DNA of 64,000 nt, from the IMG/VR virus record IMGVR_UViG_3300021479_000010, positions 32,207-96,206 of that record; one strand, written 5' to 3'. Origin of the DNA: a virus. The notes under the pieces were generated by a model. The model was not told the origin of the DNA and searched no databases. It saw nothing but the letters and a program-made list of their open reading frames with translations. Below, piece by piece: positions 1 through 64,000 of this stretch. Positions within the stretch are counted from its first letter, which is position 1; every line of letters starts with the position of its first letter. The position numbers were made by a program, and so were the translations under genes.

Positions 1-212
1 ATCGGCCAATAATTGCGGGTTCCTTGATCCGTCTTTAGGACGACGCCAACGATGTAATCGCCGCGCAATACATCTAATCCCGAGGTCTCCAAATCGAGGG
101 ATAACCAGCGGCACCCCGCAAATGAAGGGAATTCAACTGGCGGACGATATTCTACGGTTGTATAGGTAGGGATATGCCTGATAGGAAAATCTGGGAAGAG
201 AAGTTCGGTCAT
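1..212 (-). CDS. DNA polymerase, family A, N-terminal 3'-5' exonuclease part (cut by window edge)
   Basis: The frame starts at ATG (complement of 210-212) and runs off the left edge, so only about 70 residues are visible. Residues about 38-60 read W-L-S-L-D-L-E-T-S-G-L-D, followed by D-Y-I-V-G-V. This is the Exo I motif (DxE) of DnaQ-like proofreading domains and is placed as in phage Pol I-type polymerases. By family knowledge the missing part should hold the rest of the exonuclease and the polymerase domain. It lies 20 bases downstream of an HNH gene on the same strand. It could instead be a stand-alone 3'-5' exonuclease; the window cannot decide. Confidence 0.7.
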   Translation of the reverse strand, partial: MTELLFPDFPIRHIPTYTTVEYRPPVEFPSFAGCRWLSLDLETSGLDVLRGDYIVGVVLKTDQGTRNYWP

Positions 213-232
213 TCAAACCTATTTGTTCATCC

Positions 233-631
233 CTAGTTAATAAGGTTCTGTCTCAAATGAGGACACTCACCGTAAAACTGCTTAGATTGATTGCAGTTAT
301 GGCACAATAAGCGGTATCGATCCTTTGGCCAACCATTCTTTTTCAGGAAGCGGTAAGTTCCGTGAGTTTTTCCGACCCGTTTCCGATGTTCGTGGCCATC
401 ATCAAAAATATGATCCAGACACAAAAACTCCTCTTCAGTAATATTGCACCCTCCCGGACATTGGCACTTGTGACCGTAAGCTATTAACATTTCTTCCCGC
501 AGAGCATCTCGATATCTTTTATGGCTGTCTATGCATTTCTGACATCTGGCTTTTCTCTTAGAAACCGTCACACCGCCGCAGGCACACAACCCCTTGGCTC
601 TGTTCTTCTGGGCCGTTGTTTGCTTCTTCAA
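233..631 (-). CDS. HNH endonuclease directly upstream of the DNA polymerase gene
   Basis: 132 residues. The N-terminus has a CxC pair and a CxxC pair (LCACGG, RCQKC), a metal-binding arrangement. The nuclease core is C-L-D-H-I-F-D-D-G-H-E-H-R followed by Y-R-L-L-C-H-N-C-N-Q-S-K and C-P-H, the pattern of a small phage HNH family. The start is awkward. The frame opens with TTG at 631 just after an in-frame TGA, whereas the ATG with a good GGAGGAG Shine-Dalgarno (639-641) is in another frame and encodes only 27 codons. Either TTG is used by re-initiation or the original start has been frameshifted. Position next to a polymerase gene is typical of homing endonucleases. Confidence 0.75.
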   Translation of the reverse strand: MKKQTTAQKNRAKGLCACGGVTVSKRKARCQKCIDSHKRYRDALREEMLIAYGHKCQCPGGCNITEEEFLCLDHIFDDGHEHRKRVGKTHGTYRFLKKNGWPKDRYRLLCHNCNQSKQFYGECPHLRQNLIN

Positions 632-674
632 ACGTATTCATTCTTTCTCCTCCAAACTTTACAAATTGCCTGAG

Positions 675-920
675 TTAAACTAGTTCTCCCAAAACGCGCC
701 GCGCATACCGTCTGCGAGAATCATCGCTATTCATGTCTGCCATCTGCCGCAAAAGTTTATCGCGGCTCTCTGGAGTAGCTTTTTCAACTAGCTCGCAATC
801 CTCAAGATGCGCCATTCCTTCTGGCCAGCCGCACCAACTTAAGTATCGGCCTTCAACGAAGGCTGTGACCCATCTTTCGCCGCTCGGTCTATGGAAAACA
901 ACGTCTCCTGTCTGAATCAT
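675..920 (-). CDS. small early protein, hypothetical
   Basis: 81 residues beginning M-I-Q-T-G-D-V-V-F-H-R-P-S-G-E. Related short proteins with GDVV.HRPSGE and W-C-G-W-P-E-G occur in many phages, but I know no function. The C-terminus is charged and probably helical. It ends ELV-stop, with the stop inside the recurrent boundary sequence CTAGTTTAA (see 671-688). It belongs to the minus-strand early series. Confidence 0.7.
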   Translation of the reverse strand: MIQTGDVVFHRPSGERWVTAFVEGRYLSWCGWPEGMAHLEDCELVEKATPESRDKLLRQMADMNSDDSRRRYARRVLGELV

Positions 921-946
921 AAACTTTATTAACTCCGCTGATTAAA

Positions 947-1309
947 CTAGATTTGCTCACTAACAGTTTCTGCTTTAGCGAGCATTTTCGCTTTACCATC
1001 CAATAAACAAACACGAACCCAATCATCGTCCAATTTGCCGTCACTGACGGCCATGCGGATCGGTTGCAGGGGTTGTCCGAATGTGGACAATTCCAGATAA
1101 ATGTCCGCGCCGCTGGCAATGGCCTGCCGGGCATTTTCATTCAAAGTCCAGCGGGAAATTACCCGCCGTTCTGGTCCTTCCGATACTAGCGAGCGAAGCG
1201 GTAAATACTCTGGTTGATCTGCGGCATAGACAACTTCTTCCGATTCCATGCCATCGACTACGGGACCATTCTTGATTGTTAGATAATTCCACATTCGTAT
1301 TACCCTCAT
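947..1309 (-). CDS. hypothetical early protein
   Basis: 120 residues, no recognised domain. The start at 1309 (ATGAGGGTA) is preceded by a leader nearly identical to that of the 1314-1475 gene, which supports it; an internal ATG at 1294 is possible. Reading ends at a TAG lying in the sequence TCTAGTTTAAT, another copy of the early gene boundary. An exact inverted repeat TTGTCC-GAATGT-GGACAA (1073-1090) lies inside the gene and encodes L-S-T-F-G-Q. Confidence 0.65.
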   Translation of the reverse strand: MRVIRMWNYLTIKNGPVVDGMESEEVVYAADQPEYLPLRSLVSEGPERRVISRWTLNENARQAIASGADIYLELSTFGQPLQPIRMAVSDGKLDDDWVRVCLLDGKAKMLAKAETVSEQI

Positions 1310-1342
1310 TAAATCATCTATTGTCTTTCTTGGTTAAACTAG
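1307..1342 (-). repeat. duplicated early leader (copy A)
   Basis: The 36 bases at 1307-1342 match 1473-1508 with only about six differences. Each sits directly before a minus-strand start codon and includes the tail of the boundary motif (GGTTAAACTAG on the plus strand). Confidence 0.7.
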
Positions 1343-1475
1343 TATCGTGCCATTTGTCCTGACATGGATCATACAGTGTCGGGCCGCCGTATTCGTGGCA
1401 GATATCATCCGCCACAAGCTTGCGAAGTTCTGGACGGTTGCTGTCGCAAGTCGGACATTTGTCTGGAATAGTCAT
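1314..1475 (-). CDS. small CxxC protein, hypothetical
   Basis: 53 residues from ATG at 1475, starting M-T-I-P-D-K-C-P-T-C-D-S. The CPTC pair plus a later H-E-Y and C-Q-D may bind zinc. An AAGGAC-type ribosome site precedes the start within the leader at 1473-1508, which is duplicated at 1307-1342 before the next gene. The two leaders are the best evidence that both starts are real. Function unknown. Confidence 0.65.
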   Translation of the reverse strand: MTIPDKCPTCDSNRPELRKLVADDICHEYGGPTLYDPCQDKWHDTSLTKKDNR

Positions 1476-1508
1476 TAAATCATCAATTGTCCTTCTTAGT
1501 TAACCAAG
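1473..1508 (-). repeat. duplicated early leader (copy B)
   Basis: Partner of 1307-1342. The plus-strand text cattaaatcatc is shared, followed by attgtc-ttct and ggttaac-like ends. It precedes the ATG at 1475. Confidence 0.7.
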
Positions 1509-1774
1509 CTTTTCTTCTCATCTGGCGCGGCCAATTTAAGCACGTTTACAACCCCACCGATTGCTGGAACAATAGTTTGTAATTCCACCTTTACTAAAAT
1601 ACATGCGGGGTTCTCGACACCCTTTGGTGATCCAGATACGGACAGCCCCTTAACGATAGAACCATCCTCAATTCGAGTTATTACACCCACAACAAAATCA
1701 GACTTAATATTTACAACGGAACCGATTTCAAGTATATTTCCTAATAAGTCTACTATTTTCATCGTTGATTCCAT
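1496..1774 (-). CDS. small hypothetical protein, beta-rich
   Basis: 92 residues with alternating hydrophobic pattern (I-G-S-V-V-N-I-K, V-V-G-V-I-T-R-I), suggesting a small beta-barrel; no family recognised. The ATG at 1774 follows AAGGAAGG; an in-frame ATG at 1762 is an alternative. It overlaps the end of the upstream HNH gene by 16 bases. A near copy of the GTCC-N6-GGAC repeat lies at 1628-1645 and encodes L-S-V-S-G-S. Confidence 0.65.
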   Translation of the reverse strand: MESTMKIVDLLGNILEIGSVVNIKSDFVVGVITRIEDGSIVKGLSVSGSPKGVENPACILVKVELQTIVPAIGGVVNVLKLAAPDEKKSLVN

Positions 1775-2274
1775 TGCCTTCCTTTTGCAGCCATGTCTTT
1801 CATATTATCTTGATGAGTTCCAAGAAATAAATGATCTATATTTACACATGCTCGATTATCGCATTTATGGAGAACATACCAACTTTCTGGCCATTTTCCA
1901 TTGTGCAAGAACCATGAAACTCGCGGAGCTGAGATTATTTTTCTATCTCGATGAAAACTACCATACCCACTGCTATTGATTGCGCCTGTCCATGTCCAGC
2001 AAGGACCGATCTCCGCACAATGAGATGGGATTGGTCCATTTTTATCTACCTTTTCCCAAAATGCCTGCTCAATAGATTTCTTAGGTTCTAGCCTTAAACA
2101 TCCGCAAGATTTGCTATTCTTCATCAAAGATTCGTGTGAAACTTCTTTTTCTACTCCGCAGTCGCAAATGCACCAATAGAACTTGCTTTTCCTTGGTGAA
2201 GGCCGCCTAGTTATTCGTATTACCAACCATCGACCGATTCTTCGTCCTGATAAATCTTTGAATATATTTGGCAT
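1759..2274 (-). CDS. HNH homing endonuclease with N-terminal Cys module
   Basis: 171 residues. Residues about 1-65 form a module with G-R-W-L-V, Y-W-C-I-C-D-C-G and S-K-S-C-G-C-L, also present in the proteins at 37490-38209 and 57423-57932. The C-terminal half is an HNH_3-type nuclease: C-W-T-W-T-G-A, R-V-S-W-F-L-H-N-G, Y-V-L-H-K-C-D-N-R-A-C-V-N, H-L-F-L-G-T-H-Q-D-N-M-D-M. Such genes are usually free-standing homing endonucleases. The start ATG at 2274 is clear and its 3' end overlaps the next gene. Confidence 0.85.
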   Translation of the reverse strand: MPNIFKDLSGRRIGRWLVIRITRRPSPRKSKFYWCICDCGVEKEVSHESLMKNSKSCGCLRLEPKKSIEQAFWEKVDKNGPIPSHCAEIGPCWTWTGAINSSGYGSFHRDRKIISAPRVSWFLHNGKWPESWYVLHKCDNRACVNIDHLFLGTHQDNMKDMAAKGRQWNQR

Positions 2275-2304
2275 ATGCGTATTTCATTGAGTTCTATAAT
2301 CTAA

Positions 2305-3066
2305 CTAGATTTTGCCCGACGGACTCGGAAAAGCTTGGCCATAATAATATGCGGCCATCGTCGCCTTTGTAGCCGTTATATTTCCTGACAAAGCCAACTG
2401 CGGCTTTGGAGTCGGCTTTACCGTAATTGCGGGGACTTGATAGATGTGTGCAAGCTTCGCCGCAACCCCGCCATTATTAACAAGCGACTTCGGATAAGCA
2501 TATTGTGCGCGGTAGCCATGTTCGTGCTCAATTACGCGGCCCCACAAATAGACTTCCCCGTAAACACGAAGATCATCGGTAGGAGCGTTCTCGCCATGCT
2601 CCGTGTCTGCTTGTGACTTATAGGCGTAGATACCGCATACGCAATGAACACCTTTACAAATAGCGCCCTGCCCCGCAGGATCAGCAATAGACGGTCCTTT
2701 CGGAATCTTGCATTCCGCGCATAGTTTCTCAAGCGGTTTCCATTCTGTACGATTGTTGGACAGCAATTTGTCTGCAAATACCGGGACGCTCCATCGTCGC
2801 CAGCCAATAATAGGACTGACTAGTGTTTCTTGCGGCTTCGGCAATTTGCGGGGCGTCGGTTCGGCGAGTCCCGTAGACCAGGGATACGCATTCGTGGTCA
2901 GACCCGTAATACTTTGGATGTTACATACATGAGTATTGGGCGTGGTATAGCTCGTCCCGCATAGTACACACATGTATGTAGTTGACGGCATGGCCATATT
3001 AGTCGCCTCCGGCGGGGACAGGTTCTTCGATTCGCTTCGGAGTTTCTGTAGGAATTTCTTCCACAT
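2305..3066 (-). CDS. Cys-rich hypothetical protein
   Basis: 253 residues from ATG at 3066, which has AAGGAG eight bases upstream; a longer TTG start at 3108 overlaps the preceding small frame but is less likely. It has an early C-V-L-C-G...H-V-C zinc-finger-like group and a central C-x-x-C plus C-V-C-G-I-Y-A-Y. After this comes a conserved-looking stretch G-E-V-Y-L-W-G-R-V-I-E-H-E-H-G-Y-R-A. I have seen similar W-G-R-V..H-E-H-G..A-Y-P proteins in bacteria without known role. It ends in the early boundary motif (AAAATCTAGTTAG). Confidence 0.65.
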   Translation of the reverse strand: MWKKFLQKLRSESKNLSPPEATNMAMPSTTYMCVLCGTSYTTPNTHVCNIQSITGLTTNAYPWSTGLAEPTPRKLPKPQETLVSPIIGWRRWSVPVFADKLLSNNRTEWKPLEKLCAECKIPKGPSIADPAGQGAICKGVHCVCGIYAYKSQADTEHGENAPTDDLRVYGEVYLWGRVIEHEHGYRAQYAYPKSLVNNGGVAAKLAHIYQVPAITVKPTPKPQLALSGNITATKATMAAYYYGQAFPSPSGKI

Positions 3067-3104
3067 CTGGAATGCTCCTTCCGGGCAGTGGTTCGTACAA
3101 CGGC

Positions 3105-3212
3105 TCAACTGTAAATAATCCTCAACGGGTCGCCAATTTGTGCCATAAGGTCTTTAGAATCTACGGGGTCCGTGGTTGCGAACCCCGCAATTCGGGAGAG
3201 ACTCCTTTCCAT
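3105..3212 (-). CDS. very short frame, doubtful
   Basis: 35 codons from ATG at 3212, only two bases from the TATAAT at 3215-3220, so it would have almost no leader. The TGA overlaps the alternative TTG start of the next gene. The product is unremarkable. It may simply be the leader of the 2305-3066 transcript. Confidence 0.3.
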   Translation of the reverse strand: MERSLSRIAGFATTDPVDSKDLMAQIGDPLRIIYS

Positions 3213-3214
3213 AG

Positions 3215-3243
3215 ATTATACTACAAGTTCAAAATCTTCGCAA
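3215..3243 (-). promoter_or_regulatory. sigma70-like promoter, minus strand
   Basis: Reading the minus strand: TTGCGA (3238-3243), 17 bases, TATAAT (3215-3220). It would drive the Cys-rich gene at 2305-3066 and the genes after it. Confidence 0.5.
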
Positions 3244-3307
3244 TTCTTAAAACGAGCCTCGCAATTTGATAGAACATATTTATTGCCCAAGCCAGCGCGA
3301 CGGCCAT
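3221..3307 (-). CDS. 28-residue hydrophobic peptide
   Basis: ATG at 3307 is preceded by AAGGAG at ideal spacing. The product begins M-A-V-A-L-A-W-A-I-N-M-F and continues as an amphipathic or membrane-spanning helix with two Arg and one Lys. It follows the beta-helix gene in the minus operon. The strong ribosome site is the only support besides the open frame. Confidence 0.5.
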   Translation of the reverse strand: MAVALAWAINMFYQIARLVLRIAKILNL

Positions 3308-3318
3308 CGCGTTTCTCC

Positions 3319-4932
3319 TTAATTTATATTAGCTCCGCTATTCGAAATGTAATTATTCATCGGCCATTTATCATTTCCAGCCTTAGTTCCATTGCTCAAA
3401 ATGATATTTCCCGCAAACGAAGAATTGCCTGTCCAACAGCCGGGCACGAGCGTGGAATAATTCGCTTCAACTGTTGTTGCACAGTTGTTAACTCCGCCGC
3501 CTGTACTCCAAACAGGATATGTCCCCGCAGAAACGATATTGTTCGTAAAATTGATGTCCGATGTTTGCGCAACACCGAGAGCGTTATTCGCCGGGGGTCC
3601 ACCGATCAGAAGGAACCCGTGTCCGGTTGATCCCGCTTGCGGAGCCCATTGCGACAAGAACAACGAATTGTGATCGAATGAGACATCGTGCATAACAACC
3701 GGCGTGGATACGGGGTCGTACAGAGACGAAATCTGCATTAGGAAATTACCGGGAGTATTTTCACCTGTAAACTGTAAATCCGCGAATACATTGTCATGAA
3801 TCGAATAACCGTAACAAGCAGCAGGCCACGCGCCGTTATCACTTTTCCCGCACGCAACTTGCATTGCGTTTGAAGTATGCGAGATTCGGTTAAATCGGAC
3901 AGTTACATCGGTAACCGCGCAGATCGGACAAGTACCAGGATTTTTGGCTGTAAGTAGTATTGCAAATCCGTTTTGAGTGTAGCCTGCCCACGCGCCGCGC
4001 ATTATGTTGTTCGCAACCAAACAGCGGACACAGTTCTTCATCTCCACTATATTCTTTACAATCCATGCACACTTTCCACCGGGACATTTGCTATTAACAG
4101 ATGCGGGGACAAATGATGGGTCGCCGGGGTTCCACGAATCTGGCTTATTGAAGGTATTGTTCGTAATCGTAACATCGGTCGGATTGAATGTCGCAGTTCC
4201 ACCACCTGCAAGGATGTTCTCGCCAGATGCCTCGATAAAGTTGTTGTCGATGAGAATGTTGTGATCCTGAACGATTGTACTTAGCCCGAAGTTAATACCT
4301 TGAGCATCCCCGCAAGTTCCTACAATTGCGAGACAATGAAACCCCGCAAGATAGCTATTGATAATACCTATGTTATAAGCATTACTTAGCTCAAAACCCC
4401 GCACAGTTTCATCTTGACCATTCCCATGAATATAGCTTCGGTCAAATATGAGATCGTGAGCGCCCGAGCCGGGCGTTACGAGATTGTAAACCACCCCCGA
4501 CCCCGTAGTTCTAAGAATCTCAAATCCTACAATGCGGACGAATGCTCCGCCATGAATCCCCGCACCCGAGGAGTTAATAACAATCTTTGGCAGGGAGTAT
4601 TGCAGGGGATTCAGCCGCGTACCCTCAACGGGCAATACGCCAGATGACCAAATTGTAATCCAATGCTGGGCGTCGCAGTTCAATGTCGTGGGAAGCTGTA
4701 GAGTTCCTGTCCAAACATTTGCGGGGTCCACTAGGAATGTATCGCCGCACACTGCACCATTCAGTGCTGCTTGCAGGTTATCGGTCGGTCCTACGATCTT
4801 AGGAGCATTTGGAGACGGTGTGTTGGCAACCGATGTCGCCATAGTTGTTCGAGGAAGTTCGGCGGGGCCATCGTATGTCGATTGTCCATATGCGGACAAA
4901 GCCGCGCAAATTAAGAATAAGGGAAGCTTCAT
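3319..4932 (-). CDS. secreted right-handed beta-helix protein
   Basis: 537 residues. Residues 1-18 (M-K-L-P-L-F-L-I-C-A-A-L-S-A-Y-G-Q-S) are a signal peptide, so it should leave the host cytoplasm. The rest has the repeating N-N-x-I/F and I-x-D-N-x-F turns of right-handed parallel beta-helices, with segments such as C-G-D-T-F-L-V-D and L-P-V-E-G-T-R-L-N. That last arrangement resembles exoproteins common in Acidobacteriota (from memory). It has many Cys, some paired. Possible roles: polysaccharide lyase or surface adhesin expressed during infection. A tailspike is less likely, because those lack signal peptides. It is well adapted to local word usage (about ten CCNCGCA heptamers), so it is not a recent import. 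Confidence 0.8.
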   Translation of the reverse strand: MKLPLFLICAALSAYGQSTYDGPAELPRTTMATSVANTPSPNAPKIVGPTDNLQAALNGAVCGDTFLVDPANVWTGTLQLPTTLNCDAQHWITIWSSGVLPVEGTRLNPLQYSLPKIVINSSGAGIHGGAFVRIVGFEILRTTGSGVVYNLVTPGSGAHDLIFDRSYIHGNGQDETVRGFELSNAYNIGIINSYLAGFHCLAIVGTCGDAQGINFGLSTIVQDHNILIDNNFIEASGENILAGGGTATFNPTDVTITNNTFNKPDSWNPGDPSFVPASVNSKCPGGKCAWIVKNIVEMKNCVRCLVANNIMRGAWAGYTQNGFAILLTAKNPGTCPICAVTDVTVRFNRISHTSNAMQVACGKSDNGAWPAACYGYSIHDNVFADLQFTGENTPGNFLMQISSLYDPVSTPVVMHDVSFDHNSLFLSQWAPQAGSTGHGFLLIGGPPANNALGVAQTSDINFTNNIVSAGTYPVWSTGGGVNNCATTVEANYSTLVPGCWTGNSSFAGNIILSNGTKAGNDKWPMNNYISNSGANIN

Positions 4933-5231
4933 TTCTTGTCCTCAATGTCGCCCAGATTTTTAGACGAAGTAGCGGCAACGTCGAGTTGAACTAAATTTGG
5001 CCTAGTAAGACTCAGCTCCATAGCTGTAGTTTCTGGTTTGATAGACGTGCAACCGATTAAAAAGCTAATGTTCGCATCTGGGCAAGTCATCTGTCCGTCT
5101 TTCGCCGAGCACTTGCCGAAGCTGTGAATTACCATGCGGGACATACAAGGTAACGGGATGTATTGAGTAGGTTTCTTTTCCGTCGCCCCGCAAATTGTTG
5201 AAAGCAAAAGAATTAAGCTGCAAGTTCGCAT
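4929..5231 (-). CDS. small secreted Cys-containing protein
   Basis: 100 residues from ATG at 5231. M-R-T-C-S-L-I-L-L-L-S-T-I-C-G-A is a signal peptide; the Cys positions do not form a convincing lipobox. The mature part holds four Cys (P-C-M, G-K-C, T-C-P, G-C-T), probably two disulfides. Its end overlaps the start of the beta-helix gene by four bases (ATGA-type), so the two exported proteins are translationally coupled and may act together. Confidence 0.65.
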   Translation of the reverse strand: MRTCSLILLLSTICGATEKKPTQYIPLPCMSRMVIHSFGKCSAKDGQMTCPDANISFLIGCTSIKPETTAMELSLTRPNLVQLDVAATSSKNLGDIEDKK

Positions 5232-5500
5232 TTGTTCTCCATCGGTGCCCCGCACATTATACAATAACTCGGTCCATTGTCGCAAGAAAATACCCTTCGG
5301 CCAATCTGATCGCGGAGTAACCATACAATCCGCACACGCACGCAATAGCGGTTAGGGTCTATGCCCAACTTCAAGCTGATACGATGTAGATGCTGTTTCA
5401 CTGTGTTCTGGCAGATACCGAAGCGCTCGGCCAATTCTCTATTGCCGAGGCCCTCCATTAATGCAAGTATAACTTTATTTTCCTGTCGCGTAAAGTTCAT
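5213..5500 (-). CDS. LuxR/GerE-type helix-turn-helix protein
   Basis: 95 residues from ATG at 5500, with AAGGCGACA just before it. Residues 3-50 read F-T-R-Q-E-N-K-V-I-L-A-L-M-E-G-L-G-N-R-E-L-A-E-R-F-G with N-T-V-K-Q-H-L-H-R-I-S-L-K-L-G-I after it. This is the complete LuxR-type DNA-binding fold, including the recognition helix. There is no receiver or autoinducer domain. The C-terminus has C-x-x-C. It overlaps the secreted protein gene downstream and probably acts as a transcription regulator, possibly of these exported proteins. Confidence 0.75.
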   Translation of the reverse strand: MNFTRQENKVILALMEGLGNRELAERFGICQNTVKQHLHRISLKLGIDPNRYCVRVRIVWLLRDQIGRRVFSCDNGPSYCIMCGAPMENKCELAA

Positions 5501-5508
5501 TGTCGCCT

Positions 5509-5736
5509 TCAGTATTCTAGCCAAAGTTCCACAGATTCGTGTTTCTCAATGGCCTCCAATAATTCCAGAGCGCCTTCAATGTTGGCATCAGCCAATCCTT
5601 GTAAATATGGTACTTGGTTTCGCCCGAAAGTTTGCCGATGTTCAAGGCCATATCTGTCACGCAGTACGAACTTGAGAGCATCCGGCAGTGATTCAGCCGG
5701 GCGTTTGGCGGGCTCCCACATCAAATTTGCGCTCAT
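5509..5736 (-). CDS. small hypothetical protein
   Basis: 75 residues from ATG at 5736, with GGAGG seven bases upstream. It contains a helical C-terminal half (A-N-I-E-G-A-L-E-L-L-E-A-I-E-K-H). No family recognised. The start overlaps the stop of the damaged frame at 5733-5913 as ATGA. Confidence 0.65.
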   Translation of the reverse strand: MSANLMWEPAKRPAESLPDALKFVLRDRYGLEHRQTFGRNQVPYLQGLADANIEGALELLEAIEKHESVELWLEY

Positions 5737-5913
5737 AGCTCCTCCATTTGTCCAGATACGGACAGCTCCCGCCCCGCAATATCGTATCTGCGTATCCGTA
5801 TAACCCTTCGGTCAAGTTCCTGCTTTACAGCTTCGGTATGCTGGTGATTCAGCCACGCAAATAAAAGTAACTCTTGTAATTCCATACCAGGGCGCAATTT
5901 GATGATTAGCATA
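5733..5913 (-). pseudogene. small gene with one-base frameshift
   Basis: Reading from ATG at 5913 gives M-L-I-I-K-L-R-P-G-M-E and then an implausible tail. Removing one A from the AAA run at about 5880-5882 joins that start to a coherent frame. This frame continues L-Q-E-L-L-L-F-A-W-L-N-H-Q and ends G-Q-M-E-E-L at a TGA overlapping the next ATG. The joined product is 59 residues and coupled as ATGA, like its neighbours. Either the gene is broken, the run is a sequencing error, or the shift is programmed. The repeat TTGTCC-AGATAC-GGACAG (5748-5765) lies in the second part. Confidence 0.55.
5748..5765. repeat. dispersed inverted repeat GTCC-N6-GGAC
   Basis: Exact GTCC-N6-GGAC with core AGATAC, just upstream of the start of the 5509-5736 gene. 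One of 17 exact copies in the window. Confidence 0.75.
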
Positions 5914-5948
5914 TGCGCGGCCCTCCAAGCCGCCCCGTATAATCTGGT

Positions 5949-6116
5949 TTAACTAATTGAATCTAACAAGTTTTGAACGCTCTCCAAGTCGTCGCGCCAG
6001 TCGGGTGCTTGTTCTTCTCAGAAACACCAAGGATCACAGTCTTCGGCATATTTTGCCCAACCCCGCATAGTTTTGACTGCATCGACAAGCTTTGTGATTT
6101 GTTCGTCTTTCGTCAT
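5949..6116 (-). CDS. small gene interrupted by an in-frame TGA
   Basis: ATG at 6116 has the usual GGGGCGACA context. 32 codons end at TGA (6018-6020), but the same frame continues for 22 sensible codons (E-E-Q-A-P-D-W-R-D-D-L-E-S-V-Q-N-L-L-D-S-I-S) to a TAA in the early boundary motif (ATTAGTTAAACC). The residue run before the stop is D-C-D-P-W-C-F. A nonsense mutation, readthrough or a sequencing error would all explain it. Other genes here end normally with TGA, so the code is not changed globally. Function unknown. Confidence 0.5.
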
Positions 6117-6194
6117 TGTCGCCCCGCATCTTAGAAAACTGTTCGGTCAAGTATACCAAATGTCGCCCAAACTTCTGTGATTGTCAAGCTTAAA

Positions 6195-6359
6195 TTAGTC
6201 CTCTCGCTTCGCTTTTCGTACAGCTTCTTCGGCAGCCTGCCATAGGGGACCGCTGTACTTCAATTCACAATAGTGATTAAGGAGATTCTCTAGTGCCCTG
6301 AGCAAGTCAGGAGCCGCATCTCGGATGTGATCCTCTTGTCGTTCGGCTTTGTATACCAT
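6195..6359 (-). CDS. small helical protein
   Basis: 54 residues from ATG at 6359 with GGAGGC upstream. A-P-D-L-L-R-A-L-E-N-L-L and W-Q-A-A-E-E-A-V-R-K-A-K match a very common family of tiny phage proteins of unknown role. Confidence 0.7.
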   Translation of the reverse strand: MVYKAERQEDHIRDAAPDLLRALENLLNHYCELKYSGPLWQAAEEAVRKAKRED

Positions 6360-6382
6360 TAAACGCCTCCAAACTTTATTGT

Positions 6383-6823
6383 CTAGATAACTCTATCAGG
6401 TTCTCCGAGTAGCGTTCTTTCCTCTAGCAGTTCGGCTAATCGTCGCTCAGAGAATTTAATATGTGATCGCAAATCTTCAATTTTCCAATCTAATTGTCGC
6501 AAGTGTCTCTGTTTATTAGGCTTAGCGTCCTTTCGTACCCACCATTGTTCGCTGATTCCACCGATAGGGACGTGAATTACATCGCAGTCGTCGTATCGGT
6601 CGCATTCGTCTCGGTCAGTTTTGCGGAAATCATCCAAGCAACCAAGGAATTCCGCTTCGGCTAGTTTTTCCAAAGATACGCCATCCATCGAAGGATCACG
6701 CCAATAGGTATCAGTTCCGAATAAGCCATATCCTCTGTCTTGGATGATGGCTAATCCGTGCCGACACCACGCGCCGGATGAGTATCGGAAAATCATGTTC
6801 GGTCTAATGTCGCTGAGGTTCAT
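6383..6823 (-). CDS. hypothetical protein with C-terminal coiled coil
   Basis: 146 residues from ATG at 6823 (context GGGGCGACATG). The N-terminal 100 residues are acidic and rich in aromatics. Residues about 110-140 (L-R-Q-L-D-W-K-I-E-D-L-R-S-H-I) form a coiled coil. No family recognised. Confidence 0.7.
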   Translation of the reverse strand: MNLSDIRPNMIFRYSSGAWCRHGLAIIQDRGYGLFGTDTYWRDPSMDGVSLEKLAEAEFLGCLDDFRKTDRDECDRYDDCDVIHVPIGGISEQWWVRKDAKPNKQRHLRQLDWKIEDLRSHIKFSERRLAELLEERTLLGEPDRVI

Positions 6824-6852
6824 GTCGCCCCGCAATTGTAAATATGGTTCGG

Positions 6853-7029
6853 TCAGTTATGAGGTTTGCGGGGCGCGGTCAGCCCATACGCATGTGTACA
6901 AAGCTGGCAAGTGTGCCATTGCTCCTCCGGCTTGCCTTGCTTGTCAGTGTATCGGCTTGCGCCACAATCGCAAATCTCAATATTGCGCGAGTCGCCTATG
7001 CTTGTGTGGTGCGGCTTATGTTTGTGCAT
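6853..7029 (-). CDS. small zinc-ribbon-like protein
   Basis: 58 residues from ATG at 7029, which overlaps the stop of the upstream gene as TAATG. I-C-D-C-G-A-S-R-Y and T-C-Q-L-C form a four-Cys zinc ribbon; the N-terminus is His-rich (M-H-K-H-K-P-H-H). Role unknown, perhaps nucleic-acid binding. Confidence 0.65.
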   Translation of the reverse strand: MHKHKPHHTSIGDSRNIEICDCGASRYTDKQGKPEEQWHTCQLCTHAYGLTAPRKPHN

Positions 7030-7460
7030 TAGGCTATCTCGCTTTCTTTCATTAGTTTAGCATAATCGAAAGACTTTACGGCCTCGCGCCATTTGTTGCT
7101 AAGTTCCTTACGGGCAATCCAACCGATTACTTCGGCCATTGCAGCGGTCTGCCGCGCAACCAAGAAAAGACTTGCCTTGGGCATCTCAGGAAGGCTAGCA
7201 CCGAATGTCGCCTGGGACATTAGAATGAGTTTGGCAGCTTGGCCGACTGAGAATGATGCGCGGCGTTCGCCTCTGTGTTGCCTTTCGTTGGCCGTCTCCT
7301 GCCCTAATAGCTTGGCTAAATCATCGTGCCAGCTAACATCCTGCGCGAAGTCGCGCAAGCACACGCCGTCATCGTTCGGCCCCGCAGCTTTATATGCGCG
7401 GTCAATCGCTTCGCGGAAGTCACACCAGAGAGTATCAATTTGCTGTTTCGTTTTGGTCAT
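7029..7460 (-). CDS. hypothetical protein, mainly helical
   Basis: 143 residues from ATG at 7460, which carries the recurrent GAGGCGACA context. An in-frame ATG at 7520 would add 20 residues and overlap the preceding stop as TAATG, so it remains possible. The product has a long helical stretch (A-A-K-L-I-L-M-S-Q-A-T, L-F-L-V-A-R-Q-T-A-A-M-A-E-V). No family recognised. Confidence 0.7.
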   Translation of the reverse strand: MTKTKQQIDTLWCDFREAIDRAYKAAGPNDDGVCLRDFAQDVSWHDDLAKLLGQETANERQHRGERRASFSVGQAAKLILMSQATFGASLPEMPKASLFLVARQTAAMAEVIGWIARKELSNKWREAVKSFDYAKLMKESEIA

Positions 7461-7519
7461 TGTCGCCTCGTTTTTAACGTCCTGTCCGGACGAATTGTAA
7501 ACCTGTTTGATCATGCCCA

Positions 7520-7822
7520 TTAATTAAGTTTCGGTTCGCTGTATGGTTCGATGTTAATGATATTGTACCACGCAAAGGTGATTAGGTCGCCCCACTCCAT
7601 AGGCAGAAACAGCGGAGTATTGCGAAGGAATCCCGTATATTTGCCCTTACTGGCCGCGGTAACTTGGACCCACATACGCTCCCCGCCTTCGAATCCTTCC
7701 GCCTCAAATACAAGCTTGACCGATTGACCGGGCAAAATGTGCTTGCGGTCGTAATCGTTTGGCAGTTCGAAAGTAACAGCAGGAGCTATGGCGTAATCTA
7801 CGATTGTAATGTCGCTAGTCAT
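7520..7822 (-). CDS. hypothetical protein, beta-rich
   Basis: 100 residues from ATG at 7822 with GGAGGCAAGA upstream. Contains H-I-L-P-G-Q-S-V-K-L-V-F-E-A-E-G-F and R-M-W-V-Q-V-T, a beta-sandwich-like pattern. Coupled to the next gene at its stop. No function assigned. Confidence 0.7.
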   Translation of the reverse strand: MTSDITIVDYAIAPAVTFELPNDYDRKHILPGQSVKLVFEAEGFEGGERMWVQVTAASKGKYTGFLRNTPLFLPMEWGDLITFAWYNIINIEPYSEPKLN

Positions 7823-7839
7823 TCTTGCCTCCAATGTCG

Positions 7840-8007
7840 CTAGAACTGTTCGGTTTTGTCCGCTTCTGGATAACTGCGGAGCCGCGCATTGTCCACAATC
7901 CGAATCGTAGTCTCTAGCAATCTCTCTGGCTCCTCGTCATATTGCGCGGCTAGTCTATCACGTAATGCTTTCGTCGGCCATCCGTCCGCGTCGATTAGGT
8001 TAACCAT
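7840..8007 (-). CDS. small hypothetical protein
   Basis: 55 residues from ATG at 8007, beginning M-V-N-L-I-D-A-D-G-W-P-T-K. It overlaps the end of the upstream gene by eight bases. Acidic, helical middle (E-E-P-E-R-L-L-E-T-T-I-R-I-V). No family recognised. Confidence 0.65.
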   Translation of the reverse strand: MVNLIDADGWPTKALRDRLAAQYDEEPERLLETTIRIVDNARLRSYPEADKTEQF

Positions 8008-8191
8008 TATCGGCCTCGATTCTAACCCGCGCAAGCTTCGCACGGAACGATGCATTCGGGCAGTTCTCGCGGTAGCATTTTAGCTGTGCTTTCATGTCGC
8101 GCCAGTTATCTTCTGAGACTTCATGCTCCCAGCCATAGCCGTAATTAGACCACATCTGCCATTCGTCGCGTGTCTTTCGAGTGTACGTCAT
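8000..8191 (-). CDS. small hypothetical protein
   Basis: 63 residues from ATG at 8191, with GGAGGA eight bases upstream and a promoter at 8211-8240 directly before it. Begins M-T-Y-T-R-K-T-R-D-E-W. First gene of its transcript. Confidence 0.7.
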   Translation of the reverse strand: MTYTRKTRDEWQMWSNYGYGWEHEVSEDNWRDMKAQLKCYRENCPNASFRAKLARVRIEADNG

Positions 8192-8210
8192 GTTTTCCTC
8201 CAATGCAGAT

Positions 8211-8240
8211 AGTATTGCATAACTGCGGGGCGCGTGTCAA
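8211..8240 (-). promoter_or_regulatory. early promoter, minus strand
   Basis: TTGACA (8235-8240), 18 bases, AATACT (8211-8216), then seven bases and TTGGAGGA. The spacer contains CCCCGCA (8224-8230) four bases after the -35 box, the same place as in the promoters at 8803 and 10907. Confidence 0.65.
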
Positions 8241-8248
8241 GGCTTTTA

Positions 8249-8506
8249 TTAGCCTTGATTTTCAAGCACTTGCAAGGCTTCCCGCTCAATGTCGCTATCA
8301 AACTTAGCTAATTCCTCATCATCTGATAGCTGTCCAGATGCGGACGCCGCAGGAGCCGCGCAGTTCAAATGGAACAGCGGCGTTCCTTGCCAGTCCATAC
8401 TTACTAGGTCGCCATCGTTCATAGGTGCCCCGCAGTTCGGGCAAATGTCGCGGGAATACATGCGGTTTGCCCAGTTCAAATTACGGCGTGTTTCCCAAGT
8501 TTTCAT
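8249..8506 (-). CDS. zinc-binding hypothetical protein
   Basis: 85 residues. I-C-P-N-C-G-A-P-M and L-F-H-L-N-C-A form a Cys3-His site. The C-terminal third is acidic (S-D-D-E-E-L-A-K-F-D-S-D). The start at 8506 overlaps the upstream stop as TAATG. A copy of GTCC-N6-GGAC (8330-8347) lies inside and encodes A-S-A-S-G-Q. Confidence 0.7.
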   Translation of the reverse strand: MKTWETRRNLNWANRMYSRDICPNCGAPMNDGDLVSMDWQGTPLFHLNCAAPAASASGQLSDDEELAKFDSDIEREALQVLENQG

Positions 8507-8610
8507 TACAGTCTCCCTTCGTGGAACTGTGCAATAATCTCTTTCATGCGTGCTTCGGTGAGCCGCGCATCCGTCAAGAGAATCACGTATTCGACTAGAG
8601 TAAAGTACAT
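8506..8610 (-). CDS. 34-residue peptide, first gene of left arm
   Basis: ATG at 8610, GAGG upstream, immediately after the promoter at 8617-8645. Product M-Y-F-T-L-V-E-Y-V-I-L-L-T-D then a helical tail. TAATG overlap with the next gene suggests coupled translation. Confidence 0.6.
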   Translation of the reverse strand: MYFTLVEYVILLTDARLTEARMKEIIAQFHEGRL

Positions 8611-8616
8611 GTCAGT

Positions 8617-8645
8617 ATCCTCGCATATTCAGATTTGATTGTCAA
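8617..8645 (-). promoter_or_regulatory. sigma70-like promoter for the left arm
   Basis: TTGACA (8640-8645), 17 bases, GAGGAT (8617-8622) followed by ACTGACATG. The -10 is poor but aligns base for base with TAAGATACTGACAT of the opposite promoter at 8803. Confidence 0.5.
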
Positions 8646-8704
8646 GCATTATTTATGGTTGCAATCGAGTGGCCGCGCAATTATCATAGAGATGCGGGGA
8701 AAGC

Positions 8705-8734
8705 TTGACAATGGCGGTCATTCGGAGGCATAAT
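8705..8734 (+). promoter_or_regulatory. sigma70-like promoter
   Basis: TTGACA (8705-8710), 18 bases, CATAAT (8729-8734). The inverted repeat at 8737-8754 would cover its start site, an operator-like arrangement. Confidence 0.45.
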
Positions 8735-8736
8735 CC

Positions 8737-8754
8737 GTGTTCAGATGCGGACAA
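8737..8754. repeat. dispersed inverted repeat (one mismatch)
   Basis: GTGTTC-AGATGC-GGACAA, intergenic, between two plus-strand promoters. Confidence 0.65.
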
Positions 8755-8802
8755 AATCTGTCGATCCGCGCAAGTTGTTGAAAACAGGGCAAAAGAAAAT
8801 GC

Positions 8803-8831
8803 TTGACAAATTTCCCCGCATTCAGTAAGAT
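8803..8831 (+). promoter_or_regulatory. early promoter for the right arm
   Basis: Perfect TTGACA (8803-8808), 17 bases, TAAGAT (8826-8831), seven bases, then TTGGAGGA and ATG at 8854. CCCCGCA occupies 8814-8820 in the spacer. Confidence 0.75.
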
Positions 8832-8853
8832 ACTGACATTGGAGGAAAGCACA

Positions 8854-9024
8854 ATGAAGCTACTTGATATGCAAGGCAAGGTTTACTTCGCGGATCAAGC
8901 CCTTGACGTTGCGCGGCAGTTACAGGAATCTGATCCTGACTGGAAATATGAGGCCGAAATCAAAGGCGACTATGGCCGCGTCAATGTCTACGATGAGAAT
9001 GGCCAGTTGCTAGGTGCATTCTAG
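8854..9024 (+). CDS. first right-arm early protein, hypothetical
   Basis: 56 residues from the ATG that follows TTGGAGGAAAGCACA. Starts M-K-L-L-D-M-Q-G-K-V-Y-F and has Y-G-R-V-N-V-Y-D-E-N-G-Q. Small alpha/beta protein, no known family. Its stop lies in CTAGTTTG, a boundary-motif relative. Confidence 0.7.
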   Translation: MKLLDMQGKVYFADQALDVARQLQESDPDWKYEAEIKGDYGRVNVYDENGQLLGAF

Positions 9025-9062
9025 TTTGTTCAATCGAGTTAAACAAGAATCTTGGAGGAAAT

Positions 9063-9230
9063 ATGTGGAAACTTGGATACGAAGACGCGGTACAGTTCAA
9101 GCCCAGCATGTACGAAGACGGGCCAGTGAGCATTATCGGGATAGCTGCCTACGATTATCGCCAAGGATACAAGGCAGGCAATCGAGACCGCATCTGGGCA
9201 AACGGCAATCGTCCGCCACAAGCAAACTAG
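9063..9230 (+). CDS. small early protein, hypothetical
   Basis: 55 residues from ATG at 9063, directly after CTTGGAGGAAAT. Product starts M-W-K-L-G-Y-E-D-A-V and contains Y-D-Y-R-Q-G-Y-K-A-G-N-R, resembling tiny DNA-interacting phage proteins. The TAG stop is the centre of the boundary palindrome AAACTAGTTT. A longer frame over the same bases (9014-9235) lacks a ribosome site and was rejected. Confidence 0.7.
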   Translation: MWKLGYEDAVQFKPSMYEDGPVSIIGIAAYDYRQGYKAGNRDRIWANGNRPPQAN

Positions 9231-9254
9231 TTTGATGAGCGAGATTAAACCAGA

Positions 9255-9542
9255 ATGACAAACCAAGACTATCTCGATTCGCTTGATTCCATGTTCGGCG
9301 GTCCCGACGAGACCGTGATTGAATGCCGGACTACAAAGGTTGTAACCGTCCGCAAAGAGCATCTTTGCATGTGCCCGGCCCACACTCCGCTGCATACGAT
9401 CAAAGCCGGAGAACAGGCAGGCATGGAACGGGCTATCGCTGATGGGGCTTGGGGCACCTGTTACGTCTGCTTACCTTGTCTGGAATCGTGGGCAAGACAT
9501 TGTGACAAGCAAGAGGACTACTGCAATGCGAAACTAGTTTAA
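9255..9542 (+). CDS. Cys-rich early protein, hypothetical
   Basis: 95 residues. Two metal-site candidates: L-C-M-C-P-A-H and T-C-Y-V-C-L-P-C, plus a later C-D and Y-C-N. Starts directly in the leader ATTAAACCAGAATGA, shared with the 11.4 kb gene. Ends K-L-V-stop in the boundary palindrome. Confidence 0.7.
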   Translation: MTNQDYLDSLDSMFGGPDETVIECRTTKVVTVRKEHLCMCPAHTPLHTIKAGEQAGMERAIADGAWGTCYVCLPCLESWARHCDKQEDYCNAKLV

Positions 9543-9550
9543 GGAGCCTT

Positions 9551-9745
9551 ATGACATTAGCGATATGCGACTATTGCGGGGTCGTGATTCTTAGTGCTCA
9601 GTTGAAGGAATACATAGATGGGCGTGTGTATCACGCAGGTTGCGCCAAGAATCCTAATGGCACAACAGTCACTCGCGCAGGCGAATGCACATGCAACAAC
9701 GACAGCGCAAAATGGCATTTTCCCGGATGCCCGAAACTAGTTTAA
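9551..9745 (+). CDS. small zinc-ribbon-like protein
   Basis: 64 residues with I-C-D-Y-C-G-V-V, a V-Y-H-A-G-C pair and a later C-T-C...C-P group, suggesting two metal sites. AAGGAG precedes the ATG. Ends K-L-V-stop in the boundary palindrome. Confidence 0.7.
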   Translation: MTLAICDYCGVVILSAQLKEYIDGRVYHAGCAKNPNGTTVTRAGECTCNNDSAKWHFPGCPKLV

Positions 9746-9778
9746 TCGAGCAAGTTAATAAAGAATTGGAGGGGTTAT

Positions 9779-10174
9779 ATGAATACATCTGACTATGACA
9801 AAGCTCTTAGAGACGTGGTTCTCATAGGATGCATCTGCCATGAAGGAGGAGAACACGAGCGCGGTCAATGCCCGGTTTGTGAGACTGTGGATACGATCAG
9901 AAAGAATCGGAAATCCGCGCAGATGACATCCAAAGACATTAAACAAGCTGCCAAGTCTCTTAAATCCAATTGGGACGATTTGCGGCCTAATCCATTAGCC
10001 GCGCAATTAGATGATTTCGTCCGAGAAAGCTTAACGCTGGATTTGCTCAAAACGGTTTACGAACTCTCCGAGCTAGTTTACCACTTGTGTCCCGATTCCG
10101 GGAGTATGAAAGACCGTATTATCAGGATGCGAGATCGTTTATACGACACGTATGGCAAAGACAAACTAGTTTAA
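9779..10174 (+). CDS. hypothetical early protein
   Basis: 131 residues after TTGGAGGGGTTAT. N-terminal C-I-C-H-E-G-G-E-H...C-P-V-C is a likely zinc site; the C-terminal two thirds are helical. Ends D-K-L-V-stop in the boundary palindrome. No family recognised. Confidence 0.7.
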   Translation: MNTSDYDKALRDVVLIGCICHEGGEHERGQCPVCETVDTIRKNRKSAQMTSKDIKQAAKSLKSNWDDLRPNPLAAQLDDFVRESLTLDLLKTVYELSELVYHLCPDSGSMKDRIIRMRDRLYDTYGKDKLV

Positions 10175-10221
10175 TGTACTCACTTAGAATATGATTTAAT
10201 CAAAATTGGAGGATAAGGAAC

Positions 10222-10860
10222 ATGACCGAAGTAACCAAAGACGCTATTACGATTCTATCGCGTTGGTCTGGTAAAGTATTGTACTCCTGCGCGAAAGCAA
10301 CGATCAAAGAAGCGGTATTACAGGCAATTAAAGACGGCGCGGACCTGTCCGGCGCGAACCTGTCCGGCGCGAACCTGTCCGGCGCGAACCTGTCCGGCGC
10401 GGACCTGTCCGGCGCGGACCTGTCCGGCGCGAACCTGTCCGGCGCGGACCTGTACGGCGCGAACCTGTCCGGCGCGGACCTGTCCGGCGCGAACCTGTCC
10501 GGCGCGGACCTGTCCGGCGCGAAAGAAATTCCAGTCTTGGCAGCCGCGCAATCCTTGATTGTGCCCGAATCTGGCCCGTTCTTTGGATGGAAGAAATGCA
10601 AGAATGGGGTTATTGTAAAGCTTGCCATTGGAACAAATGCGAGGCGCAGTAACGCGACTGGGCGAAAATGCCGCGCAGAATATGTCAAGGTCTTAGAAGT
10701 AATTGGCGCGGAAGTAGGCATTAGCGAACATGACGGTAAAACTGAATACCGCAAAGGCGCGATTGTTCGATGCGACAAATGGAATGAGGACAGATGGACA
10801 GAATGCGGGGGCGGGATTCATTTCTTCTTGACTCGCATCGAAGCCGAGAATTACAGCTAG
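10222..10860 (+). CDS. pentapeptide repeat protein
   Basis: 212 residues. Residues about 36-100 are about 13 tandem pentapeptides of the A-(D/N)-L-S-G type, which fold into a quadrilateral beta-helix. This is followed by a C-terminal domain ([18 protein letters not shown]) of the sort often attached to phage pentapeptide proteins. Some such proteins mimic DNA and inhibit gyrase; here that is only a possibility, because the helix is short. TTGGAGGA precedes the ATG. Confidence 0.85.
10336..10520 (+). repeat. 15-bp tandem repeat coding for pentapeptides
   Basis: About twelve units of GGCGCGGACCTGTCC, differing only at G/A in GAC/AAC and once C/A (TAC). The near-identity at wobble positions shows recent expansion rather than selection on protein alone. 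Confidence 0.9.
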
Positions 10861-10880
10861 TTGATAACAAAGGGGTTATT

Positions 10881-10898
10881 TTGTTCGCATCTGGACAA
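10881..10898. repeat. dispersed inverted repeat (one mismatch)
   Basis: TTGTTC-GCATCT-GGACAA, intergenic, eight bases upstream of the -35 box at 10907. Operator-like position. Confidence 0.7.
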
Positions 10899-10906
10899 GA
10901 TTTTGC

Positions 10907-10935
10907 TTGACAGGTGCCGCGCATTTTGCTATTGT
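10907..10935 (+). promoter_or_regulatory. early promoter
   Basis: TTGACA (10907-10912), 17 bases, TATTGT (10930-10935), seven bases, TTGGAGGA. CCGCGCA fills 10917-10923 in the spacer. Confidence 0.75.
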
Positions 10936-10957
10936 ATCTGTATTGGAGGATACACAA

Positions 10958-11314
10958 ATGGACTGGAATACAGCGAACACGGAAGCAACGAAGCTCTGGT
11001 ACAAATGGGTTAGCTCGCGCCCTGCAGTAGGCATTGACGGATACTTGCAACAAAGCCGCGATATGGCCGACTACAAGCTGTATGATTTGGACAGAATCCA
11101 CTCATCCATGCTGCAAGAGTACCGATACATTCGCCAAGGAACAAGCCGCGCAACTCCCGGATTAATCTCAGAAGTAAAGGGAGAATTGATTCTCCTAGGC
11201 AAGATTCGCAAGGCATTGGCAAAAGACACAGACGCGGGTTCGCGCCCACGTTGCAACATTGGCTCAATTGAATTGTGCCAATGCACTTTCCTGCCGCAAA
11301 ACCCCCTTATTTAG
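10958..11314 (+). CDS. hypothetical early protein
   Basis: 118 residues from ATG at 10958, seven bases after TTGGAGGA. Helical, starting M-D-W-N-T-A-N-T-E-A-T-K-L-W. No family recognised. Its last codons form the left arm of a strong hairpin (11299-11321), so the gene and its terminator overlap. Confidence 0.7.
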   Translation: MDWNTANTEATKLWYKWVSSRPAVGIDGYLQQSRDMADYKLYDLDRIHSSMLQEYRYIRQGTSRATPGLISEVKGELILLGKIRKALAKDTDAGSRPRCNIGSIELCQCTFLPQNPLI

Positions 11315-11321
11315 GGGGTTT
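11299..11321 (+). terminator. hairpin terminator
   Basis: Nine-base stem AAACCCCCT / AGGGGGTTT with loop TATTT-like, followed by TCGTT. The stem is perfect but the T-run is short, so termination may be partial. Confidence 0.65.
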
Positions 11322-11411
11322 CGTTACAAATTATGGTTTCAACAAATGGTGAAATATGCCGTTTGATTGAAACCTGTTTAAGTAGTAGGATTAAACCAGA
11401 ATGAGGACAGC

Positions 11412-11750
11412 ATGAGTGCAGACAATGGAATCAAGACGCATGCGCGGCCTCGCAATTTGGGAGAGAGCACATACAGTCAGCAATACAGAAATGGATTGAC
11501 AGCGTATATGGCAAATGATTGGACAATCGAAACCATGCGAATTGTCAATGAGTTAACGCCGGATATTCACGGCAGGGCATTTGATCCTGACTGGTTTCTA
11601 TTGCGCCAACGTTTCGAGCAAATGGAAGAGAAATACAGCGAGATGCTGGAATTACTGGAAACCATTGAGAACGATACCAAGCTTGTTCCTAACTGGCTGT
11701 GGGTTCGGATACAATCTGCTGTCAAAAGAGCCAAGGAGCCCGGCAAATGA
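11412..11750 (+). CDS. hypothetical early protein
   Basis: 112 residues beginning M-S-A-D-N-G-I; residues about 60-90 are a coiled coil (F-E-Q-M-E-E-K-Y-S-E-M-L-E-L-L). Related MSADNGI-type proteins occur in phages with no known function. GAGGACAGC precedes the ATG. Stop overlaps the next start as ATGA. Confidence 0.7.
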   Translation: MSADNGIKTHARPRNLGESTYSQQYRNGLTAYMANDWTIETMRIVNELTPDIHGRAFDPDWFLLRQRFEQMEEKYSEMLELLETIENDTKLVPNWLWVRIQSAVKRAKEPGK

Positions 11751-11980
11751 CATTTGACGAATGGTGGGATAATGACGGCAAATACTACGATCCTGACTGG
11801 GATGATATTCCGTGGTACGACAAGCGCAAATCATTGGCTGAATACGCTTGGCATCGCGCACTCGAAACGCGCGGCAGTCCGCCAGTGGACATCGTAACGA
11901 ATGCCGGATTTGGACCTGATCACGCGTTCAAACGCCAGCCCCGCAAATTAGTAGACTTAGACAAGGATTTAGGCATATGA
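11747..11980 (+). CDS. small acidic hypothetical protein
   Basis: 77 residues from the ATG overlapping the previous stop. Begins M-T-F-D-E-W-W-D-N-D-G-K-Y; very rich in Trp, Asp and Tyr at the N-terminus. No family recognised. Confidence 0.7.
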   Translation: MTFDEWWDNDGKYYDPDWDDIPWYDKRKSLAEYAWHRALETRGSPPVDIVTNAGFGPDHAFKRQPRKLVDLDKDLGI

Positions 11981-12105
11981 AGAAGCAAATCAGAAAGCTA
12001 TCGCCTTGGGCAAAGATGCTGCAAGCCGCGAAGCGCAAAACCAGCTTGCGATTGACTGCCAGTGAAGTGCAGACCTTTGTGTATCTCCGCAAGCCAAAAG
12101 ACTAA
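11977..12105 (+). CDS. 42-residue basic peptide
   Basis: ATG overlaps the previous stop as ATGA. Product M-K-K-Q-I-R-K-L-S-P-W-A-K then basic helical segments, net strongly positive; probably binds nucleic acid. Coupling to both neighbours supports it. Confidence 0.6.
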   Translation: MKKQIRKLSPWAKMLQAAKRKTSLRLTASEVQTFVYLRKPKD

Positions 12106-12114
12106 GGATTTAGA

Positions 12115-12372
12115 ATGCCTGCTGGCATAAACCGCGATTGCTCAGTGTGCATGAATACGGGATTGCGCAATGGTGCGCCTTGCGACGTATGTCGAGACGC
12201 GCCCCGCAAGCCAGAGGAATGGTGCAAGTGGCGAGACGCGGACAAAGGCATGATCAAACCAGAGCACAGCACAGGATACAATCGACAATGGGAGAATGAG
12301 ACATTGGCCGAATGGATCGCACGATGCGGCCTCGCAACTGTGGAAGCGATTCTCAAGGCAGAACGCAAATGA
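12115..12372 (+). CDS. zinc-ribbon-like hypothetical protein
   Basis: 85 residues; C-S-V-C...C-D-V-C gives a four-Cys site of the DnaJ-like CxxC-x(n)-CxxC type. The rest is helical. Stop overlaps the next ATG as ATGA. Confidence 0.7.
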   Translation: MPAGINRDCSVCMNTGLRNGAPCDVCRDAPRKPEEWCKWRDADKGMIKPEHSTGYNRQWENETLAEWIARCGLATVEAILKAERK

Positions 12373-12575
12373 GCGATACATACGACCTCGCATGTCATGA
12401 CTGTAAAGCTAGCCTATGGATAGGTCAGAGTGGCAGCAGTCCGTGGTGTTTCTATACAGGCGAACCAGAGACAATGCAGGCGCTTGGGCTGTTCTTCTGG
12501 GCGCATCGTGGACATCGGCTAGAGTTTAATGAATGCCAATTACTCGAATACGTGGCAGATTTAGGCTCAGCATAG
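12369..12575 (+). CDS. small hypothetical protein
   Basis: 68 residues starting M-S-D-T-Y-D-L-A-C-H-D-C-K-A-S-L-W-I-G. The pattern C-x-x-C...W-I-G-Q...F-Y-T-G-E...L-F-W-A-H-R-G-H resembles a recurrent phage protein family of unknown role. Confidence 0.7.
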   Translation: MSDTYDLACHDCKASLWIGQSGSSPWCFYTGEPETMQALGLFFWAHRGHRLEFNECQLLEYVADLGSA

Positions 12576-12592
12576 ACGTGTTGAGCGAAGGA

Positions 12593-12760
12593 ATGACCAT
12601 TGCCAGCCCCGCCAACCCCATTAGGTTTGATGACGGCAAGCTTGGCTACTTCGCTGATCGTCATTGGCACGTACAGAGCGAACCCGGCAATTGGATAGTT
12701 GCGGACCTCGCCGCGCATAATCTCATGGAATACATGCTATCGAAGGGAATGTTTGAATGA
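12593..12760 (+). CDS. small hypothetical protein
   Basis: 55 residues from ATG at 12593 with GAAGGA upstream. Contains D-G-K-L-G-Y-F-A-D-R-H-W-H-V. Stop overlaps the next ATG. Confidence 0.6.
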   Translation: MTIASPANPIRFDDGKLGYFADRHWHVQSEPGNWIVADLAAHNLMEYMLSKGMFE

Positions 12761-13143
12761 ATCTATCAGGCTATTTAGACCACGAAGAGGATTGCACTTG
12801 TCTTGATTACCATGACAGGTTTTTGTCCGCAAGTGGACAAGCCGATGGACCGCAATTCGCCCCGCAATGTGTGAAGGACATCTGGAATGAGGAAATGGTA
12901 TTCAAGATGACAAGGGGAACATGGGCGGACCTAATCGACGGCAAACCAATTGGCCGTTGCTACGTCATGGCCGATGGTGCGATACGAGTAGAGCGCAACA
13001 AGCTTGTCCGCTGTACGTCATGCGGATTCCAAGGCACAAACGATCAATTCCTTGCCGGACATCTGGCCTCAGTCTGCCCGAACTGCAAGAGCGATTACAC
13101 GGTCCAAAACGCCCCGCAATTCCCAAAGGACAATCAAGACTAA
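12757..13143 (+). CDS. zinc-ribbon protein, hypothetical
   Basis: 128 residues. C-terminal C-T-S-C-G-F-Q-G-T and C-P-N-C-K-S form a classic zinc ribbon; an N-terminal C-T-C-L-D-Y-H may be a second site. An exact repeat TTGTCC-GCAAGT-GGACAA (12823-12840) encodes L-S-A-S-G-Q. Coupled to the preceding gene by a four-base overlap. Confidence 0.7.
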   Translation: MNLSGYLDHEEDCTCLDYHDRFLSASGQADGPQFAPQCVKDIWNEEMVFKMTRGTWADLIDGKPIGRCYVMADGAIRVERNKLVRCTSCGFQGTNDQFLAGHLASVCPNCKSDYTVQNAPQFPKDNQD

Positions 13144-13144
13144 G

Positions 13145-13345
13145 ATGAGCTATTATTCATTCCAATGGTGGATTCGATGGTTCGTGCCGTTGCCAATCCT
13201 TATCCGAATATCAAAGGCGACGTTTGGCCGTCATCATGTCTGGTATCAAGACGATCATATAAGCCTTGAAACACATCCGTTTGATCGTGCCGAAGTGACC
13301 GATGCAGACCGCAAAGCAATGCAAGACTTGGACCGATACATCTAG
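13145..13345 (+). CDS. small hypothetical protein with hydrophobic N-terminus
   Basis: 66 residues, M-S-Y-Y-S-F-Q-W-W-I-R-W-F-V-P-L-P-I-L-I, a possible membrane-associated helix, then an acidic tail. Starts one base after the preceding TAA. Last of the tightly packed early series. Confidence 0.65.
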   Translation: MSYYSFQWWIRWFVPLPILIRISKATFGRHHVWYQDDHISLETHPFDRAEVTDADRKAMQDLDRYI

Positions 13346-13547
13346 TAATTAAATAATTAACAATTGACTGCAAAGCATTGACCAATTGAGTAACAGAACT
13401 AACCACGCGAATTTTCCGCTGGCATTTTCGCCCATCCAATCCCAACCGGGCGAACTAGTTTAATCTGTTTACTCAACCAAGAATCGAAGCAAGTCCTTTG
13501 TTTTCAATGCACATCAGCGTCTCTGCTATGATCTGCCGATTTCCTAG

Positions 13548-13748
13548 GTGCTAGAGGAGGATAGACGTAAAGGCACTACTTTCATAGACTTAGGCCCCGT
13601 GACTTACCCCACGTGGGTGGGCCACCTTGCGCGAGGCTTGGGTGGCTCCAAAGCATCCTTTTCTCAGATATATGCCCCGGTATTGTTTTCCTATAAAAAG
13701 GGTCCCTATTTGGTCACAGACCCCCGGTATATTTTCCCCTATGCGTGA
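13548..13748 (+). CDS. doubtful 66-codon frame
   Basis: Open from GTG at 13548, but the GAGGAGG that could be a ribosome site lies downstream of that start. The product has no recognisable features, and the DNA repeats in it suggest a non-coding role. Confidence 0.2.
   Translation: MLEEDRRKGTTFIDLGPVTYPTWVGHLARGLGGSKASFSQIYAPVLFSYKKGPYLVTDPRYIFPYA
13675..13742 (+). repeat. imperfect direct repeat pair
   Basis: CCCCGGTATTGTTTTCCTAT (13675-13694) recurs as CCCCGGTATATTTTCCCCTAT-like text at 13722-13742, 47 bases later and just before a promoter. Confidence 0.65.
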
Positions 13749-13754
13749 TTTATC

Positions 13755-13783
13755 TTGACAAAGTACCTTGTATATGAGATTAT
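13755..13783 (+). promoter_or_regulatory. sigma70-like promoter
   Basis: TTGACA (13755-13760), 17 bases, GATTAT (13778-13783), then GGGAGGA before ATG at 13800. Confidence 0.65.
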
Positions 13784-13799
13784 GTGTTTGGGAGGATTT

Positions 13800-14000
13800 A
13801 TGAAGACATTTGCTATCGTAGTTTTGTTCTCGATCTCAGCGTTCGGGAAGAACCAACCGGGGTTTTCCACCAAGCCATCTGTCGTTATTGTTCGACCATC
13901 GATCCGCAACTCGGTCCCGGTCTCTGGATATGTCCGCGTTCCGTCCGCGCCGAATACTGGCAGCTACAAAGGTACCTCTAATCCAAAACATCCCCGGTAG
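13800..14000 (+). CDS. small exported protein
   Basis: 66 residues. M-K-T-F-A-I-V-V-L-F-S-I-S-A-F-G-K-N is a signal peptide with an A-F-G cleavage region; the mature part is Pro/Ser-rich and basic. It has its own promoter and a terminator 25 bases after its stop, so it forms a single-gene unit. Role unknown; a periplasmic effector is possible. Confidence 0.7.
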   Translation: MKTFAIVVLFSISAFGKNQPGFSTKPSVVIVRPSIRNSVPVSGYVRVPSAPNTGSYKGTSNPKHPR

Positions 14001-14024
14001 CTCGCTGAACCGTAGAGCTTTATG

Positions 14025-14050
14025 AGCCCATCTAATAAAGGTGGGCTTTT
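14025..14050 (+). terminator. intrinsic terminator
   Basis: Stem AGCCCATCT / AGGTGGGCT (one G-T pair), loop AATAA, followed by TTTT. Confidence 0.75.
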
Positions 14051-14116
14051 CCATTTGCAAACATGTTTCTAATGTTTTCAATGAGATAGACCCGTCCATA
14101 CCAATAGTGAGGGATA

Positions 14117-14308
14117 GTGACACGTAAGCCAACAAAACGACAGCAAGATTATTGGGAGAAAGTCCTGATAGACCATCGACTTGGCATGGGGCGGGGAACG
14201 AGTTCTAAGGTAGATTACGAAGGCGGTTCCCAAGATTTAGATCGCAAGCAATCCCAGAGTTTTGCCAAGAAATCGGGGCGGACGAAGCCCAAATCAGGAG
14301 CTGAGTAG
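14117..14308 (+). CDS. basic hypothetical protein
   Basis: 63 residues from GTG at 14117 (GAGGGATA upstream). Lys/Arg-rich; L-G-M-G-R-G-T-S-S-K-V-D-Y-E-G-G-S-Q is a stretch I associate with small phage proteins of unknown role. Overlaps the next start by one base (GTG inside TAGTGG). Confidence 0.6.
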   Translation: MTRKPTKRQQDYWEKVLIDHRLGMGRGTSSKVDYEGGSQDLDRKQSQSFAKKSGRTKPKSGAE

Positions 14309-14490
14309 TGGATTTTTCCTACGACGCCGGGTATAAGAGTTATCAGTGGTATTGTCAGTTGATCGGGAACCCGCCCCGTTCATTTGAAGACTGGATGAAA
14401 TTGCGGGAAACCCCGAGTCCGAAGAAGGACGCCGGGAAGGAATTTATTAGTTCCGGTTCGGACAATGAGACTGAAACGCTTTACCGTTGA
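14308..14490 (+). CDS. small hypothetical protein
   Basis: 60 residues from GTG at 14308; N-terminal aromatic stretch (Y-K-S-Y-Q-W-Y-C-Q) and a polar tail. Overlaps the GIY-YIG gene by 26 bases in another frame. Confidence 0.5.
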   Translation: MDFSYDAGYKSYQWYCQLIGNPPRSFEDWMKLRETPSPKKDAGKEFISSGSDNETETLYR

Positions 14491-15199
14491 TCTAGATTCG
14501 CAGAAGTCAATCGATGATCACGTAGGTTTGCTGCGGCATGAATTGCGCTTGCTCAAACTTGCCAAGCGCGAAGCCAAGGGTCTGGCACCTACCGGGAAAG
14601 CTAAGAAGTTCCGAGATTATTACGATGCTTGCTGCCGGATTTACGATACGGATATTTCGAGTCTTTACCGGGACATGGTAACAGATGTGGATACTTGTTA
14701 TTATGTTTACGCTCATTTAGATATGACTCGGCCAATTGTAGTTCCCAAGCACCCAGACAAAGGCGCGGAACCCGGTCTTAAGTTCTTCGCGGCCAGCAAG
14801 GGATTGGACTTCATGCCTTTTTACATCGGTAAAGGAAAAGGCGATAGATATCTGTCCGGCGAACGAAATGCGGCATACCAGAAAATCGATAAAAAGATTC
14901 GATTGGCCGGGAAGACCGCCAAAATTATAAAAATTAAAGAAGGACTTACGGAATCCGAAGCCCTTCAACTAGAAGCCAAATTAATTGATATCTTCGGTTT
15001 GGCGATCTACGACGGAGTGTTGACCAACCTCGACGAGGGGCATAACAACTCTGAACGCATAAAAATGTATCTAGATAACTTCCGTACATTGCGCAGAATG
15101 AATCGGCAGATGTACGGAACTGAAAAAGTTTCGCAGGGCGGGCAGCGTTTTGACGACCAAGTATTGGACTCAATAAAAGAAATACCCGCCACATTTTAA
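14465..15199 (+). CDS. GIY-YIG family endonuclease
   Basis: 244 residues. Residues about 75-190 hold a GIY-YIG nuclease of the LEM-3-like type: C-Y-Y-V-Y-A-H-L, then F-Y-I-G-K-G-K-G-D-R with the catalytic Arg. The conserved Glu follows in A-L-Q-L-E-A-K-L-I. N-terminal helical segment and basic C-terminus may bind DNA. As it follows small early genes and precedes a strong hairpin, it could be a homing nuclease or a host-DNA nuclease. Confidence 0.8.
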   Translation: MRLKRFTVDLDSQKSIDDHVGLLRHELRLLKLAKREAKGLAPTGKAKKFRDYYDACCRIYDTDISSLYRDMVTDVDTCYYVYAHLDMTRPIVVPKHPDKGAEPGLKFFAASKGLDFMPFYIGKGKGDRYLSGERNAAYQKIDKKIRLAGKTAKIIKIKEGLTESEALQLEAKLIDIFGLAIYDGVLTNLDEGHNNSERIKMYLDNFRTLRRMNRQMYGTEKVSQGGQRFDDQVLDSIKEIPATF

Positions 15200-15202
15200 T
15201 AT

Positions 15203-15259
15203 CCGGGGCTGCGCAGCGGGGGATCAATCATCCTTTCCTACTACTCCCCCGCGCCCCGG
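15203..15259 (+). terminator. long GC-rich hairpin
   Basis: Outer stem CCGGGG/CCCCGG and inner stem GCGGGGGA/TCCCCCGC around a loop of about 21 bases, four bases after the GIY-YIG stop. No T-run follows, so it may be a Rho-type or RNA-stability element. Confidence 0.6.
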
Positions 15260-15304
15260 TCTCTTTAATTGCGGGGTTCGGTCACGACTCTCGATAGGAG
15301 GCAT

Positions 15305-15403
15305 ATGTTCAAGCTTCTTGTCCGGATGTGGAATTCGCTGTTCGCGAATCGCGAACGTAGGCATGTAATCGTGGATGCGGATTTGTACGAAGATGCGACT
15401 TGA
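15305..15403 (+). CDS. 32-residue peptide
   Basis: ATG after TAGGAGGCAT. Product M-F-K-L-L-V-R-M-W-N-S-L-F-A-N-R then an acidic tail; possible amphipathic helix. Lies between two hairpins, so it is a short separate unit. Confidence 0.55.
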   Translation: MFKLLVRMWNSLFANRERRHVIVDADLYEDAT

Positions 15404-15418
15404 TTTTCCCCTTTTATG

Positions 15419-15446
15419 GCCCCTTTTGGACGGACGGGGCTTTTTA
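15419..15446 (+). terminator. intrinsic terminator before the glycan island
   Basis: GCCCC / GGGGC with a 12-base loop, followed by TTTTT. Confidence 0.65.
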
Positions 15447-15456
15447 TGATTCTAAA

Positions 15457-16272
15457 ATGGTTATAATTAACCTTTGTGGTGGTCTGGGAAATCAACTCTG
15501 GCAAAGAGCTTTTGGATACGTACTTGAAGCTCTAGGAAATGAAGTAGCCTTTGATCCGTTCTACTTTGCTAATAACGACGAACGAGCATACGTTCTGTAT
15601 CATTGGAACTGCGAAGTCCCGCTTAAAGGAAAACTCGGACAAGTAATCCAAGAGCCGGACTTGCGGTATCATCCAGAGTTCCTAAAAAAGTACAACGAAG
15701 ATGTAACCCTAACCGGATATTGGCAGTGCCCGCGATATTTAGAGGGAATCGAAGATCAGATTCGAAAAGCCTTCGTTCCTAGAACTATAAGCAAGGAAAC
15801 TGCCAAACTGATTCAAACTACAGAGCAGTGCAATTCGGTATCTTTTCACGTTCGTCGGACGGACACGCTATCATCCCGTGGGCTAGTCAATCACGGGCTT
15901 GTTCCACAACAATTCTATGATCGTGCCCGAAACCATGTTTCAAACTGTCATTACTTTATATTTAGTGATGACATTGAGTGGTGTAAAAAAAATCTTTCGT
16001 TCGAGTGTACTTTCGTAGATCATAATACTACGGGCGTTCAAGAAACATCTGAACACGAAGTACGGAAAACGAATGATGGTACTGAGTACGAAGATTTATG
16101 GATAATGTCTCGCTGTAAGCATAATATCATAGCCAACAGTTCCTTCGGATTCTGGGGGGCGTGGCTGAATCAAAACCCGGACAAGATAGTAATATATCCT
16201 AGACAATGGTTTGCTCCTACTAGCCCACACGATTCTACAGACATGTTTCCTAAGACTTGGATTTCCTGTTAA
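15457..16272 (+). CDS. alpha-1,2-fucosyltransferase-like glycosyltransferase (GT11)
   Basis: 271 residues from ATG at 15457. It has the GT11 signature set: N-terminal L-C-G-G-L-G-N-Q-L-W-Q-R-A-F-G, the donor-binding F-H-V-R-R-T-D, and near the end A-N-S-S-F-G-F-W-G-A-W-L-N. GT11 enzymes transfer L-fucose from GDP-L-fucose. No GDP-fucose genes are in this window, but a GDP-mannose 3,5-epimerase-like gene is (19256-20218). The donor could therefore be GDP-L-galactose (inference). First gene of the island; stop overlaps the next ATG as TAATG. Confidence 0.85.
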   Translation: MVIINLCGGLGNQLWQRAFGYVLEALGNEVAFDPFYFANNDERAYVLYHWNCEVPLKGKLGQVIQEPDLRYHPEFLKKYNEDVTLTGYWQCPRYLEGIEDQIRKAFVPRTISKETAKLIQTTEQCNSVSFHVRRTDTLSSRGLVNHGLVPQQFYDRARNHVSNCHYFIFSDDIEWCKKNLSFECTFVDHNTTGVQETSEHEVRKTNDGTEYEDLWIMSRCKHNIIANSSFGFWGAWLNQNPDKIVIYPRQWFAPTSPHDSTDMFPKTWISC

Positions 16273-17123
16273 TGAGCAATTTATCCATTGTGTACTCAGT
16301 AAATAACCGGGGCTACGGCGGGGATTTTATAGGCCGTGTTCAGGCATGTATTGATAATTTGTTTCAGCTTTCGGCCAAAATTGGGCTGGATGCTGATATC
16401 ATATTTGTTGAATGGAACCCGCCGGTAGATCAACTTCGGGTTTCGCAAGTTATAAACTGGCAATACAAGACATTGCCAGTAAGATTCATAGAAGTTCCTG
16501 AGCATATTCATAAATTAGTTCCCAATCCCAGAAACGAAGTATTTTGGGAGATGTGGGCTAAAAACGTTGGTATCCGAAGGGCGACTGGACGATTCATATT
16601 ATCGGCCAATCCGGATAATCTCTATAGTGAACAACTTTTAGCTCGTTTAAATGATTTGGAAGAAGATGCCTTCTATCGGACAGATAGCTACGATATTGTA
16701 GACGGCAAGCTGTATCAAATTCACCGTGCCTGTGAATCGCTAGTTAACGGAAAACCCAATGGTAGCGATGGATTTGTCAAACCGGATGAGAATGGCAAAT
16801 TCTCGTATCCGCCCCCTATAGGATATATAGAACCGCTGCATTTTAATAAATCTGGCGATTTCTTTCTCATGTCCAGAAAGAATTGGTATGAAATGTGCGG
16901 GCATCCCGAAACAGATTATACCGTTACTGCGGATGGCGAAACGGTATACTTAGCCGCTGCGAGTGGCTGGCGACAGATATATCTTTCGGAACCTACATAT
17001 CATTTATATCATTCCCGAAATGAACGACACTGCCCTCCGTGGTCGGATGCCGCACCGCACGGACACAAGAATGGTACTAATTGGGGTTTCGCTGGTCACG
17101 AGTTTCATACTTACGAAATTTAA
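16272..17123 (+). CDS. glycosyltransferase-like protein (GT-A type)
   Basis: 283 residues from ATG at 16272, coupled to the previous gene. The pattern fits a GT-A fold: L-S-I-V-Y-S-V-N-N-R-G-Y-G-G near the start, A-D-I-I-F-V-E-W-N-P-P, K-N-V-G-I-R-R-A-T-G-R-F-I-L then N-P-D-N (in place of DxD), and a late G-H-P-E-T-D-Y. The acceptor is unknown. Cytoplasmic; no membrane segment. Confidence 0.7.
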   Translation: MSNLSIVYSVNNRGYGGDFIGRVQACIDNLFQLSAKIGLDADIIFVEWNPPVDQLRVSQVINWQYKTLPVRFIEVPEHIHKLVPNPRNEVFWEMWAKNVGIRRATGRFILSANPDNLYSEQLLARLNDLEEDAFYRTDSYDIVDGKLYQIHRACESLVNGKPNGSDGFVKPDENGKFSYPPPIGYIEPLHFNKSGDFFLMSRKNWYEMCGHPETDYTVTADGETVYLAAASGWRQIYLSEPTYHLYHSRNERHCPPWSDAAPHGHKNGTNWGFAGHEFHTYEI

Positions 17124-17851
17124 TGCAGCAGCAGGATTATATTCGGGATTTAATTTCTTTCTCCCGCCTAGCGGGTAGTGACCCGAATATATCATTTTAT
17201 TCTGGAGATTGCGTTCCTTGTTTAGAGGAATCAGAAACACAAGTAACATATAATCATAGATATTTACTTCATGTGGGTTGGGCTGCGCGAATATTGGCAA
17301 CAACTCGCCCGGAAGAACATATAGATATCGGATCGTGCTCATACTTCGTAAGTATTGTTTCAGCATTTCTAAATTTAAAAAATTACGATATCCGTCCAAT
17401 GGATATTCCCTTGCCGGGAATAGTAACAGGCACGGCGGACTTGTGCGGACTTCCGTTTAATAACAAGGAACTGAAATCCATTTCTTGTATGCACGCTCTG
17501 GAGCATGTGGGTCTCGGACGATATGGAGACCCTATTAATCCTTATGGCGATGTAAAAGCTGCCCGTGAATTAAGCCGCGTTTTATCGGACAATGGGAACC
17601 TTTTGGTGGTTCTCCCAATTGGTCAGCCGAAAATCGCATTTAATGCCCATCGTATTTATTCGTTCCAATATGTAGTTGATTCGTTGTTCTCAAATCTAGT
17701 TCTCAAGGAATTTTCTTTTATTCCTACTGATTTGCCGTACCGTTTTGTAAAGAACGCAGACCCCGCATCCACCGCTAGCGAAGTTGAAGGAGCTGGATGT
17801 TTTTGGTTTACTAAACATGCTTGTGCAGATATCGGGCTTTCGACCCATTAG
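17123..17851 (+). CDS. DUF268-like SAM-dependent methyltransferase-type protein
   Basis: 242 residues from ATG at 17123. L-L-H-V-G-W-A-A-R-I-L, H-I-D-I-G-S, then S-C-M-H-A-L-E-H-V-G-L-G-R-Y-G-D-P and N-A-H-R-I-Y-S match the DUF268 family as I remember it. That family has a methyltransferase-like fold and is found in polysaccharide clusters. Whether it methylates a sugar is not shown. Both ends are coupled to neighbours. Confidence 0.75.
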   Translation: MQQQDYIRDLISFSRLAGSDPNISFYSGDCVPCLEESETQVTYNHRYLLHVGWAARILATTRPEEHIDIGSCSYFVSIVSAFLNLKNYDIRPMDIPLPGIVTGTADLCGLPFNNKELKSISCMHALEHVGLGRYGDPINPYGDVKAARELSRVLSDNGNLLVVLPIGQPKIAFNAHRIYSFQYVVDSLFSNLVLKEFSFIPTDLPYRFVKNADPASTASEVEGAGCFWFTKHACADIGLSTH

Positions 17852-19259
17852 TCGGGAAAAAATATGTTTAGTAACTCCACCCTCGGGATTCTTACTTGAC
17901 CAGAGAGTTTTTGTATCACTTGGAATTCTTAAAATAGGTGCAGTTTTAGAACAGGCCGGATTTGAAGTTGATCACCTGGATTTGACCGGCGTAGCTAACT
18001 TCGAAGAAGCGGCAGCAGATTATAAGGAATGCGAGATATTCGCGATTACCGCAACAACCCCGCAGATTCCTGCGGCTGTAAAAATTAGAAAAGTTCTGAA
18101 GGGAAAAGTAATTCTTGGAGGGCCGCATCCAACTTTAGTTCATGCGGCGGTAAAACGAGGAAGTCAACGAGCGCAGGTTGCTCTTGATTTCCTTATGCAA
18201 AATTTCGATACCATCGTCGCAGGCGATGGAGAGAAGTCTATATTCCGGGCGATTCGGGAATATGGGTTTATTGACGCGGACGATCCGAAATCCGATTTGT
18301 GGGTGACTTCAAAGGATTTTTCGGAATCTCCTTTTCCTGCTCGTCATTTGGTAGATTTAAATAGTTATCATTATACGGTCGATAACGAAAGAGCAACGAG
18401 CGCAGTATTTCAGTTAGGTTGCCCGTTTGAATGCGGGTTTTGTGGCGGGCGATTTTCTCCTATGCTCCGCCGAATCCGCAGCCGAACAGCCGATAGCATA
18501 ATTGCTGAGATGCTTCATATCCACGAAAAATACGGCATTCGGGGTCTGATGGCATATGACGATGAATTGAATGTAAATAAAGGTCTAGTTGATCTTTGTC
18601 GAAAAATTAAAGATACTGGAATTGACTGGCGTCTTCGAGGATTTGTAAAAGCTGAATTGTTTAATGAAGAACAAGCGGAAGCAATGTATGATGCTGGTTT
18701 TCGGTGGCTGCTGTGCGGATTTGAGTCTGCACATCCTAGAATTCTGAAGAATATAAATAAGAAAGCCACTCTAGAAGATAATACGAACATGCTCCGGGTA
18801 GCTCATAAATATGGACTAAAAGTAAAAGCCCTTATGAGCTTCGGACACCCCGGCGAGAGCGAAGAAACTATTTTAGCTACTCAAGATTGGCTTCTAGCGG
18901 AGAAGCCCGATGATTTTGATTGCACGGTAATCACTACGTATCCTGGTACACCGTATTGGGACAATGCGGTTTTGGTTAAAGAACCTGTTTACCGATATGA
19001 ATTTAACGGCGATGCCTTGTATATGGAAAATACTGACCCTAATGCTGAAGTAGGGTACTACAAAGGCAAGCCCGGCGAATATAAAGCTTTTGTGTGGACG
19101 GACTATCTTTCATCTCAGGATTTAGTAAGATTGCGAGATAGAGTAGAAGCCAATGTTCGAAAACAATTGGGTATCCCATATCCAACCGGTTCCGCTGCTT
19201 TGCAGTACGAGCACACTATGGGCCAGAGGCTTCCACCTTATATTCTGACGACACTATGA
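17817..19259 (+). CDS. B12-binding radical SAM protein
   Basis: 480 residues from ATG at 17817, overlapping the previous gene. Residues about 15-140 form a cobalamin-binding-like domain (K-I-C-L-V-T-P-P-S-G-F, I-L-G-G-P-H-P-T). Then the radical SAM cluster C202-x3-C206-x2-C209 in G-C-P-F-E-C-G-F-C-G-G. Such enzymes often methylate unactivated carbons or rearrange substrates. In this cluster a sugar-nucleotide or glycolipid substrate is plausible. The start is uncertain: there is no strong ribosome site, so translation probably couples to the upstream gene. Confidence 0.85.
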   Translation: MLVQISGFRPISREKICLVTPPSGFLLDQRVFVSLGILKIGAVLEQAGFEVDHLDLTGVANFEEAAADYKECEIFAITATTPQIPAAVKIRKVLKGKVILGGPHPTLVHAAVKRGSQRAQVALDFLMQNFDTIVAGDGEKSIFRAIREYGFIDADDPKSDLWVTSKDFSESPFPARHLVDLNSYHYTVDNERATSAVFQLGCPFECGFCGGRFSPMLRRIRSRTADSIIAEMLHIHEKYGIRGLMAYDDELNVNKGLVDLCRKIKDTGIDWRLRGFVKAELFNEEQAEAMYDAGFRWLLCGFESAHPRILKNINKKATLEDNTNMLRVAHKYGLKVKALMSFGHPGESEETILATQDWLLAEKPDDFDCTVITTYPGTPYWDNAVLVKEPVYRYEFNGDALYMENTDPNAEVGYYKGKPGEYKAFVWTDYLSSQDLVRLRDRVEANVRKQLGIPYPTGSAALQYEHTMGQRLPPYILTTL

Positions 19260-20218
19260 GAATTTTAGTTACAGGCGCGGGTGGGTTTATAGGGCACCAT
19301 CTCGTTAAGAGATTAAAATACGAAGGACATTGTATTGTCGGCGTGGATTTAAAATATCCTGAATTTGAAGAATCCTGCGCCGACGAGTTTCAGATTGGCG
19401 ATCTCCGCGATTACGAAGTTTGCCTTGCAGCCTGCAAAGATATAGATGAAGTTTACAACCTCGCAGCAGACATGGGTGGTATTGGATATATTACCGCGCA
19501 TCTCGCAGACATATCACGGAATAATATCCTGATTAATGTCAATATGCTGGAGGCAGCGAGGGTTCAGAAAGTAAAAAAGTTTTTGTTCTCGTCTTCCGCT
19601 TGTGTGTATGCACAAAATAAGCAACACACTGCGGATGTGGTGCCTCTTAAAGAAGAGGACGCCTATCCAGCCGATCCCGAACCAGGGTATGGCTGGGAAA
19701 AATTGTTCACCGAGCAGATGTGTGAATATTATCGCAAAGACTATAATCTGGATGTCCGTGTCGTTCGTTTTCATAACGTATATGGTCCGCAAGGAACATA
19801 CGACGGAGGAAAAGAAAAATCCCCCGCCGCCTTGTGCCGTAAAGTCGCGAAAGCGCAATCGGGTGAAACGGTAGACATCTGGGGCGATGGCGAGCAGACT
19901 CGTTCATATATGTACATCGCTGATTGTGTAGACGGCCTTATACGGTTGATGGATTCTGATTATACTCCACCATTGAATCTCGGTACGGATGAGTTGGTGA
20001 CGATTAATGGATTGTTTGACAAGATTGCATATATTGCCGGGAAAGATTTAATCAAACAGCACGATCTTACGAAGCCGCAAGGTGTACGTGGACGAAATAG
20101 CGACAACCGCCAACTTCTGAAAGTATTGAAATGGCAGCCTGAAATTAAACTTGACTGGGGCTTGCAAGAAACATATAGATGGATTAACGAACAGGTCAAA
20201 GAATTTGTCCACAATTGA
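19256..20218 (+). CDS. GDP-mannose 3,5-epimerase-like NAD-dependent epimerase
   Basis: 320 residues. Extended SDR with G-A-G-G-F-I-G, S-S-S-A-C-V-Y and Y-G-W-E-K. The following features point to GDP-mannose 3,5-epimerase rather than a 4-epimerase: A-A-D-M-G-G-I-G-Y-I, N-N-I-L-I-N-V-N-M-L-E-A-A-R, L-K-E-E-D-A-Y-P-A, R-F-H-N-V-Y-G-P-Q-G-T-Y and G-G-K-E-K-S-P-A-A-L-C-R-K. The known product is GDP-L-galactose (and GDP-L-gulose). Overlaps the previous gene by four bases (ATGA). Confidence 0.85.
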   Translation: MRILVTGAGGFIGHHLVKRLKYEGHCIVGVDLKYPEFEESCADEFQIGDLRDYEVCLAACKDIDEVYNLAADMGGIGYITAHLADISRNNILINVNMLEAARVQKVKKFLFSSSACVYAQNKQHTADVVPLKEEDAYPADPEPGYGWEKLFTEQMCEYYRKDYNLDVRVVRFHNVYGPQGTYDGGKEKSPAALCRKVAKAQSGETVDIWGDGEQTRSYMYIADCVDGLIRLMDSDYTPPLNLGTDELVTINGLFDKIAYIAGKDLIKQHDLTKPQGVRGRNSDNRQLLKVLKWQPEIKLDWGLQETYRWINEQVKEFVHN

Positions 20219-21017
20219 ACAAATACGAGACTATTGGGATCAGCGCCCCTGCAATATACGGCACTCCGCCAAAGCAATCGGTACTCAGGAATACTGCGAC
20301 GAAACCGAGAAAAGGAAATATTTCGTAGAACCTCACATTCCTGATTTTGCCGATTTCAATATATGGCGCGGCAAGAAGGTTCTAGAAATCGGCTGCGGTA
20401 TCGGGACGGATACCGCGAATTTCGCCAGAGCCGGGGCGCACGTAACCGCAATTGATCTCTCTGAGAAATCTCTAAAAGTTGCTAAGCAAAGAGCAGAAAT
20501 CAATGGTCTCGATATTAAGTTTTATCAAGGTAACGCGGAAGAACTGGATAAGATAGTTCCCATAGAAGCATATGATTTGATTTACTCTTTCGGAGCGATT
20601 CATCATACGGTTAGCCCCGTAGAAATATTAAAACAGATCAAGAAGTATCTCGCGCCCGAAGGCGTTATCAAGATCATGGTGTACCATAGATTTTCGTGGA
20701 AGGTTCTACGAATCCTTGTGCTTTATGGGAAATGTCAATTCTGGAAATTGACGAAATTGGTTGCTACACATTCGGAAGCCGAAACGGGCTGCCCGGTCAC
20801 ACATACTTACTCTCGGAAATCGATTAAAGAATTGCTGGCCGTGCCCGGATTCAAAATACGATATGCCGAGATCGATCATATATTTCCTTACGACGTTTCC
20901 GAATATAAGCAATATCGATACAAAAAAGTCTGGTATTTCCGTTGGATACCGAAATGGTTATTTCGTAAACTGGAAAGAATATTCGGTTGGCATCTGATGA
21001 TTACAGCAACAACATGA
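20205..21017 (+). CDS. class I SAM-dependent methyltransferase
   Basis: 270 residues from TTG at 20205, overlapping the epimerase. V-L-E-I-G-C-G-I-G-T-D-T is the SAM-binding motif I. It is followed by V-T-A-I-D-L-S and a Y-D-L-I-Y-S-F-G-A-I-H-H-T motif, typical of small-molecule methyltransferases. The basic, aromatic C-terminus (Y-R-Y-K-K-V-W-Y-F-R-W) may contact membrane. Probable role: methyl capping or decoration of a sugar. Confidence 0.8.
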   Translation: MSTIEQIRDYWDQRPCNIRHSAKAIGTQEYCDETEKRKYFVEPHIPDFADFNIWRGKKVLEIGCGIGTDTANFARAGAHVTAIDLSEKSLKVAKQRAEINGLDIKFYQGNAEELDKIVPIEAYDLIYSFGAIHHTVSPVEILKQIKKYLAPEGVIKIMVYHRFSWKVLRILVLYGKCQFWKLTKLVATHSEAETGCPVTHTYSRKSIKELLAVPGFKIRYAEIDHIFPYDVSEYKQYRYKKVWYFRWIPKWLFRKLERIFGWHLMITATT

Positions 21018-22219
21018 AACTATCAGTAATTGGTTTAGGTAAACTCGGTAGTCCACTCGTCGCGTGTTTGGCTTCAAAAGGATTCGAAGTCATAGGCGTT
21101 GATGTGGACCAAGATAAGGTCCGAGCAATTAATGGCGGGCAGCATCCGCCAGTAGATGAACCGGGATTACAGGATTTGCTATTCGCGAATAGCGAACGGA
21201 TATCTGCAACAGTAGATACCCAATCTGCCGTATTAAAGTCCTCCGTTACTTTTGTAATCGTTCCTACGCCAAGCGACGAAAACGGAAGATTCTCCTTGAA
21301 GTATATCTTGCCGGTTTGTGAGAAAATCGGCGAGGCTCTTACTAGAAAATCCGAATTTCATATAGTAGTAATTGTTAGTACGGTTATGCCGGGCGACTGC
21401 GATGGCGAGATCAAGAAAGCTCTTGAGTCCGCAAGTGGACTGAAATGCGGAGAAGGATTCGGACTTTGTTATAATCCGGAATTTGTTGCTCTCGGATCGG
21501 TAATCAAAGACTTCCTGAATCCAGATTTTATTCTATTGGGATACGAAGACCCGCTTTCTAATTGCCGGGTTCGAAGTATTTACCAAAGAATTTGTTCCGC
21601 CCCGATCAGGGCAATGAATCGGATCAACGCCGAGATTGCTAAATTATCACTTAATTCTTATGTGACAATGAAGATTAGCTTCGCGAATATGCTATGTCGT
21701 ATTTGCGAACAAATTTCGGGCGCGGATGTAGATGTCATAACCGATGCTATTGGAACCGATTCCCGCATCGGACATAAATATTTAAAAGGTGCAGTAAGTT
21801 ATGGCGGCCCGTGCTTTCCGAGAGACAATCGAGCGCTGGCCGTCTTAGCCGAATCCGTGGGAACATCTTCTGAGATTCCAAAGACGATTGATCGATTCAA
21901 TCGTTTCCAAATTCAAGAAGTCGCGAATCTCGTAGAGAATAATAGAAAAGGACCCGTAACAGTTCTTGGTCTGCCCTACAAAGTAGGTACGGCGGTGATG
22001 GAAGAATCCGCCGGGGTCAGTATATTAGAAGAACTGCGGGGACGGAACATTCCAACTGATATTTATATTACTGAAACTACCGATACAATTGTACTTGCAC
22101 TTCCGTACACCGGCAATCCCATCCCCGACGGAAAAATCATAATCGATTGCTGGCGGGCGTTTCCGGAACTGAAAGAAAAAGCGAAGAAATATATCGCTCT
22201 TGGCCGATGCGACTCATAG
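21014..22219 (+). CDS. UDP-glucose/GDP-mannose dehydrogenase family protein
   Basis: 401 residues from ATG at 21014 (ATGA overlap). NAD-binding V-I-G-L-G-K-L-G-S-P-L-V, then the middle-domain E-I-A-K-L-S-L-N-S-Y. The catalytic Cys lies in G-G-P-C-F-P-R-D-N-R-A-L. Members oxidise UDP-glucose or GDP-mannose to the uronic acid. At 401 residues it is slightly short for the family, which usually exceeds 420. It supplies an acidic sugar donor to the island. Confidence 0.85.
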   Translation: MKLSVIGLGKLGSPLVACLASKGFEVIGVDVDQDKVRAINGGQHPPVDEPGLQDLLFANSERISATVDTQSAVLKSSVTFVIVPTPSDENGRFSLKYILPVCEKIGEALTRKSEFHIVVIVSTVMPGDCDGEIKKALESASGLKCGEGFGLCYNPEFVALGSVIKDFLNPDFILLGYEDPLSNCRVRSIYQRICSAPIRAMNRINAEIAKLSLNSYVTMKISFANMLCRICEQISGADVDVITDAIGTDSRIGHKYLKGAVSYGGPCFPRDNRALAVLAESVGTSSEIPKTIDRFNRFQIQEVANLVENNRKGPVTVLGLPYKVGTAVMEESAGVSILEELRGRNIPTDIYITETTDTIVLALPYTGNPIPDGKIIIDCWRAFPELKEKAKKYIALGRCDS

Positions 22220-22869
22220 CTGTTGTAACTTGTCATTCTTACGAGTACCCCAAACAAGATAGCGGGGCGGCGCATCATAGCCGAATCGATACCGTGCGGT
22301 CTTCGGCAATCCGACGAACTTGGCACAACGATTGGCTACGACACAAAGATGAGATCGATCTTAAGTTCTTTTATGGGCGGGGCGAACGCAGTCCAGAAGC
22401 GGACGAAGTTTTCCTAGACGTACCCGACGATTACTATAGTTTGCCTATCAAAGTTAAGGCCGTATTTCAATGGGCGCTGGATCATCACTATGATTTTTGT
22501 CTTAAAGTTGATGATGATGTTTTTGTTTGGGTTGATCGGCTTATTCGGAATTATCCTTCTGATGATTATCGCGGCTTTATGCTCGAAGCCTCGGAGGGCA
22601 AATACGCCAGCGGAACTGCCTATTGGCTCAGTCGAAAAGCAATGGAAGTGGTAGTAAAGGCGGAGTGGAATCCCGCAGACTTCGCAGAAGATAAATACGT
22701 GGGGCGCACATTAGCGTATAACGGCATCAACTTGGCTCACGACGACGGCTTCCAGTGCTGCAACTGTCCCGGATGCATGAGCCGATATTCAGAAGAAAAT
22801 AGAATTTCTTTACACACTACTTCTCCGGAAGAAATGGTCGCTTTACATAAAGCGAATAATAGAGTATAA
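22207..22869 (+). CDS. GT31-like galactosyltransferase family protein
   Basis: 220 residues from ATG at 22207. R-S-S-A-I-R-R-T-W, a K-V-K-A-V-F-Q-W-A-L-D-H-H segment, then C-L-K-V-D-D-D-V-F-V-W with the metal-binding DDD. The order matches beta-1,3-galactosyltransferase-like (GT31/Galactosyl_T) proteins. The C-terminal third has a Cys cluster (C-C-N-C-P-G-C). It is the last island gene and holds the promoter of the following HNH gene in its 3' end. Confidence 0.75.
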   Translation: MRLIAVVTCHSYEYPKQDSGAAHHSRIDTVRSSAIRRTWHNDWLRHKDEIDLKFFYGRGERSPEADEVFLDVPDDYYSLPIKVKAVFQWALDHHYDFCLKVDDDVFVWVDRLIRNYPSDDYRGFMLEASEGKYASGTAYWLSRKAMEVVVKAEWNPADFAEDKYVGRTLAYNGINLAHDDGFQCCNCPGCMSRYSEENRISLHTTSPEEMVALHKANNRV

Positions 22870-22870
22870 T
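22842..22870 (+). promoter_or_regulatory. promoter of the HNH gene, nearly leaderless
   Basis: TTTACA (22842-22847), 17 bases, TATAAT (22865-22870). Only seven bases (aagtagt) separate the -10 box from ATG at 22878; there is no Shine-Dalgarno. Confidence 0.75.
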
Positions 22871-22877
22871 AAGTAGT

Positions 22878-23666
22878 ATGAAAGAAATACATTTGTCCGG
22901 TGGTTACACGGCTTTAGTGGACGATTGTGATTTTGATAGGGTCATGAATAGCGGGCAATGGCAGCCGCTTGTAGATAAACGCAAGGCTGACAGAACTGTT
23001 TATGCTCGTCGCAGCCTAACCTTACGCTCCAGAAAAGAAGCCAGAGATACCGGACTTCCTAGACGCAAAACCATCCTGCTTCATCGATTTATTCTGAACG
23101 TAGACGATGATGTTAAAGTAGATCATAAAGATGGAAACGGTCTCAACAACCAAAGAGATAATTTGAGAATTGCCACGCAATCTCAGAACAATCAAAACCG
23201 AAAAATATATCCTCACAAGAAGTATAAAGGAACGCACAAGAATTGGAATAAATGGTGGGCCGTCATTCGAATAAATGGTGGCGACGCAATTTACATAGGA
23301 AGTTTTGAAACGGAAGAAGAAGCAGCACGGGCCTATGATAAAGCGGCCAGAGAACACTTTGGGGAATTTGCTCGTTGCAATTTTGCTGCGTGGGGGAACA
23401 TGGCCGACGACATTATCCTTGGTGCCCGGCAACTCAAAAATCCTAAAGGTGTAAAGCCTGCTTGGGATGAACAACAGTTAACTACCTCTAAATTGCCGGG
23501 TGGCGGGACGCTGGATATAAGCAATGCTAGCGGCGCACCGCGAACGGATATGGCCAATCCACCAAAGAGTGAGATTACTAGAACTCACCCGCTAGAAGAT
23601 CATTTCGCGAAACCGAAGACGCGGCAACATTTCGGAGCGGGAACGGTGAAGATTACCGAAAATTAG
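22878..23666 (+). CDS. HNH-AP2 homing endonuclease with C-terminal extension
   Basis: 262 residues. HNH core: L-L-H-R-F-I-L, V-D-H-K-D-G-N-G-L-N-N-Q-R-D-N-L-R-I-A-T. AP2 DNA-binding domain at about 115-172: Y-K-G-T-H-K-N, W-W-A-V-I-R, A-R-A-Y-D-K-A-A-R-E-H-F-G-E-F-A. The last 85 residues (from W-G-N-M-A-D-D) are not part of the family and look like the tail of another protein. Two related genes (30920-31465, 63500-63994) lack it. The gene has its own promoter and sits between the glycan island and the virion module. Confidence 0.9.
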   Translation: MKEIHLSGGYTALVDDCDFDRVMNSGQWQPLVDKRKADRTVYARRSLTLRSRKEARDTGLPRRKTILLHRFILNVDDDVKVDHKDGNGLNNQRDNLRIATQSQNNQNRKIYPHKKYKGTHKNWNKWWAVIRINGGDAIYIGSFETEEEAARAYDKAAREHFGEFARCNFAAWGNMADDIILGARQLKNPKGVKPAWDEQQLTTSKLPGGGTLDISNASGAPRTDMANPPKSEITRTHPLEDHFAKPKTRQHFGAGTVKITEN

Positions 23667-23670
23667 GCCC

Positions 23671-23754
23671 ATGCTCGAACGTATACGAACCTTTTGCGCC
23701 GCGTTATCAGTTTTAATTCAGATAATCGTGCTCTATCTATTGAGGCATCGATGA
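23671..23754 (+). CDS. 27-residue membrane peptide
   Basis: ATG at 23671; M-L-E-R-I-R-T-F then a hydrophobic stretch (A-L-S-V-L-I-Q-I-I-V-L-Y-L-L) and R-H-R. Its TGA overlaps the next ATG as ATGA, the coupling style used throughout. A single-pass peptide is likely. Confidence 0.5.
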   Translation: MLERIRTFCAALSVLIQIIVLYLLRHR

Positions 23755-24125
23755 ATGAATATTCCCTATTTTTCGATGGGGCGTGGAAGGCCGGAATTTC
23801 CTCATTTGGATTTACACTTTTTTTAGATAACGCGCAAATAGATTTTGGATACGGTTCGACTTTTGGCGATAAGCACGATGCCGAAGCATTCGCGCTCTGT
23901 CAAGGTTTAGACTGTTTCATTCGGCGAATTGATCGTCCTAGCGCAACTCTGCATATTTATGGCGATTCACAATTCATAATCAATACCGCTTATAAAAATT
24001 CCATTATTCGATCTAAGCTAAAACAGATCGAACAGATGACCTCGGGGATAAAGATTTCATGGATTCCGAGAGAATTAAATTCTTTAGCCAATAACTTGGC
24101 TAAGAAACTACGATCCTTACAATAA
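23751..24125 (+). CDS. RNase H-like protein
   Basis: 124 residues from ATG at 23751. The RNase HI fold is suggested by L-F-F-D-G-A (D9), D-A-E-A-F-A-L (E45), I-Y-G-D-S-Q-F (D72) and the C-terminal W-I-P-R-E-L-N-S-L-A-N-N-L-A. At the fourth acidic position it has Asn instead of Asp, which may weaken activity. Possible roles: primer removal or R-loop processing. It is coupled to the membrane peptide upstream. Confidence 0.7.
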   Translation: MNEYSLFFDGAWKAGISSFGFTLFLDNAQIDFGYGSTFGDKHDAEAFALCQGLDCFIRRIDRPSATLHIYGDSQFIINTAYKNSIIRSKLKQIEQMTSGIKISWIPRELNSLANNLAKKLRSLQ

Positions 24126-24182
24126 TTAGAGAAGCAGGAATAGCTAATACCTTACTCCGGCCCTCTTTAAATAGGAAATAAA

Positions 24183-24806
24183 ATGGCTATTGTTGTTAAT
24201 CAGGCTCCTGTGGCATTTAGCGCGATGACTTCCGGTTCGGGCACGTCTGCCCAGGTATGGCAGGTTAGTTCCACCGGTACTTCAGCTGGTGTTACTGCTG
24301 GCAATCTTTATTTGGATTCGGCATCGTCCAATCTTCTGAATGGTCGCCGATTTCAGGTTAGTGTTGGCGGGTGGGTTAAGGCGCACGGTGCGACTCAGAC
24401 GTTTGCTCCGGGCCTTCAAATTTTTCCGTGGAATACCACTGTTGCGGGCGGGCGAACGGCTTCTGGTACTGCAACTTATACCTCGCAAGCTTCTGGAACT
24501 CTCACTGCCGGTACGTTTTATGATTTTGTGATCATGCAGGAATTCTTCGGCGAAGCAAATGCTAATACTTTGATTTGTCTTCCCGCTTCGGTTTATGTGA
24601 ATAGCGGTACTGCTATTGCATCGACTACTGCGGCTTCTCCTATTACGGTTTCATTTGCTTCCGCTTCACAAACGGAACCCATTACCGGCATCAACGCCAC
24701 GACTGATTATCCGCTGGCCTCATTTGCAGTTACTTTTGCCAATAGTGTCAGTGATACCGTGGAAACAATGCAATTAACTTCCTTTAGCTTGCAGGTGACG
24801 GTGTAA
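24183..24806 (+). CDS. virion structural protein candidate, beta-rich
   Basis: 207 residues, rich in Ser, Thr, Ala and Gly with alternating hydrophobics, no signal peptide. The composition and a regular T-V-S-F-A-S-A-S pattern suit a capsid decoration or fibre-type protein; similar in style to 41160-41780. A TAGGAAATAAA leader precedes the ATG. Coupled to the next gene (TAATG). Confidence 0.55.
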   Translation: MAIVVNQAPVAFSAMTSGSGTSAQVWQVSSTGTSAGVTAGNLYLDSASSNLLNGRRFQVSVGGWVKAHGATQTFAPGLQIFPWNTTVAGGRTASGTATYTSQASGTLTAGTFYDFVIMQEFFGEANANTLICLPASVYVNSGTAIASTTAASPITVSFASASQTEPITGINATTDYPLASFAVTFANSVSDTVETMQLTSFSLQVTV

Positions 24807-25021
24807 TGAAAAAAGCAGATCGGATGCACAAACTGAGTATGGAACGGGCAGGCAAGACTCATATTGAGTCTTACTCCAAAAAGGGCGGATTCAACAGCGC
24901 AGGACACAAGCGCCAAGGAGACAACAAATACGCTTCCTACCCCGATGCTCCGAAAGACAATATGAACCCCGATTATTGCGGCGGGACCGATGGCTCCGCA
25001 ATGGGGAATATCCCAGAATAA
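24806..25021 (+). CDS. small hypothetical protein
   Basis: 71 polar residues (K-K-A-D-R-M-H-K-L-S-M-E-R-A-G-K), Gly/Asp-rich tail. No family recognised. Starts inside the TAATG of the previous stop. Confidence 0.6.
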   Translation: MKKADRMHKLSMERAGKTHIESYSKKGGFNSAGHKRQGDNKYASYPDAPKDNMNPDYCGGTDGSAMGNIPE

Positions 25022-25034
25022 TTGGTGGTAGATA

Positions 25035-25403
25035 ATGACTCTAGAAGAGAAACAGCAAGAACTGCTTACTAAAAATAAGCAGCGTCGTTCAAAGCAGAAC
25101 AGCCGAAATGCTCGGGGGCCGCGAAAGCAGCCTACTCGCCGGTCCCCGCGTTCTGCTGTACCGTGGCTGAGAGGTATTCTGGCGGACCCCGCAATACCTA
25201 TCAGAGCCAAACTCTATGCCGCATACATGCTGGCATGTTTTGAGAAGATGAACGTTTTGTCTTACCAGGAATTCTACAAGTACAAAGAGGGCGAGGAATC
25301 TAGTGTTGAAAATGAAATCGCTGCGGCCTTCCAGATTCGACTCCCCGAAAAGTCCGGAAGCGGACAAACCGATCCAGCAAGGGAAGCAGTATCCGTGGGA
25401 TGA
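25035..25403 (+). CDS. basic hypothetical protein, terminase small subunit candidate
   Basis: 122 residues. N-terminal coiled coil then a Lys/Arg/Pro-rich stretch (R-G-P-R-K-Q-P-T-R-R-S-P-R), then helices (A-K-L-Y-A-A-Y-M-L-A-C-F). Location a few genes before the large terminase and the DNA-binding look make a small terminase subunit possible, but I cannot show an HTH. Contains an exact copy of the inverted repeat (25350-25367; K-S-G-S-G-Q). Confidence 0.5.
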   Translation: MTLEEKQQELLTKNKQRRSKQNSRNARGPRKQPTRRSPRSAVPWLRGILADPAIPIRAKLYAAYMLACFEKMNVLSYQEFYKYKEGEESSVENEIAAAFQIRLPEKSGSGQTDPAREAVSVG

Positions 25404-25456
25404 CGATTCGGACGAGGGTCAGGACCCCGTAAACAGTAAGCACGAATGAGGCTCTA

Positions 25457-25825
25457 GTGCGATCTGACAGGACTCTAAAGAAATACTATCGGCTCATCAA
25501 TCGTAAATTCTTCGACAACGAACTACCCGATGATGTTTGCGTGCGGTGGTCTAACGAAGATGACGACGAAGAAGGATTCGAAGATAGATATTTCGGCATG
25601 GCTACGCGAGCCGATGACGGCTACCACAGCTATGTAATCATAATGAGCCGCGCATTAAATATAAAAGATTGTGTACGATTAAGCACTTTGGCACACGAAT
25701 GTTGTCATATAGCGACGGGCCTGAGAGACAACCACGGCCCTGCATTTTCAGCATGGCATCAGAAATTGACAGATAGAGGCTTGTTCAAGAAAGGTGCGGT
25801 TCGTAAAGGACTGACATTATTCTGA
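25457..25825 (+). CDS. SprT-like zinc metallopeptidase
   Basis: 122 residues from GTG at 25457. N-terminal L-K-K-Y-Y-R-L-I-N-R-K-F-F-D-N-E-L-P and the zinc motif H-E-C-C-H (L-A-H-E-C-C-H-I) with later H-G-P-A-F match the SprT/Spartan-type core. In hosts such enzymes cleave DNA-protein crosslinks; in phages the role is unknown. It sits among small genes before the terminase. Confidence 0.8.
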   Translation: MRSDRTLKKYYRLINRKFFDNELPDDVCVRWSNEDDDEEGFEDRYFGMATRADDGYHSYVIIMSRALNIKDCVRLSTLAHECCHIATGLRDNHGPAFSAWHQKLTDRGLFKKGAVRKGLTLF

Positions 25826-26131
25826 ATGTGGTGGTGGGCCATGAAAGAGAAGCCCAAACCCGATACAGCGGACATGGGCGCAGGAGAGCCGTGGCGATGT
25901 ACTTCGTGCGGCTGGTTTGTATATAACATAGGTTGGCTCGACGGGCGATACTGTCCGGTTGGAGGGGCTTCGGCGAGTAAATACATCAGCATCAACTTCC
26001 CCAAGGTATGCTGCGTTTGTTATGATTTGTACCATAACATTATCCAAGAAGATTATTGGAAGCACGTACAAGATACTGAGAACGCAAAAGTACGTAAGTT
26101 ACGTTCCGGTTCCGATTACTTGGGTGTCTAA
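25826..26131 (+). CDS. Cys-rich hypothetical protein
   Basis: 101 residues. W-R-C-T-S-C-G-W, Y-C-P-V and V-C-C-V-C-Y-D-L-Y-H suggest a zinc-binding fold. ATG at 25826 follows the previous TGA directly; an in-frame ATG at 25841 (M-K-E-K-P-K-P) is an alternative start. Confidence 0.6.
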   Translation: MWWWAMKEKPKPDTADMGAGEPWRCTSCGWFVYNIGWLDGRYCPVGGASASKYISINFPKVCCVCYDLYHNIIQEDYWKHVQDTENAKVRKLRSGSDYLGV

Positions 26132-26151
26132 TCCTAATAGAAGTTGGGCTC

Positions 26152-26529
26152 ATGGATAAAATTCTGGCTTTTGTCCGTATTACCTATTTGTGGATGATAT
26201 TGCTGCCTGTCTCAATTATGTTTGTTGGCGCGGCTTCTAATCAGATAGTAATGATCGCCAATCACGATTCCTTTCCCGTTCTTGTGAACGATACGCGGTT
26301 CGAAAATCTACCGTCGGCGGGGATGATAGACAAGCAGCATTGCGTAATGACTAGCGAAACGCATTTGAATATGCTGGCGGATATCTTCGATTTTGGACAC
26401 GACGGGATCGAGAGTATTGGAGATTTGTGCTTGGATTTCGGTCAATGGTTGTGGACTTTTGCTCCTTATGTCTGGGGAGTGATAGTAATTAGGAAACTGT
26501 ATTTTTTAGACTATGAAGGAATTATTTAA
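26152..26529 (+). CDS. membrane protein, DUF5317-like
   Basis: 125 residues with two hydrophobic segments: W-M-I-L-L-P-V-S-I-M-F-V-G-A near the N-terminus and F-A-P-Y-V-W-G-V-I-V-I near the C-terminus. G-A-A-S-N-Q-I-V-M-I-A-N..F-P-V-L-V-N resembles the DUF5317-type pattern, which I recall in phages and bacteria; function unknown. Overlaps the phosphatase gene by 17 bases. Confidence 0.6.
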   Translation: MDKILAFVRITYLWMILLPVSIMFVGAASNQIVMIANHDSFPVLVNDTRFENLPSAGMIDKQHCVMTSETHLNMLADIFDFGHDGIESIGDLCLDFGQWLWTFAPYVWGVIVIRKLYFLDYEGII

Positions 26530-26995
26530 GGATGTATACGTTGGAACGGATGATGATGTTCCTGAAGCACGAAAACGAAATTTTAATATTGTTCATGCCG
26601 AGAAAGATGGCGAGTATAGCCACAGGGCGTTGCTGAAGTATGAAACGCAAGGAGCCCCGAAAGGCTCTGATTATCTTTACGCAAAACGCCCCGGTAATTT
26701 GTATTTGAATCTGATTGACGCCGATGATCCTGCTTTTGTTCCCGATGCAGTAATTAACGAAGCGCTGGCGTTTATAAAACATAGTTTAGATGAAGGCAAA
26801 TCGGTTTTGATCCACTGCAATAAAGGTCTCAGCCGTTCGCCGACTATAGTTTTTCTTTACCTCTATTCAACCGGCAAATTGCCTCGCAATCATCATCAAG
26901 CGATCCGAGCGTTTCGTCGTTTATATCCGCAATATGATCCTAGCGTTGGACTCGAATTATACGCCAAACGGCGCATCAAGGAATTGAAAAGGTAA
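26513..26995 (+). CDS. dual-specificity protein phosphatase
   Basis: 160 residues. The catalytic P-loop is H101-C102-N-K-G-L-S-R108-S, the HCx5R(S/T) of Cys-based phosphatases. The general acid is probably Asp in N-L-I-D-A-D-D-P (about 67-73). The length and N-terminal beta-strand (K-D-V-Y-V-G-T) suit the dual-specificity class. Being in the packaging region, it may act on host or virion phosphoproteins. A second, unrelated phosphatase lies at 33596-34426. Confidence 0.85.
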   Translation: MKELFKDVYVGTDDDVPEARKRNFNIVHAEKDGEYSHRALLKYETQGAPKGSDYLYAKRPGNLYLNLIDADDPAFVPDAVINEALAFIKHSLDEGKSVLIHCNKGLSRSPTIVFLYLYSTGKLPRNHHQAIRAFRRLYPQYDPSVGLELYAKRRIKELKR

Positions 26996-26997
26996 CT

Positions 26998-27624
26998 ATG
27001 CAGAATCCTCTTAAGGGAATGATGGATACCAGCGATGCGGGGACGCTAGGAACCGCGCTGGCCGAGAAGCAAAAGATTATCGAGCAAGATAAATCCGCGC
27101 AGGCGGCGAAGCCCGATACGACTCCCGCGAAGACCACGATGGCGAGTCCCAAGGACAAGATCAATCCCAAGGCTGGATACGGTTCCGGCAAAGGCGAGAA
27201 GCGGATCGATACATCGGACATGGTGAAGCCGATAGGTAGTTTCCACAAGGGCGGAACGGTTCCGATGGACGGTCCCTATAATCTCAAAAAGGGCGAACAT
27301 GTTATGACCGCCCAACAGCATGGAAATATGAATCATGCTTTTGACCTTGCGGGGTCTGTGCTTGCTCAGCAAAGTCCAGAACCGGACATGCCCAAGAAGG
27401 AACTCAAAGAAATGCGTATTCGCAAGGGCGCGAATGGTGGACATATCGTAACACATATTCACACTCATATGATGCACCCCGATGAAGAACATGTCCATGA
27501 ACACACCGATGGACTGATTGATCATGTCATGCAGCACATGACTGAACCAAACGAGGGCGAAGCAGAGGCGGATGCGGGCGATCCTGGCATCGAAGCGGCA
27601 GAAAAAGCAGTGGGGTATAAATAA
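26998..27624 (+). CDS. His-rich hypothetical protein
   Basis: 208 residues. The middle has F-H-K-G-G-T-V-P-M-D-G-P-Y-N-L-K-K-G-E-H-V, a turn-rich motif recurring in phage structural proteins. It is followed by a striking His-rich part (I-V-T-H-I-H-T-H-M-M-H-P-D-E-E-H-V-H-E-H) that could bind metal. The ends are acidic and Ala-rich. Role unknown; a minor virion protein is possible. Confidence 0.6.
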   Translation: MQNPLKGMMDTSDAGTLGTALAEKQKIIEQDKSAQAAKPDTTPAKTTMASPKDKINPKAGYGSGKGEKRIDTSDMVKPIGSFHKGGTVPMDGPYNLKKGEHVMTAQQHGNMNHAFDLAGSVLAQQSPEPDMPKKELKEMRIRKGANGGHIVTHIHTHMMHPDEEHVHEHTDGLIDHVMQHMTEPNEGEAEADAGDPGIEAAEKAVGYK

Positions 27625-27818
27625 TGGCAAAAGCAAAGAATCCAAGTCTGTACCGAGCAATGCATCACTTGAATAAAGGCGGGTTGCACCGTGCTCTCGG
27701 CGTTCCGGAAGGCGAGAAGATTCCCGAATCGAAGCTAGAAGCCGCGAAGAATTCCAAGAACAGCCATGTTCAGCACATGGCGAATTTTGCGGCAACTATG
27801 AAAGGATTTAAACACTAA
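27624..27818 (+). CDS. small basic hypothetical protein
   Basis: 64 residues; H-H-L-N-K-G-G-L-H-R-A-L-G-V-P-E-G-E-K-I-P is a pattern of short phage proteins located near terminase genes. Starts within the previous stop (TAATG) and its own stop overlaps the next gene. Confidence 0.7.
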   Translation: MAKAKNPSLYRAMHHLNKGGLHRALGVPEGEKIPESKLEAAKNSKNSHVQHMANFAATMKGFKH

Positions 27819-27964
27819 TGGGATATTTACTATGGTTTTTGAAACATCTTCCTTACTTTTTGATCGGAGCTTACGGAGCCTCTTTCGCGGAGTACAAGCT
27901 CAAATATAATCTTTATGATCTGACTAAGGACAAGATTGTTTCGCTGTTCAACAAGAAGAAATAA
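27818..27964 (+). CDS. 48-residue single-pass membrane protein
   Basis: ATG overlaps the previous TAA; its own TAA overlaps the terminase ATG. M-G-Y-L-L-W-F-L-K-H-L-P-Y-F-L-I-G-A-Y-G is one membrane span, then a basic tail ending N-K-K-K. A holin-like or membrane-anchor role is possible; no family assigned. Confidence 0.65.
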   Translation: MGYLLWFLKHLPYFLIGAYGASFAEYKLKYNLYDLTKDKIVSLFNKKK

Positions 27965-29769
27965 TGGGCTACGAGGCTCTTAAGAACGATAAGATCGAAT
28001 TCTTGAGAAAATGCTGGGCCGGATACGCCCCGCAAGTTCAGAAGGAATGGGGTATCGATCTATCCGACGGGCTAGAGCTAAGGCACAAAGCTCAAACGGA
28101 TTTGTTCTGGCTCTGCAATATCCTTGGCCGAACAAAGTTGCGGGGCAAACGCGAATGGAACGGGTATCAAATCGATACCCACCAAGAGATGTGCGATTTC
28201 TTTGTTCACAAAGACCCCTTGTTTAAGACGTTCGAAGAATTTGCAAAGCAAGATAAAGAAACCCACAACCGGCTTCTGCTCGTTCCTCGCGGTGGGTACA
28301 AGTCCACCATTAATATCGCGGATTGCGTTCAGTGGACGATTTGTTTCCCCGATATCGCTATCCTGTCATTGACAGGTGTTCGTAAACTCGCAGTTGACTT
28401 CGTTGGTGAATATACAACGTATTTCACACTGTCTGAAGACGGAACCCCGCGATACGTCCGAATTGACGGTGAAGATAGAATTAGTCTATTCCAGATTTTA
28501 TTTCCAGAACATTGCATTCGTCCGCAGGATGCTAAGCAGGACGAATTTACAACTCCGGCGCGGCGGGTAAATAGCAAAGAGCCGACCATTATGGCGGCGG
28601 GTATTGAGCAGAGTTTATCCGGCTGGCACTTCGATATTCTCAAACCAGACGACGTGGTAACGAATGACAACTCTTATACCCAGCACAAAATCCAGTGGGT
28701 CAATCGACAACTAGGAATTGACCACGCGATGCTCCATCCTTATGGATATTACGATAAGGTTGGAACCTGGTACGACATCGCGGATACTTACGGACAAGAT
28801 ATTAAGGCCGAAGAAGAATTAAAGAAGGAAGGTCGCGATCCTTCGATTAAGATTCTACTTCGTTCTGCATTGTGGCTGAAACCAGAAGCAATTGCTCGGG
28901 GCGTGAATGATGATAACGCCCGCGAAGAAGATTATATCTTGTGGTTTCCAGAAGGACTCAGTTATGAGTTCCTAATGGATCAGCGGCGCAAGAATCAAGA
29001 AACTTACGCTATTAAATACCTTAATAATCCCCTTGCTGCGCACCAGATTAAGTTTCCTCGCGAACTACTGATCGCACGAACGGTTGATACGATTCCTCAA
29101 AGTGGAATTGTATTCGAAGCTTGGGACCTCGCATATTCTGAGAAAGAATCTGCGAAATATACCGTAGGAATGGCTGGACTATTCAGTTCCGACGGTATCT
29201 ATCTTATCGATATGGTGCGTGGTCGATTCGGGGAATACGAACTTCCCGGTGTGATGGCTGCGTTTGCGCACAAGTGGAAGCCGCGCAGAGTCGCCGTTGA
29301 GGATTCAATGGGTGCTCGATGGCTCAAGCGTGGAATAGATGAAGAACTCGCCAAGACCAGAACGAATGTAGCCTTTGAATTTATTTCCCTCGGCAAAGGC
29401 AGCAAAGCCAAGAGTAAGGAAATAAAGGCCAAGGGCGCGTCCAATATGCTCGGTACTGGACGACTTTTCTTTTGGAAGTCCATGACTGGATTGCAAGACG
29501 CCTACAACGAAATGGAAGCTTTTCCAAAAGGCACGTTTACTGACATCGTTTGTTCTTTATCTTTGCTGGTCAATCACTTCTCAAATTTTACTTATGCAGT
29601 GATGCCAACCGAGCCCATTTTCATAACTGAAAGAATGGAACGAGTTCAGAGAGACATGGTTTATGGCCTCGGGGCTTACGCACCAAAGGTGCAAGATCAG
29701 ACGATGATTGCCTTACAGGGTGAACAAGACGTGGACTATGACCCTCTTGCCCAATCAGGGCTCTACTAG
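27964..29769 (+). CDS. terL: terminase large subunit
   Basis: 601 residues. ATPase: Walker A region L-L-V-P-R-G-G-Y-K-S-T (106-115) and Walker B-type F-D-I-L-K-P-D-D-V-V (223-232). The RNase H-like nuclease begins at A-W-D-L-A-Y (Asp about 388) and continues with V-A-V-E-D-S-M-G and F-T-D-I-V-C-S-L-S. This is the motor that cuts and packages the genome into proheads through the portal. It starts one base inside the previous stop. Confidence 0.92.
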   Translation: MGYEALKNDKIEFLRKCWAGYAPQVQKEWGIDLSDGLELRHKAQTDLFWLCNILGRTKLRGKREWNGYQIDTHQEMCDFFVHKDPLFKTFEEFAKQDKETHNRLLLVPRGGYKSTINIADCVQWTICFPDIAILSLTGVRKLAVDFVGEYTTYFTLSEDGTPRYVRIDGEDRISLFQILFPEHCIRPQDAKQDEFTTPARRVNSKEPTIMAAGIEQSLSGWHFDILKPDDVVTNDNSYTQHKIQWVNRQLGIDHAMLHPYGYYDKVGTWYDIADTYGQDIKAEEELKKEGRDPSIKILLRSALWLKPEAIARGVNDDNAREEDYILWFPEGLSYEFLMDQRRKNQETYAIKYLNNPLAAHQIKFPRELLIARTVDTIPQSGIVFEAWDLAYSEKESAKYTVGMAGLFSSDGIYLIDMVRGRFGEYELPGVMAAFAHKWKPRRVAVEDSMGARWLKRGIDEELAKTRTNVAFEFISLGKGSKAKSKEIKAKGASNMLGTGRLFFWKSMTGLQDAYNEMEAFPKGTFTDIVCSLSLLVNHFSNFTYAVMPTEPIFITERMERVQRDMVYGLGAYAPKVQDQTMIALQGEQDVDYDPLAQSGLY

Positions 29770-29775
29770 AGGCAC

Positions 29776-30078
29776 ATGGATTTCATTGATTATTCTGCCA
29801 AGAGCGTCTGCAAGACGCCAACGCTTTCCGTAACAGCCAGCACTTCGAGTCCAAAAACTCTTTATCAGGTCCACACTGATTTGATTTTTATCAATGTTGG
29901 TAGCGGCTGGGTTCCAATGGCGCAACCTTCCAGTAGTTCTGTGTATTCTGGATATACGACTTTGCCCGCTTCCACGCAAGCCAACGTTGTTACCAGTTTG
30001 GCCGTTACTGCCCCGTTGGGAAGCGTAACAGTTAAAACCGGCAATGCAATTGATACCGCGATTCGCGGACACAAATAG
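29776..30078 (+). CDS. small structural protein candidate
   Basis: 100 residues, Ser/Thr-rich, beta-type composition (V-N-V-G-S-G-W-V-P-M-A-Q-P). It may be a head decoration or fibre protein. Six bases after the terminase stop. Confidence 0.55.
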   Translation: MDFIDYSAKSVCKTPTLSVTASTSSPKTLYQVHTDLIFINVGSGWVPMAQPSSSSVYSGYTTLPASTQANVVTSLAVTAPLGSVTVKTGNAIDTAIRGHK

Positions 30079-30085
30079 GAGATAT

Positions 30086-30379
30086 ATGTCTAACGTTTCG
30101 ACTGTTCTGCCCGCCAATATCATTAAAACTGCTCGAACTGCGGCGACTGCTGCGGCTTCTAGCACCGCGACGCCATATGATAGCGGTAATATTATTACTT
30201 GGTCGCTTCCGGGATTTCCGACAACTAAGTTAGTTAACGGCTCGCAAAGTTTCTCCACCAAGGCTGGAGAAGTATTTACGGATTTCGCATCTGGACAAGT
30301 TGTAACTGCCAGCACAGATGTTAGCGGTTCTACGTTGACCTACAGCTTGCAAGCCGGGACACCAGCAAATAACGACTAA
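30086..30379 (+). CDS. small structural protein candidate
   Basis: 97 residues from ATG at 30086 with AGGAGATAT upstream. Ala/Thr/Ser-rich, beta-type. A near copy of the inverted repeat (30281-30298) encodes F-A-S-G-Q. Stop overlaps the next ATG. Confidence 0.55.
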   Translation: MSNVSTVLPANIIKTARTAATAAASSTATPYDSGNIITWSLPGFPTTKLVNGSQSFSTKAGEVFTDFASGQVVTASTDVSGSTLTYSLQAGTPANND

Positions 30380-30564
30380 TGCGCCAAATTGGTGCTTACA
30401 CAATAATAGAAGATGGTGAGGAGAAATTCTACACCATCCTCGATTGTGAATGCCACTTACAAGTAATGGTTGGAATGTTCTTCGAAGAAGACCTTCCTTG
30501 CCCACTCCACGAAGAATATAGATATTTCTACGATTTTAATGATGGAAAGCCGCATAGGAAATAA
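30379..30564 (+). CDS. small hypothetical protein
   Basis: 61 residues with D-C-E-C-H and P-C-P-L-H, a possible metal site; very acidic. Coupled upstream. Confidence 0.6.
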   Translation: MRQIGAYTIIEDGEEKFYTILDCECHLQVMVGMFFEEDLPCPLHEEYRYFYDFNDGKPHRK

Positions 30565-30565
30565 T

Positions 30566-30781
30566 ATGACTACGAATAGATTGATTCCGCCAACTGTACA
30601 AGAAACCACCACTGGGGGAGTTTACCCCGCCCCGCAGCCACAGCATGTTTGTCCGGCTTGCGGATATTGCCCGTGCTGCGGACGTGGGTACGGATTTCAG
30701 CCGCCATATTATGTTCCCCAACCGCACTATGTTCCTCCGACAATGCCGTACTACAGATATCCGTGGACAGTAACCTGCTAA
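30566..30781 (+). CDS. Pro/Tyr-rich protein with Cys cluster
   Basis: 71 residues from ATG at 30566. C-P-A-C-G-Y-C-P-C-C-G-R-G-Y-G-F forms a compact zinc-type cluster, followed by a P-P-Y-Y-V-P-Q-P-H-Y-V-P-P tail. No family recognised. Its end overlaps by four bases the end of a gene on the other strand. Confidence 0.6.
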   Translation: MTTNRLIPPTVQETTTGGVYPAPQPQHVCPACGYCPCCGRGYGFQPPYYVPQPHYVPPTMPYYRYPWTVTC

Positions 30782-30957
30782 ATCTTGTAACGAACCGTCT
30801 GCTGTTCTGAACCAAGCGGCCAGTTTTTAAGCCACTGCTTTCGAGATTCGCCGTAGTCAAAACGAGAAATGCTGACGGGAATGCCATCATCCGCTATAAG
30901 AATAACTGTATTTCCATCATTACTGATTACTTTGGATTTCATCGTTTCTTTTTCCAT
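30778..30957 (-). CDS. small minus-strand protein inside the virion module
   Basis: 59 residues from ATG at 30957 (M-E-K-E-T-M-K-S-K-V-I-S-N-D-G-N-T-V); an in-frame ATG at 30942 is also possible. It reads like a coding frame (D-Y-G-E-S-R-K-Q-W-L-K-N-W-P). It overlaps the end of the HNH gene by 38 bases on the same strand, so it is probably co-transcribed with it as a passenger. No family recognised. Confidence 0.5.
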   Translation of the reverse strand: MEKETMKSKVISNDGNTVILIADDGIPVSISRFDYGESRKQWLKNWPLGSEQQTVRYKI

Positions 30958-31465
30958 TATTGTTCTCCGGTAGATTTAATTTAGCAAATTCTCCAAAATA
31001 GTGTAAGGCCGCTCGATCATAAGCTTCCACGGCTTCCGCCTCGGTTTTGAATTGCCCTAAATTGATAGTCTTCTTGCTAACGGTTATGATGGCCCGCCAT
31101 CTTTTTTGATCCGAGCGCCAGCGGATACCTTTAAAAGTAGTCCCGATGGATGGCTGTCTCTTTTGGCGATTCTGCCCGTTAGTGACGTGCGTGGCGATTC
31201 TGAGATTATCGCGGGTATTGTTCAAACCATCGCCATCTTTGTGATCAACCTTAATTTTTGGATCGGCAACTCCTAAAATCAATCGATGCATGTGTTGCGT
31301 GGTTCGATTGGATTTAGGACCAACTGTGCGAATGGCGTAAACCGCGTACAGTAGACCTTTGCGCCAAGTTTCCTGCGCTTGCCATTTTCGGCCAGCAACA
31401 ATTTCATCATATTTATCATCATCTACTAAAGCAATATATCCCTTAGTTAATTTGATCTGCTTCAT
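30920..31465 (-). CDS. HNH-AP2 homing endonuclease
   Basis: 181 residues. M-H-R-L-I-L and V-D-H-K-D-G-D-G-L-N-N-T-R-D-N-L-R-I-A-T (HNH), then F-K-G-I-R-W-R, R-W-R-A-I-I-T and A-V-E-A-Y-D-R-A-A-L-H-Y-F-G-E-F-A (AP2). It is inserted against the reading direction between the terminase-side genes and the portal gene. Its own promoter (31475-31503) has consensus boxes and leaves a leader of at most a few bases. Confidence 0.9.
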   Translation of the reverse strand: MKQIKLTKGYIALVDDDKYDEIVAGRKWQAQETWRKGLLYAVYAIRTVGPKSNRTTQHMHRLILGVADPKIKVDHKDGDGLNNTRDNLRIATHVTNGQNRQKRQPSIGTTFKGIRWRSDQKRWRAIITVSKKTINLGQFKTEAEAVEAYDRAALHYFGEFAKLNLPENNNGKRNDEIQSNQ

Positions 31466-31474
31466 AATCTCTAT

Positions 31475-31503
31475 ATTATACGATCAAGATTGAGAATTGT
31501 CAA
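31475..31503 (-). promoter_or_regulatory. consensus promoter of the HNH gene
   Basis: TTGACA (31498-31503), exactly 17 bases, TATAAT (31475-31480), then nine bases to the ATG at 31465. The -35 box overlaps the start codon of the portal gene on the opposite strand. Confidence 0.85.
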
Positions 31504-33596
31504 TGGCCTTGTTGCAACATGACGGAAACGAACATAAAGTCCTAGAAGGGACAGACTTTACTTCGTCCGGAGAATTAAAGACTCGGGAAGATACCACCGC
31601 TCTCGTTGTGGGTTTTGCGGAAAAATCTGAAACGTGGATCGCAAGCAAGCAGTGGAATTTGATGTGGAGGGACGCAGATTTACTGTTCCAAGCGCCCCGT
31701 CCGATGTCTGTTGTAGAAAATACTTATGTACTAGAACCTAACGTGCAGAGGTTCACTGTTGCAAAAGTAGTTAACTCGGTGGTGCCTCAATTATATAAAG
31801 GTTTGTTCTTCGAAAATCCGCCGATGGTCCTCCGCCCACGTCCCGGAACTTCTCAGAAAATTACGGATGATAAAACTGTAATTATTTCGTATCTTCTCGA
31901 TGCTTGCCAATTTAAACGAGAGGTTAAATGGGGATTAGAGTGCCTCGCCCATCTCGGAACCGGCATTTGGAAGTGGGGAATCGAGCGAGTTGAAAAGGAA
32001 ATTCCCCGCAGAGTTAGCACGGACGTAAGTATTGATCCGGGTAAAGGCGCTCCGCCAGAGAAGATTAGCGCGGATGAACCGCCCAAGATCGAAACAGTTA
32101 AGAAGATTTGTTCTAAGCCTTTCTTCGAATTTCGTCCTATCCAGCGTGTTCTCGTAAGCCCCAATCTTAAAGTCGGCGATATTCGAGAATCCGATGAAGT
32201 TGCCGATGTCCGATATATGGATTTTTATCAGCTTCAGGATTTGAAGAAGGCTAATTCGGTTGATGGTAAACCGATGGAAGGTTGGACTTGGGACGAATAT
32301 TATAGTGATGAGAAACTGAAAGAACTGTGGAATCCGCCGGTCGAGGGATTCGAAACTCCAGGTCCTTTGCGCACAGATGTTCAAGCGCAAACAACTGGAG
32401 TTGTTCACCACGGAGAAGAAGATACTTTTGTAAATAGCGCGGACCCTCTCGCAAAGAAACTAGAAGTTCTAGAATATTGGACGAAACGCCGCAAAATTAT
32501 TGTTCTCAATCGCAAGAAGACCATCTTCAGCGGCGAAAATCCTTTTCGCAAGATTCCTTTCTTGTCGGCAAATTGGTGGAACCGCCCCAAAGCTTTCTAT
32601 GGCATGGGTATCGGGTTAACCGTAGGACAGAATCAGCGAGTTGACCAAGGCACAATCAACTCGATTCTAAAGGTTCTGAGTTTCGCGGTAAATCCCGCAT
32701 ACGTGCGCACGCGAGATTCCAATGCTCCGACGCAGATGATCCGGACCGGCATTGGGAAGATTATTACCGTTGACGGAATAGCCAGCGAAGCTTTTCATCT
32801 TTTAGAGACTCCGAAAGTTCCGCCGGATACATGGGCTGCGCTACAAAATTCAGAAGCGAACACGGAGTCTACAACTGGCGCGGATCAGTCATTAGTTCAG
32901 GGCTCAACTGCCGGGCCGCGTACCGGAATGGGGCGTTCTGCCGCTGGTGCGAATGCTCTTGCAAATGCTTCTGCGACTCGTCTTGACGGCCCTCTAGATA
33001 ATTTCATCGATCAAGTATTTACGCCGTTCCTGTATATTCTAGACGAACTCGTATTTTATTACATGTCCGACCAAGAAATTCAAGATATTCTTGGCGAGGA
33101 AAAAGGCAAAGATTACAGAACCGATCTCCAGCAATTCCACGATGGCAAAATAGAATTCGAAGTTTTGGCGAGTTCTAGCCTCGCAGCCAAGAGAACGATG
33201 GCCCAGAGCCTGACTCTAATTACTCAGTTCATGCAGAACCCCGGCTTTAATGAATACTTGGCCGATCTGGGTCTGTATATCGATTGGGAGACCATCTTCG
33301 ATATGTGGTTGATGGCCAGCGAATGGAAGAATGGCCAAGACATTATTAAACATCTTACTCCGGAAATGGAGCAGAGACGCCAAGCCAAATTGCAGCAACA
33401 ACAGCAAGGTCCGCTGCAAACGCAGATGGCGATTAACAATCAGAAGGCACAAGATAAGTCTGCTTTGGAAGATCAACGTTCCGCAAATAAGATCAAAAAT
33501 GACTTGGTTCGTTTTGCAACTCTACACTCCGCCGAATCAGAAGCCACCGAAGGCGAACCCGGTAATACCGGATTTGGCGATATTGAGGGCATGTAA
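31503..33596 (+). CDS. portal protein
   Basis: 697 residues from ATG at 31503 (TTG at 31497 is an alternative). Large size, position after the terminase and before the scaffold and capsid genes, and text such as W-N-R-P-K-A-F-Y-G-M-G-I-G-L-T-V-G-Q-N-Q fit podoviral portals. So do the late coiled-coil, Gln-rich C-terminus. The portal forms the packaging ring at one vertex. The start has only a weak ribosome site, possibly altered by the HNH insertion. Confidence 0.85.
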   Translation: MALLQHDGNEHKVLEGTDFTSSGELKTREDTTALVVGFAEKSETWIASKQWNLMWRDADLLFQAPRPMSVVENTYVLEPNVQRFTVAKVVNSVVPQLYKGLFFENPPMVLRPRPGTSQKITDDKTVIISYLLDACQFKREVKWGLECLAHLGTGIWKWGIERVEKEIPRRVSTDVSIDPGKGAPPEKISADEPPKIETVKKICSKPFFEFRPIQRVLVSPNLKVGDIRESDEVADVRYMDFYQLQDLKKANSVDGKPMEGWTWDEYYSDEKLKELWNPPVEGFETPGPLRTDVQAQTTGVVHHGEEDTFVNSADPLAKKLEVLEYWTKRRKIIVLNRKKTIFSGENPFRKIPFLSANWWNRPKAFYGMGIGLTVGQNQRVDQGTINSILKVLSFAVNPAYVRTRDSNAPTQMIRTGIGKIITVDGIASEAFHLLETPKVPPDTWAALQNSEANTESTTGADQSLVQGSTAGPRTGMGRSAAGANALANASATRLDGPLDNFIDQVFTPFLYILDELVFYYMSDQEIQDILGEEKGKDYRTDLQQFHDGKIEFEVLASSSLAAKRTMAQSLTLITQFMQNPGFNEYLADLGLYIDWETIFDMWLMASEWKNGQDIIKHLTPEMEQRRQAKLQQQQQGPLQTQMAINNQKAQDKSALEDQRSANKIKNDLVRFATLHSAESEATEGEPGNTGFGDIEGM

Positions 33597-34426
33597 TGGA
33601 CGAGATGTCGGGTAAAGATGGAACGTCCATAAGTGGATTTGTGCACGGCGGGGAGAATAAGCCACCCCGCGAATGCGGAAATTGCATTTGGATGGGAATG
33701 GAAAGCTGCGGGAATAATTTAGTAATTCTTGATCCGCAAGTTCCTAAGAATAAAGACGGACGCGGTATTGTAGATTCCGATGATTGTTGTAACTCCTTCC
33801 AGTCTAAAGGTAATGCGATTATCTATATTGTTCGCCACGGAGAAACGGAAGGTAATAAAAAGAAAGAGTTTCGTGGTTGGATAGATATTCCTTTAAATGA
33901 CCAAGGTATCTCCGAAGCGAAACTAGCTCGCAAGTTTCTAGAAGATAAAGGTATTAAAGAAGTATTCTGCTCCGATCTTGGGCGAGCTGTGCACACGGCT
34001 AAGCTAGTAATGCCGAGTAAAAATCCAGAGCACGATAATAATATGCGACCTTGGGATGTAGGTATTTTCTCAGGCAAGTCTCGCGATATTTATCAATCCT
34101 CTCTTAATAAATACATAGATAATCCGGATACACCAATTCCAGACGGAGAATCATTAAGAGAGTTCGCCGAGCGAAATCGTAAAGCTCTTGAGAAATATAT
34201 TAAGATTGCAAAGAAAGAAGGGCCAATTCTATTGGCCGTACACTCTAGTAACTGTATTCAAGCAGAAAAATTGATAGAAGGCAAAGATGAGTTAGGCCGC
34301 CCCGAAGATGTAGATCGAGTTTTGCCGGGCGGAGTAATGTGTATTCTAGACGAAGGTGAAGCCGGTCTTAAGATAGAAGTAGTTTTTGGTGATAGCCCCG
34401 AAAAAGAAGCAAATTACGGAAGTTAA
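33596..34426 (+). CDS. histidine phosphatase with N-terminal Cys domain
   Basis: 276 residues. Residues 24-70 carry C-G-N-C...S-C-G...D-C-C, a probable zinc module. From about 75 on it is a phosphoglycerate-mutase-type phosphatase: V-R-H-G-E-T-E (R80-H81-G82), S-D-L-G-R-A-V-H-T-A (R130), G-E-S-L-R-E-F and A-V-H-S-S-N (H216). It lies between portal and scaffold, both coupled by overlaps. Substrate unknown: nucleotide, sugar phosphate or phosphoprotein. Confidence 0.85.
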   Translation: MDEMSGKDGTSISGFVHGGENKPPRECGNCIWMGMESCGNNLVILDPQVPKNKDGRGIVDSDDCCNSFQSKGNAIIYIVRHGETEGNKKKEFRGWIDIPLNDQGISEAKLARKFLEDKGIKEVFCSDLGRAVHTAKLVMPSKNPEHDNNMRPWDVGIFSGKSRDIYQSSLNKYIDNPDTPIPDGESLREFAERNRKALEKYIKIAKKEGPILLAVHSSNCIQAEKLIEGKDELGRPEDVDRVLPGGVMCILDEGEAGLKIEVVFGDSPEKEANYGS

Positions 34427-34430
34427 TGAC

Positions 34431-34739
34431 ATGAGACCATCCAGTGAATACCAAATCTCCGATGTAGAACGCGGACATTTAATCGCTCTTGGACAGCTGC
34501 CCGGATTCCAAGTCCTTATTAACATTTGTGAATCCGAAGTCGAACAGTTCAAGGTCGATATGATCAATGCCGATCCTACGAAGATCGAAGACGTTCGTAG
34601 CAAGCATAATCTGGCTTTGGCCGCCGCGACATTCTGGAAGCGAGTTGCAAAGCGCATCAACCACGAACAGGCAGTTTTCGGATCACAAAGCCGCGCAAAT
34701 GATATTGTGCCCGATGTAACCGAAAGTATGTTTTCTTAA
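34431..34739 (+). CDS. small hypothetical protein, helical
   Basis: 102 residues from ATG at 34431. S-D-V-E-R-G-H-L-I-A-L-G-Q-L-P-G-F-Q-V-L and a central helix are typical of short proteins placed between portal and scaffold genes in many phages. Role unknown. Confidence 0.65.
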   Translation: MRPSSEYQISDVERGHLIALGQLPGFQVLINICESEVEQFKVDMINADPTKIEDVRSKHNLALAAATFWKRVAKRINHEQAVFGSQSRANDIVPDVTESMFS

Positions 34740-34769
34740 GACCCTAATACAAACCTTATAAGGATAATT
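34738..34769 (+). promoter_or_regulatory. recurrent leader AAGACCCT..ACCTTA..AGGA
   Basis: Leader before the scaffold gene, including the self-complementary CCTTATAAGG. Closely similar leaders precede the genes at 42950 and 43091. Confidence 0.55.
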
Positions 34770-35639
34770 ATGTCAGACGAAACTCCAGTTGTTCCAGTTG
34801 CGGACCCCGCACCGGTTGTCGAAGCACCCAAAGAATTCATTTTCCAATACCAGCCTAAGGATGAAGAAGGTAAGCCTCTCGGAGCCCCTCAGGTTATCAA
34901 AGCAACTAACCCAGAAGAAGCGCTAGAGAAGATGGCCGCGCAGAATTCCGAGCTGGTGAAGCTGAATCGAAAACTGAACAAGGATATCCGACTGGGTAAT
35001 ATCGTTCAGGACGAAATTCCAGCAGATGCTCCTCGATTCAATAGTGCTCAATACGATTTTAATCCCAAGCCCTTGACTGCCGAAGATAGATTACAACTTA
35101 CACAGGATTTGAACGATCCCGAGAAGTGCGATTCGGCTATGGACAGATTGATTTCTGCTAGGATCGGCGATCCGGAAGCAATTCGTCAGACTCTTAGGCA
35201 AACTCGACAAGAGATCGCGACTATGCACGCTTTGGCGCAAGCCGAGGCTTTTGTAAAGAGTACTCCTGAATATTATGGTTGCGAAGAAAATAAACAAACG
35301 TTGGGATCGTGGATGATCAAGAATAATCTTGATCCTATCTTGAAAAATTTCAAATTAGCTTTTACAACATTGGGACCGCAAGGCGCAAATATCCTGAAAG
35401 AACGTCCGGTTCCGGAAGCACCGAAACCCGCTCCTGTGGTGGAACCACAGTCTGAACCCGCTCCGGTAGTAGTCGCCCCGCGCCCCGTAAGTTCTGGACT
35501 GACGCGGACAAATTCTTCGGATGCCGGAACCCCTATGAAAACCGGATACAGCGCCGCAGAAATTGAGAAAATGTCCGGTGAGGAATATAAACAGAAAGTT
35601 TTGATTCCTCAATTCCGTAGTCAACGCCAGCGTGCGTAA
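34770..35639 (+). CDS. scaffold-like protein
   Basis: 289 residues. Pro/Val/Ala-rich ends (P-V-V-P-V-A-D-P-A-P-V-V, P-A-P-V-V-E-P) around a helical middle with coiled-coil potential (A-L-E-K-M-A-A-Q-N-S-E-L-V-K-L). Two genes upstream of the capsid gene, as usual for prohead scaffolds. It should be absent from mature virions. Confidence 0.7.
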   Translation: MSDETPVVPVADPAPVVEAPKEFIFQYQPKDEEGKPLGAPQVIKATNPEEALEKMAAQNSELVKLNRKLNKDIRLGNIVQDEIPADAPRFNSAQYDFNPKPLTAEDRLQLTQDLNDPEKCDSAMDRLISARIGDPEAIRQTLRQTRQEIATMHALAQAEAFVKSTPEYYGCEENKQTLGSWMIKNNLDPILKNFKLAFTTLGPQGANILKERPVPEAPKPAPVVEPQSEPAPVVVAPRPVSSGLTRTNSSDAGTPMKTGYSAAEIEKMSGEEYKQKVLIPQFRSQRQRA

Positions 35640-36049
35640 TGCGAATCCGGCGGTACGATTCCCACGATTTTGATGATGTTGATTATCTCCAACGGGACTT
35701 CTATAAATTCCCGGCAACCAGAGAAGAATTGCGGGGCAAGTTAGAACACCCCGCATGGGTTGTAGAAGAAGACGGCGGTGTCATTGGAGCGGCAGTAACT
35801 TGTCCAGAAGCGGACAGAATATTGCTATGGGCAATCAACGTCGCACCGAGTTATCGCAATATGGGTATCGGTTCGAAGCTTCTACAAACCGTTATTGAAT
35901 TTTATCACGATACTATTTTATATCTCTATGTCGAGCCCGGCAATCCTGCGAGGAAATTGTATTACCGACACGGCTTCCGCGCCTCGCAATTATTGAAAGA
36001 TCATTTCGGAAAAGGCTTCGACACAATAGAGATGTATAAGCTCTGTTAG
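35639..36049 (+). CDS. GNAT-family N-acetyltransferase
   Basis: 136 residues. The acetyl-CoA loop is in A-P-S-Y-R-N-M-G-I-G-S-K-L-L (the Q/RxxGxG/A motif). The typical end is V-E-P-G-N-P-A-R-K-L-Y-Y-R-H-G-F. ATG overlaps the scaffold stop. It contains an exact inverted repeat copy (35800-35817) read as C-P-E-A-D-R. It may acetylate a virion or host protein; placed next to the capsid gene. Confidence 0.8.
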   Translation: MRIRRYDSHDFDDVDYLQRDFYKFPATREELRGKLEHPAWVVEEDGGVIGAAVTCPEADRILLWAINVAPSYRNMGIGSKLLQTVIEFYHDTILYLYVEPGNPARKLYYRHGFRASQLLKDHFGKGFDTIEMYKLC

Positions 36050-36111
36050 GTTCATAATAATAAACACTAACGGGTTTAACGTTAATTAAAATGAACCTTA
36101 TATTAGGTGAA

Positions 36112-36129
36112 TAGTCCACAAATGGACAT
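36112..36129. repeat. dispersed inverted repeat, exact
   Basis: TAGTCC-ACAAAT-GGACAT, intergenic, overlapping a possible -10 box (CATAAT, 36127-36132) in the capsid leader. Confidence 0.7.
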
Positions 36130-36167
36130 AATACCTGATATATTAGGCTACCCCGCAAATTTGCCGA

Positions 36168-36185
36168 GAGAATCGGATTATTCTC
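36168..36185 (+). ncRNA. CGGATT-loop hairpin 1
   Basis: GAGAAT-CGGATT-ATTCTC: a perfect six-base stem with loop CGGATT in the capsid leader. Confidence 0.6.
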
Positions 36186-36243
36186 AAAGCCCCAACGCAT
36201 GTGAGGGATTCACCTTGGTCAACTCTTGACTGAGGACAGCACA

Positions 36244-36261
36244 ACGAGTCGGATTACTCGT
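36244..36261 (+). ncRNA. CGGATT-loop hairpin 2
   Basis: ACGAGT-CGGATT-ACTCGT: same loop and closing U-A pair, unrelated stem sequence, 43 bases before the capsid ATG. Confidence 0.65.
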
Positions 36262-36303
36262 CTAGGCTGCCGCGCATAAGAGTATTCCAATTACAGGTGA
36301 AAT

Positions 36304-37347
36304 ATGGCTTTTTCTCCGGCTGGCAATAACCAGTCAAATCTTCCGCAGAGTACTGTGCGATATTACGACAAAAAGTTCCGCGAGAACTTGAAAGCACAGA
36401 CCCCCTTCGTCGCTTGCTCCGAGCGTTTGGACCTCCCGATGAAGAGTGGTAACCAGTACAACCTCTATATGTACGTTCCGTTGGCCGCGAATACCTCGCA
36501 GACCACGGAAGGTACGGTTGGCAGCTCAATCACAGTTAGCGTCCTGAATACCTCGGCTACGATTGGTGAGTATGCGGATTACGCGAACTTCTCCAGTCTG
36601 TCTTTGGCGACTGCCATCGACAACACGGTCGAGAACGTCGCTCGCGAAATGGCGTATCGCCTCGGCGAGTCGCTTTCCGCGCTGGTTCGTGCGACGGCAG
36701 ATGGTGCGAACTCGGTTGACTCGTCTGTCCTGACGAAGCTCGCCGCGACTTCGACCACGAGCTTTACCACTCTGTCCTTGACCTACATCCGCAACGCCGT
36801 CCAGAGCTTGGCCGGTCGTTCGGTGCGGCCCTTCGATGAAGCGAGCAAGAACTTCGCAGGCGTCATCCATCCCTTCACCCTTGGCGATGTGTTGGCGGAC
36901 AACTCGAACGACTCGCCAATCGATATCCTGAAGCGGACCCCGCAGGGTTATGCGCGGTTGGATGAAATCATCTCAACCGACCTGACCGAAGTCATCGAAA
37001 TCCCGACTTCCGGCGTGAGCTTCTTCCAGTCCAACCTCGTCACGACCAGCTCGAACTACAATCCGGGCACGGGCGCAGTGACTGGCTTGACGGCGCTCCG
37101 CACGTACATTTTTGGCCGGGACGGCATTTTCTCGATCAATCTTGGTGCGATGGGCGACACGGGCTACGGCGATGGCGAATGGCGCAATATTAAATGCAAC
37201 ATTGTGCAAAATGCCGAGCCGTCTGTGGCTGACCCGTCTGGCCTAATTCCTGGTTGGACGAGCTATCGTGTTCATTTTACAACTAGTTTGGGGCCGGATA
37301 CTACGATCCGCATAAGAGAAATAGACGCCGCGTCGGCCATCTCCTAA
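36304..37347 (+). CDS. major capsid protein, N4-gp56 type
   Basis: 347 residues. T-V-R-Y-Y-D-K-K-F-R-E-N-L-K-A-Q-T-P-F, K-S-G-N-Q-Y-N-L-Y-M-Y-V-P-L and T-I-G-E-Y-A-D-Y-A are hallmarks of the N4-gp56 capsid family (HK97 fold). AGGTGAAAT precedes the ATG. Its codons are strongly biased to G/C endings (AAC, ACC, GGC, GTC) compared with neighbours, as expected for the most abundant protein. It ends with G-A-T-like weak hairpin CTCTTT/AAAGAG at 37348-37366. Confidence 0.9.
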   Translation: MAFSPAGNNQSNLPQSTVRYYDKKFRENLKAQTPFVACSERLDLPMKSGNQYNLYMYVPLAANTSQTTEGTVGSSITVSVLNTSATIGEYADYANFSSLSLATAIDNTVENVAREMAYRLGESLSALVRATADGANSVDSSVLTKLAATSTTSFTTLSLTYIRNAVQSLAGRSVRPFDEASKNFAGVIHPFTLGDVLADNSNDSPIDILKRTPQGYARLDEIISTDLTEVIEIPTSGVSFFQSNLVTTSSNYNPGTGAVTGLTALRTYIFGRDGIFSINLGAMGDTGYGDGEWRNIKCNIVQNAEPSVADPSGLIPGWTSYRVHFTTSLGPDTTIRIREIDAASAIS

Positions 37348-37375
37348 CTCTTTGATTTTAAAAGAGATCGAGTTG

Positions 37376-37403
37376 TTGACAAAGTGTTTATTTCTGGTAT
37401 AAT
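37376..37403 (+). promoter_or_regulatory. strong promoter of the endonuclease VII-like gene
   Basis: TTGACA (37376-37381), 16 bases, TATAAT (37398-37403), right after the capsid gene. Confidence 0.8.
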
Positions 37404-37439
37404 GTTTGTAGCTGGTTGACACTGGTTACAAATCGAGGA

Positions 37440-37489
37440 GGGCGGGTGCCTTACCACTCGCCCAAATCGGTTCCCTGTAAGGAGGGAAT
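37440..37489 (+). promoter_or_regulatory. double hairpin leader hiding the ribosome site
   Basis: Hairpin 1: GGGCGGGTG / CACTCGCCC-type nine-base stem (37440-37463). Hairpin 2: TTCCCT / AGGGAA (37471-37488) whose loop and 3' arm contain the AAGGAGG of the next gene, so translation may be held down. Confidence 0.6.
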
Positions 37490-38209
37490 ATGATAGGCGA
37501 AAAGCATTTCAGATACGAATTCCTGATGTTTGCATGGATTGAAAATCAACAGAAATATTATTTGTGTGTTTGCGATTGTGGCGCATTGCGCATTCTTCGC
37601 GGAGCTTCCGTAAAGAATGGCAATCAAAAAAGCTGTGGCTGCCTTCGAAGAGAGAAAGCAAAAGAAAGCATTATCGCGAGAAATGCCGCCCAAGCGGGGC
37701 AGCCGCGATCTGCAAAAGGAAAACTTGCTTCTCAGGCAGCTTGCAAGAAAATGAATGAAGTACGGCATAATCAAGCCAAACACATATTATCTAATGTCGA
37801 TTCCGCTGCCTTAACTGGTGATTGTAATGTTTGTGGTCGTGTTCCTGTCAAAGTAATGAAGCACAGGAACAATAAATGGCAATACATCAGAGATCAGTAT
37901 TTATGTTGGGTCGGTACGCGGAATAGAGTCGAACAGGGCGAACCCGCCAAAGTTTCATATCCCAATCAAGCACTCGAAATGTGGGATAAACAAGAAAATA
38001 ATTGTGCGCTATGCGGCGGTCCTATGGTGCGTGCGGGCAATTCTTGGGATGGTGCGACATTAGATCACTGTCATTCCAATGGGTTTATACGAGGTTTTAT
38101 CCACCAAGGCTGCAATAAAGGGTTAGGTCATTTCTTGGACGATCCCGAAGCTTTGCGTAAAGCCGCCGCATATATCGAACGAGCACGCGGCCTCTTGACA
38201 AATTCCTAA
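37490..38209 (+). CDS. HNH endonuclease, recombination endonuclease VII type
   Basis: 239 residues. N-terminal module with Y-L-C-V-C-D-C-G and Q-K-S-C-G-C-L shared with 1759-2274 and 57423-57932. The C-terminal nuclease is C-A-L-C-G-G...L-D-H-C-H-S-N-G-F-I-R-G-F-I-H-Q-G-C-N-K-G-L-G, the zinc-binding HNH of T4 gp49-like enzymes. T4 gp49 resolves branched DNA before packaging. Here the fused module, private promoter and structured leader suggest a mobile gene, though a resolvase role is possible. Confidence 0.85.
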   Translation: MIGEKHFRYEFLMFAWIENQQKYYLCVCDCGALRILRGASVKNGNQKSCGCLRREKAKESIIARNAAQAGQPRSAKGKLASQAACKKMNEVRHNQAKHILSNVDSAALTGDCNVCGRVPVKVMKHRNNKWQYIRDQYLCWVGTRNRVEQGEPAKVSYPNQALEMWDKQENNCALCGGPMVRAGNSWDGATLDHCHSNGFIRGFIHQGCNKGLGHFLDDPEALRKAAAYIERARGLLTNS

Positions 38210-38223
38210 TTGTAGCGTATCAT
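38195..38223 (+). promoter_or_regulatory. promoter before the tRNA
   Basis: TTGACA (38195-38200), 17 bases, TATCAT (38218-38223). The -35 lies in the last codons of the nuclease gene; the tRNA begins 19 bases after the -10. Confidence 0.7.
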
Positions 38224-38241
38224 AATAATTGCGGGGTTTTA

Positions 38242-38317
38242 GGGTCGGAAGCCAAACGGTGAGGCGACGGTCTGTGGCACCGTTCTTTAGCAGGTTCGAC
38301 TCCTGCCCTTCCCTCCA
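38242..38317 (+). tRNA. tRNA-His (GTG), atypical acceptor stem
   Basis: 76 bases fold as a cloverleaf. D arm GCC...GGC with GGT in the loop. Anticodon stem ACGGT/ACCGT with loop CTGTGGC (anticodon GTG). T arm GCAGG-TTCGACT-CCTGC. 3' CCA is encoded. The acceptor pairs GGGTCGG with CCTTCCC, leaving two central mismatches. The discriminator is T rather than the C expected for tRNA-His, though A at 38241 could pair with it like the -1 base. It could be a functional divergent tRNA or a decaying one. Confidence 0.75.
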
Positions 38318-38429
38318 AAGTTGCGCGGCGGGTTTCACCCGTGTCCGGATTATTAGCGAATTGCCGGGCAGACCTTTGCCGCCTTAAGAGCGTGGAATAA
38401 GCCGCGCAGAATCATCGAGTTGTGACATT

Positions 38430-38585
38430 ATGAACTTGCGGGGCTCCTTTCCGGGCAAGGAAAGTGATATCCGTTACACCCCTCCCGGCAACGAAACTGA
38501 CGGTACCGACGAACTAGAAAAAATCTACTACACCCCCGATCCGCGAGAAGACGATGAAGCTGGTGACCTACGTAGTAATAGCTAA
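38430..38585 (+). CDS. small acidic hypothetical protein
   Basis: 51 residues from ATG at 38430: M-N-L-R-G-S-F-P-G-K-E-S-D-I-R-Y-T-P-P, then Asp/Glu-rich. No strong ribosome site. It overlaps the next gene by 32 bases; the coherent composition supports coding. Confidence 0.5.
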   Translation: MNLRGSFPGKESDIRYTPPGNETDGTDELEKIYYTPDPREDDEAGDLRSNS

Positions 38586-38757
38586 AATATTTACGGGACT
38601 CGCGATTCTTTCTATTGCTTGCGGGGCGTATGCCGCAGCTTCTGGCAATGTAGATATGTTTTTTGGTGGTGCCTGTGGTACAATTGTTTTCGCAAGTTTG
38701 GCCGCGAAGATAATTCAAAAATGCATCGAGATTCGCAATGAGCCGTCCGAAGGGTAG
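38554..38757 (+). CDS. small membrane protein
   Basis: 67 residues with two hydrophobic helices (V-V-I-A-K-I-F-T-G-L-A-I-L-S-I-A and G-T-I-V-F-A-S-L-A-A-K-I) and a short polar tail. It could be a holin-class protein, but no lysis gene is adjacent. Confidence 0.6.
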   Translation: MKLVTYVVIAKIFTGLAILSIACGAYAAASGNVDMFFGGACGTIVFASLAAKIIQKCIEIRNEPSEG

Positions 38758-38980
38758 CAAAAACAAACCCCGTCCGCATCTGGACAACGTTCAGCATATT
38801 CCGTGTGCAAAACCAGAACTTGTGCAGCATATTGGCCGATTCATACGGTACTTTGATAAAGGTTGGCGGTTCTCAAAACTCCTCGCAATTAAAGACAATA
38901 TTGCTCTATTAGAGCACCCGGTATCTGGCAAACATAAATTAAGTTTAAAGGACGTGGAGCCGAATCCTTGGGCAAAATAA
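38738..38980 (+). CDS. small hypothetical protein, SH3-like
   Basis: 80 residues; basic N-terminus (R-P-K-G-S-K-N-K-P-R) and beta-type body (G-W-R-F-S-K-L-L-A-I-K-D-N-I-A-L-L-E-H). An exact inverted repeat copy (38770-38787) is read here as R-P-H-L-D-N. Overlaps both neighbours. Confidence 0.6.
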   Translation: MSRPKGSKNKPRPHLDNVQHIPCAKPELVQHIGRFIRYFDKGWRFSKLLAIKDNIALLEHPVSGKHKLSLKDVEPNPWAK

Positions 38981-39153
38981 TCCCCTTTTACATTCCCAAA
39001 AGGTATCGTAAGAAAGATAAATTCGTTCCCGAAAGATTGCGCGGCAAAATCCTACCGTTCCCCGAACCCAAAGAACCTAAGAAAACCCTAACTGAAAGAT
39101 TTCACGGTATTTTGATTACTGATAAACGTCGCTTTTCAGACGATATAGTTTGA
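38968..39153 (+). CDS. small basic hypothetical protein
   Basis: 61 residues from TTG at 38968, overlapping the previous gene by 13 bases. Lys/Arg-rich with repeated K-I-(I/L)-P-F (K-I-I-P-F-Y and K-I-L-P-F-P). No family recognised. Confidence 0.5.
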   Translation: MGKIIPFYIPKRYRKKDKFVPERLRGKILPFPEPKEPKKTLTERFHGILITDKRRFSDDIV

Positions 39154-39181
39154 GGTTGCATCAGGTGACCTCAAGATAATT

Positions 39182-39439
39182 ATGGCCCTTTTGGTTGTTA
39201 ATTCGAATACGCCGATGAACTACGACGATCCCTTGATAAGCTTTAGGGTTCGCGGGGATGAAGTCGCCGCGCTCTATCCGGATGGGACTCTTATCACGCA
39301 AGGCGACAGTTTAGCAGATCGTGTCGTGGCTACACAGTATTTAACGCAATCGTATGCGTCTACCACACCTGCGGGGTCTCCACCTGCTACGCCCGTGAGC
39401 GGCGGCATGGGCGGTCCTGTAGACGGCGGACAGTTCTAA
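39182..39439 (+). CDS. small structural protein candidate
   Basis: 85 residues; starts M-A-L-L-V-V-N-S-N-T-P-M-N and ends in a Gly/Pro-rich tail. It precedes a set of decoration or fibre-type genes. No family recognised. Confidence 0.6.
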   Translation: MALLVVNSNTPMNYDDPLISFRVRGDEVAALYPDGTLITQGDSLADRVVATQYLTQSYASTTPAGSPPATPVSGGMGGPVDGGQF

Positions 39440-39477
39440 GATTCTAGTACGCTCATGACCCTAAATCTAGGGGTCCA

Positions 39478-40086
39478 ATGCCAACTATACAAGTAAAACG
39501 CGGCCTAGCCGCAAATCTTCCGGCATCTGGCGCGGCTGGCGAGCCGATATTCACTACAGATGACCAAATTTTACATATGGGAACTGGGGCGGCAGTCGTC
39601 CCGGTTAAGATCGCGGCTGCTAATGTTACGGGGCTCGTTAATGGCGGAACCGAAACAGTCAACGCGCAATCAGGGGCGACATACACAGTTGTTGCGGGCG
39701 ACGCCGGAAAATTAGTTACTCTTAGTAATGCCGGGGCTGTCGCGGTGACCGTCCCATCAGCAGTATTCACTTCTGGACAATTTGCCGATTTCGAGAACAA
39801 AGGTGTCGGTGATGTAACAATCACTACAACTGCCGCAACGATTAATGGCGCGGCAACTTTCGTTCTACATACCAATCAAGGCATACGAGTTGTATTTGAT
39901 GGTACGAATTTCCAGACATTGCTGGGTCGCGCAGTCGTAGCCAAAACCGCAGTAGGCAGTCAGTGGTTAAACTCCGTAGCAGCTGATGGAACATTTACTT
40001 CTACCCAGCCCGCGATGACAGATATCACGGGCGTTGTTCAAGCCTCGCAATTAACCGGAGTTGTAATAGACGGCGGAACATTTTAG
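39478..40086 (+). CDS. decoration or fibre-type virion protein
   Basis: 202 residues. It opens I-Q-V-K-R-G-L-A-A-N-L-P, then G-E-P-I-F-T-T-D-D-Q-I-L-H-M-G-T-G. This N-terminal pattern is found in many phage appendage proteins, where a short beta domain attaches to the particle. The middle is beta-rich (Y-T-V-V-A-G-D-A-G-K-L-V-T-L). Confidence 0.65.
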   Translation: MPTIQVKRGLAANLPASGAAGEPIFTTDDQILHMGTGAAVVPVKIAAANVTGLVNGGTETVNAQSGATYTVVAGDAGKLVTLSNAGAVAVTVPSAVFTSGQFADFENKGVGDVTITTTAATINGAATFVLHTNQGIRVVFDGTNFQTLLGRAVVAKTAVGSQWLNSVAADGTFTSTQPAMTDITGVVQASQLTGVVIDGGTF

Positions 40087-40125
40087 CTAAGACTCTACTG
40101 GCCAATCCCCGACTAGGAGAGTACA

Positions 40126-40836
40126 TTGATTCAAATAGACGTAATAAATGAATCGTCCGAAGCCAGCGATCAGATGATTAAGTGGCTGACTGCGGCCCTT
40201 CAAATTCAGGTAAACCGGGATTTTTCTCCCATTTGGGGAATACAGGCCCAGTTAAATTTTATCCCGAATCATGGGGTTCCGAATCCCGCACATTGGCAAT
40301 TGGTATTTCTGGATAATGCAGACGTTGCTGGGGCGCTAGGATACCACGACCTAACGGTTTCTGGATTGCCAATTGGCAAAGTTTTCATCCGCACGACCGA
40401 GCTTGATAATTCTGCGTGGTCCGTAACAGCCTCTCATGAATTACTCGAAATGCTTGTCGATCCGTGGGTAGATTCCGCAGTCATTCTTTTGAACGCCGAT
40501 GGTTCGGGAACCGCGTATGCTTACGAAGTCGGTGATCCTTGCGAGTCCGACAACCTCGGTTATGTGATCAATGATTTCAAGATGTCTGATTTCACAACTC
40601 CGCAGTGGTTTGATCCTCCGACATTGATGACTAATGCTAAATTTGATTTCATGGGGCACATTACACAACCCCTTCAGATTTTGTCAGGCGGATATATTGG
40701 AGTACTAGACATCTTTGGAAGCGGAGGATGGACCCAGCTTCTTGGAGATGGTTCTAAGACCACGACCGTTCCAAAAGGTTCGCGTCGAGAACTTCGTACT
40801 AAACCATATTCGCAGAGGGCGCGTAGCACTAGGTAA
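40126..40836 (+). CDS. putative zincin-like protein (HELLEM motif)
   Basis: 236 residues from TTG at 40126, with GGAGAG upstream. T-A-S-H-E-L-L-E-M-L-V-D-P-W is an HExxE-type motif and may be a metal site. Later Y-E-V-G-D-P-C-E-S-D and F-T-T-P-Q-W-F follow. Related S-H-E-L-L-E-M proteins exist in bacteria and phages without assigned function (from memory). Peptidase activity is a guess. Location among decoration genes suggests a virion-bound enzyme. Confidence 0.55.
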   Translation: MIQIDVINESSEASDQMIKWLTAALQIQVNRDFSPIWGIQAQLNFIPNHGVPNPAHWQLVFLDNADVAGALGYHDLTVSGLPIGKVFIRTTELDNSAWSVTASHELLEMLVDPWVDSAVILLNADGSGTAYAYEVGDPCESDNLGYVINDFKMSDFTTPQWFDPPTLMTNAKFDFMGHITQPLQILSGGYIGVLDIFGSGGWTQLLGDGSKTTTVPKGSRRELRTKPYSQRARSTR

Positions 40837-41153
40837 TGGCAAGAAACTTAACACTCCTACCACTGCGGGGCGTGCAGGCGAATCTTTCGCAGGCACTCCC
40901 CTTAGCTCTGGGAGAGATGTATTTCAGCACCGACACTGGCAACCTATACTTTGGCACCCCCGGCTTTGGCGTAGGCTATGTCCAGATCGGAGATACAACC
41001 AAAGTGAACGAAACACTCTTACAATTATTGGAAGAAATTAAAGCTATGCGGGCCGCCATTGTGTCTATGGCGTGCGATGGTGGCCGCGCGAAGCCCTCAG
41101 ATTTTGATCCCCGAACAGATACGGGGACAGACTCAAGTACCACACAGGATTAG
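40836..41153 (+). CDS. short appendage-type protein
   Basis: 105 residues; L-P-L-A-L-G-E-M-Y-F-S-T-D-T-G-N-L-Y-F-G is the attachment-type motif also seen at 39478, followed by a short coiled coil (N-E-T-L-L-Q-L-L-E-E-I-K). Coupled to the previous gene (TAATG). Confidence 0.6.
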   Translation: MARNLTLLPLRGVQANLSQALPLALGEMYFSTDTGNLYFGTPGFGVGYVQIGDTTKVNETLLQLLEEIKAMRAAIVSMACDGGRAKPSDFDPRTDTGTDSSTTQD

Positions 41154-41159
41154 GGGATT

Positions 41160-41780
41160 ATGCAACTACAATTACAGGTCGGACCACAAATTGTTCAAGA
41201 TGGCGTTCCTGCTACAATGCGCGGTGGCAAATCCGCTGAAGCAATTGTAACAGAATTAAACGGACGCTACTATGAGCAAGTTTATCGCGGCAATACTTTT
41301 ACCGCCGCAACACAAGCAGGAGTAGCGATTACGAATCTTGCTACTACGGCCACGGGATTTATTCTTAGCAATCCGGCGGGTTCCGGCAAGAACCTAGTCC
41401 TTCTGGAAATCGCCTTGGCGCAGACTTCCACTGCCGCTGCCGCCGCAAACGCTGCCATTGTTTTAGCTGCCAATATCAACCCAGTGGCGACCGCTGTAGT
41501 GCATACTACGCCGCTCACGATCCAGCCCGCACTCTTAGGCGGTACGGCGGGTTCGGTTGCCAAGGCGGATTCCGCCGCGACATTGCCTGTCGCGCCTTCC
41601 GTTGTTCGTGTTTTGTGGCAACCTTCGGTTTCCGCTACGGCCACGACCGCTATTCCACCTTATGTGAAGGATGAAGTTGCGGGGGCGCTTGCAATTGCTC
41701 CAGGATGCGCGGTATCTTTGTCCGCTTTCTCCGCCGTCAGCGCGATTGCCCATTTTACGTGGGCTGAACTTCCCATCTAA
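41160..41780 (+). CDS. virion structural protein candidate
   Basis: 206 residues, Ala/Thr/Val-rich beta-type. M-Q-L-Q-L-Q-V-G-P-Q then R-G-G-K-S-A-E-A-I-V-T-E-L-N-G-R-Y-Y-E. Similar overall to 24183-24806. Last gene before a 242-base structured gap. Confidence 0.55.
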   Translation: MQLQLQVGPQIVQDGVPATMRGGKSAEAIVTELNGRYYEQVYRGNTFTAATQAGVAITNLATTATGFILSNPAGSGKNLVLLEIALAQTSTAAAAANAAIVLAANINPVATAVVHTTPLTIQPALLGGTAGSVAKADSAATLPVAPSVVRVLWQPSVSATATTAIPPYVKDEVAGALAIAPGCAVSLSAFSAVSAIAHFTWAELPI

Positions 41781-41795
41781 TTTGGTGTCCGTGGG

Positions 41796-41944
41796 CAACG
41801 ATTCGGATTAATCGTTGTTCGCATCTGGACGCCATTCGCCGAGTCGCTATCGGCAAACCCCGCACTCTGGGGGCATCAGGGTAAGGAATTGCCTTAGCGG
41901 GTAATTCTGCACTTGCTGATTTACGGGGCACCGGATAATCAGCA
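41796..41944 (+). ncRNA. run of hairpins in a 242-base leader
   Basis: The gap 41781-42022 has no gene. It holds CAACGATT-CGGATT-AATCGTTG (41796-41817, loop CGGATT) and GCCGA...TCGGC (41838-41854). It also holds TAAGG...CCTTA (41882-41896) and TTGCTGATT...AATCAGCA-type (41914-41944). A near copy of the inverted repeat (41815-41832) overlaps the first hairpin. The four successive stems suggest a structured RNA leader for the genes starting at 42023. Confidence 0.55.
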
Positions 41945-42022
41945 TCGGACTACGGCTCCGTCCAAGCCTGTCCGGGAAGAAAAAGAATTCGTTCCTCTCG
42001 GACTCCGAGTTTAAGGAAGATA

Positions 42023-42655
42023 ATGAAAAAGAAGAAAACTAAGAAACTAACCACTCCCGCGCCCGAACCTTTACCGCCTATGCGCTGGGAATCTTACCAC
42101 GATGAAATTATCGGTAAGGACTCCCCACAACTTGCTAAAGAAGTAGAAGAATATAGTAAGAGACGGCATGACGGGCCGGAAACACAACATAGCCAAGAAG
42201 AATTAGCAAGGCTTCGCGAAGAAAATGCTGTAATCGCTTCGCAATATCAGTTTGTCAAGCCTGAGGATTACGAAGACGAAGCTGCCCGAGTGGGGCGGAT
42301 AATGAGCCACGACGAGTTTATTACTATCCTTCGTCGTAAGCTAAATCTTAAGTGTTTTTACCGAGAGATGAATCATCCCCAGAAGATAGCTCTTTGGGCG
42401 GTCAAAGATGATTTGCCTGCCGAATCCGTAGGATGGGTAAAACGTGGTTTAACCACCGAACTTAGCATCATGAGATTTGACGACCACGGCGTTCCGCTTG
42501 ACGAGAAATTTAGGGGCTGGCGAACCGTGCTCATGAATTTGGTTATGAAAGGATTCTTGAAAGAGCACGATGTCCGCCGCGTTTTTGGCCGAGCGAAAGG
42601 CCCCGCAAGCGAAAAATATAACTCTTTCATGCAACAGTTTAGGACTATTCCATGA
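42023..42655 (+). CDS. hypothetical protein
   Basis: 210 residues. Basic N-terminal tail (K-K-K-K-T-K-K), Pro-rich linker, then helical. H-D-E-F-I-T-I-L-R-R-K-L-N-L-K-C-F-Y and W-R-T-V-L-M-N-L-V-M-K-G give no recognised family. Position after the decoration genes suggests a minor head protein. Confidence 0.6.
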   Translation: MKKKKTKKLTTPAPEPLPPMRWESYHDEIIGKDSPQLAKEVEEYSKRRHDGPETQHSQEELARLREENAVIASQYQFVKPEDYEDEAARVGRIMSHDEFITILRRKLNLKCFYREMNHPQKIALWAVKDDLPAESVGWVKRGLTTELSIMRFDDHGVPLDEKFRGWRTVLMNLVMKGFLKEHDVRRVFGRAKGPASEKYNSFMQQFRTIP

Positions 42656-42918
42656 CTTATCAAACTCAAGATTCTCGGTTAGCTGCGTTCTTCCTTGTCA
42701 ATGGATTTACCTTGGCGGGAACAGAATTGCGCTATCAAGATGAAGACGACCGCGTATTGCTTACATTCAATATCGATGATGAAGAGAAATTCGCGCAGTT
42801 GAAGAGAGATTTCTTTGAAGGCGGGAAGGTTCCCGCGCTAGCTTACGCAAATCATCTTAAGTTTGTAATGCACGCCATCCGAGAAGCCCGCGAATTAGCT
42901 CGTACCGCTGCGCGATAA
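42652..42918 (+). CDS. small hypothetical protein
   Basis: 88 residues, four-base overlap with the previous gene. F-F-L-V-N-G-F-T-L-A-G-T-E-L, D-D-R-V-L-L-T-F-N-I-D-D suggests a small alpha/beta fold. No family recognised. Confidence 0.6.
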   Translation: MTYQTQDSRLAAFFLVNGFTLAGTELRYQDEDDRVLLTFNIDDEEKFAQLKRDFFEGGKVPALAYANHLKFVMHAIREARELARTAAR

Positions 42919-42949
42919 AGACCCTTACAAAGACCTAATAGGAGAAACT
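42918..42949 (+). promoter_or_regulatory. recurrent leader, copy 2
   Basis: AAGACCCTTACAAAGACCTA with AGGAGAAACT before ATG at 42950; same design as 34738 and 43058. Confidence 0.55.
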
Positions 42950-43030
42950 ATGCTTGTTAAGAAAAAAGATTGGGAAAACGTGTGTTCTAGATTAGACTCA
43001 TTTGAAGCCAAATGGTTTCAAAGAAACTAA
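42950..43030 (+). CDS. 26-residue peptide
   Basis: ATG after TAGGAGAAACT, the best ribosome site in this neighbourhood. Product M-L-V-K-K-K-D-W-E-N-V-C-S-R-L-D-S-F, then A-K-W-F-Q-R-N. It is bracketed by two copies of the same leader, so it may be an independently duplicated mini-gene. Confidence 0.5.
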   Translation: MLVKKKDWENVCSRLDSFEAKWFQRN

Positions 43031-43057
43031 AAGTCATACCGTTTTAGCGATTCGATA

Positions 43058-43090
43058 AAGACCCTTATTTCAGACCTTAATAGGATAAAT
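43058..43090 (+). promoter_or_regulatory. recurrent leader, copy 3
   Basis: AAGACCCTTATTTCAGACCT then TAATAGGATAAAT before ATG at 43091. CGATAAAGACCCTTA is shared with copy 2, 140 bases upstream. Confidence 0.55.
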
Positions 43091-43687
43091 ATGACAGACG
43101 AAGTGAAGAAGAAAAAGACCGTTCAAGAACTCATGAACACCCCGCTTGACGAGTTAACTACTGAGGAAATTGAACGCCGGGTAGTTTTGCTCAAGGCACA
43201 AGAAGCCGAACTCAACGCACAGGATTTAAAGGATCGCGTTGACGAACGCAAGAATAAACGCCAGATGGTTTCCGAGCAGTTTCGCGCCCGTGGGCGAGAA
43301 CTAAAGCAAACCGTTCGAGCACAGGAAATACACCAGAGCAATTGTAGCCATCGTAAGGGTGGACGCGGTTTGGAAGCAATTCAGAAGGGCGGCACCGCAT
43401 CTGACTACGCAGTGATCCGTCATCTACTTCCAAATAACGAGTGGTGGCAGAGGTGCCAGCGTTGTGGTAAAACGTGGCGTCCGCCGAATCGTGAAGAATA
43501 TAACCTAGAAGTTCAGACCGAACGCGAAGCTTTTGAGGCCGCGCAAAAAGCTTACAAAGAAGCTATGTCTTGGCCGACAGATAACATCCCCTCGACTGGG
43601 ATTACGTTCCAGCATCACAGCGAAGACGGCGATGTCAGTGCTCGTAAATTCGTTTACGAGATCATGAAGGACACCACGCTTCGATAA
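43091..43687 (+). CDS. coiled-coil protein with zinc-type site
   Basis: 198 residues. Residues about 12-80 form a long charged coiled coil (E-I-E-R-R-V-V-L-L-K-A-Q-E-A-E-L). Then N-C-S-H-R-K-G-G-R-G and W-Q-R-C-Q-R-C-G-K-T-W make a Cys/His metal site. Role unknown, perhaps head-tail joining. Confidence 0.6.
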   Translation: MTDEVKKKKTVQELMNTPLDELTTEEIERRVVLLKAQEAELNAQDLKDRVDERKNKRQMVSEQFRARGRELKQTVRAQEIHQSNCSHRKGGRGLEAIQKGGTASDYAVIRHLLPNNEWWQRCQRCGKTWRPPNREEYNLEVQTEREAFEAAQKAYKEAMSWPTDNIPSTGITFQHHSEDGDVSARKFVYEIMKDTTLR

Positions 43688-44013
43688 TGGCAAATCAGCA
43701 ATTATTCCCGCAGACCACATATCCCTTAACAGGCGATATTCAAAGTACTCCGGGAGCGGCTAAAATAACGGTTACGGGGATTCAAACAATCCCCGTTTCT
43801 CCTACAACTCCGACTGATCAACAAGTTCTGGTGTTCCAGCAATCGTTATTGAAGTACGTTCCAAGCAGTGTATTTACTAATAAGAGCGTTCAAGTAAACG
43901 GCGCTCCCGTGAGCGATGATTACGACTTCTTTGTAAATTTCTATGATACGCGCATTCAAGTTAATTCTACCAACCCGCCCAATGGAAAATTTGTCTTGGT
44001 TAATGGAGCTTAG
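43687..44013 (+). CDS. virion protein candidate, beta-rich
   Basis: 108 residues; I-T-V-T-G-I-Q-T-I-P-V-S-P-T-T-P and a C-terminal beta pair. Starts inside the previous stop (TAATG). No family recognised. Confidence 0.55.
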   Translation: MANQQLFPQTTYPLTGDIQSTPGAAKITVTGIQTIPVSPTTPTDQQVLVFQQSLLKYVPSSVFTNKSVQVNGAPVSDDYDFFVNFYDTRIQVNSTNPPNGKFVLVNGA

Positions 44014-44487
44014 ATGAGTGTCAATTTTAACAACACAACTCCAGCAGCCGTAGCGGGGGGTACTAACGTATTATGGCAGGTAGACGGCTCCGGCAATATC
44101 AGTGCGTATACTTTAACATCTTCTTCCGTCATCATAGAAGTTGATCTTACTGCTCAGACAGCGAATATTTCAGCGACAACTCTGACAACTCCGGGTTCTG
44201 CGGGGTTTTATCGAGTTTCTGTATATAGCATCGTAACGACCGTAGACGGCGCATCTTCGACTCTACCTAAGACTACTATTACATGGCGAGATGCGCATAA
44301 TACGACTTCGCAAACATTTGATGTTACTTCGACGAATACCGGCAATCTTCTAACTACATTCCAACAGGCATCAATGCGCCTTAACTCTGCTTCCGGGACC
44401 GCGATTCAATATGCTACTTCTGGATATGCGTCTGGAACTCCCGCGACAATGCAGTACGCTCTCCGTATTACTTTGGAGAAATTGTAA
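44014..44487 (+). CDS. virion protein candidate, beta-rich
   Basis: 157 residues directly after the previous stop. Ser/Thr-rich, G-S-A-G-F-Y-R-V-S-V-Y-S-I-V-T and later L-R-I-T-L-E-K-L suggest a jelly-roll-like decoration or fibre domain. Stop overlaps the next start. Confidence 0.55.
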   Translation: MSVNFNNTTPAAVAGGTNVLWQVDGSGNISAYTLTSSSVIIEVDLTAQTANISATTLTTPGSAGFYRVSVYSIVTTVDGASSTLPKTTITWRDAHNTTSQTFDVTSTNTGNLLTTFQQASMRLNSASGTAIQYATSGYASGTPATMQYALRITLEKL

Positions 44488-45578
44488 TGGCGTTTATTAA
44501 CAATGGGTCCACGGTGAGCATCCAGGATTGCGTAGACAATGCATTCCGAAATGGCGATACTGCTCCCGCACTTGCAACGGGCGGCAGTTCGGATCAACCC
44601 GCATTGCAAATCGCCAACACCGTTTTGTCCGAAATGATCAACGGAGGTCCTAACGGGCAACCTTATAATTGGAAGTGGAACAGATTTTTAATTCCTCCGT
44701 TTCCGACGAATAGTTGGCAGCAGGATTATTTCATTCCCGGTCTAGTCGGGCTTGCATGGCTCGAAAATTCATACTGCAACGAATTTAACATCAGCTCCCA
44801 GCCCAAGCCAAAGATGCCGATGGAGTGCCGAAAGGACTTGTCGGTAACGTACATTCAGTACGGCTGGCCTGCAAAACTTTGCTGGATTCCTAATAGCATC
44901 GCACAAACCGGGACTTGGGGCGCGACGGAACTCGCTACGGCGACTGGGCAGAACAACCCCGGCCCTAATGTTGTAATCACGAACCCGATTGGCCAGACGC
45001 AGGCTCCTCTTAATCCTATCACTCAGGTCACCGACTCTTTCGGCAACCTCTGGGCAGTGACGACTTATGGAACTTGCGGGGCAACGAATCCGTTTCTAGT
45101 CAACGCCAATCCAGTATTTCCAACTCTGCAAAATCCCACGACTACGGCGACAATCATAACTGATGGTTCCGTTGTTTGGACTGCAATCAATCCCGCTGGT
45201 CAGGGAATGCGCCTCGCGCCGATTCCCCCACAGCAAGGGCAAGTTTGGCAAATCAATCCCGTAGGTCAAGCAAGATTTCAACGATTTACTTCTCTAACTC
45301 AAACTATTAATCCGATTCCGGACGATTACAGCCAATATTTCTTAGATGGTTTCATCTGCCAATGTTACCGTAGGCATCCGGATGCAAAAGTCCGGGCGAA
45401 ATTTCCCGAAGAATATAAACTTTGGTTAACTGCTCTTGATCAAGCTGTAAAGCAGGCAGATCGAGAATTAGACGACTACGGATTTTATACCAGCAGCATT
45501 ATGGGCGGCGGCGGAAACGTAGGTTATCTTGGCCCGGCTTGGCCGTATCAGGGCTACCCGTTCGGCAGCGGCTGGTAA
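44487..45578 (+). CDS. tail or adaptor protein A (paralogue of 47078-47815)
   Basis: 363 residues. N-terminal helices then W-K-W-N-R-F-L-I-P-P-F-P and, near the end, P-I-P-D-D-Y-S-Q-Y-F-L-D-G-F. The same order (W-R-W-N-R-Q then P-I-P-D-E-Y-S) occurs in 47078-47815, so the two are diverged duplicates. The middle has a beta insertion (N-P-I-G-Q-T-Q-A-P-L-N-P). It probably forms part of the short tail near the portal. Confidence 0.65.
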   Translation: MAFINNGSTVSIQDCVDNAFRNGDTAPALATGGSSDQPALQIANTVLSEMINGGPNGQPYNWKWNRFLIPPFPTNSWQQDYFIPGLVGLAWLENSYCNEFNISSQPKPKMPMECRKDLSVTYIQYGWPAKLCWIPNSIAQTGTWGATELATATGQNNPGPNVVITNPIGQTQAPLNPITQVTDSFGNLWAVTTYGTCGATNPFLVNANPVFPTLQNPTTTATIITDGSVVWTAINPAGQGMRLAPIPPQQGQVWQINPVGQARFQRFTSLTQTINPIPDDYSQYFLDGFICQCYRRHPDAKVRAKFPEEYKLWLTALDQAVKQADRELDDYGFYTSSIMGGGGNVGYLGPAWPYQGYPFGSGW

Positions 45579-45693
45579 TTTCGGCGCGGCAGTAAATCCT
45601 CACAATTCATGCGGGACCAGTGAGCAGAGGAATCCTTCTACTTACTGCAAGCGCTTGGTCCCACCCTTTCTTCAAACCAGAAAAAGGACTGTA

Positions 45694-46698
45694 ATGCGCA
45701 TATTGTTTATTCTGAAGTTTCGGCAAGTATACTCCGGCGGGTATACTACAGATTTTCCCTCGGGCCTGCTTAACTCTGCGCTACTAGTTTCCGATATGCT
45801 TAACAGCCAAGGATTTGTTTCCAAGGTTGTAGAAGTCGTTGACAATAATTCTATTGATAAAGAAGTTCATGATTTCAATCCCGATGTAGTTATCATAGAA
45901 GCGCTGTGGGTTGTCCCTGAGAAGTTCGCAATTCTTAAACAGTTGCATCCGAATGTTAAATGGGTTGTTCGCATTCACAGTGAAATGCCGTTCCTCGCAC
46001 AGGAAGGCATCGCAATACAGTGGATCAAACAGTACGCCGCTATCCCCGATGTTTATGTAGGTACTAATTCGATTCGCTGCTTCGGAGATTTATCTAGCAT
46101 AGTCGATCCCAATAAATTACTGCTTCTGCCTAATTTTTATCCTACTCTTAAGAAATTGCCGGGCGCGGCAAAACATACAGGTCTGGATATAGCCTGTTTT
46201 GGAGCTATTCGTCCGTTTAAGGATCAGCTTATGCAGGCTGTCGCCGCTATTAAATATGCCGAGCAAGCTGGGGAAATAATTCGGTTTCATGTGAATTCCA
46301 GCCGAGTAGAGGATGGATCGGAAGTTCTGAAGAATCTACGAGCACTGTTTGCCGGAACGGAACACACACTAGTCGAAAATACTTGGATGGATCGTCCGAC
46401 GTTTTTAGCGCTCCTCGCAACAATGGATTTAAGCATGACCGTATCCTTTACGGAAACTTTTTGTATTGTTGCGGCAGATTCGGTTTCGGTCGGCGTCCCG
46501 CTCGTAACTTCTCCGGAAGTGCCGTGGAGTATCAAAGATTTGCAAGCTTCGCCTACGAATTCGAAAGATATTGTCAATAAGATCAGTAAGGCATTAGGTT
46601 GGAAATCTTCAATTTTCAACTTCATGGATCGGCGCAGTCTACAAAAATATTCATCCAATAGTCGAGCGGCGTGGATTAAGGAATTAAAGGGACTATAA
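45694..46698 (+). CDS. glycosyltransferase, GT-B (GT4-like), inside the virion module
   Basis: 334 residues from ATG at 45694. Rossmann-type N-terminus (I-L-F-I-L-K-F-R, then D-V-V-I-I-E-A-L-W-V-V-P). The C-terminal donor domain has I-A-C-F-G-A-I-R-P-F-K-D and F-T-E-T-F-C-I-V-A-A-D-S-V-S-V-G-V-P-L-V-T-S, the E-x7-E-like GT4 region. It interrupts a run of tail genes and could glycosylate a virion protein. The 115-base leader contains a GGGACCA...TGGTCCC stem. Confidence 0.8.
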   Translation: MRILFILKFRQVYSGGYTTDFPSGLLNSALLVSDMLNSQGFVSKVVEVVDNNSIDKEVHDFNPDVVIIEALWVVPEKFAILKQLHPNVKWVVRIHSEMPFLAQEGIAIQWIKQYAAIPDVYVGTNSIRCFGDLSSIVDPNKLLLLPNFYPTLKKLPGAAKHTGLDIACFGAIRPFKDQLMQAVAAIKYAEQAGEIIRFHVNSSRVEDGSEVLKNLRALFAGTEHTLVENTWMDRPTFLALLATMDLSMTVSFTETFCIVAADSVSVGVPLVTSPEVPWSIKDLQASPTNSKDIVNKISKALGWKSSIFNFMDRRSLQKYSSNSRAAWIKELKGL

Positions 46699-47078
46699 TG
46701 GCAATCACTCAAGTCACAGTCGCATCACCCGCCGTAGAGACGGTATTCCAAGATACGTCTATGGGCGGAACGGCAGATGGAGTTAAATCTTCGTCTACGG
46801 TCATTTATTATGTACAAGTTGATAACACTTTGAACGGGGCTCCGTCATACGTAAAACTATATAATCTGGCTTCTGGCTCCGTAACCGTTGGAACGACCGT
46901 TCCGGATTTTGTATTGTATGCCGCCGCAAACAAAGTTCAGACTTATGTTTTCAGCACAGCGGCTTCTTCTGGTCTGACATTTGGAACTGCGCTTTCCGCT
47001 GCTTGCACAACTGCCGGGGGAACATCCGGAAATACCAGTCCGAGTTCGAGTGTTGTCGTCACCATCGTATACGTCTAA
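46698..47078 (+). CDS. virion protein candidate
   Basis: 126 residues; beta-rich (Y-Y-V-Q-V-D-N-T-L-N-G-A-P-S-Y-V-K-L-Y). Ser/Thr-rich end. Coupled on both sides by one-base overlaps. Confidence 0.55.
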   Translation: MAITQVTVASPAVETVFQDTSMGGTADGVKSSSTVIYYVQVDNTLNGAPSYVKLYNLASGSVTVGTTVPDFVLYAAANKVQTYVFSTAASSGLTFGTALSAACTTAGGTSGNTSPSSSVVVTIVYV

Positions 47079-47815
47079 TGGCAAATTCCTCAACAATTAC
47101 GTTGCTCCAAAGTATGGAGTGGTGCAAGAAGTTTGTCTTCAATCGCCAGCTCTCGCTCGGAGATTTTAAGGAACCTCTAGTATCGTCTGCAAATATTATT
47201 AAACAGACAATACTCGGGCCACCATTCCGTTGGCGGTGGAATAGACAAATAGTTACTTTTAATACAATTGCTCCGAACCCATCCAATATCGGCGTACAGG
47301 ATTATTCTGTGGCTTCGAATTTTGGCTGGATTGAAAATGCTTCTGTTCAAGATACTGGGGCGACTCCTAGTAAGTGGTATCAGATGGAACCGAAGATTGA
47401 TCTTGCTTTGGACACTTCAAAAGCAAGACCGCAGTTCATATCTGGACAATTGGACGATGGCGCGGGAAATATAACCTTTCGGTTGATGCCGATTCCCGAC
47501 AAAGTTTACCCCATATCCGTTACTGTGCAGAACAAAGCTGCGCTATTTACGTCTCTAAACCAAACTTGGAGTCCGATTCCGGACGAATACTCGTATATCT
47601 ACCAAGTAGGGTTGTTGTCGTACATGTATGAATTTGCAGATGATGCGCGGTGGGTAGGAGCCCGACAAAGATTTGTAGCCGCTCTACTCGGAGCCAACCA
47701 AGGTCTCACCGATACAGAGCTCAACATCTTCCTTAACAATTGGCAGTTCGTTTCGGGCAATCCTATTTCAAATCAGATTCAGCTTTCTCAAGGCAACGAA
47801 GCGCGAGGGCGATAA
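47078..47815 (+). CDS. tail or adaptor protein B (paralogue of 44487-45578)
   Basis: 245 residues from ATG at 47078. F-R-W-R-W-N-R-Q, F-G-W-I-E-N-A-S-V and P-I-P-D-E-Y-S-Y-I-Y-Q-V-G-L align with the longer protein at 44487 but lack its insertion. A near copy of the inverted repeat (47432-47449) encodes F-I-S-G-Q. Confidence 0.65.
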   Translation: MANSSTITLLQSMEWCKKFVFNRQLSLGDFKEPLVSSANIIKQTILGPPFRWRWNRQIVTFNTIAPNPSNIGVQDYSVASNFGWIENASVQDTGATPSKWYQMEPKIDLALDTSKARPQFISGQLDDGAGNITFRLMPIPDKVYPISVTVQNKAALFTSLNQTWSPIPDEYSYIYQVGLLSYMYEFADDARWVGARQRFVAALLGANQGLTDTELNIFLNNWQFVSGNPISNQIQLSQGNEARGR

Positions 47816-50800
47816 ATGCCGGGTGGTTTTCAATTAGGCGGGGCTCCGCCACAGAAAAATCCGCGCTATGTTGCCTTGTACAATTCAAGGTATTGGTCGG
47901 GTTATTCGACAAACCGAAGTCCTCTTCGTAGTGCAGGTTCTGCCTATGAAGAGAGATATTTAGGAACTCGCGCAGATAGTATAATCGACGGATCGAATTG
48001 TGAGATTACACCGAAACTAACCCTTGCCCGTCGTCCCGGCAATCCTGTTTACAATTCAAATACCTTCGACACTGTAGATGCTTTCTATTCATTTCGCGAG
48101 TTTGCTGTCGGAACTGAACAAATTCGTGTAATGGTTGACACGGTTACCGCACTATATGATGGCACAGCGAACGGTAAGATTCTAGTTTTTACCAAAAGTG
48201 CGGGGGCTGGACAGACTTTTATGCAGTCTGTCGGCAACAATCTTTTCTTCGCTAACGGCGTAGATCAGAAGAAATGGGTTCAGACTTTATTTACTCGTGT
48301 CGCGAGCGGACCCCTTCCAGCTATCGGAAATAGCACGACTCTTAATCCTGTATCTACTCCGTTTCTTACAACATACGTAATTGATAATAATGGAAACCTC
48401 CAACAGTTGTTGGCAACTTCCATTACTACGATTACGAATGTTGCTTATACTGCTCCTACACTTACTCTGACGGTTGGCAGCACCGCTGGAATTACGCCGG
48501 GAACAAATTACGGCATTTGGAACATGGCCACGGCGACGTGGTTAAACGGCATTACGATCAATGTTGTTACAGCTGCGGGTACGACCGTTACTGCAACTCT
48601 CGTAAATGCTACTCACGCGGATTATGCCTCGGCAGCGGATACGGGAAACTTTGCGGTAGCGATTGGAGGTTCTCCGGTTACTGGCGGCAGTGTTCCGACA
48701 TGGAATACAACAGTTCCTGCCGCTGGAAACGACTATCAAGGCGGAATTACCGTTGACGGCACCGCACTTTGGGTTAATCGCGGGAACCCAGTAGAAAATT
48801 GGGGGATTGCCAGCGGTACGACTGCTCCGACGGTTACGGTAGGAGCTGCCAGCGCAGCGTGGCATTCAAATACTTATTATTCTTTGCCGGGAGTAGTAGT
48901 AGACACTCGCAGCAGCAATAATAACATTTGGCAGGCAACGACTACCGGAACGACCGGCGCGACAATTAGTTTTCCGACTTCTCCAGCGGTCAACGATACG
49001 TTTACCGAAGGCACGATTGTATGGAAATGCGTGGCGACGACAGCAACCGCTGTCTGGGCTTCGCATACTAATTTTGCTTCCGGGGCGTTGATCGTCGAGA
49101 CGACTGGTGGGGTTCCTTGTCTATTCCAGTTAGCGATTGCTCCGGCATCCGTTCAGCTTTCGACGTTGATGACAGCAAAGTTCGTCGCTCATAGTGCAAG
49201 CGGAGTATTCGACGGCGATTGGGGCGGATCAGTAGGAAACCCGGTTAGCTTCGGAACAGCGACTCCATTAGTTATTGCAGCAACCGCGTCCAGCATCAAT
49301 TCGCTTCTCTGGAATTACTACAATACTTCCGCCCAGCCAATCCTTCAATACACGTTAAACGGAGCGGGCGAAAGTTCTGCCGGTAGTTCAACCACCCCGT
49401 GGGCCGGAGCGACGACTAATTGGGAAATGATGCTATTCGGGGCGTTTACGGTGAATCAACCCGGTCCCGTATCTTTCCTAATCGCGCATGACGATGGATT
49501 CTATCTTGGCATGGATAACGGATCGACGTATGTCTCCGGTCCAAATACGGGTCTCAGTACGCGCACTCTCAGTCCTTGGAATGGATATCCACTAGTTGGT
49601 GGGAATAACGTAGCCGGTGATTTTAGTGCGGGCGAAACACTTACTGTAAATTGTCCGACTACTGGAACATATCATTTTGAGTTTGCTTACGCTCAAAAAG
49701 ATGTCTTTCAAGTATTAGCAGTAACGGCCAACGGTGCTCAAATTACTCCGACACCATTGGAAACTGGAACTACAATTCCAAGTTTCCCCGCATTCAGCAA
49801 AGCTTTTGCTCCTAATTACGCCAGCGTAACTGAAACTCAGTTGGGCAACCCCGGCGTCCCTTCAGTTCCTGGCAGCAAAGCGTATACTTGGAGTAATATA
49901 GGTCCGGTTACGGACTTCGCATGGCGTGCTAAAGTTGCCGTTACTTTAGCAAATACTACAATAACGGATTCTAATAATAACACCGAAGCTCCTTTCGAGG
50001 CGGGTGTTAGCGGAACGGTTGCTCCTACGTGGGCTACCGGAATTAATCAACTTACCAACGATAATCCTAATCTTGTCTGGATCAATAAAGGTCCCGCAAC
50101 CGCCCCGGCTCCGGGAACCATTAGTGCGTTCGCTGGCGGTTTTCAATATTATGTGGCGTTAGTCAATACCATGACTAACACAGTTTCGAATGCTTCCCCG
50201 GCAAATGCTCGAACTGGTAACTTTATCGGAGCATCCGGAATTACTGTTACCGGTGGGCTTCCTCCAACAGCGAGTATCGATCCACAAGCGGACTACGTTG
50301 CAATTTTTAGAACTACAGATGGCGGAGCTATACCATTCTTAATCCCTGGGACCTTGAATTCTATTTATACGGTCCCGTTATCGCAGTACCTTCAGAATGG
50401 ATATCTGGATACTACGCCAGATACCGGTCTGAACAATCTTATTGAAGCTCCGATTCTCGGCGAGAACACCCCGCCAGCAAACGGTGCTCAAAATCTTACT
50501 TATCATCTCAGCCGTATTTTCTTTAGCGTAGGAAACGTTGTTTATTGGACCTCGGGGCCAGATACCCCGGTTGGTAATGGAATCGAAGGTGTTGCTCCGG
50601 CAAATACCCAAGTATTTCCATCAATAGTCAAACGATTGGTTCCTACAACTGCGGGGCTGTTTGTCTTCACCGTCTCCGACATCTATGTAATCATCGGACA
50701 AGGTTCCCCAGAAAATCCTATCCAGCCCGCATACCCGTACCTAAAAAGCATCGGATTATCTTCCTATAACGCTCTAGATATAAATGGCGCGGATATGGGA

Positions 50801-51523
50801 TTCTATAGTACCGACCGTAGATTCATCATTCTAAACCCATCTACTGGGCCGGGGGACGTAGGATTTTCAGTTGGAAACACGATTTCTAGTATTACTCCTG
50901 CGAACGCATATGTTGCTTGGTACTCCTCTGGAGAAGATTCTGGATGGTTCTTGGCTGATGGTTCGACGGGGTGGTACCGCGTAAGTCCTACGCCCGCTCC
51001 CGAACAAGGGATTACGTGGTCTCCTTTTGCAACGATTGTTGGCGGAGTAAAAGCAATCGCTTCAATTGAAACCGTTCCGGGTGTGACAAATTTACTGCTC
51101 GGCCCCGTGACTTCTGGTCCTATCCTGAAAAGAAGTATTACTTCATTCCAAGATAATACTAGCAACTATACGTGGTTTGCGACTGTTGGCAGTCATGTTT
51201 TAGCCAATCCCGGACAACTCGCTGAAGTAGGCTTTATTGCTACGGATTGCGTTGCTACTGGAACACGCCCGTCAATAAGCGTTCTATTTAACGAGGCCGT
51301 TCCGTTTTATACGGGGCCTTTTTCTCCTATCAACAACTGGACGGCTGATCCGCCAACTATTGCAGAGAGCACGAGTATGTACGCTCAGCGCTTCTATATG
51401 TCCGAAACTGGACAACCCGCTGTATGTCGATCTATGCAGTGGAGAATCGACTTTCCAGCGGAGAATTATTTTAACGAATTATTGAGCACTACGATCTGGG
51501 GTTGTCTACTGGTTGAATCTTAA
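47816..51523 (+). CDS. large tail hub or nozzle-like protein with PA14-like domain
   Basis: 1235 residues, the largest gene. The N-terminal Y-E-E-R-Y-L-G-T-R-A-D-S-I-I-D-G-S-N-C-E region resembles stabilisation or tail-hub proteins of short-tailed phages. Residues about 530-640 look like a PA14 carbohydrate-binding domain (F-L-I-A-H-D-D-G-F-Y-L-G-M-D-N-G, Y-H-F-E-F-A-Y-A-Q-K). The C-terminal third has repeated beta blades. Expected at the tail tip; the PA14 part may bind host glycans. Confidence 0.65.
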   Translation: MPGGFQLGGAPPQKNPRYVALYNSRYWSGYSTNRSPLRSAGSAYEERYLGTRADSIIDGSNCEITPKLTLARRPGNPVYNSNTFDTVDAFYSFREFAVGTEQIRVMVDTVTALYDGTANGKILVFTKSAGAGQTFMQSVGNNLFFANGVDQKKWVQTLFTRVASGPLPAIGNSTTLNPVSTPFLTTYVIDNNGNLQQLLATSITTITNVAYTAPTLTLTVGSTAGITPGTNYGIWNMATATWLNGITINVVTAAGTTVTATLVNATHADYASAADTGNFAVAIGGSPVTGGSVPTWNTTVPAAGNDYQGGITVDGTALWVNRGNPVENWGIASGTTAPTVTVGAASAAWHSNTYYSLPGVVVDTRSSNNNIWQATTTGTTGATISFPTSPAVNDTFTEGTIVWKCVATTATAVWASHTNFASGALIVETTGGVPCLFQLAIAPASVQLSTLMTAKFVAHSASGVFDGDWGGSVGNPVSFGTATPLVIAATASSINSLLWNYYNTSAQPILQYTLNGAGESSAGSSTTPWAGATTNWEMMLFGAFTVNQPGPVSFLIAHDDGFYLGMDNGSTYVSGPNTGLSTRTLSPWNGYPLVGGNNVAGDFSAGETLTVNCPTTGTYHFEFAYAQKDVFQVLAVTANGAQITPTPLETGTTIPSFPAFSKAFAPNYASVTETQLGNPGVPSVPGSKAYTWSNIGPVTDFAWRAKVAVTLANTTITDSNNNTEAPFEAGVSGTVAPTWATGINQLTNDNPNLVWINKGPATAPAPGTISAFAGGFQYYVALVNTMTNTVSNASPANARTGNFIGASGITVTGGLPPTASIDPQADYVAIFRTTDGGAIPFLIPGTLNSIYTVPLSQYLQNGYLDTTPDTGLNNLIEAPILGENTPPANGAQNLTYHLSRIFFSVGNVVYWTSGPDTPVGNGIEGVAPANTQVFPSIVKRLVPTTAGLFVFTVSDIYVIIGQGSPENPIQPAYPYLKSIGLSSYNALDINGADMGFYSTDRRFIILNPSTGPGDVGFSVGNTISSITPANAYVAWYSSGEDSGWFLADGSTGWYRVSPTPAPEQGITWSPFATIVGGVKAIASIETVPGVTNLLLGPVTSGPILKRSITSFQDNTSNYTWFATVGSHVLANPGQLAEVGFIATDCVATGTRPSISVLFNEAVPFYTGPFSPINNWTADPPTIAESTSMYAQRFYMSETGQPAVCRSMQWRIDFPAENYFNELLSTTIWGCLLVES

Positions 51524-52215
51524 TGGATACCTTAAGTCAAGCATTAGGTATAGATACTTCTGGATATAAAAGAGCAGATACTTCTCCGCCTCCGGAATCC
51601 CAGCCACAGGCAACTTTGTTTCCGGCGAGGAATGTAATTCAGATTTGTTCTTTGCCAAATCTGCCAGGCATTTTCCCATCAACGAATAACATTTGGGATT
51701 ATCACCTTGGTGGATTGGTTCCCCAGTTCCGCGCCCCGTTAGCTGCGCCAACAAATGCGCAAACTACCACGGGGACTACGACGACAATAGCGACTTCTAC
51801 AACTTCGTCGTCTTCAACTACGACGAATAATCCTCCCGTTGCTCAATCGGCCTCTACAACGACCCCGATCATCATTGCTGGCAATCAATTTACAGGGACG
51901 ATATTACTAGCTAAATCGTTTCTTTTGTATAAATTAGCGGTAAACGCTGCTTGCCGGGTTCGACTGTACGCAACCGCCGCTGCGCAATCCGGTGATCTCA
52001 CTCGACCGCTTACAATCCCGGTAGGTTTAGGAACTGAACAGGGAATTATCTCTGATGTTGAGATGGACGCCGCCGGTGTCTGGTTTTACGAAAATACGGT
52101 CGGATCGAACGGAGACACCCCGCAATCTAATGTGATTTATTTGACTGTAACAAATCTCAGCGGGGTCAACCAAGCAATAACCGCGACCCTTACTTACGTG
52201 CCCCTGCAAGCCTAG
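51523..52215 (+). CDS. virion protein candidate
   Basis: 230 residues. A low-complexity Thr/Ser linker (T-T-T-I-A-T-S-T-T-S-S-S-S-T-T) separates an N-terminal part from a C-terminal jelly-roll-like domain (L-L-Y-K-L-A-V-N-A-A-C-R-V-R-L-Y). Starts within the previous stop (TAATG). Confidence 0.55.
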   Translation: MDTLSQALGIDTSGYKRADTSPPPESQPQATLFPARNVIQICSLPNLPGIFPSTNNIWDYHLGGLVPQFRAPLAAPTNAQTTTGTTTTIATSTTSSSSTTTNNPPVAQSASTTTPIIIAGNQFTGTILLAKSFLLYKLAVNAACRVRLYATAAAQSGDLTRPLTIPVGLGTEQGIISDVEMDAAGVWFYENTVGSNGDTPQSNVIYLTVTNLSGVNQAITATLTYVPLQA

Positions 52216-52217
52216 TT

Positions 52218-52595
52218 ATGATTATAAGAACATTGAACGAAAATGACGAGGAAATGTTGTCCGAATGGATCGCGGCTGAGCCCGATCATGCCGGAAACAC
52301 AGTAGCATTTTATAGCACGCCCGGCACAAAATCAGTTCTTTACTCTGACGAATTCGGCCCCGTTTGCGTGGTCCGGTATTCTTCGTCTCTTCGCTTGGAT
52401 ATGGAGTTTAATCCAACGGTTAGTAAAGACAGAATTAAGGAAGCAATGAAATCACAACTTCCAGAAATCGTAGAACAAGCAAAATCTCAGGGATTCTCTG
52501 AGTTAGTGTTTGATTCAATCGCGCAGCCGCTGATTAAATTCTGCGAGAAATTGGGCTTTTCTACGTGCCCCGATTATCGTCGGAGGCTTCTCTAA
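52218..52595 (+). CDS. GNAT-like protein, short
   Basis: 125 residues; I-I-R-T-L-N-E-N-D-E-E-M-L at the start and L-I-K-F-C-E-K-L-G-F at the end match GNAT ends. The acetyl-CoA loop (RxxGxG) is missing, so it may be inactive or a structural relative. Such proteins are common before ejection-protein genes in podoviruses. Stop overlaps the next start. Confidence 0.6.
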   Translation: MIIRTLNENDEEMLSEWIAAEPDHAGNTVAFYSTPGTKSVLYSDEFGPVCVVRYSSSLRLDMEFNPTVSKDRIKEAMKSQLPEIVEQAKSQGFSELVFDSIAQPLIKFCEKLGFSTCPDYRRRLL

Positions 52596-53245
52596 TGTGC
52601 GGAGCCGGGTCCGATCAGAAGACAATCGAAAAGCAACAGCAACAGAATTTCTCTACGCTGACAAATCAGGCTCAGCAAATATTCGGCAGCAGCTCGCAGA
52701 TATTCCAAGACCTAAGTTCCTCCTTCGCTCCCGTGGTAGCGGCGGGTCCCGGCCAAAGTGGATTTACTCCCACAGAATTAGCAACTCTTCGCTCTCAAGC
52801 AATTACTACTTCCGGACAAGCCTATCGAAATGCCGCGCAAGCTGCCGGTGAAAGAAGCGCGGCAGCGGGTGGCGGAAACGCCCTACTACCGAGCGGTTCT
52901 ACCGCACAGATTCAAGCGAACATCGCCCAAGCGGGCGCAGGACAAACTGCCAACGAACTTTCCCAGATCGATCTTCAGGATGCCCAACTTGGCCGCGAGA
53001 ATTGGTTGCAAGCTGCCGGGGTTTTAGGCGGTGCGACCAACGTATTCAATCCTTCTACGTCCGCATCTGGACAAGCAACAGGCGCTGGCGAGGCTGCCGC
53101 AAGTACGGCTAATCAGATTGCTCAAGCCGATAATTCTTGGATGAATGCGCTGGGTGGGGCAATTGGCGCAGTTGGCGGGGCGGCAACTAGTGGCCTAATG
53201 AAGAAATGGAACAGTGGCGGAGATCAATCCGCGCAGGAATCATAA
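52595..53245 (+). CDS. ejection protein candidate 1
   Basis: 216 residues from ATG at 52595. Gln-rich helical start (T-I-E-K-Q-Q-Q-Q-N), Ala/Gly-rich body and a hydrophobic G-G-A-I-G-A-V-G-G-A-A-T-S-G near the end that could insert in membrane. The series of three (52595-57422) matches the gp7/gp20/gp16-type ejection cassette of P22-like phages by position and style. Contains an exact inverted repeat copy (53057-53074). Confidence 0.55.
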   Translation: MCGAGSDQKTIEKQQQQNFSTLTNQAQQIFGSSSQIFQDLSSSFAPVVAAGPGQSGFTPTELATLRSQAITTSGQAYRNAAQAAGERSAAAGGGNALLPSGSTAQIQANIAQAGAGQTANELSQIDLQDAQLGRENWLQAAGVLGGATNVFNPSTSASGQATGAGEAAASTANQIAQADNSWMNALGGAIGAVGGAATSGLMKKWNSGGDQSAQES

Positions 53246-55470
53246 TGGCAGACGACACGACAGCTATGGTTGACCGAGGTCCCCAACCGACTAGTTCGGA
53301 TGCGGGCAATACTATTGATGCGGGGCCGTCCACATCTGGACAATCTCCCGTTCCAGTTCAGCCTGCTCCGGTAGCGCAACCTGCCCCCGTTCAGGCTCAA
53401 CCAGCCCCACAAGTTCAAGTACCCCCCGCAGTTCCGCCCCACGCTCAAAAAGCTTCAATGCTTCACGATATTGCTGAAGTATTGGCAGGTGGGCCTACAT
53501 ATAAAACTACGATTAATGCTGAAACTGGCGCGGCGACTCGCGAGAAAGTTCCTGTCTCCGGCAAGCATCTCGGCCTCGCAATTGCATTAGAAGCACTTGG
53601 CGGGGCTATTGGTGGATTAAAGGAACGTGGTCCTAATGCTGCCGGGCAAGCCGCCGCGAATCAGTTCGCAGTCGGACAACAGCAGGCACAGCAACGTCAG
53701 CAGGCGCAAGCTCAGCAAGCGAACGAAGACTTCGAACGAGTACAGAAGCAGAAGGTTCGCCAGCAGCAAACATTGGCCGCGAATATGGAAGCGATGCGGA
53801 CTGCTTATGCTGTGGGTAAAGAAGACGAAGAGTCTAAGCAGAAAGCCGTCGATAATCACTCTTCCGAACTAGAAAGCTGGAAGAATAACGGAGCAATTGA
53901 GGATAGTAAAGTACCATCTAATGAGCTAATGAAGCGCGGTTTCGATCCATCTAAATACATTGCCGTACCAGATGGAACCGTCCCCGTGATTGGCCAAGAT
54001 GGTCAGCAGGCTAAAGATGCCAATGGAGTTCCACTAACTCAGTTGACGTATAGTGTTGTTGATGGAACTACACAAGCCCCGCTAACCCAGCAAACATTCG
54101 ATAAATTCCAATCGTATGGATTGCAGAAACAATCTAGAGATAAAGACGGAAAACCTATACAAATTCCTGAAGGAGCAACAATTTCTTCGGCTACTCTCGC
54201 GCAGATGAATCATAAAGTAGATATGATCGATCAGACACAGCGAGAAGTCGATGAAATCGCGGGGGCGGGTAAGATTGATATAAAGCAGAAGATTAAAGAA
54301 AATCCCGCGTTAATCAACGCGATTGAAGCCTTTCATAATGATGCCGCTTCCGATAGTCCAGATGTTCAATTAAAAAACCTTCAGGCGAAGAATCCAAATG
54401 CCGCCGCACTGATGGCTTCCGTATTTGGCAAAAGCATGGAAGAAATGAAAGCTGACCGCGCAGCAAAAGAATCTGCTGAAAAAGTCAAGCAAGATGCTCA
54501 AGTACGAGCGGAAGTTGAAGCGGGAACACCTAAAGGTCAGCAACAGCTAAAGAATGAGAAATTAACTCAGCAAGAAAAAGAACTCCAAATTCTAAAACTC
54601 AAGAAAGAAGGTGGAGTTGATCTTAGCAAGATTAATACCACGGCGGAAGGACTAGAAGGAGTCCGTTTTAATCCTCAAGACCCTAATTATAAAGTTAATC
54701 AAGGGGTACTCCAACAATTGGACCAGCAAGACGCTGGATTGGCCGCCACGGTGCGGGCACTTGGCGAGGGACGGGAAATAATGACCCCGCAGGCGCAACG
54801 AACCAAAGATGGTCAGGCTATAATGAATGCTGTTAATCTGGCCTATCCGAATTATAATGCCGCCAAAGTGGAAACATATCATAAAGGTCGCCAAGTCGGA
54901 ACAGGGGGAACTCTAGGAAATAAGGTTAATTCCTTCGCTACGGCAATGGACCACTTGCAACGTTACTACGATAATATTAGCGCGATTTCAGCGACTGGCG
55001 GGGTAAGTTCAATTGCGGCGCTTCTGGGTAATGAAAAAGCCAAAGCTCTGCAAACAGACAGAACCGCTTTGGCCTCCGAAATCGCCAGTGCGTACAAAGG
55101 CGGAGTTCCCAGCAAAGAAGAAATTGATAAGTGGGAGAACTCCCTCAGTGGTGGCACTCCGATGGCTGCCCGAAATGGCGCGGTCGAAACTGCCAAATTA
55201 CTGCACGGTAAGTTCTCCGAATATGCCAATCAATACCGCAATATGATTCCTGGCGGGTTGCGAGATGATAACTTCCAGTTAATGAGTAATACTGCGGCCA
55301 ACGCTTACCAGCATGTTACGGGGCAGCCGATTGGAAATACTCAACCGTTTACCCAAGGCCAGCAGACACCACAACAGCAACAAAAAGTAGTTCCCGCCGG
55401 AGCCCATCCCGTCACCGTTAATGGGCAGGTCACAGGATATGTCGTCAATGGCGCGTATAAGGCATTTTAA
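53245..55470 (+). CDS. ejection protein candidate 2
   Basis: 741 residues from ATG at 53245. Pro/Gln-rich N-terminus with V-Q-A-Q-P-A-P-Q-V-Q, a long Gln-rich coiled coil at about 150-210, and helical remainder. No enzyme motif found. Likely an internal virion protein delivered with DNA. Contains an exact repeat copy (53326-53343; S-T-S-G-Q). Confidence 0.55.
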   Translation: MADDTTAMVDRGPQPTSSDAGNTIDAGPSTSGQSPVPVQPAPVAQPAPVQAQPAPQVQVPPAVPPHAQKASMLHDIAEVLAGGPTYKTTINAETGAATREKVPVSGKHLGLAIALEALGGAIGGLKERGPNAAGQAAANQFAVGQQQAQQRQQAQAQQANEDFERVQKQKVRQQQTLAANMEAMRTAYAVGKEDEESKQKAVDNHSSELESWKNNGAIEDSKVPSNELMKRGFDPSKYIAVPDGTVPVIGQDGQQAKDANGVPLTQLTYSVVDGTTQAPLTQQTFDKFQSYGLQKQSRDKDGKPIQIPEGATISSATLAQMNHKVDMIDQTQREVDEIAGAGKIDIKQKIKENPALINAIEAFHNDAASDSPDVQLKNLQAKNPNAAALMASVFGKSMEEMKADRAAKESAEKVKQDAQVRAEVEAGTPKGQQQLKNEKLTQQEKELQILKLKKEGGVDLSKINTTAEGLEGVRFNPQDPNYKVNQGVLQQLDQQDAGLAATVRALGEGREIMTPQAQRTKDGQAIMNAVNLAYPNYNAAKVETYHKGRQVGTGGTLGNKVNSFATAMDHLQRYYDNISAISATGGVSSIAALLGNEKAKALQTDRTALASEIASAYKGGVPSKEEIDKWENSLSGGTPMAARNGAVETAKLLHGKFSEYANQYRNMIPGGLRDDNFQLMSNTAANAYQHVTGQPIGNTQPFTQGQQTPQQQQKVVPAGAHPVTVNGQVTGYVVNGAYKAF

Positions 55471-57422
55471 TGGCTGATCCTCAAATTCCTAATTTACCTG
55501 CGGGGGCGCAAGTCGGCCAGCCTGTTCAAGCGGATACTCCAATTCAAGGATTGCCGCCGGGCGCGATTGTTGGCGCAGCAGTTCAACAGGATACTCCTGC
55601 GGGGCAGTCGTCCGCGTCTGGACAACCTGAACAGTCGGGAGTCGGTGAGAGACTCGCGCAAGGTGCAGCTTCCGGCATGGCCGAAACTCTTACCGGACTA
55701 GGGAAGATCGGTAGCCACATTCCCGGCGCGAATTGGATGGCCGAAAAAGTCGGCGATGTTCTTGGTTTACCCAAACTGCCGGAAGGAACTGATCCGTACA
55801 AAGCAGTCGAGAAAGGTACTGAGCACGCCCGGCAAGAAGCTACTAGCACAACTGCGGGAAAAATTGGATACGGCGGTGAAGGACTGACCGAATTCCTTCT
55901 CGGGGATGAAGCGCTAAAAGGCTTAAGCATCGGAGATAGATTACTCCACGCCTCGCAAGTCGCAAAGGTCCTTGAGAAATTCCCCCGCGTAATGGAAGCC
56001 ATTCAGGTTGGCGCGGATGCTGCAAAAGCACATCCCGTAGCCACTAAGATTATTGCGGAGGCTGCCCGGCAAGGAACGGTACAAGGTGCTCAGACCCTTG
56101 CCAAGACTGGCGGGGATGTAGGAGAAGCCGCCAAAGAAGGCGCAGAAATGGCCGGAACTTCTGGCGTGTTGGGGGCCGCTGGAGCAGGTGTAGGCAAAGT
56201 TCTAAAGGGTGCGGGGAAAGCAGCCGAGACAGTCGGAACTTTGGGCAAAGTTGCCGAAGCCGCGCCATCCAAAGAAGAAGTTGCCGAAAGCGCAAAGACT
56301 GCCGTAGATACCGCAAAACAGTCGATGCACAATCGCTTCGAGGCGGGTATCAACGATCTAACTGAGCGGTTGGGTGATAAGGAAATTCCGCATACGGACA
56401 GTCCTATTGCGACGACAGCCAAAGAATTGATTAAGGCTCCCGAACCTGCGGAGCACGGACTAGTCGCCGCTGCAAAAGAAGCTGCCGGTGAGCGGATTGA
56501 CAAGCCGGTAAAAGCTTTGCTCGACAAAGCCGCCTCGCAAGAAGGTCAGGCTTGGAAAGTGAACGATCTCGTAGACTTTAGACAAGCCGTCCGCAAATTG
56601 GCGGATTCCTACGAACCCGGCGATCCGAATGCTCGTACACTTTATAAACTACTGCCAGCGGTGGACGACACCCTCGGCAAATTGGCTGAGACTTCGGGCG
56701 ATAAGACAGCCAAAGCTGATTACGCCGCCCTCCGCGCAGATTATAAAGACAAGATTAAGTATTTCACTCCTTCTGGGAAACCAGAAGATAAAGTCGCCTA
56801 CGCGATGACTAATGTATTGCGGGGCGGTACGAAAGAGGATGTCGGTCGTTATCTTCTGTCAGGAGATTCGCGATCAAAGGTAAAGGCTTTGACGGGTCTT
56901 CTTGGAGACGAAGGAACCAAGGAAATCGGCAAGAATGTATTTGGTACATTACTAGAAGACGCTTCTCCGAACGGGAAACTAAATCCTACCGCCCTTGTTC
57001 AGAAGTGGACAAAACTACCGACCGAAGCCAAGAATGCTCTCTTTGACTCCAAAATAGGCGATACAGCTATTCAGCAATTGATGCAAGATGCAGGGACCGC
57101 TGCGCAAGTTCAGAGATTGACACGCATGGGTTTGCTGGCGGGGATTGGAGGAACTTTCGCTCATCCCGTAGGCGCTGGAATAGGAACTTTACTTGGATTG
57201 ACGATGGAAGGTGGAGGATTCGAAGGTGGGCGAAAAATGCTTGATTACGTAGCAAACCACCCCGCAGTTTGGAAGAGTCTTGGATTGATAAGCAAAGCAG
57301 GTAAGGTTGCTGAATTGCCGGGCGCGGCAACTGCGGGAACAGTGATTAAGCAGCAAGCAGGACGCGGCCTCGCAAATATATTGAATGGAGCAAGTCAGCC
57401 GTTAGCAGAGGAGAATCAGTAA
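55470..57422 (+). CDS. ejection protein candidate 3
   Basis: 650 residues, Ala/Gly-rich. Hydrophobic glycine-zipper-type segments at about 215-255 (G-V-L-G-A-A-G-A-G-V-G-K) and near the end (G-I-G-G-T-F-A-H-P-V-G-A-G-I-G-T-L-L-G). Such segments are typical of proteins that form a channel in the host envelope. N-terminal tandem L-P-(A/P)-G-A-x-V-G repeats. Contains repeat copy 55608-55625. Confidence 0.55.
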   Translation: MADPQIPNLPAGAQVGQPVQADTPIQGLPPGAIVGAAVQQDTPAGQSSASGQPEQSGVGERLAQGAASGMAETLTGLGKIGSHIPGANWMAEKVGDVLGLPKLPEGTDPYKAVEKGTEHARQEATSTTAGKIGYGGEGLTEFLLGDEALKGLSIGDRLLHASQVAKVLEKFPRVMEAIQVGADAAKAHPVATKIIAEAARQGTVQGAQTLAKTGGDVGEAAKEGAEMAGTSGVLGAAGAGVGKVLKGAGKAAETVGTLGKVAEAAPSKEEVAESAKTAVDTAKQSMHNRFEAGINDLTERLGDKEIPHTDSPIATTAKELIKAPEPAEHGLVAAAKEAAGERIDKPVKALLDKAASQEGQAWKVNDLVDFRQAVRKLADSYEPGDPNARTLYKLLPAVDDTLGKLAETSGDKTAKADYAALRADYKDKIKYFTPSGKPEDKVAYAMTNVLRGGTKEDVGRYLLSGDSRSKVKALTGLLGDEGTKEIGKNVFGTLLEDASPNGKLNPTALVQKWTKLPTEAKNALFDSKIGDTAIQQLMQDAGTAAQVQRLTRMGLLAGIGGTFAHPVGAGIGTLLGLTMEGGGFEGGRKMLDYVANHPAVWKSLGLISKAGKVAELPGAATAGTVIKQQAGRGLANILNGASQPLAEENQ

Positions 57423-57932
57423 CTATTTTCGGCGAGATTCTCTTTCTTTTATTTGTTGCTCACTAGTTTGCCATTCACAATTTTCTGGATAATAGTTATC
57501 ATTTCCTTTGATTCTACCTATAGTACAACCAGTCGGTCGTTCTTTCATATCTATAAGAAAATTATCAAAAGACCCACCGGCCTTGGGGTTCCATCTGTCA
57601 CAAACTGTTATTCCTTTTGCGCCATAATATTTATATGAGATATCGTTCGGATTACTGCATCGACTGAGCATTGCGTACCAGCTTGAGTATGTCGCGGTTA
57701 CCTTAGAACCGCAAGAATGCCCGTGTCTAGTGTGCGCGGCGCTAGACGCATCTTTTTTCAAACATCCGCAGCTTTGAGTATTCCCAGAAGTTAAGCTGGA
57801 TGATCTAGTTATTACTTCTCTACCGCATATGCATTTGCATATCCACATTATGTGCCGGGTTTCGTTTCTTACCGGATAGAGCGCTGTTAAACGATTAAAT
57901 GATTTGCCTGAAATATCAATAAATTTACCCAT
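57423..57932 (-). CDS. homing-type protein with Cys module
   Basis: 169 residues. The N-terminal module I-S-G-K-S-F-N-R-L, W-I-C-K-C-I-C-G and T-Q-S-C-G-C-L is shared with 1759-2274 and 37490-38209. The C-terminal part (Y-S-S-W-Y-A-M-L-S-R-C, Y-K-Y-Y-G-A-K-G-I-T-V-C-D-R-W) is followed by I-G-R-I-K-G-N-D-N-Y-Y-P-E-N-C-E-W. This matches a frequent mobile phage family often annotated as HNH-like. A classical HNH triad is not evident. It points against the virion genes and has its own promoter. Confidence 0.75.
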   Translation of the reverse strand: MGKFIDISGKSFNRLTALYPVRNETRHIMWICKCICGREVITRSSSLTSGNTQSCGCLKKDASSAAHTRHGHSCGSKVTATYSSWYAMLSRCSNPNDISYKYYGAKGITVCDRWNPKAGGSFDNFLIDMKERPTGCTIGRIKGNDNYYPENCEWQTSEQQIKERESRRK

Positions 57933-57941
57933 AATATTTTA

Positions 57942-57969
57942 TTATTATACGGCATCGGAGATTTGTCAA
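57942..57969 (-). promoter_or_regulatory. promoter of the mobile gene, nearly leaderless
   Basis: TTGACA (57964-57969), then TATAAT at 14 bases or, better spaced, TAATAA (57942-57947) at 16 bases; nine bases to the ATG at 57932. The -35 box again touches the start codon of the divergent gene. Confidence 0.6.
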
Positions 57970-58280
57970 TGAAAAAACAATGCTACGACCACGATAGCGG
58001 AGCAGGATTGATTACGCACGATTACGATTGGACTTCGGAACACGATAAGGTGCAAAGCAGATTAACGGGCAAGATGGTTGAAATTGAATTTAGCCCGTTA
58101 CCCGCTGCGCCTGATCCGTCACGAGGCGGAGAAATGGCTTACAATCCGTTTCGTAGCAAAGCACAGCAGCGCTTTATGTTCGCTGCGGAAGCCCGTGGCG
58201 AATTGAAGAAGGGTACTGCCGAGAAATGGGCGCACGAGACTCCGAGTATTAAGAATCTTCCGAAGTATGCGAAGAAGTAG
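57969..58280 (+). CDS. small hypothetical protein
   Basis: 103 residues from ATG at 57969 (GGAG nine bases upstream). C-terminal N-P-F-R-S-K-A-Q-Q-R-F-M-F-A-A-E-A-R-G-E and W-A-H-E-T-P-S-I-K-N-L-P match a short domain common in phage head-region proteins. Its end overlaps the end of the GIY-YIG gene on the other strand by 32 bases. Confidence 0.7.
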   Translation: MKKQCYDHDSGAGLITHDYDWTSEHDKVQSRLTGKMVEIEFSPLPAAPDPSRGGEMAYNPFRSKAQQRFMFAAEARGELKKGTAEKWAHETPSIKNLPKYAKK

Positions 58281-59046
58281 ATTTTCTTAATTTCCACAAT
58301 TTTTTCATAGTCTCACTTCTTTTTCTCTTAGTTTCTTCTGATTGTTTTCTACCTGTTCCTGCTATTCGTAATTTTTCCTTATGTGCGTCGGATAGAGGTC
58401 CAACTTTTATTCCTGTGCGTCCTTTACTTATATTATTTCTGTGTTCTTCTGATTTCGGTTTGCCTTTACTTGCGAGGCTCATTTTTAATTTAGCTTCGTC
58501 GGATTGTTTTCTACCTCGGAAATACTCACTAAGCTTCTTTTTCGTTTCTTCCGTAACGATTCTTCGTCGGTTCGCTTCGCCTATTTTTCGTCGAGTTTCC
58601 TCAGAATGAGGACCATGAGATTTACCAATTCTCACTTCGCTCATTCGTTGTATTTGTTCGGGTGTTAGTTTTCTACCAGACATCAATTTACTAATTTTAC
58701 TTTTAAATTCCTCTGGATGTTTATAACCGAGGCACCCTTCTCCACCATCGGTTAGATTATAGCCAAACGGAATTCTGGTGTTATGTTCTTTTATTAGAGA
58801 TATTTCCATCTTGTTAAGATTTATCTTAAGCTCTTCTATGGTTTCGGCAGTGACGGTTGTCAGTATTTCTTTTAAAAATCCATTACTACCATATTTTCTA
58901 ATAGCACGAGATAATGGATATTCACCCCCGGCGTTGGCCAAAGCTACGTGCCCCCACCAACGTTCTTCCAGCGAGTTGACGGTTTGTCCGATATAGGACG
59001 TATTTTCAGAAATTACCGTTAATTTGTAAATTATACCTGTAAACAT
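58249..59046 (-). CDS. GIY-YIG homing endonuclease with NUMOD3 repeats
   Basis: 265 residues. G-I-I-Y-K-L-T-V...T-S-Y-I-G-Q-T-V-N-S-L-E-E-R-W holds the GIY and YIG halves and catalytic Arg. It is followed by Glu in K-M-E-I-S-L-I-K-E and Y-N-L-T-D-G-G-E-G. From about 110 on there are at least four NUMOD3 DNA-binding repeats (H-S-E-E-T-R-R-K-I-G-E-A, Q-S-E-E-T-K-R-K). Very similar in plan to T4 Seg/I-TevI-type free-standing enzymes. Inserted against the virion genes. Confidence 0.9.
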   Translation of the reverse strand: MFTGIIYKLTVISENTSYIGQTVNSLEERWWGHVALANAGGEYPLSRAIRKYGSNGFLKEILTTVTAETIEELKINLNKMEISLIKEHNTRIPFGYNLTDGGEGCLGYKHPEEFKSKISKLMSGRKLTPEQIQRMSEVRIGKSHGPHSEETRRKIGEANRRRIVTEETKKKLSEYFRGRKQSDEAKLKMSLASKGKPKSEEHRNNISKGRTGIKVGPLSDAHKEKLRIAGTGRKQSEETKRKRSETMKKLWKLRKSTSSHTSEDS

Positions 59047-59053
59047 AAGCAGT

Positions 59054-59062
59054 ATTATACCA
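59054..59062 (-). promoter_or_regulatory. extended -10 promoter of the GIY-YIG gene
   Basis: Minus strand TGGTATAAT (TATAAT at 59054-59059 with upstream TG), seven bases before ATG at 59046; no clear -35 and no Shine-Dalgarno. Confidence 0.6.
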
Positions 59063-59076
59063 CATTTTAAGGAAAA

Positions 59077-59544
59077 ATGGCCTACACATTAGGAAACTAT
59101 GGAATCGCGGCACCGGCTCCTCAAACAACGGTAGGTAATGCTCGCTTTGAATCCGTTGTGAAAGCAGAACTTTCTCTCTATGCGTGGCGCGTAGGAAAGG
59201 TCTATGGCGGCCATCAAGCAATGTTGGCTGTTGCCCATTGCATCGCGAACAGACATAAACGTGGGTGGGGGCCGTGGCTCGCAATTATAGAGAGCATTCC
59301 TAAACATTCGGCAACGCTAGAGTCTCCATCCGGAATGCCCAGCGCGTGGGATCGTGATTTTTTAAGACTATTGTCGGAGATCGACCCGATTGTTGATCAG
59401 ACTGCCCGCGATACAACCAATGGTGCGCTGTTCTTCGGAGATTTAAACAATATCACGAATCCTTGGTTCTTGGAAAATATTGCGCGGTCACCCGAGCACC
59501 AACGAGTGGGAGACTGTGCGGGCACGCTAGTGTTCTGGAATTAA
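59077..59544 (+). CDS. putative cell-wall hydrolase (SleB-like)
   Basis: 155 residues. The order A-E-L...G-G-H-Q-A-M-L-A-V-A-H-C-I-A-N-R-H-K-R-G-W-G-P-W, ending with A-L-F-F-G-D, resembles the Hydrolase_2 (SleB) peptidoglycan hydrolase core, with Glu near residue 30 as catalytic candidate. No signal peptide. Being among tail genes, it could be the endolysin or a virion lysin. AAGGAAAA precedes the ATG. Confidence 0.6.
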   Translation: MAYTLGNYGIAAPAPQTTVGNARFESVVKAELSLYAWRVGKVYGGHQAMLAVAHCIANRHKRGWGPWLAIIESIPKHSATLESPSGMPSAWDRDFLRLLSEIDPIVDQTARDTTNGALFFGDLNNITNPWFLENIARSPEHQRVGDCAGTLVFWN

Positions 59545-59545
59545 T

Positions 59546-60286
59546 ATGGCTGGTAATTTGCAAGTCCAAGGCGGAAAATTTCAGGACATGGAGGGAAACC
59601 TCCTCGTTAACGGCTATCTGCTTTGGCAGCTCAGTCATGATGAGCTTTACTCCAATACGAATTCCCAAATAGTTGCGGGACTCAAGGTTCGAATGAATCT
59701 TGACAGTAGTGGAAACGTTCCTAGCAATCCTGCAACATTTATTTATGATAATAGTTCGCTAAGTCCCAGTGGATCATTCTATACCGTAAGATGTTTCAAG
59801 AGCGACGGCACCGAAGCATGGAAATCCCCGCAAACTTTTCAGCTCACTACAAGCCCGAATCCATTAGATTTAGGAACATTGATTCCTCTCTCCCCGCCAG
59901 GTGGATTGGTGCAAGGAAGCACCGTAACCCGTGTCGCTTCAATTAATTTTCAAATAGATGGCGGAGGTTCAGTTCCAAGTACCGGAACTAAAGGGCAAAT
60001 TTCTATTCCAACTTCGTCTACTTTGACTGGCTGGGTAATCACAGCGGATCAAACCGGCTCCGCAGTTGTGGATATCCTTAAAAGTTCTTATGCTTCTTTT
60101 CCGACCACTTCGTCTATTGCGGGGACCGATAAACCGACGCTATCCTCGGCTAGAAAAAACGAGGACCTCGCATTAACTGGCTGGGGTTCTACTGCGATTA
60201 CGGCTGGCGATATTGTGCAATTCGCCCTCAATTCCGTAACCACAGTTACATTTATTGATGTAACTTTGAATGTAACGATTCCGTAA
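59546..60286 (+). CDS. fibre-type protein A
   Basis: 246 residues. The N-terminal 110 residues (G-K-F-Q-D-M-E-G-N-L-L, L-S-H-D-E, I-V-A-G-L-K, G-N-V-P-S-N-P) are paralogous to the start of 61012-62052, so both probably attach to the same site. The C-terminal half is a beta domain (T-G-W-V-I-T-A-D-Q-T-G-S-A-V-V-D-I). Confidence 0.65.
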   Translation: MAGNLQVQGGKFQDMEGNLLVNGYLLWQLSHDELYSNTNSQIVAGLKVRMNLDSSGNVPSNPATFIYDNSSLSPSGSFYTVRCFKSDGTEAWKSPQTFQLTTSPNPLDLGTLIPLSPPGGLVQGSTVTRVASINFQIDGGGSVPSTGTKGQISIPTSSTLTGWVITADQTGSAVVDILKSSYASFPTTSSIAGTDKPTLSSARKNEDLALTGWGSTAITAGDIVQFALNSVTTVTFIDVTLNVTIP

Positions 60287-61008
60287 TGTCTTGGTCTCTA
60301 ATACAATCCGCAGTTAGTACGACAGCTACGCATACCGGATCGGGCGGAACGCTCACGGCGACCGCAAATTTTGGGTCCAATACAACGTCAGGGAATCTTC
60401 TAGTATTATGCAATTTTACCCAATGTACCGGAGATACCCCTACATTCGGCGCTATATCGATTACTGGAAGTGGCCTGACTTGGAATACTAGAGGGGCGTG
60501 GACGAATTCTCATACTACAAGTGTCATTTGGAAAGGTTCTGGTGTATTTTCGTTCGTGAATAGCGCGGCTTCTATTTCCTCGGGGACGACGATTTCTGTC
60601 AGTTCAACTATCGGGGCGGGAACGCTGACACATACAGATAATCTTCAATTTGTGCTATTTGAGTTTTCAGGCAATACATCGAGTGCGACATATCTAGATG
60701 GCGGGGGGACAAACATCGGAACTTCGTCTATCCCAGATGCGGGGGCGACCGGCAACACGGCATCAAATGAGTTAGTCGTTACCGGATTTGTGGGAAACAC
60801 GGGATCAAGCGGGGTGCCTTCTGGTTTTAGTGCCGGACCATCAGTATCGGGTATTTCATTCGGCGGGGTCGCGTATCTTCTCAACGCCGGATTAAATCCA
60901 TCGGTTACGTGGTCGAGCGGTAGTCAAGGTAAATGGGCGGCAGGAGCCCACACCATCTTCGGCGCAACAGCAACAAGCAGAACTTATGTTTCTACTTTCG
61001 GATTCTAA
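60286..61008 (+). CDS. beta-sandwich protein, appendage candidate
   Basis: 240 residues, Ser/Thr/Gly-rich. N-L-L-V-L-C-N-F-T-Q and Q-F-V-L-F-E-F-S-G-N-T-S-S-A-T are reminiscent of concanavalin-like repeats in bacterial surface proteins. It sits between two fibre paralogues. Coupled to the previous gene. Confidence 0.55.
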   Translation: MSWSLIQSAVSTTATHTGSGGTLTATANFGSNTTSGNLLVLCNFTQCTGDTPTFGAISITGSGLTWNTRGAWTNSHTTSVIWKGSGVFSFVNSAASISSGTTISVSSTIGAGTLTHTDNLQFVLFEFSGNTSSATYLDGGGTNIGTSSIPDAGATGNTASNELVVTGFVGNTGSSGVPSGFSAGPSVSGISFGGVAYLLNAGLNPSVTWSSGSQGKWAAGAHTIFGATATSRTYVSTFGF

Positions 61009-61011
61009 TTA

Positions 61012-62052
61012 ATGTCACCAACCGGGCAAGTACAAGTCGAAGGTGGGGCGTTTGTTGACTTTGAGGGAAACCCTCTTAGTTTCGGAACTCTTGTCGTCGA
61101 ACTCAGCCATGATGAGAATTTAGCGAGCGTTCCCGAACAAATTGTAGGTGGTCTTAAGCGAACAATTACGCTTGATGTAAATGGTAATATTCCGTCAAAT
61201 CCTCCTACGTACCTATTTGTAAATAGCTTAATTGCGCCCGCGAACAGCTATTATATTGTACGGGGTTTTTCCGCATCCGGACAACAAGTCTACGGCCCGC
61301 AATATTATACAATTCCCAATACGGACCCATATAATATAGGTCTTATTGTGCCGGTTAATCCTCCCGGAGCTGGATTACCTCTAGGCGGGAGCGCGACAGT
61401 CACCAGCGTCGCCCTGACGATGCCCGCTGAATTCTCCGTTTCGGGCTCTCCGATTACGACTTCCGGCACATTAGCCGTTACTAAGGCGAATGAATCGGCC
61501 AATCTGGTATTTGCGGGGCCGACTTCCGGAGCCGCCGCGCAACCTACATTTAGATCACTCGTAGGTGCAGACCTTCCTTCTTTTAGCGGCGGAGCTTTTG
61601 TTGACTACGTAGATTCGGGGTCAAGTGTATTATCTGTAACTGCTAATTCTATTTTAATACTACCAATAACTATACCTTTTGCGATAACATTCAGTACGAT
61701 GGCTTGGATCTTAAACGCCCAAGATGGCTCAAATTTATATGACTTTGGAATTTATAATTTGTCCGGAACCAGACAATGTCATACTGGAGCTATTCACGAA
61801 ACAATAAACGGCGGAGGTCAATCTCAATTTGCATCCGTTGGTAGCACGACTCTATCTGCTGGAACTTATCTTTGGGCACACACGGGTAACGCGACAACTG
61901 CTAATGTTTTCTATTCTGTGGGAGTAACAAATACACTATTATATTTTTCCACAGCAACTACTTCATCAGGAGGGGTTTTACCTAGTAGTATAACTGTAGC
62001 TACGTCGGTAACAACTGGTACGAATAACCGACCAACGTTTATCTTATACTAG
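61012..62052 (+). CDS. fibre-type protein B
   Basis: 346 residues. N-terminal domain shared with 59546-60286 (G-A-F-V-D-F-E-G-N-P-L, L-S-H-D-E-N, I-V-G-G-L-K, G-N-I-P-S-N-P-P). C-terminal half beta-rich (I-L-I-L-P-I-T-I-P-F-A-I-T-F-S), a probable receptor-binding domain. Contains repeat copy 61267-61284 (F-S-A-S-G-Q). Confidence 0.65.
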   Translation: MSPTGQVQVEGGAFVDFEGNPLSFGTLVVELSHDENLASVPEQIVGGLKRTITLDVNGNIPSNPPTYLFVNSLIAPANSYYIVRGFSASGQQVYGPQYYTIPNTDPYNIGLIVPVNPPGAGLPLGGSATVTSVALTMPAEFSVSGSPITTSGTLAVTKANESANLVFAGPTSGAAAQPTFRSLVGADLPSFSGGAFVDYVDSGSSVLSVTANSILILPITIPFAITFSTMAWILNAQDGSNLYDFGIYNLSGTRQCHTGAIHETINGGGQSQFASVGSTTLSAGTYLWAHTGNATTANVFYSVGVTNTLLYFSTATTSSGGVLPSSITVATSVTTGTNNRPTFILY

Positions 62053-62070
62053 AAAAAGGAGAACTAACAA

Positions 62071-62466
62071 ATGATGGTATTTGAATATGATGGCGGCGCT
62101 ATCGGAAGTCCGTGGTCACACGATACTTCTGGTGGTTTAAATTCAGGCGTTGCTCTCCCTAAAAGTCTTCTCCGCGTTTCCTTATATGCATACGATGATG
62201 GCAGCGGAAACACCGGGACCATAAATATAAATCTAGCGTGGACGGACAATGGCACCGCTCGTACCACAACTGCTAAAACACTGTCTATTGGTGGGTATAT
62301 TGAAGATGTTACATTAGTAAATTTTATGGATACGAAAATGACAGGCACAACGGACAGAGTAATTGCTGTAAAAGGTACGGGAGCAGGTGGTTGGAACTCC
62401 GGAGTACGCATTGTTCTCGTTGTGGAAAACCTGATTAAAGAAGAAACCCAGTATAGATTGCTCTAG
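62071..62466 (+). CDS. small beta protein, fibre-related
   Basis: 131 residues, AAAAGGAG upstream. S-G-N-T-G-T-I-N-I-N-L-A-W-T-D-N-G-T and G-T-D-R-V-I-A-V-K-G-T-G suggest a jelly-roll. A strong hairpin follows directly. Confidence 0.6.
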   Translation: MMVFEYDGGAIGSPWSHDTSGGLNSGVALPKSLLRVSLYAYDDGSGNTGTININLAWTDNGTARTTTAKTLSIGGYIEDVTLVNFMDTKMTGTTDRVIAVKGTGAGGWNSGVRIVLVVENLIKEETQYRLL

Positions 62467-62476
62467 TATAGCAAAA

Positions 62477-62499
62477 GGGGCCGAATCACCTTCGGCCCC
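62477..62499 (+). terminator. strong hairpin after the fibre genes
   Basis: GGGGCCGAA-TCACC-TTCGGCCCC, perfect nine-base stem with a tight loop, followed by GCATTTATT. Probably ends the fibre transcript. Confidence 0.75.
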
Positions 62500-62575
62500 G
62501 CATTTATTAAAGATTCTACGGCTCTGCAATCCCCCATGCGAGGCCGCTTTGAAAACTCTACTAAAAGGTCTGGCC

Positions 62576-62848
62576 ATGCAAGTTCAAACACCTTTCGCGT
62601 GGCTAGTTGAGCATTTGAATTTGCTCGGCTGGCCCGTTGTCTGTATTGCTGTCTATAAGTTTGCGCGGTTCCTCGATCAAATGCAAACTCGTGCTGCTGT
62701 TGTGGAAGATAATATCAACAACATCGCCAGCAATCATCTTTCGCATATGCAGAATTCCTTAGAATCGATTGATCAGACTTTGAAGCGGCAAGACTCCCGA
62801 TGGGAGGCATACATTACGGCGCAAGCCGCGCATAATAAGAGAGATTAA
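62576..62848 (+). CDS. membrane plus coiled-coil protein, holin or spanin candidate
   Basis: 90 residues from ATG at 62576. One membrane span (N-L-L-G-W-P-V-V-C-I-A-V-Y-K-F-A) followed by a coiled coil (D-N-I-N-N-I-A-S-N-H-L-S). Topology and place beside the last fibre genes fit a lysis protein, but there is no family match. TAATG overlap with the next gene. Confidence 0.55.
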   Translation: MQVQTPFAWLVEHLNLLGWPVVCIAVYKFARFLDQMQTRAAVVEDNINNIASNHLSHMQNSLESIDQTLKRQDSRWEAYITAQAAHNKRD

Positions 62849-63471
62849 TGGCTAATCCTAAAACATTTACTAAACAACAGATATCTACCACTTCTGATCA
62901 GGACGCGCTTCAGATCAAGAATGTAGCAGGAACCATCGTCGGTTGGATTGATTCGACGGGGACTGGGCAGGGAAATCTTGCGTCTGGTGGAGGCGGAACT
63001 CCGGGCGGAAGCAATACACAAGTTCAATTTAATGACAGCGGGTCATTTGGGGGCAGTGCAGCATTCATTTTTAATAAAACCAATGGTCAAACCAATATAA
63101 ACGGAGATTTATATTTATCTAGACCCGCTGCTCCGGCGAATACTGCTGCTGAATTTTTTGGAACCGATACGACGTGCTACTTTTTTAGAAATGTAAACGA
63201 TTTTACTTTTCAAGGTCCTGGTAATATTAATTTTAATGGTACAGGTACAGCTGCTTTTGGATCGTCTATTTCTGTCATTTCCACTTCCGGCGTAATTTCT
63301 ATAGGAAAATTTACAGTTGCGGGGTTGCCGACGGGTGCTGAAGGACAAATTGCTTATGCAACAAATGGTAGAAAAGTAGGAGAAGGTGGCGGGTCTGGCA
63401 CCGGAGTTCCGGTTTATTTTTCTAACGGTTCGTGGAGAGTTTATTCAACCGACGCGGCAGTACAAGCGTAA
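62848..63471 (+). CDS. tail fibre-like protein
   Basis: 207 residues. G-G-S-N-T-Q-V-Q-F-N-D-S-G-S-F-G-G is a repeated motif of bacterial and phage fibre proteins. Near the end L-P-T-G-A-E-G-Q-I-A-Y-A-T-N-G-R-K and V-Y-F-S-N-G-S-W-R-V form a typical distal fibre tip. Confidence 0.7.
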   Translation: MANPKTFTKQQISTTSDQDALQIKNVAGTIVGWIDSTGTGQGNLASGGGGTPGGSNTQVQFNDSGSFGGSAAFIFNKTNGQTNINGDLYLSRPAAPANTAAEFFGTDTTCYFFRNVNDFTFQGPGNINFNGTGTAAFGSSISVISTSGVISIGKFTVAGLPTGAEGQIAYATNGRKVGEGGGSGTGVPVYFSNGSWRVYSTDAAVQA

Positions 63472-63480
63472 ATATTTAAA

Positions 63481-63498
63481 TTGTCCACATCTGGACAG
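63481..63498. repeat. dispersed inverted repeat, exact
   Basis: TTGTCC-ACATCT-GGACAG in the 28-base gap between two convergent genes. Confidence 0.75.
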
Positions 63499-63499
63499 A

Positions 63500-63994
63500 C
63501 TATATCTTATTGATGCAAGCAAATTCCCTAAAATATTTAATTGCAGCGTCGTTATAAGCTCGGGCGGCATCAATCTCGTTATCAAAATAACCAAGATGCA
63601 GATTCTTTTTACTTCCATCATTTAGCCAAATGACCGCCCGCCATTTGCCTTTTTGGTAAGTAACTCCTTTAAATTTGGAATGAGTAGCCGATCTAGTTTT
63701 CCTTCTATTCCTTGAATTTTCATGAGCTTTAGAAAGTCGCATATTCTCTTTTCGACAATCCAGTGCATTGTGATTGATATGATCAACGTAGATATCAGGA
63801 TCGGTCACATTCATTATAAACCTATGTAAGCGAATTTCTTTTCTCTGTCCTGGACTTATGTACTGCCCGCGATGGGCATAAATCATTCGGCTATGCGGCG
63901 CGATTAGCACCGACCAGTTAAACTGCGACACCCTTTCGTAATCCTCGTCGTCAACGAGCGCCTCGTATCCTTGCGTTAATGGTATTAATTTCAT
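63500..63994 (-). CDS. HNH-AP2 homing endonuclease
   Basis: 164 residues. R-L-H-R-F-I-M, V-D-H-I-N-H-N-A-L-D-C-R-K-E-N-M-R (HNH), then F-K-G-V-T-Y-Q-K-G-K-W-R-A-V-I-W and A-A-R-A-Y-N-D-A-A-I-K-Y-F-R-E-F-A (AP2). Third member of the same family in the window. Its promoter would lie beyond the right edge. Confidence 0.9.
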   Translation of the reverse strand: MKLIPLTQGYEALVDDEDYERVSQFNWSVLIAPHSRMIYAHRGQYISPGQRKEIRLHRFIMNVTDPDIYVDHINHNALDCRKENMRLSKAHENSRNRRKTRSATHSKFKGVTYQKGKWRAVIWLNDGSKKNLHLGYFDNEIDAARAYNDAAIKYFREFACINKI

Positions 63995-64000
63995 GAAATA

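Follow-up and report, generated by a model that had tools for sequence, protein, structure and literature searches.

Short RNA hairpins whose loops share a GGAUU core mark, with a clear consensus, the genes for head assembly in a large group of phages from soil, one of which has a cultivated host. As judged from sequence comparison, these hairpins are probably RNA operators, bound by an RNA-binding protein of the phage that thereby regulates the translation of head-assembly genes.

Hairpins with a common loop

The analysed stretch of DNA (the window, 64,000 nucleotides of a 96,206-bp virus record) contains three hairpins of this kind, listed here with a tRNA gene that bears on their distribution.

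36168-36185, + strand: hairpin H1 of the capsid-gene leader, 6-bp stem GAGAAT/ATTCTC, loop CGGATT at 36174-36179; homologues in relatives
36244-36261, + strand: hairpin H2 of the capsid-gene leader, 6-bp stem ACGAGT/ACTCGT, loop CGGATT at 36250-36255
41791-41822, + strand: third hairpin, opening the second leader, full stem of 13 bp (8-bp core at 41796-41817), loop CGGATT at 41804-41809
38242-38317: tRNA-His, in another long gap; the sole Rfam match at the gathering threshold

A sequence-only reading of the window had described a CGGATT loop carried by three differing stems, and all three hairpins were recovered, each on the + strand. The window has no other CGGATT hairpin with a stem of at least 5 bp, and the remaining 32 kb of the record yielded none. 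Hexaloop hairpins with a stem of at least 6 bp number 406 on the two strands of the window, with a top loop count of three; judged by the window only, a loop that recurs three times is suggestive but falls short of being decisive. Across 80 metagenomic relatives, CGGATT is the commonest hexaloop of hairpins with stems of at least 6 bp (50 versus 18 for the runner-up), which settles the observation as real. The same reading had confined the hairpins to the two longest gaps of the virion module; this is roughly so, yet another long gap carries the tRNA-His gene. The palindrome GTCC-N6-GGAC, supposed to characterize the same two gaps, is not specific to them. The window has 23 copies against an expectation of 0.55, and the genome 35, mostly within genes; the second leader holds only an imperfect copy (GTTCGCATCTGGAC). 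Its spread over the whole genome rules it out as a part of the hairpin element.

Pseudoknotted leader of the capsid gene

H1 and H2 form a tandem pair within a pseudoknotted RNA of ~120 nt; such a pair is present in the capsid-gene leader of the 80 metagenomic relatives and of the cultivated Tunturiibacter phage Tunturi_3 (host Tunturiibacter psychrotolerans X5P2), where H2 reads CCAGU-CGGAUU-ACUGG. The following elements were assigned in the window.

36166-36292, + strand: whole leader RNA, matched by covariance model R1 with 82.4 bits
36199-36203, + strand: 5' strand AUGUG of the enclosing helix PX (helix 2), overlapping the conserved GAGG at 36203-36206
36273-36277, + strand: 3' strand CGCAU of PX; the AUGUG/CGCAU pairing was read by hand in the window, and its register is shifted relative to most relatives
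36213-36235, + strand: hairpin P3 (helices 3 and 4), CCUUGGUC/GACUGAGG, loop AACUCUU
36222-36227, + strand: 5' strand ACUCUU of the pseudoknot, in the P3 loop, pairing with 36278-36283
36278-36283, + strand: 3' strand AAGAGU of the pseudoknot
36304-37347, + strand: gene of the major capsid protein, following the tandem pair (match to phrog_1357, major head protein, E 1.7e-16); product 82% identical to the major head protein of Tunturi_3

In almost every relative of the leader type, the R1 model matched 5' of the capsid gene; each match was on the sense strand, and each genome had one significant place. In an alignment of 25 leaders, double changes were found in 20 of the 23 pairs, and 92.1% of the paired cells could pair, compared to 73.2% in shuffled and 22-50% in slid versions; G-U pairs are among the accepted changes. 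The loop thus stays constant on stems that are compensated in relatives, which strongly supports the covarying RNA element proposed from the window. The covariance-model search suggested at that time has yielded further conserved copies with stems kept by compensatory change, so that neither of the outcomes named as refuting it was obtained. The mean pairing of the pseudoknot was reached by none of 500 partner swaps. For PX the swap test alone was not significant (observed 11.4 versus 10.8 +/- 0.4), because its arms are common to related sequences and the automatic picks failed for some of them; this helix is supported by alignment column counts. A kissing contact of the P3 loop with the CGGAUU loops was assessed by eye and rejected, as the type-II loops (GAGACC) would mismatch. 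Rfam scans of the leaders at gathering and permissive thresholds gave no credible match, and literature searches returned no description of a GGAUU-loop element. The element represents a new RNA family, with no Rfam counterpart and with a pseudoknotted form.

The two hairpins of the window lie 130 and 54 nt 5' of the capsid start, away from its Shine-Dalgarno sequence, and the distance varies across this lineage between some 54 and 400 nt.

Hairpins at translation starts in a second lineage

The capsid protein of a second lineage is 38% identical to that of the window's lineage (lineage 1). Here the hairpin, with loop CGGATT, TGGATT or GGATT, stands directly 5' of the Shine-Dalgarno sequence of the zinc-ribbon gene and of the scaffold-position gene, which lies upstream of the capsid gene. 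The distance to the start codon is 21-29 nt. GGATT was found at 42 of 50 distinct scaffold starts, and at 39 of these 42 sites, picked without any stem requirement, it is enclosed by a stem of at least 5 bp; swapping of arms gave a mean of 2.0 such sites and a maximum of 8 in 1000 trials. About one sixth of the lineage-2 scaffold starts have no GGATT hairpin. Shine-Dalgarno starts of this lineage are preceded by 156 distinct hairpins with a hexaloop; CGGATT accounts for 26 of them, and the next loop for 6. CGGATT hairpins are almost entirely on the sense strand (about 40, versus 1 antisense).

In eight lineage-2 records (82-106 kb; G052 was limited to its first 100 kb), the copies adjacent to Shine-Dalgarno sequences belong mainly to two or three families: scaffold genes, zinc-ribbon genes and small genes that precede the scaffold gene. 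Several targets occur in one late region, each with its own copy. A blind pattern search of viral contigs gave 80 matches, of which only three have a stem of at least 5 bp. Two of the three are known lineage-2 sites or their relatives, and the third precedes the scaffold gene of a further, divergent phage (45% capsid-protein identity to lineage 2). In the phage L255, the hairpin lies in or adjoins the translation initiation region, as in lineage 2. No such hairpin was found at gene starts of MW202801.1, a distant capsid relative.

Some phages carry the hairpin pair inside the translated sequence of the scaffold gene. The second hairpin of this pair is kept in two reading frames (R-I at 10 sites and P-G-L at 3 sites). 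The first falls on a conserved GLL motif of the protein, invariably in the same frame, and is weaker evidence for that reason.

Target genes and the second leader

Two further genes and a second leader were assigned in the window.

34770-35639, + strand: scaffold-position gene between the portal and capsid genes, assigned by synteny and weak homology
41802-42016, + strand: second leader RNA, holding several hairpins
41997-42012, + strand: putative terminator-like hairpin CUCGGACUCCGAG followed by UUU at the end of the second leader, proposed from two distinct sequences only
43091-43687, + strand: gene gX of a zinc-ribbon protein (C-x-H ... C-x-x-C), with lineage-2 homologues that have their own hairpin

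The scaffold-position product has no PHROG or Pfam match; its lineage-2 homologues are the genes that bear the hairpin at their Shine-Dalgarno sequence. The zinc-ribbon protein has no meaningful Pfam, PHROG or PDB-fold match, and its model fits no solved structure. It is present in both lineages and in L255, and the same holds for the capsid and scaffold proteins. Outside lineage 2, where gX has a hairpin of its own, one was found near gp9 of Tunturi_3 alone; the zinc-ribbon genes of lineage 1 are mostly without one. The second leader (73% identical) occurs in L001-L003 only, and no relation to the capsid leader was found beyond the single shared hairpin. A competing upstream pairing is available to its terminator-like hairpin in the two distinct sequences.

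A putative operator for head-assembly genes

As in phage translational operators, the hairpin combines a conserved structure with invariant recognition bases and, in lineage 2 and L255, is placed in or beside the translation initiation region. The operator would consist of a stem of 5-7 bp, free in sequence, under a loop of 5-6 nt with a GGAUU core, and would be read on head-assembly mRNAs by a sequence-specific protein, most likely encoded by the phage. Covariation and the conserved loop strongly support the earlier suggestion of a binding site for such a protein, which is probably correct. An effect on translation is indicated by the lineage-2 hairpins, which abut the Shine-Dalgarno sequences of their targets (scaffold and zinc-ribbon genes, at times also a small gene). 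A protein bound there would keep ribosomes from entering or, with lower probability, assist them, and from a block we infer feedback on the amounts of head proteins. For the window's lineage, the operators would occur as a tandem pair within the pseudoknotted capsid-gene leader and as a single copy at the beginning of the leader that precedes a run of genes including the zinc-ribbon gene. As the hairpins of this lineage are not at the capsid Shine-Dalgarno sequence, any blocking there would be indirect.

Alternative roles were weighed against this operator. Cleavage of the unpaired loop GGA by a RegB-like mRNA endonuclease, by which head mRNAs would be matured or turned over, is unlikely. T4 RegB, for which GGA is the recognition sequence, cleaves GGAG/U close to Shine-Dalgarno sequences, in translation initiation regions (PMC3014915), and the present hairpins likewise combine such a location with a GGA core in the loop. 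However, the targets of RegB are early transcripts, with A-rich sequence after the strong sites, whereas the genes here are late head genes; the invariant loop, carried by maintained stems, is longer than recognition of GGA would require, and no nuclease gene was linked to the hairpin sites. The length of the leaders would also suit a transcriptional element, either an attenuator or an RNA of the nut or put type by which late transcripts would acquire an antitermination complex, as would CUCGGACUCCGAGUUU and the alternative pairing in both available sequences of the second leader. Such a role is improbable, and antitermination, raised when only the window had been read, has gained no specific support: the lineage-2 hairpins adjoin Shine-Dalgarno sequences close to the start codon, several targets within one late region each have a separate copy, the pair lies inside a translated ORF in other phages, and the terminator-like hairpin is restricted to the closest kin of the window.

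CsrA-type sites present GGA in a hexaloop that often overlaps the Shine-Dalgarno sequence, and a GGA in a hairpin loop near this sequence might therefore be read by a conserved host protein such as CsrA. This is quite unlikely, since the CsrA/RsmA loop is ANGGAN, whereas the loops found are (C/T)GGATT or GGATT with a closing pair that is mostly T-A or C-G. At most sites U or C, as part of the closing pair, stands two positions before GG, the register differs, and the UU after GGA is invariant. Moreover, in whole genomes regular Shine-Dalgarno-adjacent copies occur on the listed head genes only. An invariant loop on a free stem is also typical of N4-type hairpin promoters, but a DNA-level element of this kind (a single-stranded hairpin, a hairpin promoter or a recombination or packaging site) is very improbable given the strict sense orientation, the Shine-Dalgarno spacing and the G-U pairs among the accepted changes; the largest ORF of the window (1235 aa) is not of the size of a virion RNA polymerase.

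For the translational operator, the zinc-ribbon protein is a possible reader, though a doubtful one, and the scaffold protein is a weaker candidate; the reader may also be another protein. Tentatively, a single phage protein, perhaps the zinc-ribbon protein as a product of the same module, may read GGAUU hairpins on the scaffold and capsid mRNAs and on its own, forming a head-assembly regulon. If so, capsid assembly would be coupled to translation, and the two-hairpin pseudoknot would be the receptor in the capsid leader of one lineage. The identity of the predicted binder can now be tested with a 20-nt hairpin, and the element could become an orthogonal translation switch.

Comparison with known systems

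The MS2-type coat protein operator is a small hairpin at a translation start, read by its loop and closing pairs. It differs in belonging to an RNA phage, in its loop AUUA with a bulged A, and in that binding also packages the genome. Com of phage Mu is a zinc-binding protein that acts on RNA at the mom translation start; it is an activator of a DNA-modification gene. The scaffolding protein gp8 of P22, also encoded between the portal and coat genes of a tailed phage, is said, from work of Wyckoff and Casjens in 1985, to autoregulate its synthesis. To our knowledge, P22 has no RNA hairpin operator of the GGAUU type, and control of the scaffold to capsid ratio by RNA in tailed phages has been an open question since that autoregulation was described.

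The operator of the DNA polymerase gp43 of T4 and RB69 is likewise a phage RNA hairpin 5' of the start, reaching the ribosome binding site, with loop bases conserved between phages (PMC3014915). However, it serves one autoregulated replication gene and has the loop UAAC, in contrast to GGAUU on several head-assembly genes. The leader of T4 gene 32 contains a pseudoknot tens of nucleotides 5' of the start that is bound by the zinc-containing gp32 and is perhaps the sole viral pseudoknot serving translational autoregulation (PMC3014915). The capsid leader resembles it in having a pseudoknot (ACUCUU/AAGAGU), but the two share neither sequence nor topology, and the pseudoknot described here includes two hairpins with identical loops and stands before a capsid gene.

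Hairpins with an invariant loop before the capsid genes

The three hairpins with the loop CGGATT picked out by the sequence-only reading are present exactly as given. In a scan of the window no other CGGATT-loop hairpin has a stem of at least 5, and no further ones were found in the remainder of the 96,206-bp virus record. The features concerned are:

36168-36185, + strand, hairpin H1 in the capsid-gene leader
36244-36261, + strand, hairpin H2 in the capsid-gene leader
38242-38317, tRNA-His gene inside the virion module
41791-41822, + strand, third hairpin, at the start of leader 2
41802-42016, leader 2
43091-43687, zinc-ribbon gene (C-x-H ... C-x-x-C)

Since the window has some 400 hairpins with hexaloops, the occurrence of one loop three times is by itself suggestive only. 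Compared with shuffled sequence, both leaders have the more stable fold (z -4.3 and -4.8).

Downstream of the first leader lies the gene for a major head protein. The phage collection offers one close match to it, from Tunturi_3, a cultivated podovirus of Tunturiibacter (82% identity). Among 80 viral contigs with related capsid genes (lineage 1), CGGATT is the commonest loop of hexaloop hairpins with stems of at least 6 bp (50; next 18); almost all of these hairpins precede the capsid gene, and they carry many different stems. At stems of at least 5, 93 are sense and 7 antisense. Most lineage-1 leaders hold two copies, spaced about 71-85 nt apart.

A separate recurring hairpin with a Shine-Dalgarno-like loop (CUCU-GGGAGG-AGAG) lies 60-80 nt before the capsid start in the leaders of L006, L008, L031, L081 and other relatives, and the similar loops TGGGAG, GGAGGA and TGGAGG are common among lineage-1 hexaloop hairpins. 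Mostly no start codon follows at normal spacing; it is possibly a ribosome standby site. In many relatives (L059, L064-L070, L072, L078 and many of L119-L171) a stretch resembling a group I intron, with HNH-type ORFs, apparently interrupts the capsid gene, as seen from split or late-starting capsid matches and GATGCGATAGTCCGA motifs. The CxxC zinc-motif ORFs (CKHCG...CQKC) just after the capsid match in L114, L119, L123 and L134 are possibly the endonucleases of such interrupted genes.

Structure of the capsid leader

Aligned leaders share one order of elements: H1, the first strand of an enclosing helix (PX) with a conserved GAGG after it, an inner hairpin (P3), H2, the closing strand of PX, and a stretch able to pair with the P3 loop. 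This last pairing would make a pseudoknot, ACUCUU/AAGAGU in the window and GUCU/GGAC, GUCU/AGAC, CCUU/AAGG, CCCU/AGGG or UCCU/AGGA in other leaders, and exceeds every one of 500 partner swaps. In 25 leaders, whose alignment was fitted to the model and is hence biased towards structure, 20 of 23 pairs show double changes and the covariation score reaches 0.56 against 0.20. Paired cells make up 92.1%, compared with 73.2% for shuffled and 22-50% for slid versions. The covariance model of the leader (R1), a search proposed by the sequence-only reading, recovered the element before the capsid genes of relatives, always on the sense strand and at one significant place per genome. The double changes and these matches uphold and extend the earlier claim of a covarying RNA element. 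Rfam holds no match for the leader RNA.

Independent of that alignment is a test in which sites were picked by gene start and GGATT alone, no stem being demanded, and 3' arms were swapped in 1000 rounds. Lineage 1 gave stems of at least 5 bp at 33 of 38 sites, against 7.8 after swapping (maximum 15).

Hairpins at the Shine-Dalgarno in a second lineage

A MAG contig of an acidobacterium (Candidatus Sulfotelmatobacter) yielded a capsid gene 38% identical to that of the window, and this gene served as query for 80 more viral loci (lineage 2). Here the same hairpins (stem of at least 5; about 40 sense, 1 antisense) immediately precede the Shine-Dalgarno, their loop lying 21-29 nt upstream of the start codon, typically as (A)CCCGY-stem-(C/T)GGATT-stem-AGGAGAATG...ATG. 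Starts with a Shine-Dalgarno are preceded by 156 distinct hexaloop hairpins, of which 26 have the loop CGGATT (next loop 6), and the pentaloop version GGATT is likewise common. GGATT occurs within 45 nt of 42 of 50 distinct scaffold starts; 39 of these 42 sites have stems of at least 5 bp, against a mean of 2.0 and a maximum of 8 in 1000 arm swaps.

Viral contigs were searched blind with the pattern CCCG - CGGATT - GGAGA, its spacers left free, and among the 80 matches listed, a sample rather than a census, only three have a stem of at least 5 bp. Two of these are sites of lineage 2 or relatives of such sites. The remaining one (L255) precedes the scaffold-position gene of a divergent phage, a prediction that held; the capsid protein of this phage shares 45% identity with lineage 2, and its putative scaffold is 28% identical over 183 residues. 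The phage also has a zinc-ribbon gene, and its scaffold gene contains two internal GGATT hairpins ahead of the capsid gene, as in lineage 1.

In 31 relatives the scaffold-position ORF extends to the capsid gene without a separate leader, and most of these ORFs contain the hairpins. There the second hairpin is translated in either of two frames, as R-I at 10 distinct sites and as P-G-L at 3, and this points to selection at the level of the nucleic acid. As evidence the first hairpin counts for less, since it always encodes G-L-L in one frame and this motif is also conserved in the protein.

Genes carrying the hairpin

In eight lineage-2 records (82-106 kb, joined; G052 to its first 100 kb), Shine-Dalgarno-adjacent copies stand mainly on two genes, the scaffold-position gene (361-424 aa) and a zinc-ribbon gene of about 157-237 aa; some records also have one on a small gene (67-121 aa) ahead of the scaffold. 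The scaffold assignment is putative, drawn from weak homology and from a location flanked by the portal and capsid genes, with no profile match. The zinc-ribbon family is common to both lineages and includes the window's gene and Tunturi_3 gp9 and gp11; the gap before Tunturi_3 gp9 holds the hairpin GAGGGU-GGAUU-ACCCUU. The window's third hairpin begins the leader of the gene run that includes the zinc-ribbon gene. Beyond this hairpin, leader 2 is confined to the window and three relatives (L001-L003; 73% identical). It holds several conserved hairpins and a terminator-like CUCGGACUCCGAGUUU that competes with an upstream pairing; on this thin evidence it may contain an attenuator.

The GTCC-N6-GGAC repeat, which the sequence-only reading had linked to the hairpin leaders, was rejected as part of the element. 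It is a separate palindrome dispersed genome-wide. The genome of the window has 35 copies where about 1 is expected, most of them within genes; 23 places are in the window (e.g. 1075, 8332, 36114, 38772, 53059). Lineage-2 genomes carry 4-76 copies of GTCC-N7-GGAC (G050, G049, G052, G047, G046). Spacing is fixed per lineage, the centre is genome-specific (GGATAAT, AGAAAAT, GCAAAAC), and in the window's genome the repeat is apparently oriented with local transcription. It is reminiscent of mycobacteriophage stoperators.

Probable function and known systems

An invariant loop, free stems and a fixed strand uphold the earlier suggestion of a probable protein-binding site and, together with the place at the ribosome entry site in lineage 2, give the hairpins the look of protein-bound translational operators; antitermination, also proposed earlier, was not supported. 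A phage protein would bind the hairpin and, as head-gene products accumulate, repress their translation. Its typical nucleic-acid-binding motif and, in lineage 2, a putative operator hairpin of its own make the zinc-ribbon protein the strongest candidate. The choice stays a guess, as the predicted structure of this protein (pLDDT 85; a single long helix and a ribbon) had no match in the PDB. The scaffold protein is the other candidate, by analogy with phage P22, whose scaffold protein reportedly controls its own synthesis (Wyckoff and Casjens 1985, cited in PMC5744158).

No description of the element was found in the literature searched; the RNA element is new, and its functional kind is known. 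The nearest described case to the GGAUU-loop hairpins is the hairpin operator of T4/RB69 gp43, which acts in translation, and the nearest to the lineage-1 capsid leader is the leader pseudoknot of T4 gene 32, which is bound by a zinc protein (PMC3014915).
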